34,724 bases of DNA from Desulfurobacteriaceae bacterium (GTDB taxonomy: Bacteria > Aquificota > Aquificia > Desulfurobacteriales > Desulfurobacteriaceae): assembly GCA_027063785.1 (NCBI GenBank), contig JAMORC010000026.1:1-34724 (forward strand). Reading direction: 5' to 3'. A program made the position numbers and the translations under genes. Shown in pieces: positions 1-34,724 of this stretch (position 1 is its first letter; every line of letters starts with the position of its first letter). The notes under the pieces are model-generated. The model was given only the letters and a program-made list of their open reading frames with translations, had not been told where the DNA came from and made no database searches.

Positions 1-818
1 GTGCGGAGAGCGTAATCTCCGCCCTTAAGAGGCTCGGACACGAAGTCTTCCCCGTCGAACTTGACCGCAACCTTCCGAGAAAGATAGAGGAAATTAAACC
101 GGATAAAGTATTCTTAGCCCTCCACGGTTCCCCTGGAGAAGACGGAACTGTTCAGGGACTCCTGGAGGTAATGGGTTACCCCTACACAGGGTGCGGTGTC
201 CTCCAAAGTTCTCTCCTAATGGATAAAGACCTGACGAAAAGAGTCCTTAAGAGTTACGGAATACCCGTTCCCGCCGGCATAACCCTGTTTAGGGGGGACG
301 AAATCCCGCCCGTAGAATTTCCGTGTATAGTAAAACCCTGCCGGACAGGCTCAAGCGTAGGCGTTTCTCTTGTTAAATCACCAGAAGCATTTGCAGAAGC
401 GCTGAAAAGAGCTTTCGAATTTGACAGCAAGGTACTGATTGAAGAACTCCTTGAAGGAAAAGAACTTACCGTTGCTGTTCTCAACGGAAAGGCTTTACCG
501 CCGGTGGAGATAATTCCGGCAGGAGAGTTCTACGACTACTCCTCAAAGTATGAGGACAACAAAACGCGCTATGAAGTCCCGGCTCAGCTACCGGAAAAGC
601 TTGAGAAAAAGCTCAGGAAAATCGCAGAAAGGGTTTACAAAGTCCTCGAGTGCAGAGGTGCCGTAAGAGTCGATTTTAAATTGGACAAGTACTCTTCACC
701 TTATGTCCTTGAGGTTAATACAATCCCCGGCCTCACGGAAAGGAGCTTATTACCAAAGGCAGCAGCAGCAGCAGGTATAACTTTCGAAAAGTTAATAGAA
801 AGGATGCTTGAAGGGTGA
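1..818 (+). CDS. ddl: D-alanine--D-alanine ligase, 5'-truncated by window edge
   Basis: ATP-grasp ligase that joins two D-alanines for peptidoglycan precursors in the cytoplasm. The frame is open from base 3 (bases 1-2 end a split codon), giving 271 visible residues; the family is usually about 290-310, so roughly 20-35 N-terminal residues lie outside the window. Visible family motifs are ALHGSPGEDGTVQG, PYTGCGVLQSSLLMDK, the lysine-bearing ATP-grasp segment IVKPCRTGSSVGVS, and the metal/ATP-binding end LEVNTIPGLTERSLLP. The Met at 171 is internal, not the start, because the conserved N-terminal part precedes it in frame. The stop overlaps the GTG of the next gene (GTGA), indicating translational coupling with ftsQ in a division/cell-wall operon. 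Confidence 0.95.
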   Translation, partial: AESVISALKRLGHEVFPVELDRNLPRKIEEIKPDKVFLALHGSPGEDGTVQGLLEVMGYPYTGCGVLQSSLLMDKDLTKRVLKSYGIPVPAGITLFRGDEIPPVEFPCIVKPCRTGSSVGVSLVKSPEAFAEALKRAFEFDSKVLIEELLEGKELTVAVLNGKALPPVEIIPAGEFYDYSSKYEDNKTRYEVPAQLPEKLEKKLRKIAERVYKVLECRGAVRVDFKLDKYSSPYVLEVNTIPGLTERSLLPKAAAAAGITFEKLIERMLEG

Positions 819-1522
819 AGCGCGTTGCACTTTTCATAACGTTACTCCTCTTTGTAGTGTTTACAACTTACGGGCTCCTCAAAGCTCCCCAAAAAGTCGG
901 TCAGGTAGAGCTGGTGGTAGAGGGAGGAAAGGGAAAATGGAAAGAAAAAATAAGCGAGCGCGTTCTATCACTGATAATTCCCGATCAAACCGTCGATCCC
1001 GAAACAATCAAGGAGTGGGAAAGCATCATTAAGGAACTTCCCTGGGTAAGAGAGTGCAAAGTCAGTGCTTCCGGATCAAAAATAACGGTTAAAGTAAAGG
1101 AGGAGGTTCCTTCCTTCTCAATTTGCTATAAAAACCGGTGTTTCCTGCTGGGAGAGAACGGGTTTGTCCTTGATGAACTAAAATCAAAACCCAACTCCAT
1201 ACCTGTTTACTACTATAAAGGAAAAACACCGCCGTTTCGATTAGAAAATGGCTTCCTTAAACTAAAAAATCTTGTTAAAATTGAATTAGAACTCCTAAGA
1301 GGACGGCTGGTGGAATCGGGTTATTCCGAACATCCGGAAATAATACTAACCGACGAAGGAACAATGCTGGTATTCAGAAAAAAGAAAATGGTAGTCTTCC
1401 TCGGCATCGATTCAAATGCGTGGAGAAACTTTAAACACTATTCGGAACTCGTTAAAAAACCACATCCGGGACTTTATGATTTCAGGTACAATGATGCCTT
1501 AATAGTGGGGAGGAAGCTCTAA
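815..1522 (+). CDS. ftsQ: Cell division protein FtsQ (POTRA domain)
   Basis: Bitopic inner-membrane divisome protein that links cytoplasmic and periplasmic division factors. At 235 residues it has a short cytoplasmic N-terminus, one hydrophobic segment at about residues 4-22, then a POTRA-like region (about 28-100, with the typical LPWVRECKVS element) and a beta-rich FtsQ region. The primary sequence is divergent, as is normal for FtsQ, so the call leans on topology, the POTRA-like element and position between ddl and ftsA. It starts at GTG overlapping the ddl stop; its TAA stop overlaps the ATG of ftsA by one base, so expression is probably coupled at both ends. Confidence 0.85.
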   Translation: MKRVALFITLLLFVVFTTYGLLKAPQKVGQVELVVEGGKGKWKEKISERVLSLIIPDQTVDPETIKEWESIIKELPWVRECKVSASGSKITVKVKEEVPSFSICYKNRCFLLGENGFVLDELKSKPNSIPVYYYKGKTPPFRLENGFLKLKNLVKIELELLRGRLVESGYSEHPEIILTDEGTMLVFRKKKMVVFLGIDSNAWRNFKHYSELVKKPHPGLYDFRYNDALIVGRKL

Positions 1523-2766
1523 TGTTAGAACAGAAAGTTTTAACCATAGATCTCGGCACTTCCGAAGTAAGAGTAGCACTCTCAACAGTTGGAACAAAAG
1601 AGAGAAACTTCCTGGTTAAAAAAGTGCCTTCAAGGGGAATCAAGGGAGGGAACATCACAAACCCCAGTTCGGCAAAGGATTCCTTAAAGCAGGCGCTGTC
1701 AAAGTTAAAGATTGAAGCTCCTTATGCCGTTCCTCTGGATGCATATGTAATCGTTCCCGGCGGTTACGTGCTGAGCTACGAAGTAGAATCAAAAATAGTT
1801 TTTCCCGGTATGAAAACCGTATCCTACAACGACGTCAACGCAGTGAAAAATAAGGCAAAGGACGAACTCCTCAAAAGGCTGGGACAGACCATCAGAATGC
1901 ACTACGATGTCCTCCACATCATCCCACAGGAATTTATAGTGGGGAACGTGGGCGGAATACAGAATCCGATAGGTCACAACGGCGAAGAACTTACTATGAA
2001 AGCATTTGTAGTTCTCGCCACAAAATCCTACATGGCAACCGTTAGCAACCTCTTAAAGGAAGTCGGACTGAGGTTAAAGGGAGGAGTTCTCCAGTCGCTT
2101 GCCGCGTTTTACGCCATAAGGGATGAAAAGAACTACTACAACAATAACCTGTTTATATACTCGGGAGCCAGAAACACCGAAGTTTTATACTTCAAGGAGG
2201 ATAAACCGATTCTTCTTAGACACCTTCCCTTCGGAACGGAAGACCTGCTATCACACTTAATACAGAAGTTGAAGGTCGGAAGAAAAGAAGCAGAAAGGCT
2301 TTACCTGGAATACGGAAGTGCTTATGCTTTCAGCGTCAGCAAGGAGGAGATTGTCCCCGTTAACCTCGGAAGTAAAGTTCTGAAAGTTCCAAGGCTCCTA
2401 ATAGCTGCTCTGATACACGAAAAGCTCAAGGGATTGTTCAAGGATATCAAGGAAAAATTGAACAGCAAAGACTCGGCACTTCTTTCAAACCTGAACAGGG
2501 TTTACCTGTGCGGAGGACTTGCAAAGCTTAAAGACATTGAACTGCTTGCCGAAAAGGCTTTTAAAGCTCCGATAATTGTTCCGGAAATAAAGGAAAGCGG
2601 TGTTGACGATATCACCTTAGCCCCTATACTTGGAGTAACAAGGTATGTCGATTCCCTAATGGACAGGGAAAGGCTAACCGATGTCAGGGAAGACCTGAGC
2701 AAAAGCCATGAAAGGAACAGGGGCTTTTTCTCCGGAATTTTAAGGTTTATTTTAGACCTAATTTAG
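1522..2766 (+). CDS. ftsA: Cell division protein FtsA
   Basis: Actin-like ATPase that tethers FtsZ to the membrane. The 414 residues show the phosphate-1 motif (DLGTSEVRV, residues 10-18), an SHS2-like insertion around 70-170, an adenosine motif (YLCGGLAKL, about 328-336), and a C-terminal amphipathic helix (GFFSGILRFILDLI, residues 401-414) of the kind used as a membrane-targeting sequence. The phosphate-2 region at residues 211-224 reads FIYSGARNTEVLYF, so the Asp of the usual DxGxGTT pattern is replaced by Ser-Gly-Ala-Arg. Thirteen bases separate it from ftsZ. Function is well supported by family features and context; ATP hydrolysis is uncertain because of the altered motif. Confidence 0.93.
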   Translation: MLEQKVLTIDLGTSEVRVALSTVGTKERNFLVKKVPSRGIKGGNITNPSSAKDSLKQALSKLKIEAPYAVPLDAYVIVPGGYVLSYEVESKIVFPGMKTVSYNDVNAVKNKAKDELLKRLGQTIRMHYDVLHIIPQEFIVGNVGGIQNPIGHNGEELTMKAFVVLATKSYMATVSNLLKEVGLRLKGGVLQSLAAFYAIRDEKNYYNNNLFIYSGARNTEVLYFKEDKPILLRHLPFGTEDLLSHLIQKLKVGRKEAERLYLEYGSAYAFSVSKEEIVPVNLGSKVLKVPRLLIAALIHEKLKGLFKDIKEKLNSKDSALLSNLNRVYLCGGLAKLKDIELLAEKAFKAPIIVPEIKESGVDDITLAPILGVTRYVDSLMDRERLTDVREDLSKSHERNRGFFSGILRFILDLI

Positions 2767-2779
2767 TTAGGGAGGCGTC

Positions 2780-3874
2780 ATGTTCGACATAGCCGATGAC
2801 ATATTTCAGGGACCGGTGATAAAAGTAATAGGCGTCGGAGGCGGCGGCGGAAACGCGGTCTCCAGAATGTACGAAAGGGGAATAGAGGGTGTGGAATTCA
2901 TCGCCATAAATACCGATGCCCAGGTTCTCTCAAAACTTAACATCCCCGTAAAGGTTCAGATAGGAGAAAAGCTTACAAAAGGCCTCGGGGCAGGAGGAAA
3001 ACCTGAAATCGGTGAACAGGCAGCCCTCGAGGATGAACCGAAAATAAGGGAAGTCCTTGAGAACTCCGACATGGTCTTTATAACCGCCGGCATGGGAGGC
3101 GGTACGGGTACCGGGGCTGCTCCCATCGTTGCGAAGATTGCAAAGGATATGGGAATTTTGACCGTCGGAGTGGTTACAAGGCCTTTCGACTTTGAAGGAA
3201 GGAGAAGGCAGGAGTTTGCCGAAGCAGGAATCAGGAGGCTTAAGGAGTTTGTCGATACTCTTATGGTTGTTCCCAACCAGAAGCTCCTAACAGTAGCTCC
3301 AAAAGATATGAACATACTTAACGCCTTTAAGCTTGCCGATAACGTTCTTTACCAGGCAGTTAAGGGAATAACTGAGGTTATAACAAGGCCCGGACTTATC
3401 AACCTCGACTTTGCCGACGTTAAAACCGTAATGCACAGCGGGGGGTATGCCCTTATCGGCATAGGAGAAGCAGGAGGAGAGGACAGGGCACTGACGGCAG
3501 CGAGGAAAGCAATAGACAATCCCCTGCTCGAGAATGTTCAGGTAGAAGGGGCAAGCAGAATACTCGTTAACATTAGCGGAGGCAACGATTTAACACTTGA
3601 TGAGGCTTACGCCGCGGCAGGGCTCATAAAAGAGAGGGCTAAGCGGGACGATACAAACTTCTTCTTCGGCGTTACGATAAATGAAGAGCTTGAGGGATCC
3701 ATAGAGGTAACGGTTATAGCCACGGGGTTTGATGAAAAGGGAAGGCCTGCAATGACCGGATTTACCTCTTCAGTTTCTTCCCTTCCTACAACACCTTTCC
3801 AGACAAGCAGTGCCACCGACGAACTCGACATAGATATTAACAAAATCCTGGAACAGCTAAAGGAGGAGGAGTAA
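2780..3874 (+). CDS. ftsZ: Cell division protein FtsZ
   Basis: Tubulin-like GTPase that forms the cytokinetic ring. The 364 residues include the N-terminal [10 protein letters not shown] nucleotide-binding loop, the tubulin signature [10 protein letters not shown], the T7 synergy loop [11 protein letters not shown], and the C-terminal ATGFDEKG strand that ends the globular core. A GGGAGG ribosome-binding site lies just upstream of the ATG. The linker after the core is short (about 45 residues) and the extreme C-terminus ([18 protein letters not shown]) does not contain the usual D-I-P-x-F-L-R contact peptide for FtsA/ZipA-type partners. The stop is only 8 bp from the stop of the convergent bioF, with no obvious terminator between them. 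Confidence 0.98.
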
Positions 3875-3882
3875 ACCGGAAG

Positions 3883-4989
3883 TCAGCAACTGCGCGCTAT
3901 TTCCGTCAGCACTTTAGAAAGGCTAACTAAGTCCTCCTCCGTATGGTTTGCCGTCACGGTTATTCTGAGCCTGCTCTGCTTTACAGTCGGCGGCCTTACG
4001 GCAGGAACCCAAAATCCTCTTTCCTTGAGGGCTTTTGACATTAACACGGCCGCTTCTTCGCTGTCTACCAAGAAGGGAAAGATCGCAGAGCGGCTCTCAA
4101 CTCCCAACATCTTCCCAAAGTCCTTAACCAGCTTACTAAGGCGTTCCATTCTGTCCGGCACTTTTTCCAAGTTCTTTAGGGTCTGGCACGCAATTGAAGG
4201 GGGAAGGGCAGTAGTGTAAATAAAGCTCCTACATCTGTTTATAAGGTACTCTCTCATAAGTGAAGTTCCACAAGCAAAAGCTCCGAAAGTGCCGAGTGCT
4301 TTTCCCAAAGTCCCGATTATTACTGTTCTCTCATCGGGTTCTAAACCGAAAAGTTCCAAAGAAGACCAACCCACGACTCCTGTCGCGTGGGCATCATCTA
4401 TTAAAAGAACTGCATCATACTTCTCCTTAAGCTCAAAAAGCTTATCAAGAGGCGCTATATCCCCGTCCATACTGAAAACGGAGTCCGTTACTATCAAGCA
4501 TCTTCGGTAATCTCTTCGGTGTTTTTTTAGAAGCTCCTCTAAGTGATCAGCACTGCAGTGCTCGTAGATCTTCACATCTGCCCGGGAAAGCCTGCATCCA
4601 TCTATTATGGATGCGTGGTTTAAACTATCCGAAAGTATCAAGTCTCCTCTTCCTACAAGGGATGAAATCACGCCAAGATTTGCCATATAACCTGTTGAAA
4701 AAAGCAGGGATTCTTCAGTTTTCTTTACTTCGGCGAGTCGCCTTTCGAGTTCACGGTGCACTTTGAAGTTACCGCAGATAAGCCTTGAAGCTCCGCTTCC
4801 CGCTCCCCACTTTTCGAAACACTCTGGATCTGCTTCTTTTGCCAATCCCAAGTAGTCATTCGAAGAGAAATTTATAAGTTTTTTTCCATCAACAGAAATT
4901 AGTCTACCCTGCGGAGTTTCTAACTCTACAAGCTCCCTGTAAAGATCCCGCGCTTTTATCTCCTCTAAAGTCCTTATTATCCATTCCAT
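3883..4989 (-). CDS. bioF: 8-amino-7-oxononanoate synthase (alpha-oxoamine synthase family)
   Basis: PLP enzyme expected to condense pimeloyl thioester with L-alanine in biotin synthesis. The 368-residue chain has the family fold markers: NFSSNDYLGLA near residue 41, GSGASRLICG (64-73), the PLP-contacting DDAHATG (198-204) and the Schiff-base lysine in GTLGKALG (Lys230). This family also includes glycine C-acetyltransferase (Kbl), which cannot be fully excluded without other bio genes nearby, but the short length and the N-terminal region resemble BioF. It starts at ATG one base after the response-regulator stop, making it the last gene of a dnaX-regulator-bioF minus-strand operon. Confidence 0.85.
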   Translation of the reverse strand: MEWIIRTLEEIKARDLYRELVELETPQGRLISVDGKKLINFSSNDYLGLAKEADPECFEKWGAGSGASRLICGNFKVHRELERRLAEVKKTEESLLFSTGYMANLGVISSLVGRGDLILSDSLNHASIIDGCRLSRADVKIYEHCSADHLEELLKKHRRDYRRCLIVTDSVFSMDGDIAPLDKLFELKEKYDAVLLIDDAHATGVVGWSSLELFGLEPDERTVIIGTLGKALGTFGAFACGTSLMREYLINRCRSFIYTTALPPSIACQTLKNLEKVPDRMERLSKLVKDFGKMLGVESRSAIFPFLVDSEEAAVLMSKALKERGFWVPAVRPPTVKQSRLRITVTANHTEEDLVSLSKVLTEIARSC

Positions 4990-4990
4990 C

Positions 4991-5545
4991 TCACTGGTTC
5001 AGCTTATACTTGTTAAGCTTCCTGTACAGATTTGATATGTCAATCTCCATAAAACTGGCAGCCTTTTTCAAATCTCCATTAAACCTTTTCAACACTTCTT
5101 TAATATAGTCCACTTCAAAAGCCTCCTTTGCCTTTTTAAGGGGAAGCTTGGCGTATTCTTTTATAGAACTTTCATTTCTGTTTTTCTGAACTTTCACTTC
5201 CTCGAGAACAGAAAGGAGATCATCGTACTTTATCGGTTTTTCCAAGAAATCAAAAGCTCCGAGCTTCATAGCCCTCACCGCAGTTTCAACCGTTCCGTGA
5301 CCAGAAACAATTACAACCGCCAGTTTTCCTGTAAGTCCACTATCGCTAAGCTCTTCCAGAACCCTCATCCCGGAAATTCCAGGAAGGAAAAGGTCAAGAA
5401 TTAGGATATCGGGATTGATTTCCTTTATCCTTTCCATAACTTTAGTCCCGGATTCCTCGGTAAAGACCTCAAAGCCTTCGTCTTCAAGAATCTCCTTCAA
5501 GGTCTCTCTTATCGTCCTCTCATCATCAACTATCAGAACTTTCAT
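4991..5545 (-). CDS. Response regulator: receiver plus Fis-type helix-turn-helix, no AAA+ domain
   Basis: Two-component regulator of 184 residues. The receiver domain (about 1-120) has the acidic pair Asp7/Asp8, phosphoacceptor Asp51, the Ser81 switch position and Lys103 in the FLEKPIK motif. The C-terminal part (about 140-184) is a Fis/NtrC-type HTH with NGDLKKAASFMEIDISNLYRKL. The linker and HTH resemble NtrC/NtrX-class regulators, but the central sigma-54-interacting AAA+ domain (about 240 residues) is absent, so it probably binds DNA without activating sigma-54 directly, as in ActR/PrrA-type two-domain regulators. No histidine kinase is adjacent. Its start overlaps the end of dnaX by 20 bp; its target genes cannot be read from the sequence. 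Confidence 0.88.
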   Translation of the reverse strand: MKVLIVDDERTIRETLKEILEDEGFEVFTEESGTKVMERIKEINPDILILDLFLPGISGMRVLEELSDSGLTGKLAVVIVSGHGTVETAVRAMKLGAFDFLEKPIKYDDLLSVLEEVKVQKNRNESSIKEYAKLPLKKAKEAFEVDYIKEVLKRFNGDLKKAASFMEIDISNLYRKLNKYKLNQ

Positions 5546-6914
5546 CGTTAACCTTCGGTTTAATCTGAATTACCTTGGCATTGAAAAGCTCAACCAGCTT
5601 ATTTATTACTTTATCAGAATCAGAAGAAATACTTTTCCTGCCGACAACCCTTTCCTCGAACTTCGGAATTTCCAGTGAAACTCTCTTTCCAAACCTTTCC
5701 TGAAGCTGCTTTAACCTTTTTGACAGGACTTTATAGCAAGTTTCGTTCTTAGGATATATTCTGACTTCTTCTTCACTCTCCTCTATCCTTTCTGCGTAAG
5801 TTTTGACCGGATCGTAGTTTTCAGTTTTTTTTTCTGTTCCTCGGGGAAGCTCCGGCTTTACACCCGATCTTAAAATCTCTTCCAGCTTTTTAACTTCTCT
5901 AAAGTAAGAAAGACTATACAAAGAAAATAAAAGAACGGTATACGGATAAGGATGCTTCACTAAATCCTCATATCCCTTTGAAAGAAGTTTAAAGGCCGCA
6001 ATCATCTCCTCTTCGGAAAAATTTGAAGCTCTTAAGAATTCCTTTTCTACAAAATTCAAAAGCTGTTTGGAAATAAAGACCGGGTTATAACCGCTTCCTT
6101 CAAGATTTGAAAGCTTTTCTTTAAGCTTTTCTTTTTCACCCTCAAATCCAAGCTCAAGCAGTTCCCTCAGATCCCTTCCTGTTAGAACTCCCAAAAATTC
6201 AGAAACCAAACCAGCAGTTACCTTTCCCTCCCCGAGGGCTATTGACTGATCAAGGAGACTTTCTGCATCCCTCATACATCCTTCAGAAGCAACGGCAATA
6301 AGCTCCAAAGCCTCTCTTTCAAACTCCACTCCTTCCTTTTTGCAGATTTGCGACAAGGTTTCCACTATTTGCTCTTGAGGAATTTTCCTAAAGATGAATT
6401 TCTGACAGCGGGAAAGAATGGTAGGAGGTATCTTATCTATTTCCGTAGTCGCAAGGATAAACACAACGTGATTTGGAGGTTCCTCCAGAGTTTTCAAAAG
6501 GGCATTAAACGCTTCCCTCGTAAGCATGTGGAATTCATCAATTATGTAGACTTTTCTCTTTCCCTTTGCCGGAGAGTAATGAACAGATTCCCTAAGCTCC
6601 CTAATCTGGTCAATTCCTCTATTGGTGGCTGCGTCTATTTCTATTACATCGGGATGAGATCCCTTTGCTATCTCGATACAGTGAGGACAAGCGTTACAAG
6701 GTTCCCCCTCTGACGGATTTTCACAATTAAGGGCCTTTGCCACTATCCGGGCAGTTGTCGTCTTACCAACCCCCCTGGGACCTGCAAATATGTATGCGTG
6801 GGCAAATCTTCCACTCTTTATTGCGTTCTTTAAGGTTTCTGTTATAAACTCCTGCCCCGTTACTTCAGAAAACTTCTGAGGTCTATACTTCCTGGGAATA
6901 GCTGTGTATGCCAT
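5526..6914 (-). CDS. dnaX: DNA polymerase III subunit gamma/tau
   Basis: Clamp-loader ATPase of the replicative polymerase. The N-terminal AAA+ core has Walker A GPRGVGKTT, the zinc-binding cysteine cluster (CENPSEGEPCNACPHC), Walker B IIDEFHML, sensor 1 ATTE and the SRC arginine-finger motif. From the chosen start it is 462 residues, shorter than E. coli tau (643), so the tau-specific tail is brief. I chose the ATG at 6914 (MAYTAIPRKYRP) because GGAG lies six bases upstream and homologs begin at this motif; an in-frame TTG at 6944 would add ten residues but overlaps the putative -10 element. Codons 361-364 contain an A9 run (separate entry) that could produce a truncated gamma form. The gene overlaps the downstream regulator gene by 20 bp. 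Confidence 0.96.
   Translation of the reverse strand: MAYTAIPRKYRPQKFSEVTGQEFITETLKNAIKSGRFAHAYIFAGPRGVGKTTTARIVAKALNCENPSEGEPCNACPHCIEIAKGSHPDVIEIDAATNRGIDQIRELRESVHYSPAKGKRKVYIIDEFHMLTREAFNALLKTLEEPPNHVVFILATTEIDKIPPTILSRCQKFIFRKIPQEQIVETLSQICKKEGVEFEREALELIAVASEGCMRDAESLLDQSIALGEGKVTAGLVSEFLGVLTGRDLRELLELGFEGEKEKLKEKLSNLEGSGYNPVFISKQLLNFVEKEFLRASNFSEEEMIAAFKLLSKGYEDLVKHPYPYTVLLFSLYSLSYFREVKKLEEILRSGVKPELPRGTEKKTENYDPVKTYAERIEESEEEVRIYPKNETCYKVLSKRLKQLQERFGKRVSLEIPKFEERVVGRKSISSDSDKVINKLVELFNAKVIQIKPKVNDESSDS
5825..5833 (-). promoter_or_regulatory. A9 slippery run inside dnaX (candidate gamma/tau recoding site)
   Basis: Nine consecutive A on the coding strand, read GAA AAA AAA ACT in the normal frame (codons 361-364). 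The heptamer A-AAA-AAA is in the correct phase for -1 slippage. One added A, or a -1 ribosomal shift, gives GAA AAA AAA AAC TGA and immediate termination, producing a 364-residue protein ending just after the clamp-loader core. A GAGG element sits about 5 nt upstream of the run on the coding strand. In Thermus thermophilus dnaX a run of nine A is known to cause transcriptional slippage that makes gamma; in E. coli the site is A-AAA-AAG. Use here is inferred from the sequence. Confidence 0.6.
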
Positions 6915-6931
6915 TTTCTCCTTCAGCTCTT

Positions 6932-7077
6932 TTATTTCCAGCAATTATAATAAGCCGAAAAGAACTTCCTTACCAGTTTGAAGTGATCAGGAGCAAACAT
7001 AAACCTCCTCTCCCTATACATCTTAAACACTACCATCTTTACTGCATCGTTAAAGAGAAACCACACAACTTCATCAT
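6932..7077 (-). other. Doubtful small reading frame upstream of dnaX
   Basis: On the minus strand a GGGAGG ribosome-binding site (7082-7087) lies four bases before ATG-ATG at 7077/7074, but that frame closes after 12 codons. The overlapping frame is open from about 7120 to a TAA at 6932-6934, reading through segments such as FLFNDAVKMVVFKMYRERR and FAPDHFKLVRKFFSAYY, and ends 17 bp before the dnaX ATG. A single-base shift near the ATG would join the two into a basic, aromatic protein of about 48 residues. I do not recognise it. It may be a broken small gene or chance; the rest of the 470-bp gap holds the transposase remnant and promoters. Confidence 0.25.
6944..6949 (-). promoter_or_regulatory. 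Candidate -10 element for the dnaX operon
   Basis: A perfect TATAAT reads toward dnaX, placing transcription start about 22-25 nt upstream of the ATG at 6914, with a GGAG ribosome-binding site in between. No convincing -35 hexamer is seen at the expected distance, so the call rests on the -10 alone. Confidence 0.4.
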
Positions 7078-7128
7078 TTTGCCTCCCTTGTGAGATTGTC
7101 TGATCTGTCGCTTCAGTTATTCAGTGAT

Positions 7129-7339
7129 TTAAGGAAGTCGTGGCAGAGGGCTTACAAGTATGAATGTCTCTATTCGCGGGAAATTAGCTCTTCCAAAAAC
7201 GTTAAGTAAGTCAGCAGAGACTGAGTTAAGTATTACAACAGAGAAGTTGCATCAAGCACTTGGGTACAAAACGCCTGATGAGGTTTACTTTGGAAAGAGG
7301 ACATTAACTAAGGATGGCAAAATAGTGATGCAGAAATAG
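7129..7339 (+). pseudogene. Decayed C-terminus of an IS3-type transposase
   Basis: Two frames together spell the tail of an IS3-family DDE transposase. In the first frame (7129-7206) WQRAYKYECLYSREISSSKNVK matches the usual LKYE-x-(V/L)YLREY pattern, followed by TAA at 7207 and TGA at 7222, then KYYNR at 7228-7242. The next frame continues from 7241 with EKLHQALGYKTPDEVYFGK, the conserved C-terminal signature, ending at TAG 7337-7339. Two in-frame stops plus a frameshift make it nonfunctional, and the position equivalent to the last catalytic Glu appears to be lost. No upstream catalytic core or terminal inverted repeats were seen, so only a fragment remains between dnaX and the ClC gene. Confidence 0.75.
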
Positions 7340-7384
7340 AGATACACTTCAGTGCTAGAATATATTTCAATAAAAGGAGTTGCT

Positions 7385-9031
7385 TTGATATCAAACTCTG
7401 GCAAGACACGTGTGTTTTTCCAAATCTTTCATTTCTTTATCTTTCCAGTGTTCATAGGAATCATTGGTGGATTTTCAGCTCTACTTTTCCGCTTTCTCAT
7501 TCACATTTTTTCGAAGTTATTTGTCCTACACTTTTCACCGATTCACTATCCGTTTTTAATGCCTGTTCTTTTTCTTACAACATCTTGGATTGCAAAAACT
7601 CTCCTGGTCTCTCCCGAAAATGTTACGATCGATGAAATTTCAAGGCGAATAGCTCTTAGTAAAGGTGGATTTAATCCCAAAAAAGGTCTTTTAATCCTTA
7701 CTTTAACCTCCTTCAACATCGGTTTTGGAGTTCCTGTCGGAAGAGAAGGCCCTATTGCAAAGTTAGGTGGAGTTCTATCAGAACTTTTCTTTAAGATTTT
7801 CAGGGTTGACAGGATCCATCTTCCCATTTACCTGACATCAGGTATCAGTTCTGCCATAGCAGCCACCTTTAACGCTCCTGTTGCAGGAGTTCTTTTTGGT
7901 ATTGAAATAATACTTGGTAAAATTAATACTTACATACTTATCCCTTTAATAATCTCCTGTGGAACGGCTTCAATAGTTGCAAGGCATTTCATCGGAAATT
8001 TTACGGCTTTTGTAGTTCCTCACTTATCTTGGAATGAAAATTACCTCATCTGGTATCCAGCAGCAGCTCTTGTCTTTGCTATTGTCTCTCTTTTTTTTAC
8101 TGGAGGAATTAGGTTTCTAGAGTTGCTTAGGATTAGGTTAAGGCACAGCCAGAACTACGTTATTTTCTTTTTAGGATCCCTGGTAGGACTTCTGCTTTAT
8201 CTTTTCCCTGCAGCCGCCGGTGTTGGTTATAGCAGGATTACCGAACTTTTCCAGGGGAAATACCTCCCAAGTGAAGCCTTTGAGATAAGCCTTGCAAAGC
8301 TTCTCTCTTCTGTTCTCTCATTTGGTGCTGGAATTTTTGGCGGGTACATGGCTCCGTCACTATTTCTCGGTTCTTTCTTCGGCTATGCCTTCGGAAGTCT
8401 GACTGAACTTGATCCCAGGGTATTTGCCCTTGTAGGAGCTGTCGCTGTTCTTTCCGGAGTATCGAAAGCACCTTTCCGCTCTTCACTAATAGTTGTAGAA
8501 CTTACCCACAGTTATCAGCTTGTTGTTCCAATTCTCCTTTCATCCGCCCTTACAAGTTACCTTGTTTCTTTCTTTAAGGAAATTCACTTTCTTAAACGCT
8601 CACTGTTTCATAAAGGAATAGACATTGAACATCTTTATCTGAAAAGAAAACTGGAAAACTTCTCGGTTTCTCAATTTATAGTTAAAATAAAACCCGTTTC
8701 TGAGAAAGAAAGCCTAAAGCGCGTTAGAGAAAGGCTTCTAAAAGAAAATGTTAGATACCTACCAGTGGTAGATTCTCTTTTAAGACAAAAGTTGGTTGGT
8801 ATTGTCTCTTTAAGAGATTTAAGATTGGCAACTCTTTATAACAAAGAAAACTTAAAGGTAGGTGAATTGATGACTCCAGATCCGTTTGTTCTATACCAGG
8901 ACTCTTCCCCAGAAGAAATCCTGAAAGCTATTGCACTTCTTGATGCCAATCTGATTCCAGTAGTTGAGAAAGACGGACGGTATATTGGAATGTTCAGCGT
9001 TGACGGTTTCCTGCGACACATAACTTTGTAG
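7385..9031 (+). CDS. ClC-family chloride channel/antiporter with C-terminal CBS domains
   Basis: Polytopic inner-membrane anion transporter. It has about ten hydrophobic segments, the gating-glutamate motif GREGP (Glu121), the AGVLFGIEI helix, and the FGGYMAP selectivity region, then two CBS modules (about residues 425-545; LPVVDS and IPVVEKDGRYIGMFS) that usually bind adenine nucleotides. I chose TTG at 7385 because AAAGGAG lies five bases upstream; an in-frame GTG at 7352 would add eleven residues without a site. The proton-pathway Glu203 of E. coli ClC is Ile here (FGIEII) and the usual GSGIP motif is not recognisable, so coupling to protons is doubtful. Codon choice looks more T-rich than its neighbours and it follows a transposase remnant, which hints at transfer. 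Confidence 0.9.
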   Translation: MISNSGKTRVFFQIFHFFIFPVFIGIIGGFSALLFRFLIHIFSKLFVLHFSPIHYPFLMPVLFLTTSWIAKTLLVSPENVTIDEISRRIALSKGGFNPKKGLLILTLTSFNIGFGVPVGREGPIAKLGGVLSELFFKIFRVDRIHLPIYLTSGISSAIAATFNAPVAGVLFGIEIILGKINTYILIPLIISCGTASIVARHFIGNFTAFVVPHLSWNENYLIWYPAAALVFAIVSLFFTGGIRFLELLRIRLRHSQNYVIFFLGSLVGLLLYLFPAAAGVGYSRITELFQGKYLPSEAFEISLAKLLSSVLSFGAGIFGGYMAPSLFLGSFFGYAFGSLTELDPRVFALVGAVAVLSGVSKAPFRSSLIVVELTHSYQLVVPILLSSALTSYLVSFFKEIHFLKRSLFHKGIDIEHLYLKRKLENFSVSQFIVKIKPVSEKESLKRVRERLLKENVRYLPVVDSLLRQKLVGIVSLRDLRLATLYNKENLKVGELMTPDPFVLYQDSSPEEILKAIALLDANLIPVVEKDGRYIGMFSVDGFLRHITL

Positions 9032-9063
9032 TAGAATTTTCCTACCAATTTCGGGGGTGAAAG

Positions 9064-10581
9064 ATGCTTTTTAAGAAGCCTCAAGTTGCCTTCTACCCTT
9101 TCATGGTGTTAAGGGACGACTACAAATGTATTCGCTGCAAGTCCTGTGTTGATCAGTGCTCTTTCGATGCTACCTACTACGACGAAGACCTGGACATGGT
9201 ATTGAACAGACACGAGAACTGCGTTAACTGTAAAAGATGTGAAGCCTTCTGTCCCACCGATGCAATAAAGGTTATAAAGAATCCTTCTACTTTCCATCCA
9301 GATGCAAACTGGACTGCCGAGGCTTTAAGGGACATTCACACCCAGATGCTGACCGGTGCTGTTATCCTTACTTCTACCGGAAATGACAAACCTATAAGGA
9401 ACTACTTTGACCACCTTTTGCTCGACGCCTGTCAGGTTACAAACCCTCCCATCGATCCATTAAGAGAGCCTATGGAGTTAAAAACGTTTATTGGAAGAAA
9501 AAGCGATCAGCTGGAGTTCGATGAAGACGGTATTTCCATAAAAACAACCATAGGAAAACAGTTAGAACTTGAAATACCGGTTCTCTTTTCCGCTATGTCC
9601 TACGGTTCGATAAACCTTAACCTTCAGAAAGCAATGGCAAGAGCTGCAAAGGAGTTCGGAACTTACTGGAACACAGGAGAAGGAGGATTGCATAAATCAC
9701 TAAGGGAGTTTAAAGACTGCACGATTGTTCAGGTTGCATCTGGGCGTTTCGGTGTTGACCTCGAATACCTTGAAACATCTGCTGCTATAGAGATAAAAAT
9801 CGGTCAGGGAGCAAAGCCCGGAATAGGCGGACACCTACCCGGAGAAAAGGTCAACGAGGGAATTGCAGAAACGAGGATGATACCGGTCGGTTCCGATGCT
9901 ATTTCTCCCGCTCCCCACCACGACATCTATTCCATAGAAGACCTTAGACAGCTTATCTATGCTCTTAAAGAAGCTACCAACTACGAAAAGCCCGTCTTTG
10001 TCAAAATTGCTGCAGTTCATAACGTTGCCGCAATTGCCTGCGGTATAGCCCACGCAGGAGCTGACGCCGTTGTGATTGACGGCGTCCGCGGAGGAACAGG
10101 AGCAACTCCTAAGTCCTTGAGAGATCATGTTGGAATACCTATAGAACTCGCTATTGCTGCTGTTGACGATAGGTTGAGAAAGGAGGGACTTAGAAACGAG
10201 GTATCTCTGATAGCGGCCGGTGGTTTCAGGAATGCCGTTGACGTCCTGAAGGCAATAGCCCTCGGAGCTGATGCCGTTTACATAGGAACTGTGGCAAAGA
10301 TTGCTGCCGGCTGTACTCAGTGTCAGCAGTGTCACACAGGAAGGTGTGCCTGGGGAATAACTACAAACGATCCAAAGCTGGCAAAAAGACTTAATCCCGA
10401 TATCGTTGCTGAAAACCTTTACAACCTTCTCAGGGCCTGGGCCCACGACATCAAGGAATTACTGGGAGCTATGGGAATAAACGCTATTGAAAGCATAAAA
10501 GGTAACAGATTGAGGCTCAGAAGCTGGGGACTAACAGAACAGGAAAACAAAATCCTCGGCGTTCTGCCGGCCGGAATGTAG
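9064..10581 (+). CDS. Archaeal-type glutamate synthase, ferredoxin/FMN synthase subunit (GltB2)
   Basis: Catalytic FMN/iron-sulfur subunit that reductively combines 2-oxoglutarate with ammonia to form glutamate. At 505 residues it begins with a two-cluster ferredoxin domain (CIRCKSCVDQC and CVNCKRCEAFCP), followed by the TIM-barrel synthase domain with the FMN-site segments FSAMSYGSINL, GEGGLHKSL and DGVRGGTGATPKSL. It ends with the cysteine cluster CTQCQQCHTGRCAWGI that binds the synthase iron-sulfur centre. The domain is a separate protein rather than part of the 1500-residue bacterial GltB; the glutaminase and GXGXG parts are encoded downstream as separate genes. A GGGGTG lies seven bases before the ATG. 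It is the first gene of the operon. Confidence 0.93.
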   Translation: MLFKKPQVAFYPFMVLRDDYKCIRCKSCVDQCSFDATYYDEDLDMVLNRHENCVNCKRCEAFCPTDAIKVIKNPSTFHPDANWTAEALRDIHTQMLTGAVILTSTGNDKPIRNYFDHLLLDACQVTNPPIDPLREPMELKTFIGRKSDQLEFDEDGISIKTTIGKQLELEIPVLFSAMSYGSINLNLQKAMARAAKEFGTYWNTGEGGLHKSLREFKDCTIVQVASGRFGVDLEYLETSAAIEIKIGQGAKPGIGGHLPGEKVNEGIAETRMIPVGSDAISPAPHHDIYSIEDLRQLIYALKEATNYEKPVFVKIAAVHNVAAIACGIAHAGADAVVIDGVRGGTGATPKSLRDHVGIPIELAIAAVDDRLRKEGLRNEVSLIAAGGFRNAVDVLKAIALGADAVYIGTVAKIAAGCTQCQQCHTGRCAWGITTNDPKLAKRLNPDIVAENLYNLLRAWAHDIKELLGAMGINAIESIKGNRLRLRSWGLTEQENKILGVLPAGM

Positions 10582-10592
10582 GAGAGGTGGAA

Positions 10593-11051
10593 ATGTCCGG
10601 AAAGAAAAGAAAGCTTATGAAAGTCTATCCCATAGAGGAAAACTGCATTTCCTGTCGCTACTGTGAGGTGGCCTGTACGATGGTTCACAGCAAGAGCAAA
10701 GACCCCGTTAAGGCCTACAAACTCGAGAACCTCCTTCCCCGTGCAACGGTTGAAGTTAAGGGTGCCGTTTCTCTCTCCCTCATGTGCCGCCACTGCAAGC
10801 ACCCCTTTTGTTTTGACTCGTGCATATCAGGAGCAATTCAGGTTGACGAAAAGGGACAAGTTCACCTTGACGAAGAAAAGTGCGTAGGCTGCTGGAACTG
10901 CGTTCTGGTGTGCCCCTTCGGAGCGGCGCACCCCTACATAAGGGAGGAGAAAAGGCACTCCTTTAAGTGCGACCTCTGCGGAGACAGGGGCTTCCCTGCC
11001 TGCGTTGAGGCGTGTCCTAATAAAGCTCTCGTTTATGATTACGAAAGGTAA
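10593..11051 (+). CDS. Four-cluster 4Fe-4S ferredoxin of the glutamate synthase operon
   Basis: Electron carrier of 152 residues in the HycB/CooF-like polyferredoxin class. Four cysteine groups are visible: CISCRYCEVAC, CRHCKHPFCFDSC, CVGCWNCVLVCP and CDLCGDRGFPACVEACP, enough for four 4Fe-4S clusters. The ATG at 10593 was chosen because GGAGAGG at 10581-10587 is correctly spaced; a GTG at 10587 overlaps that site. It sits 11 bp after the synthase subunit and 17 bp before an FAD oxidoreductase, so it most likely relays electrons between them. The electron donor is not identifiable from the sequence. Confidence 0.9.
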   Translation: MSGKKRKLMKVYPIEENCISCRYCEVACTMVHSKSKDPVKAYKLENLLPRATVEVKGAVSLSLMCRHCKHPFCFDSCISGAIQVDEKGQVHLDEEKCVGCWNCVLVCPFGAAHPYIREEKRHSFKCDLCGDRGFPACVEACPNKALVYDYER

Positions 11052-11068
11052 AAAGTGAGAGGTGATTT

Positions 11069-12358
11069 ATGAAGTACGTCATAGTCGGAAACAGCGCCGC
11101 AGCAGTAGGGTGTATAACCGGAATAAGGAAGGTTGATAAAGAATCTCCAATAACTGTAATTTCCTATGAGACTTCCTGTTATTCAAAACCGATGATTGCC
11201 GACGTTCTTGTGGACATTCCTCAAGAGAAGTTAATCTACCGGGATGAGAAGTTCTTTGAAGAAAACAACGTTGAACTGATTCTGGGACAAAAGGCGGTAA
11301 AGGTAAACACCGATTCAAAAGCAGTAGTTCTTGACTCAAACGAGCTTGTTCCCTATGACAAGCTCCTCATTTCTACTGGAGGAAAGCCTTTTATTCCGCC
11401 AATTCCCGGAATTGAGAAGAGAGGTGTTTTTACCTTTACAGAGCTTGCCTCTGCCTTTGCCTTTAAGAACTACCTGAAAGAAAAAGGGGCAGAAGAGGTA
11501 GTCGTAATAGGTTCCGGTTTTATAGGCCTTGAGGTAGCTTATTTCCTGAGAGAATTGGGAATAAAAGTTAAGGTTGTTGAGCTTCTCAACAGAGTTCTCG
11601 GAAGGGCAATGGACGAAAGGGGATCCGAAATTGTTGAATCCCTTATGAGAGAAAAAGGTGTTGAATTTATATTTGGAAATACAGTCGAAGAGGTGTTAGG
11701 AGACAAGGAAGTTTCCAGCGTAAGGCTTAAAAGCGGAGAAACTATAAAAGCCGATGCCGTTGTTGTCGCAATAGGAGTAAGACCGAACACTGAACTTGCG
11801 GAAACTGCAGGAATGAAAATTAACCAAGGAATTGTTACTTCCGACAGGATGGAGACATCGGTCGAGAACATCTATGCTGCCGGTGACTGTATAGAATGTC
11901 TTGACATAACTGACGGAAAAAGAAAGCCAATCCCCTTGTTTCCTCTTGCCTTTGAACAGGGCTTTGTCGCCGGTCTCAACATGGCGGGTAAGAGAATGAA
12001 ATATCTGGGCGGAATTCCCCTTAACTCCCTTAAATTCCTACCGGTCCCCGTTCTTAATGCTGGAACTGTTTCCCCACCCGATAATTCATACGAAGTCATT
12101 GTCAACGACCAGTTTGATAAAAGGGGATATTACAGAAAGGCTGTTATCAAGGATAACAGGCTCGTCGGCTTTGTTGCAATCGGTGAAATTGACAGGGTGG
12201 GAATACTTACAAACCTCATAAGGCAAAAAATTGACGTCTCCGATTTTAAAGAGAGACTCGTTTCCCTCGATTTTGGCCTTGTCGATCTTCCCAAGTGGTG
12301 GAGAGAAGAGAAACTCAAAGAGGACAGGACAGCTTACAAAGACTGGAGGGCTGTGTAA
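11069..12358 (+). CDS. FAD/NAD(P)-dependent oxidoreductase of the glutamate synthase operon
   Basis: Pyridine nucleotide-disulfide-type flavoprotein of 429 residues, similar to NADH oxidases and rubredoxin reductases. The FAD-binding Rossmann motif GNSAAAVG is at residue 7, the NAD(P)H-binding motif GSGFIGLEVA near 149, and the second FAD motif NIYAAGDC near 269. No redox-active CxxC pair is evident, so it is not a thioredoxin-reductase-type enzyme. Its place between the polyferredoxin and the glutaminase domain suggests it supplies electrons from NAD(P)H to the synthase, replacing the GltD subunit of bacterial enzymes; that role is inferred. The stop overlaps the ATG of the next gene by one base. 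Confidence 0.88.
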   Translation: MKYVIVGNSAAAVGCITGIRKVDKESPITVISYETSCYSKPMIADVLVDIPQEKLIYRDEKFFEENNVELILGQKAVKVNTDSKAVVLDSNELVPYDKLLISTGGKPFIPPIPGIEKRGVFTFTELASAFAFKNYLKEKGAEEVVVIGSGFIGLEVAYFLRELGIKVKVVELLNRVLGRAMDERGSEIVESLMREKGVEFIFGNTVEEVLGDKEVSSVRLKSGETIKADAVVVAIGVRPNTELAETAGMKINQGIVTSDRMETSVENIYAAGDCIECLDITDGKRKPIPLFPLAFEQGFVAGLNMAGKRMKYLGGIPLNSLKFLPVPVLNAGTVSPPDNSYEVIVNDQFDKRGYYRKAVIKDNRLVGFVAIGEIDRVGILTNLIRQKIDVSDFKERLVSLDFGLVDLPKWWREEKLKEDRTAYKDWRAV

Positions 12359-13479
12359 TGGGTTGTTATTCTGAAATGTCCGGCTGTGGACTTGCAGGGA
12401 TAGTTAACAGGGATGCAAAGCCGATATCGGGGAAGTTTATATATGATTCTATTACCTCTATGAAAGAGCGCGGCAACGGAATGGGAGCCGGGTATGCTGC
12501 TTACGGCATATACCCGGAAATGGCTGACTACTACGCTTTTCACGTGATGCTCGATGACATAGACTGCGAATCGGAAGTGAACACCGTTCTCGGACGCTCT
12601 TTCAGAATAGTAAAGAGTGAAATAATACCTACAAAACCCGTTCCCTCCCTTTATAAGAAGACAAAGCCTCCCGTTTTCTACCGATACTTTGTTGAACCAA
12701 GAGAAGACGCAAGGCTTCCCATGGAGTCGGAAGAAGACCTGGTTGTTAGGGTGGTGATGACAATTAATGACAAGGTAAAAGGAGCTTACGTAATTTCCAG
12801 CGGTAAAAATATGGGGGCTTTTAAGGGAGTCGGACACCCTGATGAAATCGGAGACTTCTTCGAGATAAAGGAATACAAAGGCTACATCTGGCTTGCCCAT
12901 ACAAGATTTCCCACCAATACTCCCGGATGGTGGGGCGGTGCCCATCCGTTTACTCTTCTCGATTGGGCTATAGTCCATAATGGTGAAATAACTTCATATG
13001 GGACTAATAAGCGTTACGTGGAGATGTTCGGTTACAGATGCACCCTCCTTACCGATACAGAAGTTGCAGCTTACCTTTTTGACCTTCTCTTCAGGAAACA
13101 CAGGTTACCTATAAGGGCTGTATTTATGGCAATGGCGGCTCCTTTCTGGAAGGATATCGAACATTACAAAAAAACGGGACTCGATAAGCTCTACAAAATG
13201 GCGAAGATGATAAGAACAGTTTATGCTCCCGCGATGCTTAACGGTCCTTTTGCCATGCTTTTTGCCTTTAAGGACGGCGTTATCGGGTTTAACGACAGGA
13301 TAAAACTCAGGCCCTTCGTTGCAGCAGAGAAGGGCAATACTGTTTACATGGCCAGTGAAGAATCGGCAATAAGGGTAATTTGCGAAGAGCCCGACAGGGT
13401 GTGGATGCCCAAAGCCGGTGAACCGGTTATAGCACTTCTTAATCACTGTAAAGAAGAAGACATTTGCTATCCTGCTTAG
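12358..13479 (+). CDS. Archaeal-type glutamate synthase, glutamine amidotransferase subunit (GltB1)
   Basis: Class II (Ntn) glutaminase that releases ammonia from glutamine for the synthase subunit. The nucleophile Cys lies in GCGLAGIVN (Cys10); the substrate-contacting elements AHTRFPTNTPGWWGGAHPF and HNGEI and the LTDTEV segment are present. The 373-residue product fits stand-alone archaeal GltB1 proteins. The ATG at 12358 has GGAGG eight bases upstream and overlaps the previous stop, so I prefer it; this leaves nine residues before the catalytic Cys, which would have to be cleaved off. A second ATG at 12376 (MSGCGL) would leave only three. Positioned for coupled translation with the oxidoreductase. 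Confidence 0.92.
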   Translation: MGCYSEMSGCGLAGIVNRDAKPISGKFIYDSITSMKERGNGMGAGYAAYGIYPEMADYYAFHVMLDDIDCESEVNTVLGRSFRIVKSEIIPTKPVPSLYKKTKPPVFYRYFVEPREDARLPMESEEDLVVRVVMTINDKVKGAYVISSGKNMGAFKGVGHPDEIGDFFEIKEYKGYIWLAHTRFPTNTPGWWGGAHPFTLLDWAIVHNGEITSYGTNKRYVEMFGYRCTLLTDTEVAAYLFDLLFRKHRLPIRAVFMAMAAPFWKDIEHYKKTGLDKLYKMAKMIRTVYAPAMLNGPFAMLFAFKDGVIGFNDRIKLRPFVAAEKGNTVYMASEESAIRVICEEPDRVWMPKAGEPVIALLNHCKEEDICYPA

Positions 13480-13489
13480 GGGAGAAAAG

Positions 13490-14284
13490 ATGGAAGTAAA
13501 AAAGATTTCTGACGGAATTTTCGAGATAACCTGCGGAACAACCCATTACAGGGAAGTAAACAGAAAGGTTAAAGAGCTTGTCGCTAAAGGTGCCGAAAAA
13601 ATCATCCTCAAAAGCGTTTACGGCCAGAGGTACATAGGAACCGGAATAAAAGGGAAAGTTAAGATTGAAGTTTACGGTACCGCGGGTAACGACCTGGGAA
13701 TATTCCTCTACGGCCCAGAGATAGAAGTTTTCGGAAATGCCCAGGACGGTGTAGGAAACACGATGAGAGACGGAAAGATAATCGTAAGGGGGCACGCAGG
13801 GGACGTCTGCGGCTACGGAATGAGAGGAGGAAAGGTTTACATAGAAGGAGATGTCGGCTACCGGGTCGGAATCCACATGAAGGGTTACAAAAACCTCGTT
13901 CCTACCTTCATAGTCGGAGGAAAGGCCGGAAACTTTTTCGGCGAGTACATGGCCGGAGGAATTCTGATTCTACTGGGGCTTAACAAAAAGCCCGGAGAGG
14001 ATATAGTGGGGGACTACTGTGCCACCGGAATGCACGGCGGAGTTATTTTCGTCAGGGGAGAAGTTCCGCAGAGATATTTGGGCAAAGAGGTTAAAGTATT
14101 TGAACCCACGTCAGAAGATATGAAACTCCTGACAAATGAACTTAAGGGCTTTTCTGAAGCCTTCAATATTCCCGTTGAAGAAATCTTAAGCGAGCCCTTT
14201 ACGAAAATAGTTCCCGTCAGTGCAAGACCCTATGGCCGTATGTACGCCCACCGCTGGGGAATTGCAAGCGGGTTGATTAAATGA
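13490..14284 (+). CDS. Archaeal-type glutamate synthase, GXGXG domain subunit (GltB3)
   Basis: Right-handed beta-helix domain that in full-length GltB packs against the synthase and amidotransferase parts. The 264 residues contain the repeated glycine pattern: GTAGNDLGIF, GNAQDGVGNTM, GHAGDVCGYGMRGG, GDVGYRVGIHMKG and GKAGNFFGEYMAGG. In archaea this domain is commonly a free protein, as here. A GGGGAG ribosome-binding site sits upstream of the ATG, and the stop overlaps the ATG of the following small gene (ATGA). It completes the set of separate parts that together equal a bacterial GltB plus electron-transfer proteins. Confidence 0.93.
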   Translation: MEVKKISDGIFEITCGTTHYREVNRKVKELVAKGAEKIILKSVYGQRYIGTGIKGKVKIEVYGTAGNDLGIFLYGPEIEVFGNAQDGVGNTMRDGKIIVRGHAGDVCGYGMRGGKVYIEGDVGYRVGIHMKGYKNLVPTFIVGGKAGNFFGEYMAGGILILLGLNKKPGEDIVGDYCATGMHGGVIFVRGEVPQRYLGKEVKVFEPTSEDMKLLTNELKGFSEAFNIPVEEILSEPFTKIVPVSARPYGRMYAHRWGIASGLIK

Positions 14285-14583
14285 TATATAGACTCCCCGC
14301 GCATTACGGAGCACTACCTATTCGAGTGCGCTTTTTCAACTCCCCTGTAGGGAGTTACGCGGGGATAATTCCCGAGTTTACTTTTAGGGTAAGCTTGAAA
14401 TCAAGGAACATCGGTGTTTATTTAGACCTTTTAGACTTCAGCAACCTTTGGATATACCTTTCTGGAAAGCTTGAAATAGACCCTGAGAAGAGAAAACTAA
14501 AAAACTACGGTCTTTTTCCAGTAAGCAGTTATGTTCGTTACATTAAAGCTAAAGCTTCCAAAAACTCAAAAAGAAGGATTTGA
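14281..14583 (+). CDS. Small protein of unknown function, possibly frameshifted near its 3' end
   Basis: I do not recognise this 100-residue protein. It starts MIYRLPAHYGALPIRVRFF, has no signal peptide or membrane segment, and looks beta-rich and then basic. It overlaps the GltB3 stop (ATGA), so it is translationally coupled to the operon. The frame ends at 14581-14583, but the -1 frame continues from an A-rich stretch at 14568-14573 through segments such as KDLIQKEGLIRIESNS and DISLRVKIINSGG to a TAA at 14664-14666, three bases before the trpB start. A single shift would give a protein of about 127 residues and restore tight packing. It could be a mutation, a sequence error or recoding. Confidence 0.6.
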   Translation: MIYRLPAHYGALPIRVRFFNSPVGSYAGIIPEFTFRVSLKSRNIGVYLDLLDFSNLWIYLSGKLEIDPEKRKLKNYGLFPVSSYVRYIKAKASKNSKRRI

Positions 14584-14669
14584 TACAGAAAGAAGGTTTG
14601 ATTAGAATTGAATCCAACAGTGAAGACATTTCTTTAAGAGTTAAAATTATTAACTCAGGAGGATAAGCC

Positions 14670-15878
14670 TTGTACAACTACCCCGACGAGAAGGGAAAGT
14701 ACGGAGTTTTTGGGGGCAAGTACGTTCCTGAAACCCTTATGGCAGCCCTTTCTGAGCTGGAAGAGCAGTACCTTAAGATAAAAGAAGACGAGGAATTTCA
14801 GAGGGAATTCAGGGAGCTTCTCAAAACCTACGTAGGCCGCCCCACTCCCCTGCAGTTTGCTGAAGGCTTTTCCCGCTATCTGGGAAACGACATTAAGGTC
14901 TACCTTAAGAGAGAAGACCTCAACCACACCGGAGCCCACAAAATTAATAATGCCCTCGGTCAAGCTCTTCTCGCCAAAAGAATGGGAAAAAAGAGGATTA
15001 TCGCCGAAACGGGAGCCGGACAGCATGGCGTTGCTACGGCTACCGCCTGTGCCTTTTTAGGCCTCGAGTGCGTAGTCTATATGGGTGAAGAGGACGTCTA
15101 CAGACAGGCATTAAACGTTTTCAGAATGGAACTTCTCGGCGCAAAGGTTGAGGTAGTAAAAAGCGGAAGCAGAACCCTCAAAGATGCGGTTAATGAAGCT
15201 ATAAGAGATTGGGTTACAAATGTCAGAACAACACATTACATAATAGGTTCTGCCGTAGGCCCTCATCCCTATCCCATGATAGTCCGCGATTTCCAGTCTG
15301 TTATCGGTAAAGAGGCAAGAGAACAGATACTTGAAGCCGAAGGAAAGTTGCCCGATGTTATCGTTGCATGCGTCGGTGGAGGAAGTAACGCCATAGGCAT
15401 TTTCTATCCTTTTGTCGAAGATAAAGAAGTGGAATTTGTAGGAGTAGAAGCAGGAGGTTACGGCCTCGACACCGACAAACACGCAGCAACCCTGTGTAAA
15501 GGGAAAGTTGGCGTTTTTCACGGAGCAAAGAGCTACCTGCTTCAGGACGAAGACGGACAGGTTACACCCACGCATTCAGTTTCAGCCGGTCTTGATTATC
15601 CTGGAGTAGGGCCGGAACATTCCTTCTTCAAGGAGATCGGAAGGGCAAAATATACGGCAGTAACAGATGAAGAAGCAATTGAGGCCTTCCAGGTTCTTTC
15701 AAGAACAGAAGGAATAATACCCGCCCTTGAAAGCTCCCACGCAGTTGCTTGGGTACTTAAAAACAGGGAAAAGCTTTCAGGAAAAACGGTAATAATCAAT
15801 CTTTCCGGTAGGGGAGATAAAGACGTAAACCAGATAAGAGACATCTTGGAAGAGAGAAAGGATTTAAGGATATGGTAG
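14670..15878 (+). CDS. trpB: Tryptophan synthase beta subunit
   Basis: PLP enzyme that joins indole and serine to form tryptophan. The 402 residues are the normal TrpB1 length; visible are the N-terminal [16 protein letters not shown]-lysine motif [10 protein letters not shown] (Lys91), the catalytic glutamate in AETGAGQHG, the phosphate-binding loop GGGSNAIG, and the C-terminal NLSGRGDKD. The start is TTG at 14670, preceded by a perfect AGGAGG, and homologs begin at this point. No trpA or other trp gene is nearby, so its partner must be elsewhere. Its last codons overlap the ATG of the GGDEF-EAL gene by seven bases. Confidence 0.97.
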
Positions 15879-17092
15879 ACGAAATAACGGGATTGCCTTC
15901 AAGAAAATCATTTTTCAACAAGCTCTCCCAAATACCAGAAGGCAAGAAGTTTACAATAGCAGTGTTTGATATTGACGATTTCAGGTTCGTCAACTTTTCT
16001 CACGGTTACTCTGTCGGAGATTCAGTACTAAAAGCTATAGCAGGCCACTTCCGCAGGGTCTTTTCAAAATACTTTTCCGACTTTTTTGTGGCCAGAACAG
16101 GAGCCAATCAATATTCAACCCTTATTTTTGACGACATACCGATTATAAGAATTGATGAAATTTTTCAAAAACACCTTCACCTGATAGAACTCCGCCTGAG
16201 AGATGAGTTTATAAGAATAACAACAAGCGGTGGCGTCAGCAGCGGTATGGGAAGTCCTTACGACGTTTTCCTGCAAGCCGAAGATGCACTCTACTCGGCT
16301 AAGTCATCGGGAAAAAACACAATTGTTTTTCACGAAAGCTTTGCTCTCAAAGATAAAGAAAGATTCAGAGAGGTGAGGAAAAAGCTCATACATGCGATAA
16401 AGAACAGGAAAATACGTCCGTACTTCCAACCTATTGTCTCTTTGAGAACCGGAGAGATATTCGGATATGAAGTCTTATCCAGAATATTCTACGGAAATGA
16501 AATCCTAAGAGGCGATTATGTGTTTTCCGTTGCTGACTCTCTCGCTCTCACTCCGGAAATAGACAAAATCCTTTTTATCCACGCTATTGAATACTTTGGT
16601 GACTATAAGCTCTTTTTTAACTTATCGATGAAATACTTCTTTAGAGAACTTAACAACGTCTTCCAGATAGCAAAGAAGTACTCTTTAGACCTTTCAAATG
16701 TAATCTTCGAAATAACAGAGTCTCAAAAGCTGATGCAGGAAGGAGCCGCAATAAGCATATTCCAACTTTTCAAGGAATTTAACGCCGGCGTCGCAGTGGA
16801 TGACTTTGGAGCCGGTTATTCAAACTTCATGTATTTAAAGAAGTTTCCCGCCGATGTTCTCAAAATTGACGGAGCCTTTATAAGAAACGCAAAGAACGAC
16901 GTAAGAGACTTAACCATTGTAAAATCAATAGTTGAAGTAGGGAAAGTTTTCAGATTGAGAACCTTAGCCGAGTTCATAGAGGATGAAGAAACGTATAGAC
17001 TTATGAAAAGTATCGGAGTTTCCCTGGGACAGGGATACTTTATAGGAAAGCCCGAACCTGAACCCAGAAAAGTGAAGATAGATATAGATTGA
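15872..17092 (+). CDS. GGDEF-EAL protein; EAL intact, GGDEF degenerate
   Basis: Soluble cyclic-di-GMP signalling protein of 406 residues with no membrane segment or sensor domain. The N-terminal GGDEF-like domain (about 1-155) keeps [10 protein letters not shown] and GYSVGD but reads GANQY (77-81) in place of GGDEF, so diguanylate cyclase activity is unlikely. The EAL domain (about 170-400) has the expected catalytic residues: Glu200 (EVL), Asn250, Glu280, Asp310-Asp311 in VDDFGAGYS, Lys331, Glu367 and Gln387. It is therefore probably a c-di-GMP phosphodiesterase whose GGDEF relic may bind GTP. It overlaps the trpB stop by seven bases and is closed by a hairpin terminator. Confidence 0.92.
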
Positions 17093-17119
17093 GGGGCACA
17101 AGGCCCCTCAACTTTTATT
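17089..17119 (+). terminator. Rho-independent terminator ending the glutamate synthase-trpB-EAL run
   Basis: A 9-bp stem TTGAGGGGC / GCCCCTCAA (17089-17097 with 17103-17111) and a 5-base loop, followed by CTTTTATTA. The stem begins inside the stop region of the EAL gene and the T-rich tail runs into the stop of the convergent clpC gene. The tail fits plus-strand termination; the hairpin may also affect clpC transcripts. Confidence 0.85.
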
Positions 17120-19646
17120 ACTCACTTTCCTTTCCCTCTTCGGATTCGTCAGCAGTCTTTATCTCTGCTTGTTTCGGAGGAAGTTCCTCTTTCTTTACCG
17201 TAAAGGTAAACTCTCCCTTATCTTTATCGTAGTCTACTATAACAGTATCTCCTTCTTTGACACTGCCTTCGAGAATCTTTACAGAGAGCGGGGTTTCAAT
17301 CTCTCTTTGAATGGTTCTCCTCAAAGGCCTTGCTCCGAATTCAGGCACATACCCTCTTTTCGCAAGTTCTGTCTTGGCCTCTTCCGTAAGTTCGACCTTA
17401 ATACCCCTTTCTGCAAGCCTTTGATTGAGCTTAGAGATAAGCAGGTCAACGATCTTCTTAATCTCCTCCTCTGCAAGCGGATGGAAGATAATAATCTCAT
17501 CAATCCTGTTGAGGAACTCAGGCCTAAATCTCTTTTTCAGCTCGTTCATTATCTGCTCTTTTATCTTGTCGTAGTTCTTTTCGAACTCCTCCTTAGAAAG
17601 GTGCATGAGGTATTCTGAACCGACATTGCTGGTCATAATTATGACAGTATTACTGAAGTCAACCGTTCTTCCCTTAGCATCCGTAAGCCTTCCGTCATCG
17701 AGAATCTGAAGAAGGATGTTAAAGACATCAGGGTGGGCTTTCTCTATCTCGTCAAGGAGTATAACGCTGTAAGGTTTACGTCTTACGGCTTCCGTAAGCT
17801 GCCCTCCTTCTTCGTATCCGACGTATCCCGGAGGTGCACCTATGAGCTTTGAAACGGCATGCTTCTCCATGTATTCGGACATATCGAGCCTGATCATCGC
17901 CGTCTCATCACCAAAGAGATACTCTGCAAGGGCTTTTGCAAGTTCCGTTTTACCGACTCCAGTAGGCCCGAGGAAAAGGAAGCTGCCGAGAGGTCTGTTC
18001 GGAGGCTGAAGTCCGGCCCTTGCGCGCCTTATTGCCTCGGAGATAGCCTTTATAGCCCTTTCCTGACCAATTACCCTCTTATGGAGTTCTTCCTCCATCC
18101 TGAGGAGCTTCTGAACCTCCTCCTCCTGGAGCTTAGAAGCCGGAATTCCCGTCATTTCAGAAATAACCTCTGCTACATCCTCAGCCGTTACTACCGGCAG
18201 CTCTTCTCCCTGTTCCCTGCTTTTCTCTATCTTCTCTTCAAGCTCCTTAATCTTTTCTTCTATATCCTTAATCTCCTTCTTGAGCTTCGCAGCTTTGTCA
18301 AACTCCTCTTTCTTAACAGCCTCATCAAGCTCAGCCCTCAAGGTATGGAGCTTCTCCTTAAGCTCCGCAAGTTCCGGAGAACTATAAGTTGCCTCTATCT
18401 TTTTCCTGGCACAAGCTTCATCAAGAACATCGATGGCTTTATCGGGTAAATACCTTCCCTGTATATATTTCTTAGAAAGCTTAACCGCCGCTTCTATCGC
18501 TTCATCGGTAATCTTGACTTTATGGTGCTCCTCAAGCTTCGGACGTAATCCCTTAAGCATCTCAATTGCCGTTTCAATATCCGGCTCGTCAACCCAAACG
18601 GGAGCAAATCTCCTCTCAAGGGCAGGGTCTTTCTCTATATACTTTCTAAACTCATCCGTTGTCGTAGCACCGATGACTCTTATTTCTCCTCTTGCAAGAG
18701 CCGGTTTCATAATGTTCGCCGCATCCATAGAACCTTCAGCTGCCCCAGCCCCAATGACAGTGTGAAGCTCATCAATAAAGAGAATAATGTTTCCTTCCTC
18801 TTTAACTGCATCCAGAACCTGCTTAAGCCTTTCCTCAAACTCTCCCCTGTACTTCGTTCCAGCAACAAGGGCAGCCATGTCAAGAGCAACTATCCTCTTA
18901 TCCTTCAGGTTTTCTGGAACTTCTCCGTTTGCAATCCGCTGAGCCACTCCCTCAACAATGGCGGTTTTACCAACACCGGCAGGTCCGACGAGTACCGGAT
19001 TGTTCTTAGTTCTTCTCGAAAGTATCTGAATAACCCTCTTAATTTCGGTCTCCCTATCAATTACGGGATCAAGCTTGCCCTCTTCCGCAAGGCCGGTAAG
19101 GTCAATACCGTACTTCCTGAGAACCTCGGGAAGTTGCTTTCCTCCCCTTGCAGCCTTTGCTCCGATTTCTCTGGAAAGTCTGGCTCTGCCTTCCCTGTAC
19201 TTCTTAACAGCCCTCAAAGCCTCATCCTTCTCAAGTCCGAGCTTAAGAAGTATCCTGTATGCCATTCCTTCGGGAACCTCGTAAAAAGCCAAGAACAAAT
19301 GCTCAAGGTCAACACTCCTTGCCTTCATCTGTCTTGCAATATCAAGAGCTGCGTCAAAGACCTTCTTCATTGTCGGCGTGATGTAAATCTCCTCGTACCC
19401 CGTGTAACCGCTCGGAGGACCGAGCCTTCCAACCCTATCAACCTGCTCCCTTATAAATTTCTTTGCCCTTACCGGGTCAAAACCTGCAAGGGTAAATACG
19501 TCGAGAACGGGTGAACCGGGAAGCTCCACCATTGCAAGTAAAAGATGCTCCGTATCAACGTACCTTTCACCGAGCTGTCTCGCTATTTCCTGCGACAGCA
19601 GTATTGCATCTTTTGCTCTTCCGCTTAAAACGTCCCAGATGTTCAT
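17118..19646 (-). CDS. clpC: Clp ATPase, ClpC-type, without a visible ClpP-binding loop
   Basis: Hexameric AAA+ unfoldase of 842 residues: Clp N-domain repeats (1-145), AAA-1 with GPAGVGKT and [12 protein letters not shown], a short coiled-coil middle region with a UVR-like stretch ([21 protein letters not shown]), AAA-2 with GPTGVGKT and the D2-small domain, and an acidic tail. The short middle domain is ClpC-like, not the long ClpB type. In AAA-2, however, the segment after [10 protein letters not shown] lacks the VGF/IGF tripeptide that ClpC and ClpA use to dock ClpP and is short, as in ClpB. It may thus act as a ClpP-independent chaperone. It is 19 bp downstream of hspR and shares its promoter. 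Confidence 0.93.
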
Positions 19647-19665
19647 CTCTCTCCTCCTCTTCAGT

Positions 19666-20037
19666 TTATTCTCTAAGCAATTCTATAAGTTTTTCCGCAT
19701 TAAGCTCGTCAAACTCAAGTTCGGAAAGGAGCGAAATTACAGTCTCCTTTGCATGAGCGTCCAAAACCTCAGAAAGGGCTTTAAAAAGCCTTTCGAGATC
19801 ATCCTCCAGCTTCAGTATAAGGTGAGTTCCTGCAACGTTAACTCCCCTTTCCCTCGTCAGGGAAACAATCCTCTTTACTCTCATGAGATCCCGTTCAGAG
19901 TAAAGCCGGGTTCTCCCTTCTGTCCTTGAAGGTTTTATCAACCCCTCACTTTCATAAAACCTGAGGGTTTGGGGGTGAACACCGGCAATCTTGGCCACAA
20001 TACTTATCATGTAAACCGGAGTATCCTTATCTATCAC
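19666..20037 (-). CDS. hspR: MerR-family heat-shock regulator HspR
   Basis: Repressor of heat-shock genes in the MerR superfamily, 123 residues. The N-terminal winged-helix has [15 protein letters not shown] and [16 protein letters not shown], the HspR signature, followed by a short helical tail ([12 protein letters not shown]). The GTG start at 20037 was chosen because GGAGG lies seven bases upstream and HspR proteins begin at this point ([11 protein letters not shown]); an in-frame ATG at 20094 overlaps the -35 element and is rejected. In actinobacteria and Helicobacter, HspR controls dnaK/clpB-type operons together with its own gene; here it precedes clpC, so autoregulation of the hspR-clpC operon is likely. 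Confidence 0.92.
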
Positions 20038-20065
20038 CGCCCGACCTCCAATATTCTTAGTTATT

Positions 20066-20094
20066 AAGTTAAACGTATTTAACAGCCTTGTCAA
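20066..20094 (-). promoter_or_regulatory. hspR-clpC promoter with palindromic operator candidate
   Basis: On the minus strand a consensus -35 TTGACA (20089-20094) is followed by a 17-bp spacer and -10 TAACTT (20066-20071). Within this promoter lies a perfect 6-4-6 palindrome GTTAAA-CGTA-TTTAAC (20068-20083, plus-strand reading) that overlaps the -10 and most of the spacer, a natural place for a repressor. A second short palindrome, TCAAGTTGA, is at 20117-20125. Neither matches the published HAIR element exactly, so the binding protein is inferred from the adjacent hspR. Confidence 0.6.
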
Positions 20095-20210
20095 CTTTTC
20101 TAAAACGAAGTTTTAATCAAGTTGAGTAAAATGTTAACGGCAAAATTATCCAGCACGATTCAAACTCATTTAAATTTCTACTTCACTGCCAAACCCAACC
20201 TCAAGTCGGC

Positions 20211-20216
20211 TATAAT
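20211..20216 (+). promoter_or_regulatory. -10 element giving a probable leaderless prmC transcript
   Basis: A perfect TATAAT ends six bases before the A of the prmC ATG (20223), which would put the transcription start at or next to the start codon. No Shine-Dalgarno sequence precedes the ATG. No clear -35 is seen 17 bp upstream. Confidence 0.5.
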
Positions 20217-20222
20217 TCGCCC

Positions 20223-21074
20223 ATGAAGTGGACAGTAGGAACGCTGGTAAAAAGAGCAACCGAAATTCTCAGGGAAAGGGGAATAAAGTCCGCAAGGCTT
20301 GATGCCGAACTTCTCCTTGCCCATTCTCTAAAACTTAAAGATAGAGTTTCCCTTTACGTAAATTTTGAACAACCCCTTACCGATCAAGAAGTAGAAGCCT
20401 ACAGACAGCTCATCATCAGGAGAGCTAAAGGTGAACCGGTAGCTTACATAACCGGCAAAAAGGAGTTCTTCGGCTTTGAATTTGTAGTGGAAAAAGGAGT
20501 TTTAATACCGAGGCCGGAAACGGAAATCCTTGTTGAAGTCGCTTACGAAAGGCTTAAGAAAACCAGCGGATTAAAAGTTATAGACGTGGGAACGGGAAGC
20601 GGATGCATCATTCTTACCCTCTGTAAGCTTCTCGGAAAAAGACATGAGTATTACGGAATTGATATTTCGGGAAAAGCCCTAAAAATTGCCGAAATTAATA
20701 AGGAAAAGTTGGGCTGCCCTGTTAGCTTTATTAAGAGCAACCTGCTCGAAAAGATTAATTTCCCTATCGATGTCATAGTCTCAAACCCTCCTTACGTCCC
20801 CTTAGAAGACAAGAGATTAGAAAAGGAAGTCTTGAAGTTCGAACCGGCCATTGCCCTATTCGGAGGAAAAGACGGCCTTGAAGTTATCAGACGGTTAGTT
20901 TTACAATCTTTTGAGAAATTGCGTCCCGGAGGATTTATAGCCCTTGAAGTCGGAGAGGGACAATCTGAAAGGGTCAAGGAAATACTTAAGTCAGCCGGAT
21001 TCACAGACATCTCTGTTTTTAGAGACTTATCAGGAACAGAAAGAGTTGTTACAGCCGAAAAGGGGAAGGAATGA
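20223..21074 (+). CDS. prmC: Peptide chain release factor N5-glutamine methyltransferase
   Basis: SAM-dependent methyltransferase that modifies the GGQ glutamine of release factors RF1/RF2. The 283 residues show the N-terminal helical domain with SARLDAELLLAH, the linker YITGKKEFFG, the SAM-binding motif VIDVGTGSGCI (119-129) and the catalytic NPPY (188-191). The first Met matches the family start (TVGTLVKRATEIL), so the lack of a ribosome-binding site is not explained by a wrong start. It is the first gene of a prmC-murA-hisG-hypD run and overlaps murA by four bases. Confidence 0.95.
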   Translation: MKWTVGTLVKRATEILRERGIKSARLDAELLLAHSLKLKDRVSLYVNFEQPLTDQEVEAYRQLIIRRAKGEPVAYITGKKEFFGFEFVVEKGVLIPRPETEILVEVAYERLKKTSGLKVIDVGTGSGCIILTLCKLLGKRHEYYGIDISGKALKIAEINKEKLGCPVSFIKSNLLEKINFPIDVIVSNPPYVPLEDKRLEKEVLKFEPAIALFGGKDGLEVIRRLVLQSFEKLRPGGFIALEVGEGQSERVKEILKSAGFTDISVFRDLSGTERVVTAEKGKE

Positions 21075-22354
21075 AAAAGGAAAAAATCGTAATAAGAGGC
21101 AGAAAGGAGCTTCACGGAAAAGTCAAAGTCTCAGGCTCTAAAAACGCCGCTCTGCCGATAATCTTTGCATCGATACTCTCCGGAGATCTCGAACTTCACA
21201 ACGTTCCCGAATTACTCGATATTGAAACTGCTTCAAAACTATTGGAGTATATGGGCTTCTACGTCGAAAGAGGAGATGGAATCCTTAAAGTTCAGGAGCT
21301 TTCCGTCAAAACCGAAACACCCTACGAACTTGTAAACAGGATGAGGGCATCAATACTCGTCTTAGGCCCTCTGCTTGCAAGATACGGTAAAGCAAAGGTC
21401 TCAATGCCCGGCGGCTGCGCAATAGGCACCCGCCCCGTCGATTTACACCTTAAAGCCCTTTCAAAGCTCGGCGCTGATCTTAGAGTCGATCACGGTTTTA
21501 TAGTCGGAGAAGCAAAGGGAGGTTTAAGAGGCGCAGAGATAACTTTTGACTTCCCTACTGTGGGAGGAACGGAAAACGCCGTTATGGCAGCCGTCCTCGC
21601 TAAAGGTAAAACCGTAATAAGGAATGCAGCCAAAGAACCCGAGATAGTTGACTTAATAAAGGCTTTAAAGCTTGCAGGTGCCGAAATAGAGGGAGAGGGA
21701 ACTGATACAATAGAAATCAGAGGCGTTGAAGGACTATCCCCCATACTCTATCGAGTTATGCCCGACAGGATTGAGGCAGGTACTTTCCTATCCGCAGTCG
21801 CCGTTGCCGGAGGCGAAATAGTAGTTGAAGACTTCCCTTACGAAACGCTGGAAATCGTCATCGATAAGTTCAGAGAAGCGGGACTTAAAGTGGAACAGAT
21901 TTCTGAAAGGAAAGTCCTGGTGAAAAAAGTCGACAGATTAAAAGCTACTAACGTAGTCACTCAACCTTACCCGGGATTTCCCACAGACATGCAAGCACAG
22001 TTTATGGCCGCAATGTGCTTCGCCGAAGGAACGTCGGTAATAGAGGAAACGATTTTTGAAAACAGGATGATGCATGCCCTCGAGCTAAAAAGGCTAGGGG
22101 CTAAAATTCACGTGAACGGAACAACTGCTGTTGTAGAAGGAGTAGAAAAGCTCATTGGAGCGAAAGTAAATGCAACGGATTTGAGAGCCAGCGCATCACT
22201 GGTTATCGCCGGTCTCGGTGCCGAGAATACAACTGAAGTTTATAAAGTCTTTCACCTTGACAGAGGATATGAAAAACTTGATAAAAAGCTCTCAAATCTC
22301 GGAGCCGATATCGAGAGAGTAGAGATCTACGAAGAGGAGAGAGAAGAGGTATGA
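21071..22354 (+). CDS. murA: UDP-N-acetylglucosamine 1-carboxyvinyltransferase
   Basis: First committed enzyme of peptidoglycan synthesis: transfers enolpyruvate from PEP to UDP-GlcNAc. The 427 residues are the family length. Visible are the substrate-binding GSKNAALP (Lys24-Asn25), the loop with catalytic Cys116 in PGGCAIGTRPVDLH, and LRASASLVIAGL near the end. Having Cys at 116 rather than Asp predicts fosfomycin sensitivity by the known rule. It overlaps prmC upstream and hisG downstream by ATGA junctions, so the three are probably translated as a coupled unit. Confidence 0.97.
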   Translation: MKKEKIVIRGRKELHGKVKVSGSKNAALPIIFASILSGDLELHNVPELLDIETASKLLEYMGFYVERGDGILKVQELSVKTETPYELVNRMRASILVLGPLLARYGKAKVSMPGGCAIGTRPVDLHLKALSKLGADLRVDHGFIVGEAKGGLRGAEITFDFPTVGGTENAVMAAVLAKGKTVIRNAAKEPEIVDLIKALKLAGAEIEGEGTDTIEIRGVEGLSPILYRVMPDRIEAGTFLSAVAVAGGEIVVEDFPYETLEIVIDKFREAGLKVEQISERKVLVKKVDRLKATNVVTQPYPGFPTDMQAQFMAAMCFAEGTSVIEETIFENRMMHALELKRLGAKIHVNGTTAVVEGVEKLIGAKVNATDLRASASLVIAGLGAENTTEVYKVFHLDRGYEKLDKKLSNLGADIERVEIYEEEREEV

Positions 22355-22998
22355 AGTACTCAGGAATAACTTTTGCTCTGCCCAAAGGAAGATTACTAAA
22401 AGAAGCGGTGGATTTTCTTAAAAAGTCGGGGATAGATGCTACCGAAACGCTGAAGGAAACGAGGAAGCTCATTTTTGAAACAGGTAATTACAGATTTATA
22501 CTGGTAAAACCCATGGACGTTCCCACCTACGTTTACTATGGAACTGCAGATGTAGGAATAGCAGGAAAGGACGTAATAGAAGAAAAGGGGTACGACCTTT
22601 ACGAACCCCTTGACCTGAAGTTCGGAGAATGCAGGCTGAGCGTTGCCGAACCGGTTAACATCACGGAACCTTACGACCCTGATAGACTCTCATACATAAG
22701 GGTAGCCACGAAGTACCCTAAAATCACGGACAGGTACTTCAGGAACAAGGGAATTCACCCGGAAATCATAGTTCTATACGGTTCTGTCGAACTTGCACCC
22801 TTAGTGGGCTTATCAGACAGAATTGTTGATCTTGTCCAAACAGGAACAACTTTGAGAGAAAACGGACTCAGAGAGGTGGACGTTATACTTCATTCAACAG
22901 CCAGATTAATAGTCAACAGGGCCAGCCTTAAGACGAAATACCGCGCAATAAAACCCATAATCAACAAAATGAGAGAATCCCTTACCCGCAAGGAATAG
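22351..22998 (+). CDS. hisG: ATP phosphoribosyltransferase, short form
   Basis: First enzyme of histidine synthesis, condensing ATP with PRPP. At 215 residues this is the short HisG form, lacking the C-terminal regulatory domain; short forms are known to need the HisZ partner, which is not in this window. Motifs include ALPKGRLLKEAV at the N-terminus, YYGTADVGIAGKDV, and the PRPP-binding loop DLVQTGTTLRENGL. The start overlaps the murA stop (ATGA). No other his genes are adjacent, so the pathway is dispersed. Confidence 0.96.
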   Translation: MKYSGITFALPKGRLLKEAVDFLKKSGIDATETLKETRKLIFETGNYRFILVKPMDVPTYVYYGTADVGIAGKDVIEEKGYDLYEPLDLKFGECRLSVAEPVNITEPYDPDRLSYIRVATKYPKITDRYFRNKGIHPEIIVLYGSVELAPLVGLSDRIVDLVQTGTTLRENGLREVDVILHSTARLIVNRASLKTKYRAIKPIINKMRESLTRKE

Positions 22999-23023
22999 GT
23001 CTCCCCCTAAACGGAGGAAAAAT

Positions 23024-24079
23024 ATGAAAGAAAAGGTAAAAGAAATAGTCCAAGCCATAAAAAAGCTCACTCCGAAAAAAAGAAAAATAAAGATAATGAA
23101 CGTCTGCGGTTCTCACGAACATACAATAACCTATTATGGTCTCCGCTCCCTAATGCCCGAAAATTTAGAGCTCGTTCCCGGACCCGGCTGTCCCGTCTGC
23201 GTCTGTTCTGAAAGTGACGTAATAAACGCCATTGAGCTTTCAAAGAGACCGGATACAATCCTCGTAACCTACGGAGACATGCTAAGAGTTCCAACCCGGA
23301 TAGGATCAATAAGAAGCAACGGCGGGAACTACAGAATGGTAACGGCACCCCACGAAGTAATAAAAATCGCAGAGGAAAACCAAAATAAATTGGTTGTTTT
23401 TTTCTCCATCGGCTTTGAAACAACAACAGCTCCGACCGCCGCCATGATAGAAGCGGGCATTCCCGAGAACGTAAAGATCCTAACATCTCAGAAACTAACT
23501 CCCGAAATAATGGAAGTCCTCATGAACGACAGCAAAGTGGGGGTGGATGCATTCATAGCTCCAGGTCACGTTTCCGCAATAGTTGGTTCAAATGCCTGGA
23601 GAATCTTTCCGGAAAAGTACGGAATACCTACTGTTGTAGCCGGCTTTGAACCCCAGAACCTGCTCTTGGCAATACTAAGAATTCTCTATCAAATAGCAGA
23701 AGGAAGGGCCGAAATTGAAAACGTCTATCGAGGCGTTGTCAAACCCGAAGGAAACAGGAAAGCACAGGGGCTGATGTACAAGTACTTCTACAAAACAGCA
23801 GTAAACTGGAGAGGAATTGGCTACATTCCTAACTCCGGACTTGAAATCCGCCCGGAGTACAGCGAAATTGACGCTAAAGTCTTCTTTGAACTACCGGAAA
23901 TTGAGGAAGAAAAAGTTCCCGGATGTATATGCGACAGAATTGTTTTAGGGAAAGCCTACCCGAACGAATGCAAACTCTTCAGCGTTGCCTGTACACCCAG
24001 AAACCCTAAAGGACCCTGTATGGTATCAGTAGAAGGTGCTTGTAACATCTGGTATAGGTTCGGAAGAAACGAAAGGTAA
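23024..24079 (+). CDS. hypD: Hydrogenase maturation factor HypD
   Basis: Iron-sulfur scaffold protein that, with HypC, assembles the Fe(CN)2CO unit of NiFe hydrogenases. The 351 residues show the signature cysteines: VCGSHEHT (Cys28), GPGCPVCVC (Cys56, Cys59), and the C-terminal cluster region with PGCICDRIV, NECKLFSVACTP and GPCMVS. GFETTTAP and APGHVSAIVG are also conserved. It lies 25 bp after hisG with a GGAGG ribosome-binding site and no other hyp gene nearby. It implies a NiFe hydrogenase elsewhere in the genome, consistent with hydrogen-based chemolithotrophy. A hairpin follows directly. Confidence 0.96.
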   Translation: MKEKVKEIVQAIKKLTPKKRKIKIMNVCGSHEHTITYYGLRSLMPENLELVPGPGCPVCVCSESDVINAIELSKRPDTILVTYGDMLRVPTRIGSIRSNGGNYRMVTAPHEVIKIAEENQNKLVVFFSIGFETTTAPTAAMIEAGIPENVKILTSQKLTPEIMEVLMNDSKVGVDAFIAPGHVSAIVGSNAWRIFPEKYGIPTVVAGFEPQNLLLAILRILYQIAEGRAEIENVYRGVVKPEGNRKAQGLMYKYFYKTAVNWRGIGYIPNSGLEIRPEYSEIDAKVFFELPEIEEEKVPGCICDRIVLGKAYPNECKLFSVACTPRNPKGPCMVSVEGACNIWYRFGRNER

Positions 24080-24080
24080 A

Positions 24081-24101
24081 GCCCCGACGTTATGTCGGGG
24101 C
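24081..24101. terminator. Hairpin between convergent hypD and hsp20
   Basis: A perfect 8-bp stem GCCCCGAC / GTCGGGGC (24081-24088 with 24094-24101) and a 5-base loop lie between the two stop codons. The minus-strand side is followed by TTTACCTTTC; the plus side has no T-tract. It probably ends hsp20 transcripts and may act in both directions. Confidence 0.6.
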
Positions 24102-24108
24102 GAAAATA

Positions 24109-24627
24109 CTACTTCTTATCCTCATCTTCTTTGCCTTTCTTCTTCTCCTCAGGCTCTTTTACGATGATCTTAACTTCTTTCCTTGCAGCCTCGGCTTTCG
24201 GAAGTCTTATTTCAAGAATTCCTTTATCGTAATAAGCCTCAATTCCTTCTTCCTTTACCTCAACCGGAAGGGGAATTACCCTCTGGAACTCTCCGTAAAA
24301 GGTCTCGCTGAAGAAAACGTTATCTTTCTCCTCCTTCTGCTCCTGCTTCTTAACACCCTTGATGATCAGGTAATTTCCGCGAACCTTAACGTCAATACTG
24401 TCCTTATCAAGACCGGGCATCTCAGCCCTTACAACTATCTCATCCGGAGTTTCGTACATTTCAATTCTCGGCTCAAAACCTGCTTCAAAGCCGGGAAATT
24501 CTCTGGCAAAGCCTCCAAATCCCCTCATCATCTCAGACATAAGTCTTTCCATTTCCTGAAACTGCCTGAAGATATCCTCAAAAGGATCTCTTCCGAAACC
24601 TCTCCTTCCGAAAAATCCTCCAAACAT
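24109..24627 (-). CDS. Small heat-shock protein, Hsp20/alpha-crystallin family
   Basis: ATP-independent holdase chaperone of 172 residues. A Phe/Arg/Gly-rich N-terminus (about 1-55) precedes the alpha-crystallin domain (about 56-145: MYETPDEIVVRAEMPGLDKDSIDV to GILEIRLPKAE is split by short loops), followed by a charged tail. An I-x-V element (IIV) is in the C-terminal extension. The ATG at 24627 was chosen because AAGGAGGG lies five bases upstream; an in-frame TTG at 24663 would add twelve residues that include the ribosome-binding site itself. It is downstream of polX on the same strand but appears to have its own promoter. Confidence 0.94.
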   Translation of the reverse strand: MFGGFFGRRGFGRDPFEDIFRQFQEMERLMSEMMRGFGGFAREFPGFEAGFEPRIEMYETPDEIVVRAEMPGLDKDSIDVKVRGNYLIIKGVKKQEQKEEKDNVFFSETFYGEFQRVIPLPVEVKEEGIEAYYDKGILEIRLPKAEAARKEVKIIVKEPEEKKKGKEDEDKK

Positions 24628-24675
24628 CTCTCCCTCCTTAAAGCTGGTTTTAGTAAATCTCAAATCCTACTTTAG

Positions 24676-24707
24676 AATTTAGTCCTATCCGGAAGTTTAG
24701 CAACTTC
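24676..24707 (-). promoter_or_regulatory. hsp20 promoter candidate with overlapping inverted repeat
   Basis: On the minus strand TTGCTA (24698-24703), a 16-bp spacer and TAAATT (24676-24681) form a plausible promoter for hsp20. A perfect 6-4-6 inverted repeat GAAGTT-TAGC-AACTTC (24692-24707) covers the -35 and the polX stop codon. The geometry resembles the palindrome at the hspR promoter, though the sequence differs. Confidence 0.4.
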
Positions 24708-26430
24708 AAGAGACACCGAACTTCTTCCTCTTATCCCTTACAAATTTCCGAATAGTCCTAATACCGTGGGCATTAAGGACGTCTTTCTTCTCTACCCACC
24801 CCCTCCTGGCCGTTCCAACTCCGAGCTTCATCATCCACATATGATCAACGTGATGGGAATCCGTGCTTATAACGAGCTTCACGCCGTACTTAACGGCCAT
24901 CCGACAGTGGGCATCCTTCAAGTCGAGCCTGTTGTAGTAGGAGTTAACTTCAAGAGCTGTTCCCGTCTCAGCAGCAGCTTTCATAATCTTCTCAAGATCC
25001 AAAGGATACCCTTCTCTTTGGCCAATAACCCTGCCGGTAGGATGGGCAACTGCATTAACATAAGGATTGTTTATCGCTTTCAGAATTCTTTCCGTGTTGT
25101 CCTGGGAAAACCGGGAATGAATCGCAGCAACGACGAAATCAAGCTGGGCAAGAATTTCATCGGAATAGTCAAGAGAACCGTCCGGAAGTATATCAACTTC
25201 CGTACCCTTAAGTATCTTTATTTTTCCCCTATATTTCTCGTTGAGTTTATCTATCTCGTAGTTACGCCTCTCAAGATCCTCCTCCGAAAGGCCATTAGCA
25301 ACCTTAAGGGACTTTGAGTGATCCGTTATAGCTATGTACTTATATCCGAATTCCAGAGCCTTTTTAACGTAATCTTCTATCGTAGAAGCTCCGTCAGACC
25401 AGTTAGAGTGAATGTGAAGATCCCCCCTTATATCACCATAACCGACAAGATCGGGAAGCCTGTGCTCCATTGCCGCCTCAATTTCTCCGGTATCCTCCCT
25501 AAGTTCCGGCGGAGGAGTATCCATCCCTAAAGCACTGTATATCTCCTCTTCCGTTCTTCCCGCAATCTTTTCCTCCCCCCTGAAAAGACCGTATTCACTG
25601 AGCTTATACCCCATCTTCAAGCAAATTGTCCTGAGATGTATGTTATGAGCCTTTGAACCGGTGAAATACTGAAGAGCAGAACCATAAGATTCAGGCTCAA
25701 TAACCCTTAAATCAACCTGCTCCCCTTCTTCAACTATTACCGTTGCTTTCTTCGTACCCTTCCAGAGTATTTCTTTAACGTTCGGCAGGTTAACAAACGC
25801 TTCTATTATTTCAAGATTCTTTCCCGTAGCAAGAATATCTATATCTCCGACTGTCTCCTTCATCCTCCTGGTGGAACCACAGACCGAAATCCTCTCAACA
25901 GCTGAATGTTCTTTTAACTGCTCAACAATTCTGTCAGCAATGAAAACTGCAACGCCGAGTAGTATCCTGCCACCTGCCTTTTCCATAAGTTCTATACCTT
26001 TTTTTATCTTCTCAACCTTCTTTAGACCAAAACCGGGAAGTTTTAGAAGATCCCCCCTCTCAATAGCCCTTTTAAGATCTTCAATGCTTCTTATCCCCAA
26101 CCTCTCATAAAGAAGCTTTACTGTTTTTGGCCCCACACCGGGTATATCAAGGAGAGTGAAAACCGTATCGGGTACCTGTTGCTTCAGCTTTTCAAATTCC
26201 TCGATTTTCCCGGTTCGCAAGAACTCGAGAATTTTCGCCTGAAGCCTCTGACCAATTCCGGGAAGCGAGGAAAGCTTTCCCTCCCTGGCGAGAACCTCAA
26301 TGTCTTCCGATAGATCCCTAATAAGTCGGGCTGCATTCCTATAAGCTCTTATATGATAAGGGTTATCTCCCATAAACTCCAGAATATCAGCCCACCTGTC
26401 AAAGATATCGGCCAGTTCCTTATTTTTCAT
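24706..26430 (-). CDS. polX: DNA polymerase X family protein with PHP domain
   Basis: Repair polymerase of the bacterial PolX type, 574 residues. The N-terminal part has helix-hairpin-helix motifs (SLPGIGQRL, DIPGVGPKTV, KLPGFGLKKV) and the nucleotidyltransferase motif CGSTRRMKETVGDIDIL with the metal-binding DxD. The C-terminal PHP domain (about 335-574) has GDLHIHSNWSDG, AITDHS, KGTEVDI, AAIHSRF and STDSHH, the metal ligands of a 3'-5' exonuclease/AP-endonuclease. Full length for the family. ATG at 26430 is preceded by GGGGGCGG. It is divergent from the thioesterase gene and shares a small promoter region. Confidence 0.96.
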   Translation of the reverse strand: MKNKELADIFDRWADILEFMGDNPYHIRAYRNAARLIRDLSEDIEVLAREGKLSSLPGIGQRLQAKILEFLRTGKIEEFEKLKQQVPDTVFTLLDIPGVGPKTVKLLYERLGIRSIEDLKRAIERGDLLKLPGFGLKKVEKIKKGIELMEKAGGRILLGVAVFIADRIVEQLKEHSAVERISVCGSTRRMKETVGDIDILATGKNLEIIEAFVNLPNVKEILWKGTKKATVIVEEGEQVDLRVIEPESYGSALQYFTGSKAHNIHLRTICLKMGYKLSEYGLFRGEEKIAGRTEEEIYSALGMDTPPPELREDTGEIEAAMEHRLPDLVGYGDIRGDLHIHSNWSDGASTIEDYVKKALEFGYKYIAITDHSKSLKVANGLSEEDLERRNYEIDKLNEKYRGKIKILKGTEVDILPDGSLDYSDEILAQLDFVVAAIHSRFSQDNTERILKAINNPYVNAVAHPTGRVIGQREGYPLDLEKIMKAAAETGTALEVNSYYNRLDLKDAHCRMAVKYGVKLVISTDSHHVDHMWMMKLGVGTARRGWVEKKDVLNAHGIRTIRKFVRDKRKKFGVS

Positions 26431-26457
26431 ACCGCCCCCGAAAACAGTGAATACTTC

Positions 26458-26464
26458 TATAATA
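26458..26464. promoter_or_regulatory. Overlapping divergent -10 elements (polX and thioesterase)
   Basis: TATAAT on the plus strand (26458-26463) overlaps TATTAT on the minus strand (26459-26464) in the 65-bp gap between polX and the thioesterase gene. Leaders of about 22-26 nt would result on both sides. No good -35 boxes are visible, so this is tentative. Confidence 0.35.
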
Positions 26465-26495
26465 ATACTTCATCAAAAGGTAAAGCAGGTGAAAG

Positions 26496-26909
26496 GTGAA
26501 GGACAGGGAGCTAAGACGGGACAACTACTGCTTTGTCTGCGGAACGGAAAACCCCCGTGGAATGAAGTTAAAGTTTGAGAAAAGAGGAAATGAAAGCTAC
26601 GCCCGGTTTTCCCTCCCAAAGTACTACCAGGGGTATGACGGAATTATCCACGGCGGAATTATCTCCCTTCTTCTCGATGAAGCAATGGCATACCTTCAGA
26701 AGCCGGAGGAAAGATTTCTAACAGGGAAAATAACCGTTAAGTTTCATACACCCCTAAAAGTAGAAGAAGAAGTAGAAGTAAGAGGATGGATAAAGGAAAA
26801 CCGAAAGAAACTAAAAGTAACTAGGGCTAAAATGGTAAGGGTTTCCGACGGGAAACTGATAGCAGAAGCAGAGGCTTTAATGTTTGTACTGTTAGAGGAG
26901 AAAGAATGA
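26496..26909 (+). CDS. Hotdog-fold thioesterase (PaaI-like)
   Basis: Probable acyl-CoA thioesterase of 137 residues. It carries the N-terminal CFVCGTENPRGM pattern found in a subgroup of this family, the hotdog signature GIIHGGIISLLLDEAMAY, and the strand TGKITVKFHTPLKV. The start is GTG, with AGGTG four bases upstream. It begins a five-gene run and overlaps the next gene by four bases (ATGA). The substrate cannot be told from sequence. Confidence 0.88.
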   Translation: MKDRELRRDNYCFVCGTENPRGMKLKFEKRGNESYARFSLPKYYQGYDGIIHGGIISLLLDEAMAYLQKPEERFLTGKITVKFHTPLKVEEEVEVRGWIKENRKKLKVTRAKMVRVSDGKLIAEAEALMFVLLEEKE

Positions 26910-27973
26910 GAAAGCTACTATTTCTTACCACAATACTCATTCCGGCAATCTCTTTCGGGCAGGAAGCAAGGGTCTTAGTTGAAGCCGCTTCCGTCTGGAA
27001 AGAACCTGGGAAAGAACTGATAGAAACGGTTAACAGAGGAGAAAACCTCCCTCTCAAGTCCATTTTAGGCTACTGGGGACTTGATGAGGAGGGTTGGATA
27101 AACCTTGATTACACCGACTATTTCTTCCCCGATTTTACGGAAACGGGAAAACTAAAGCTGAAAGTGGGAATAGTAACTGAAAACGACGAGCTACCGCAGG
27201 GGGCTGCCGTTATCGTAATCTCAGAAAGTGAAGATTACGTTATTGGCTTTTGGAGAGGAAAGGCAGTAAAAGTAAAAAAGGAAAATATCAGGGAAATCGA
27301 AGGTTTTTTTGGAATAGAAGTACTCAATAAGGACTGTCTGCTGAAAGGGGATAGAAAATCTTTAGAAGTTAGCGCCGGGAATGTCCTGTTAAAATCTCCG
27401 GACGGAAAGTTCATTTTTAACGGAGAACTCTTTAACGACATAACCCCGGTAGTAAAAGGAAAAATGGCAACGATTGAAGAGATATTAAAAAATCTTAATA
27501 GGTTAATAGACATATTTAACAGTGCAAAGCTTTCCTCCCCACTCGCAGAAAGACTCGGATATTACGCCAAGCTCCTCCCCGTATCCAGTGATGACTTAGA
27601 AGTAGTTAACACAGAAAACGGTAAAGGTATCCGTTTGAAGCTTAAGTACAAATTTTTCACTAAGGAAGGAGAACCAATTAAAGGAAGGAAAACCAGACTT
27701 TTCATGAAAAAGTCAAACTTCGAATTTTGGCGAAAATTGACAGAAGAACTTTTCAAATCAGGAGTAAACAAGTTCGTAGAGCTTGATATACTGAGAGCTG
27801 ACGGAAAAGGAAGTTTTGAGAAATGCGGTTTCGTTGCATCAAGCTACCATATTTTTAAAGAAGGTGGGTTAAAGAACTGGAAAGATTTCCTCGAAAACTC
27901 CGAATCGGATCTGAGCGAGGATCTCTGGTTTTTTGCAGATCAAGTCTACGAGAGGCTTGAAGATGGGAATTAA
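26906..27973 (+). CDS. Exported protein of unknown function, possible SH3-like N-terminal domain
   Basis: I do not recognise this 355-residue protein. Residues 1-18 form a short signal peptide (MRKLLFLTTILIPAISFG), without a lipobox Cys at the cleavage site, so a periplasmic location is likely. Residues 20-70 (ARVLVEAASVWKEPGKEL then ENLPLKSILGYWG and GWINLDYTDYF) resemble a bacterial SH3 domain: a short beta-rich module with repeated gaps and a final Trp-Ile/Val. The middle is beta-rich and the last 150 residues mixed helical, with a single Cys pair far apart (Cys115 and Cys302 approximately). It lies between a thioesterase and yggS, overlapping both, so it is co-expressed with them; no shared role is evident. 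Confidence 0.7.
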   Translation: MRKLLFLTTILIPAISFGQEARVLVEAASVWKEPGKELIETVNRGENLPLKSILGYWGLDEEGWINLDYTDYFFPDFTETGKLKLKVGIVTENDELPQGAAVIVISESEDYVIGFWRGKAVKVKKENIREIEGFFGIEVLNKDCLLKGDRKSLEVSAGNVLLKSPDGKFIFNGELFNDITPVVKGKMATIEEILKNLNRLIDIFNSAKLSSPLAERLGYYAKLLPVSSDDLEVVNTENGKGIRLKLKYKFFTKEGEPIKGRKTRLFMKKSNFEFWRKLTEELFKSGVNKFVELDILRADGKGSFEKCGFVASSYHIFKEGGLKNWKDFLENSESDLSEDLWFFADQVYERLEDGN

Positions 27974-28646
27974 GGAAAACGTCGAAAGGATCAAAGAAGA
28001 GATAAGAAAAAGCTGCGAACGGGTAGGAAGAAAGCCGGAGGAGGTTAAACTCCTGGCAGCCTCTAAAACAAGAAGCCCCGATGAGATAAGGGAAGCCTTT
28101 AGGGCGGGAATAAAACTGTTCGGAGAAAACAGGGTTCAAGAAGCAAGAGAAAAGATCCCCCAGCTTAAGGACCTTCCCATTGAATGGCACCTTATCGGTC
28201 ACCTTCAGACTAATAAAGTAAAGTATGCAGTTGAGCTTTTCAACGTTATAGAAACTGTAGACAGGAAAAAGCTGGTAGATGAACTCGTTAAAAGGCTAAA
28301 AGAAGAAAACCTTGAAATCTTTGTTGAAGTCAAGCTCTCTCCGGAAGAGACAAAACACGGGTGTAGTCAAGAAGACCTATTTTCCTTAGTAGAGTACATA
28401 CTGCAGTTTAAAAACCTTAAACTGAAAGGACTTATGACAGTTCCTCCCTACTTCGAAAACCCAGAAGAGGTAAGACCCTTCTTCAGAAAACTAAGAGAGC
28501 TAAGAGACAAACTTGAAAAGGAATTCAGCATCGAACTTCCCGAACTTTCGATGGGAATGTCCCACGACTTTAAAGTGGCCATAGAAGAAGGAGCCACAAT
28601 AGTAAGAATCGGAACAGCTATATTCGGCGAAAGGAGGTACAGATGA
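27963..28646 (+). CDS. yggS: YggS/PROSC-family PLP homeostasis protein
   Basis: Pyridoxal phosphate-binding protein that buffers PLP and affects amino-acid metabolism; no catalytic reaction is established for the family. The 227 residues form an alanine-racemase-like barrel: the PLP lysine in LLAASKTR, the FGENRVQEA motif, WHLIGHLQTNK, and GLMTVPPY and SMGMSHDF near the C-terminus. The ATG at 27963 was chosen because the family begins at about this point and GAGAGG lies upstream; it overlaps the previous gene by 11 bp. Its stop overlaps the aroB' ATG by four bases. In many bacteria yggS sits in the division cluster; here it does not. Confidence 0.95.
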   Translation: MGIKENVERIKEEIRKSCERVGRKPEEVKLLAASKTRSPDEIREAFRAGIKLFGENRVQEAREKIPQLKDLPIEWHLIGHLQTNKVKYAVELFNVIETVDRKKLVDELVKRLKEENLEIFVEVKLSPEETKHGCSQEDLFSLVEYILQFKNLKLKGLMTVPPYFENPEEVRPFFRKLRELRDKLEKEFSIELPELSMGMSHDFKVAIEEGATIVRIGTAIFGERRYR

Positions 28647-29647
28647 AAAAGGAGCTAATAGTTTATGTGAAAGATCCTTCAAACAAAAAAGTTGTAACCG
28701 CGGCCTTAGAATCCGGGGTTTCTGCTATTCTTCTTGAAAAGCCCGAGAGTAAGAAGGTCAAGCAGCTGGCAAAGGTTAAAACAATAGCACCGGACGGTGA
28801 CTATAAGCTCGGAGAGGAATTTGTAATTGTCGAAATAAAGGGAAAAGAAGACGAGGAAAGGGCTGCGGAACTACTGAAACAGGGAAAGAAGGTAATAGTG
28901 AAAACAACAGACTGGACGATCATCCCGCTCGAAAACCTCTTGGCCCAGGGAGATAACGTTTACGCTTGGACAAGGAACGCTGAAGAGGCAAAAACGGCGA
29001 TAACAATACTTGAAAAGGGTGTCAAAGGAGTAGTTCTCGACACGGAAGATGTGAATGAAATCAAAGCAGCGGGAGCCGAGATTAACCTATCCGGTGAAAA
29101 GCTTAAGCTCGAAACTGCAAAGATCAAAAGAGTTAAGCCGATAGGCATGTGTGACAGGGTATGTATTGATACCTGCTCAAACATGGTAAGAGGAGAAGGT
29201 GCTCTGGTGGGTAATTCCTCTGCCGGTATGTTCTTGGTTCACGCAGAAACGGAATCAAACCCTTACGTCGCAGCAAGGCCGTTTAGAGTAAATGCCGGTG
29301 CAGTACACATGTATGTGAGACTTCCCGGAGGGAAGACCAAGTACCTGGCAGAAATAGAAAGCGGAGACGAAGTCATGATATACAACTACAAGGGAGAAGG
29401 GAGAATCGCTTATGTCGGGAGAGCAAAAGTAGAAAAGAGACCAATGCTCCTCATTGAAGCCGAAACGGCTGACGGAAAAAAAGTATCGGCAATACTTCAA
29501 AACGCAGAAACTATACGGCTCACTACTCCTGAGGGGAATCCTATATCAGTAGTCGAGCTGAAAGAAGGAGATGAAGTACTCGTCTACACCGAAGAACCCG
29601 GAAGGCACTTCGGAATGAAGGTAAAGGAAAGTATAGTCGAAAAGTAG
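28643..29647 (+). CDS. aroB': 3-dehydroquinate synthase II (archaeal type)
   Basis: Enzyme of the alternative entry to aromatic amino-acid synthesis known from methanogens, which converts 2-amino-3,7-dideoxy-D-threo-hept-6-ulosonate to 3-dehydroquinate using NAD. The 334 residues carry the family hallmark [14 protein letters not shown] followed by [19 protein letters not shown], plus [19 protein letters not shown] and a C-terminal [10 protein letters not shown]. It is unrelated to the usual AroB. A family member in a bacterium implies that the aldolase (AroA'-type) step is also present elsewhere. Tightly coupled to yggS upstream. Confidence 0.93.
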
Positions 29648-29657
29648 GAGGGGAACG

Positions 29658-29966
29658 GTGGAGGAGTTCTTTAAAGAGCTTATGGCAGATGCCCTCGGGA
29701 AAAATCCCGAGGAACTTTCGGAAATACTCGGCGAACCGGATAAAATCTGTGACATTTTTGTACAGAGAATATATATGGACGATTCTATGAAACACTTTGA
29801 GTGGGGAGTTTCCGTAATCAGGTTTCACGGGGATGAACTTATTGAATCTGAAACTTACGCAGTTTTCCACAGCTGGAAGCTTGCAAGGAAATACGCAAAC
29901 CGGCTTAAGGAGTTTTTCAGTGAACAGGGATATGAAACCCACTTGAAAGGAGAAGTCGGAGAATAG
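29658..29966 (+). CDS. Small conserved-looking protein of unknown function
   Basis: A soluble 102-residue acidic protein that I do not recognise. It starts at GTG with AGGAGGGG six bases upstream and lies ten bases after aroB'. The N-terminus is helical (EEFFKELMADALG), with central beta stretches (FEWGVSVIRFHGDELI) and a helix LARKYANRLKEFFSEQG. No cysteine clusters or membrane segments. It appears to be the last gene of the thioesterase-to-aroB' run. The strong ribosome-binding site and clean frame argue it is real. Confidence 0.7.
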   Translation: MEEFFKELMADALGKNPEELSEILGEPDKICDIFVQRIYMDDSMKHFEWGVSVIRFHGDELIESETYAVFHSWKLARKYANRLKEFFSEQGYETHLKGEVGE

Positions 29967-30082
29967 GCAGTTCTGCACTAAAAACTTGATAGTCTCCGTT
30001 ATCAGCTTTTGCGGAAACCGGAACTTTTAAGGAATTTCGGGAGAATAAAAGCCGGAAAATCAGGCTCGGGTTAAGACTGCGT

Positions 30083-30109
30083 TTCACAACATCAAAGTTC
30101 AGATAAAAT
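30083..30109 (+). promoter_or_regulatory. Promoter candidate for hldD
   Basis: TTCACA (30083-30088) and TAAAAT (30104-30109) are separated by 15 bp (or TTTCAC with 16 bp). The expected start would be about 25 nt before the hldD ATG, whose GGAGG site lies four bases upstream. The rest of the 173-bp gap after 29966 shows only short imperfect repeats and no gene. Confidence 0.45.
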
Positions 30110-30139
30110 TACCCGACAAATGCTACTACCGGAGGCAGT

Positions 30140-31084
30140 ATGAAAGTCCTTGTTACGGGAGGCGCCGGCTTCATCGGCTCCAACCTTACCCTCGAGCTTC
30201 AAAAACGCTTCCCAAAATGGGAAATCGTCGTCCTTGATGACTTTTCATCAGGAGACTTCAGGAACCTAATTGATTTCAAAGGGGAAATCATAACCGGCTC
30301 AATTACGGACAAAGACACTATTGATAAGCTCAGGAAAAGAAGTTTCAACGCCATATTCCACCAAGCAGCAAACGTAAACACAACGGACTCAGACCAAAGA
30401 AGAATGATGGAAATAAACTGCGAAGCCTTTAAGGATATCCTAAACATCGCAAGGGAGTCAAAAGCTCCGGTCATTTACGCTTCATCAGCAGCAGTATACG
30501 GGAACACTAAACCTCCAATGAAAGTAAACGGGGAAGTGAAACCGGAGAACATTTACGGGTTTTCGAAACTCTCTATGGACTACTATGCCTATAAGTTTAT
30601 GGACGAAAACCCCGAAATCCCCGTAGTTGGCCTTAGGTATTTCAACGTTTACGGTCCAAGGGAACAGCACAAAGGGAAAATGGCCAGCATGATCCTCCAA
30701 CTCACTGTTCAAATTCTTAAGGGAAAAAAACCAAGACTCTTTAAATGGGGAGAACAAAGAAGGGATTTTGTCCACGTTTTCGACTGCGTCGAGGCAAACA
30801 TAAAAGCTTTTGAGTCAGGAAAAAGCGGCATAGTAAACGTAGGAACCGGAAAGGCAAGGAGCTTCAATGAAGTCGTTGAGCTGATAAAGAAAAGCCTCCA
30901 GGTTGAAGTAGAAGTTGAGTACTTCGACAACCCTTACGATTTTTACCAAAACTACACGGAAGCCGACCTAACAGAAACGGTAAAACTTCTTAACTGGCAC
31001 CCCGGCATACAGATCGAGGAAGGCATCCCATCCTACGTAGAATGGATAAAGGAAAATGTCAATTGGGAGAAGCTACCCTATTAA
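30140..31084 (+). CDS. hldD: ADP-L-glycero-D-manno-heptose 6-epimerase
   Basis: Short-chain dehydrogenase/reductase-type epimerase that makes the ADP-heptose used in lipopolysaccharide inner core. The 314 residues have the NAD(P)-binding GGAGFIGSN (7-15), ASSAAVYG, the YGFSK catalytic Tyr/Lys motif, and the strongly diagnostic FNVYGPREQHKGKMASM, nearly the HldD consensus. RRDFVHVFDCV and NVGTGKARSFNEVV also match. This gene supports a Gram-negative envelope. Other heptose genes (gmhA, hldE) are not adjacent. A hairpin follows the stop. Confidence 0.93.
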   Translation: MKVLVTGGAGFIGSNLTLELQKRFPKWEIVVLDDFSSGDFRNLIDFKGEIITGSITDKDTIDKLRKRSFNAIFHQAANVNTTDSDQRRMMEINCEAFKDILNIARESKAPVIYASSAAVYGNTKPPMKVNGEVKPENIYGFSKLSMDYYAYKFMDENPEIPVVGLRYFNVYGPREQHKGKMASMILQLTVQILKGKKPRLFKWGEQRRDFVHVFDCVEANIKAFESGKSGIVNVGTGKARSFNEVVELIKKSLQVEVEVEYFDNPYDFYQNYTEADLTETVKLLNWHPGIQIEEGIPSYVEWIKENVNWEKLPY

Positions 31085-31087
31085 AGT

Positions 31088-31105
31088 CCGGAGCCTCCGC
31101 TCCGG
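31088..31105 (+). terminator. Hairpin after hldD, weak terminator candidate
   Basis: A 7-bp stem CCGGAGC / GCTCCGG with a CTCC loop lies four bases after the hldD stop. It is followed by GCTATTCCACTATTT, which is only moderately T-rich, so termination is uncertain. Confidence 0.45.
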
Positions 31106-31191
31106 GCTATTCCACTATTTCTAATCCCGGTTAAATCGAGTTATTTTTATGGCCATGCTGACATAAACCAGCATTTCTTAAAAAGCTTTGA

Positions 31192-31197
31192 TATACT
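31192..31197 (+). promoter_or_regulatory. -10 candidate for the PEBP/beta-CASP genes
   Basis: TATACT reads toward the PEBP-family gene with a leader of about 22 nt and a GAGG ribosome-binding site before the ATG. No -35 is clear at 16-18 bp upstream. Confidence 0.35.
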
Positions 31198-31225
31198 GAA
31201 AGTGTAACCCTTTTGCGAGGACAAA

Positions 31226-31684
31226 ATGAGAATATTCAGCCCGGTTTTCGGAAACGGGGAGTTCATTTCCGTCAAGTACACCTGCGACGGCATGGACATA
31301 TCACCGCCGCTTTTATTCTTAGAAGTTCCGGAAAGCGTTAAAAGCTTTGCACTGCTGGTTGACGATCCCGATGCTCCCACGGGCGTTTTCACCCACTGGA
31401 TTATCTACGACATACCCGGGGAATTTGAAGGACTACCGGAGGATATCCCTCCAGCTCCGGAACTTGAATACGGCATAAAACAGGGAGTAAACAGTTTCGG
31501 CCGAATCGGATACGGAGGCCCCTGCCCGCCCCCCGGAAAACCTCACAGGTACTTCTTCGTCCTGTTCGGGCTTGACGTCCCCAACCTCGGAATACCTGCC
31601 GGTGCCGACAAAGCAACGTTCCTTGAAGCCATAGAAGGACATGTTGTTGCCCAAGACGAGCTTGTAGGTCTATACGGCAGATAA
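31226..31684 (+). CDS. PEBP-family protein (YbhB/YbcL type)
   Basis: Phosphatidylethanolamine-binding-protein-like cytoplasmic protein of 152 residues, the usual bacterial length. Visible signatures are the N-terminal ISVKYTCDGMDISPPL, the ligand-pocket DDPDAPTGVFTHW, and GGPCPPPGKPHRYFFVLF. The bacterial members have no clear biochemical role; archaeal and E. coli homologs are described mainly by structure. It is 14 bp ahead of the beta-CASP gene and probably co-transcribed with it. Confidence 0.93.
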   Translation: MRIFSPVFGNGEFISVKYTCDGMDISPPLLFLEVPESVKSFALLVDDPDAPTGVFTHWIIYDIPGEFEGLPEDIPPAPELEYGIKQGVNSFGRIGYGGPCPPPGKPHRYFFVLFGLDVPNLGIPAGADKATFLEAIEGHVVAQDELVGLYGR

Positions 31685-31698
31685 TAAATTTCTGGCCT

Positions 31699-32955
31699 AT
31701 GGAAAACCTCTTTATACCCATAGGCGGCGGAAACGAAATAGGGGCAAGCTGTTACCTCTACATTGTCGGCGGAACAAGACTTATCATAGACTCCGGGATA
31801 AGGTTTGACAGGGAACCTTTCCCGGATTTTGATCTTTTAAAAAGCATAGCTTCCGAAGTAGATGCCATTCTGGTAACCCATGCCCATATTGATCACTGCG
31901 GAAGCATTCACGTGCTTTCAAACCTGTACCCGGAAGCTCCCATATACGCTACCAACGAAACTGTTCAGCTCCTCTCCCTGATGGTTGAAGACGCCATAAA
32001 GGTTAGACACATAAAGGAGAGGAACTCCCCCCAAGAGTGGAAGGAATACAAGCTTCTCGATAAAGCTCTAACAAAAGTTGAAAGGAGGGAGTTTTTTGAT
32101 TCTATAAAGGTCGGTGACGTTGAAATACAGTTTTTTCCCTCAGGACATATAATGGGAGCTTCCTCAATAAAGATCTCCTACGATGATTCCTCGTCGCTCT
32201 TTCACACCGGAGACATCTCCCTTTCACCTCAGAGAACGGTCGGCAGAGCAGAAATACCGGATGAATCGGTAGATTTCCTCGTTTCCGAAAGCACCTACCT
32301 TTCAAGTAGCAGGAAAAAATCCAGAGAGGAAGCCGAGGAAGAATTCTTCTCAGCACTCAGGAACGTTTTTGAAAAAAAAGGAAAAGTCTTAATACCCGTT
32401 TTTGCTCTCGGAAGGGCACAGGAGATTATCTCCCTCATGACTGAGGGGATGAAAGAGGGCAAAATACCGCCTGTCACAGTGTATGTTGACGGACTTGCAA
32501 GAGAAGTCACCAATATTTACGAAAACTTCCTTCGCAGGAAGCTCTTTAATTTTTACGTTCAGCCTGCCCCGACTTACGAAGGAATTTCCTTTGAAGAAGC
32601 TTGCGAGGAAAATTTAAGGGAAGCCGACTGTATAATAGCAACCTCCGGAATGCTTATGGAAGGAACTCCTTCCTACATCTACGCCAAACTCCTCTCGAAA
32701 GACCCGAGAAGTGCCATACTCTTTAGCGGTTACTTGGTTGAGGAAAGCTTCGGTTACAGGTTGTTAAGGGAAAAGGAACTTCTAAAAAGCTTTAAGTGCA
32801 AAATCGAAAGCCATCACTTTTCCGCCCACTCAGACAGAAGCGAACTTCTCTCCATAGTAGAGAAGCTCTCTCCCCGGAAAAATGTCTTCATTCACGGCTT
32901 CCCGGGAGAAAACTTCAAAGACCACGCCTTTAACAGGGAGGTTGTAAGGTTTTGA
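31699..32955 (+). CDS. Beta-CASP metallo-beta-lactamase-fold RNA nuclease (CPSF-like)
   Basis: Predicted ribonuclease of 418 residues. The metallo-beta-lactamase motifs are all present: motif 1 (Asp in IIDSGI), motif 2 HAHIDHCG, motif 3 SGHIMGAS and motif 4 FHTGDIS. The beta-CASP insertion has PVFALGRAQEI, and motifs A-C are visible as SEST, HHFSAHSDR and FIHGFPGE. No KH domain precedes the core, unlike many archaeal CPSF1 proteins, so it is closer to the short bacterial/archaeal YSH1-like enzymes than to RNase J. No Shine-Dalgarno precedes the ATG; it may depend on readthrough from the PEBP gene 14 bp upstream. Its stop overlaps the TTG start of the next gene. Confidence 0.93.
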   Translation: MENLFIPIGGGNEIGASCYLYIVGGTRLIIDSGIRFDREPFPDFDLLKSIASEVDAILVTHAHIDHCGSIHVLSNLYPEAPIYATNETVQLLSLMVEDAIKVRHIKERNSPQEWKEYKLLDKALTKVERREFFDSIKVGDVEIQFFPSGHIMGASSIKISYDDSSSLFHTGDISLSPQRTVGRAEIPDESVDFLVSESTYLSSSRKKSREEAEEEFFSALRNVFEKKGKVLIPVFALGRAQEIISLMTEGMKEGKIPPVTVYVDGLAREVTNIYENFLRRKLFNFYVQPAPTYEGISFEEACEENLREADCIIATSGMLMEGTPSYIYAKLLSKDPRSAILFSGYLVEESFGYRLLREKELLKSFKCKIESHHFSAHSDRSELLSIVEKLSPRKNVFIHGFPGENFKDHAFNREVVRF

Positions 32956-34403
32956 GACTCTACCTCGGATATCCGGAATCTGCCCTTGGAGGGGAGTGTT
33001 TTAAGCTGAAAGATCTATTCCTCAAAGAGGTCTCTGTTGACTATACTTCAGTTCCGGTTGAGGTTAAGAAGAAGCTCCTTTCCCTCCTGGATAATTTGGA
33101 AAAGAAAAACTACCTCTTCATCGGAGAAGTCTTCTACGATGCCATTGACTTACTTGAGTTTGCCCTCTTCTCAGTAGAGAGCAGGGAAGTAGAAGAACTG
33201 TTACTACCCGGTTACTTGTACGGAAAATCTACCTACCTTGTAAGGAAGTTAATGAAAGAAACTTTCGGAAAAAGAGTTTCCGTCTACTACGACTTCAACC
33301 TCTTTTCCGAAAAGGAGATCGTTCTTAACATCGGATACACCAGAAGCTCCTTCTCAATAGGAGGAAAGTTCCTTGTAATTTTTCCACTCGGAGAGTTCCA
33401 CGTAATAGACCTTTTAGGTAACTACCTGTTTAACAGATTTGTTTTTGAATCCGGATTATCAAACACCCAGTTAAGGAAAGAAGGAATAAGGGGAAAACTT
33501 CTTGACGACTGCAGGGCTCAAGCTGCCAGGATACTCTTCGGAAGAAGCAAATCCGTCATTATTGACGACTTTAACTACAAAAGAAGTGTTACTCCCGAGG
33601 AGATCTCCTCTGTCCTCTCCCCCATCATCGGGAGGGCAGTTTACGGAGATTGGGTAGAAAAAGCTTTTGACTTTTCAAGCCTGCTTGTTCTTTCCCTGTA
33701 TAGGTATGAGGAGTTTTTCAGGGAAAGACCCAAAATTCTCTCAATTAACATCATCGGTCGGCTTACGTTCCCCTTCGAAGAAGCTCTTTCCAGAAACTTT
33801 CCAGTCAAGATTAGGAGGTTTAACGCCCAAACTATCACTTCTCTTCCAGTCAAAAACAAGAATTTTAAAATAACACTGAGAAACATTCCGGTAGGCAAGG
33901 ACGTCTCCAGGTTTTCCATCAACTACGAAAAAGCCGACGATTCAACCCTTGAGACACTAAGGGCATTTTACCTTAAAAGAAACCTGAAGGGACTCTCCAT
34001 AATAGAGGAGCTTTCTCAAAAAAAAATAAACAGCGAAGAGAAAGAGAAATTCATCTACGAGCTTATAAGTATTTTAAAAAGGTCTTCCTTTAGAACAAAA
34101 AAAGAAATTGCTTACATAAACTATGACCTTGCTGCACTAACAAAGCTGGAAATTCCAAAACATCTTTTTGCTAAAGTCCTCAGAGAAATAGAAGACAAAG
34201 CCTTTAACTGGCTTCTCCCCTTTGAAACCAAGATAAACATCCTCTATTTCTGCTACGAAAATGCAGAAAAACTAAGAGACACAAAGCTCGAAGTCTTTCC
34301 AGCGCTAATGCTTTCCTATATAAGAGATAAAAAAATTACCGAAGGTGAAAAGAACTTCATCAGAACAGTCGCCGAAGCGTTTTACGGTACACCAAGAAAA
34401 TAG
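32952..34403 (+). CDS. Unknown 483-residue protein coupled to the beta-CASP nuclease
   Basis: I do not recognise this protein. It begins with TTG overlapping the stop of the nuclease gene (TTGA), so translation is probably coupled. There is no signal peptide or convincing membrane segment. Residues 1-230 alternate beta and helical stretches with glycine-rich turns (LYLGYPESALGGE, LLLPGYLYGKSTY, LNIGYTRSSFSIGG), and the VLNIGYTRSSFSIG segment with the following LVIFPLGEFHVIDLLG loosely resembles an actin/Hsp70-type phosphate loop pair. Residues 340-483 are helical and Lys-rich. No cysteine clusters are evident. The gene is AT-richer toward its 3' end. A function with the nuclease is suggested only by position. 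Confidence 0.75.
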   Translation: MRLYLGYPESALGGECFKLKDLFLKEVSVDYTSVPVEVKKKLLSLLDNLEKKNYLFIGEVFYDAIDLLEFALFSVESREVEELLLPGYLYGKSTYLVRKLMKETFGKRVSVYYDFNLFSEKEIVLNIGYTRSSFSIGGKFLVIFPLGEFHVIDLLGNYLFNRFVFESGLSNTQLRKEGIRGKLLDDCRAQAARILFGRSKSVIIDDFNYKRSVTPEEISSVLSPIIGRAVYGDWVEKAFDFSSLLVLSLYRYEEFFRERPKILSINIIGRLTFPFEEALSRNFPVKIRRFNAQTITSLPVKNKNFKITLRNIPVGKDVSRFSINYEKADDSTLETLRAFYLKRNLKGLSIIEELSQKKINSEEKEKFIYELISILKRSSFRTKKEIAYINYDLAALTKLEIPKHLFAKVLREIEDKAFNWLLPFETKINILYFCYENAEKLRDTKLEVFPALMLSYIRDKKITEGEKNFIRTVAEAFYGTPRK

Positions 34404-34543
34404 AAAATTGAAAGCTAAACCACACATACCAGCCTTTGCTTCTTTTCCGTTCTATTCTTAATAAAAACCTATCAGATAATGTAATCCTCCAAATTTGGAC
34501 ACCATTCGGTTACAGGAGAATTACAGCTGTTCTTTCAGCAAAT

Positions 34544-34568
34544 AAAAAAAAGCGGGCTTAAAGCCCGC
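34544..34568 (-). terminator. Rho-independent terminator of the acl/ccl gene
   Basis: Read on the minus strand, a 6-bp stem of pure G/C (GCGGGC / GCCCGC, 34552-34557 with 34563-34568) and a five-base loop is followed by eight T (34544-34551). It lies 17 bp after the stop of the minus-strand gene and faces the end of the plus-strand unit. The 180 bp between 34403 and 34585 otherwise shows no gene. Confidence 0.88.
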
Positions 34569-34584
34569 CTTTGAAATTTTTAGT

Positions 34585-34724
34585 TTACGCTTCCTCGGGC
34601 CTCTTAACGTCGTAGAGAATATCGTCCCATGGGTGCCTGTAGAGAGGCATGGCAAGGCGCTTCTCATCAAGGATGTGGCCGATAAATCCGATAGAACGGC
34701 CGAGGACAAAGAAGGCGTTAAACG
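34585..34724 (-). CDS. aclA: ATP-citrate lyase large subunit or citryl-CoA lyase, C-terminal 45 codons
   Basis: Only the end of the gene is in the window. The readable residues contain [15 protein letters not shown] and [12 protein letters not shown], the near-invariant C-terminal signature shared by ATP-citrate lyase and by the separate citryl-CoA lyase of Aquificaceae. This part forms the citrate-synthase-like lyase domain that splits citryl-CoA. Either enzyme runs the citrate-cleaving step of the reductive TCA cycle. With the rest cut off, the two cannot be separated; I favour AclA because the gene content fits Desulfurobacteriaceae, whose members are reported to use ATP-citrate lyase. A strong terminator follows. 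Confidence 0.8.

Follow-up and report, generated by a model that had tools for sequence, protein, structure and literature searches.

The window, the whole 34,724-base stretch of DNA analysed here, is an entire contig of a 1.57-Mb genome from the Desulfurobacteriaceae, a family of hot-vent bacteria. It encodes a β-CASP nuclease (P0001) and, overlapping its end on the same strand, a partner protein (P0002). An upstream gene, which we take to be PEBP-like, probably forms one operon with the pair (Table 1). The P0002 start codon, TTG at 32952–32954, overlaps the nuclease stop codon, TGA at 32953–32955, and a GGGAGG motif lies ∼10 nt 5′ of the TTG, within the P0001 codons for the conserved C-terminal residues NREV. 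Before the TTG, the P0002 frame stays open for just 18 nt, which leaves this codon as the sole credible start. The most conserved residues of the protein (Y4, G6, Y7, P8, and S10) lie right at the N terminus, which also indicates that the start is correct. Scans of positions 31000–34724 for promoters, terminators, and Rfam families returned nothing relevant to the pair. Operon pairing by itself is no proof of contact between P0001 and P0002.

Table 1. Coordinates of the gene pair, its predicted domains, and the upstream gene in the window
Feature	Position	Strand	Basis or occurrence
Putative PEBP-like gene upstream of P0001, 14 nt gap	31226..31684	+	Occurs in 11/20 loci
β-CASP metallo-β-lactamase-fold nuclease P0001, 418 aa	31699..32955	+	ORF; Pfam domains
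TTGA stop/start overlap, translational coupling	32952..32955	+	20/20 loci
Partner protein P0002, 483 aa, TTG start	32952..34403	+	ORF; restricted to Desulfurobacteriaceae
Hsp70/actin (ASKHA) fold, P0002 residues 1–300, catalytic aspartates putatively substituted	32952..33851	+	Predicted model; putative residue mapping
ARM/HEAT-like eight-helix solenoid, P0002 residues 328–483	33933..34400	+	Predicted model

Conservation of the gene pair

Among 136 Aquificota genomes, P0002 was found in 20, one copy in each, and all of these belong to the Desulfurobacteriaceae (20 of the 22 genomes of the family). An orthologue of P0001 (57%–100% identity) is present in the same 20 genomes and in no other of the 136; within this set, neither P0002 nor a nuclease orthologue of at least 57% identity was found without the other. 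The two genomes of the family that lack P0002 are 83% and 85% complete; one has the second nuclease copy only, and the other has no nuclease match. A single scan of a genome collection with two exact, conserved P0002 peptide patterns, which distant relatives elsewhere could escape, returned nine loci, all nine from Desulfurobacteriaceae, Desulfurobacterium, or Thermovibrio. A viral origin of P0002 was considered and rejected, as no relative of the protein was found in the phage, plasmid, or viral-contig collections.

The TTG start, the TTGA overlap, and the adjacency to the nuclease are kept at all 20 homologous loci, and ten catalytic positions are invariant in the 19 nuclease orthologues that were aligned, which argues that the coupling has not arisen by chance. 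P0001 and P0002 are the only genes common to the 20 neighbourhoods (loci L027 and L028 contribute little or no upstream sequence to this count). The flanking genes vary, with a presumed radical-SAM-like gene at 13 loci and the PEBP-like gene at 11, so the conserved linkage is that of P0001 with P0002 specifically. Across 19 genomes, the pairwise distances among the nucleases track those among the partners with a correlation of 0.93 (shared ancestry uncorrected); mean identity among orthologues is 67% in P0001 and 52% in P0002. The first-pass annotation of this DNA had described a nuclease with a complete set of catalytic motifs and a second gene starting inside its stop codon, and had taken the two to be coupled. 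The ORFs, the motifs, and the coupling are borne out, and the survey of neighbourhoods that it proposed finds the linkage to the nuclease at every locus. The pattern that it had named as contrary to this picture, a P0002 gene widespread without the nuclease, was seen neither in the Aquificota genomes nor in the pattern scan or the phage, plasmid, and viral collections. Its reading of the two proteins as possible subunits of an RNA-processing complex is thereby supported in part.

In small, streamlined genomes, operons stay compact and neighbouring genes often overlap at their stop and start codons. The two genes could thus be operon neighbours whose products do not touch, co-made for expression only, with P0002 serving another step such as the binding of a ligand that reports RNA stress. 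This explanation is improbable, given that every other neighbour varies over the 20 loci while the pair is constant.

The nuclease P0001 and its relatives

P0001 matches the Pfam families Lactamase_B (2.9e-13), Beta-Casp (7.3e-15), and RMMBL (1.7e-8), all above cut-off. The profile search of PDB sequences returned INTS11 (224 bits), aCPSF1 (204), CPSF73 (193), Cas14 (156), and TTHA0252 (129). Residues D31, H61, H63, D65, H66, H150, D172, E197, H377, and H399 are the ten invariant positions, counted over 19 orthologues since the twentieth is cut by a contig end and was left out of the alignment. P0001 has MBL motifs 1–4 (D172 belonging to motif 4) and β-CASP motifs A, B, and C. From its sequence, we infer that P0001 is a metal-dependent β-CASP RNase of the INTS11/CPSF73/aCPSF1 type, with RNA as its likely substrate; some β-CASP enzymes cut DNA.

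The catalytic fold and motifs of P0001 are the same as those of INTS11, CPSF73, and aCPSF1 (FttA). Unlike these enzymes, P0001 is bacterial and is accompanied by a partner with a predicted Hsp70 fold, and it has none of the KH domains of aCPSF1 (nor any RNA-binding extension). Against the aCPSF1 model (TIGR03675), it scored 239.9 bits with a cut-off of 580.2, the match starting at profile position 180 of 631. Scores were also below cut-off for the models of the type VII CRISPR protein Cas14 (NF045584; 186.7 against 800 bits) and of RNase J (TIGR00649; 61.5 against 400 bits). The second nuclease copy, of the TTHA0252 type and widespread in Aquificota, belongs to the same superfamily, with ∼30% identity to P0001. 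It differs in forming a separate clade (100/100) and in having its best NCBIfam score with Cas14, not aCPSF1. As P0002 has one match per genome, beside P0001, the second copy is without such a partner.

On a 24-row tree, P0001 is placed with other bacterial sequences in a 15-row clade (100/100), apart from the TTHA0252-like copy and aCPSF1. Sampling for the tree is poor: of the 20 window-type nucleases it includes 8, together with 6 of the second copies and 10 plasmid rows. Alternative groupings with Deinococcus (p-AU 0.151) and Herpetosiphon (0.072) were not rejected by the AU test; groupings with cyanobacteria (p 0.02) and with the one aCPSF1 sampled, a single long row (p-AU 0.0003), were rejected. 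Gene transfer from archaea, as the aCPSF1 score might suggest, is contradicted both by this last rejection and by the position of P0001 within the bacterial clade. The viral-contig matches of P0001 resemble ordinary β-CASP genes. At L115 and L116, two of the three loci of one set (a second set has four), the ORF lists were inspected and showed no Hsp70-like neighbour by eye.

The search of a plasmid collection with P0001 gave 277 records, and the neighbours of the best 12 were inspected. Two of these 12, from Priestia megaterium pNCT2_2 and Klebsiella grimontii pNY3A, share the gene order β-CASP nuclease, uncharacterised protein, Hsp70, and HEAT-repeat protein, the Hsp70 and HEAT companions being identified by Pfam in both. 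The Hsp70 of pNY3A is annotated as two ORFs. No Hsp70 annotation lies within 4 to 5 kb on each side of the nuclease in the other ten. Between the two operons, identity is 38% for the nucleases (over the alignment), 30% for the uncharacterised proteins, and 42% for the Hsp70s. The two plasmid nucleases are sister to P0001 on the 24-row tree at 86/94, a relation not significantly better than the Deinococcus and Herpetosiphon alternatives. No near match of the plasmid operon was found in E. coli genomes, and phage records contain just weak, unannotated relatives of the nuclease. Searches of the other plasmids and of viral contigs found nothing related to the uncharacterised protein. By eye, its C terminus seems to us to recall GrpE; hhalign gave the same place at a probability of 0.3%, and there was no Pfam match, so this assignment was rejected.

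The plasmid operons thus have a nuclease of P0001's bacterial clade together with Hsp70 and HEAT companions. They differ from the pair in comprising at least four separate genes, with a true Hsp70, a nuclease with a long N-terminal extension, and an uncharacterised protein that is not similar to P0002. Since the closest sampled nucleases lie with Hsp70 and HEAT genes, and P0001 lies with a protein predicted to have the shape of a degenerate Hsp70 plus HEAT/ARM helices, the parallel is suggestive; it may still be a coincidence. The same relatives, on plasmids of Bacillota and Pseudomonadota, raise the question of whether the pair is a chromosomal branch of these operons acting as a defence module against phages or mobile elements. 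This seems unlikely, as the pair differs from patchy defence genes in its presence as a single copy in 20 of the 22 family genomes and in its correlated distances (0.93), and PADLOC matches neither protein.

A further likeness is to CoCoNuT systems, for which the published account describes degenerate Hsp70-like and HEAT-like domains with RNases and predicts RNA targeting or binding (PMC11090510). In CnuD and its relatives, as described there, a degenerate Hsp70-like domain and HEAT-like helices stand beside an RNase, much as predicted for P0002. The CoCoNuT systems of that account have McrB GTPases and HEPN RNases; here, the nuclease is a β-CASP enzyme instead. By this analogy, the likeness is one of logic, not of membership.

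Predicted fold and nucleotide site of the partner protein P0002

No credible match to P0002 was found in Pfam, NCBIfam, or PADLOC, nor among PDB sequences with either the single protein or a profile. None of the 20 members matched PF00012 at E ≤ 0.1. In hhalign, the probability was 0.6% against six DnaK proteins and 0.3%–1% for the DnaK, MreB, and FtsA profiles, and no similarity to the plasmid-operon proteins was found with the P0002 profile. The diversity of this profile is low (Neff 2.3), so its negative results are weak evidence of absence. The AlphaFold2 model, built with 20 aligned orthologues, has a pLDDT of 92.1 and a pTM of 0.91. In Foldseek, its best matches are Hsp70 proteins (E 0.001, probability 1.00; none under E 0.001), and ParM and MreB are also in the list. 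Residues 1–300 match the DnaK structure 4rtf in VIA with a Z score of 16.8 and an rmsd of 3.7 over 272 aligned residues, and the two-lobed, actin-type fold of ASKHA proteins is present in the predicted model. As there is no sequence similarity to the DnaK, MreB, or FtsA profiles, the likeness is one of predicted fold and need not mean descent from Hsp70 specifically. The best structural matches of P0002 in BFVD are a phage G protein (E 0.0018) and a closterovirus Hsp70 homologue (E 0.015).

The C-terminal region, residues 328–483, was also folded alone, from an alignment that contained 15 of the 20 orthologues, and gave eight helices with a pLDDT of 92.6; residues 333–478 are entirely helical in both models. 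Compared with ARM/HEAT proteins, these helices have a best VIA Z score of 11.7 (importin-α ARM), short of the ∼13 under which the tool advises caution with helical proteins, and the arrangement may be a common one. No Pfam repeat signature was found in P0002, and the β-sandwich substrate-binding domain of Hsp70 is absent from its predicted secondary structure. P0002 is thus predicted to consist of an Hsp70/actin (ASKHA) fold and an ARM/HEAT-like solenoid. The first-pass annotation had called this protein one without recognisable domains and had advised sensitive profile and structure searches; its description holds for sequence libraries and profiles, which return nothing, and fails for structure, where the predicted fold is apparent. 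The faint resemblance to actin-like phosphate-binding loops that it noted is real, as the model has hairpins of the Hsp70/actin fold at these positions, with the catalytic residues apparently replaced.

The nucleotide site was mapped by eye from the order of strands and helices in the model and the positions of the DnaK motifs. In this putative placement, phosphate loop 1 of DnaK (D8-L-G10) corresponds to Y4-L-G6 of P0002, phosphate loop 2 (D193-F-G195) to N126-I-G128, and the adenosine loop (G338-G339) to G269-R270. Residues Y4, N126, G269, and R270 are invariant in all 20 members. If the mapping holds, the catalytic residues of the ASKHA family are not retained: the two Mg-binding aspartates are replaced by Y4 and N126 and the second glycine of the adenosine loop by R270, while the pocket-shaping first glycines are kept in every member. 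P0002 is therefore probably a pseudo-ATPase, as judged from the modelled site; alternatively, the substitutions would fit a pocket for a ligand other than Mg-ATP. P0002 differs from Hsp70, whose nucleotide-binding domain its residues 1–300 are predicted to resemble, in having no detectable sequence similarity, in the apparent loss of the Mg-binding aspartates, and in having no substrate-binding domain.

The ASKHA fold is common to ParM and MreB, which also occur in the Foldseek list, and P0002 might instead be an actin-like filament protein of their type, with the task of placing the nuclease within the cell. There is little to recommend this reading, as the 50 VIA matches listed are of the Hsp70 type, not MreB or ParM, the residues of the nucleotide site are substituted, and there is no profile match to MreB.

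A further possibility is suggested by the genomic background. Hsp70 (PF00012) was found in none of 24 genomes of the order Desulfurobacteriales and in all six genomes searched outside it; GrpE above cut-off was found in none of the 24 and in all eight genomes chosen outside. The loss of Hsp70 in Desulfurobacterium and Thermovibrio is already published, according to the passage of a review that cites it (Warnecke, 2012, in PMC8215388). Together with the Hsp70-type fold of P0002, this could mean that the protein has diverged strongly but still functions as a chaperone driven by ATP, standing in for DnaK in this family, with its adjacency to the nuclease being incidental. Such a role is very unlikely for a protein without the β-sandwich domain, with Tyr and Asn at the mapped Mg-binding positions in all 20 members, and with invariant coupling to a nuclease, in an order where GrpE is likewise not found. 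The other family of the order (two genomes, one 64% complete) has neither Hsp70 nor P0002, which indicates that P0002 is not simply a replacement for Hsp70.

A proposed complex of nuclease and partner

Because the nuclease and P0002 are always encoded together, they probably work as one machine. The reading preferred here, with a probability of about 60%, is that the two proteins form one complex in which P0002 positions or restrains the nuclease on RNA. P0002 would be a dedicated, noncatalytic subunit, composed of the pseudo-ATPase domain and the ARM/HEAT-like solenoid, and overlapping translation would ensure that both products are made together. By docking on P0001, it would lend a nuclease that has no RNA-binding extension a helical scaffold along with a rigid domain of two lobes. 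It may then present or screen RNA, or an RNA-bound protein, such that cleavage by P0001 is targeted or held in check. Candidates for the interface are invariant residues such as R175, K176, G178, R180, and G181, and the C-terminal NREV of the nuclease.

In eukaryotes, CPSF73 and INTS11 are held on large helical scaffolds, and nucleases of their types cut RNA 3′ ends; aCPSF1 terminates transcription in archaea. A β-CASP nuclease with a scaffold subunit would thus be of a known kind, and the surprise, if the model is right, would be a family-wide partner with a pseudo-Hsp70 fold in bacteria that lack Hsp70. In the open-licence literature, no paper was found on a β-CASP nuclease paired with an Hsp70-, actin-, or HEAT-like partner. 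If the proposed complex exists, its two-gene bacterial version would be a small, testable model of what directs or restrains nucleases of these types, and an Hsp70-type domain would have been retained for RNA work after the chaperone was abandoned. The pair also bears on the question of why Hsp70-like domains occur beside RNases.

A broader and rather doubtful extension is an undescribed class of bacterial nuclease–chaperone machines, in which β-CASP RNases are run by Hsp70/HEAT subunits. Plasmids would carry the version with a live Hsp70. In the Desulfurobacteriaceae, where no recognisable Hsp70 is left, the Hsp70 and HEAT parts would persist fused in a single pseudo-ATPase protein, by now a core component of a nuclease for RNA processing or termination. 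Were this true, the last Hsp70-fold relic of a bacterium without DnaK would be a nuclease subunit and not a chaperone. Entries for BRAT1-INTS9-INTS11, Integrator, and symplekin occur among the many unrelated helical matches of the P0002 solenoid.

An operon shared by two plasmids

An operon containing a β-CASP nuclease related to that of the window is conserved between a Bacillota plasmid (Priestia megaterium pNCT2_2) and a Pseudomonadota plasmid (Klebsiella grimontii pNY3A). In both, it encodes the nuclease, which bears an N-terminal extension, an uncharacterised protein (476 and 527 aa, respectively), an Hsp70 and a HEAT-repeat protein, and a gene annotated as an HNH endonuclease lies farther downstream. 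The operon may encode a previously undescribed system for defence or RNA control. The annotation splits the K. grimontii Hsp70 gene into two overlapping ORFs, so either a frameshift or a sequencing error may have disrupted this copy.

On two Nostoc plasmids, a ParM/StbA-family (actin-like) gene was observed ∼0.6 to 3.7 kb upstream of a related β-CASP gene, with further genes intervening. It probably serves plasmid partition and is not a partner of the nuclease.

Variant C termini and a second nuclease

The reading frame of one partner orthologue (genome G008) stops at 477 residues and is otherwise intact; its alignment with the window protein extends past this stop by one or two residues. Putative C-terminal extensions of ∼25 to 75 residues were seen in three other orthologues, and those at L024 and L027 run into the downstream gene.

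The genome also encodes a second, TTHA0252-like β-CASP nuclease. A gene for a small protein (∼140–144 aa) immediately precedes the nuclease in all six family loci viewed.

Other features of the window

A strong terminator-like stem separates the partner gene from a converging gene, which is interrupted by the contig end and whose C terminus, we presume, resembles ATP-citrate lyase. Another gene is one that we take to resemble archaeal-type 3-dehydroquinate synthase II, here in a bacterium.

Coordinates of the features discussed
Feature	Locus or window	Source coordinates
Operon, P. megaterium plasmid	L118 4449-11236	NZ_CP032530.1 108061-114918
Operon, K. grimontii plasmid	L119 3948-11296	CP079755.1 172731-180340
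Hsp70 gene, K. grimontii plasmid	L119 8043-9826	
ParM/StbA-family gene, Nostoc plasmid	L122 294-1250	
ParM/StbA-family gene, Nostoc plasmid	L145 1742-2698	
Partner orthologue, G008	L023 7028-8458	
Partner orthologue, putative extension	L032 8256-9932	
Partner orthologue, putative extension	L024 5466-6992	
Partner orthologue, putative extension	L027 8017-9543	
TTHA0252-like nuclease, window genome	L109 982-2361	G000:C17:30502-31758
Terminator-like stem	window 34548-34572	
Presumed dehydroquinate synthase II-like gene	window 28643-29647
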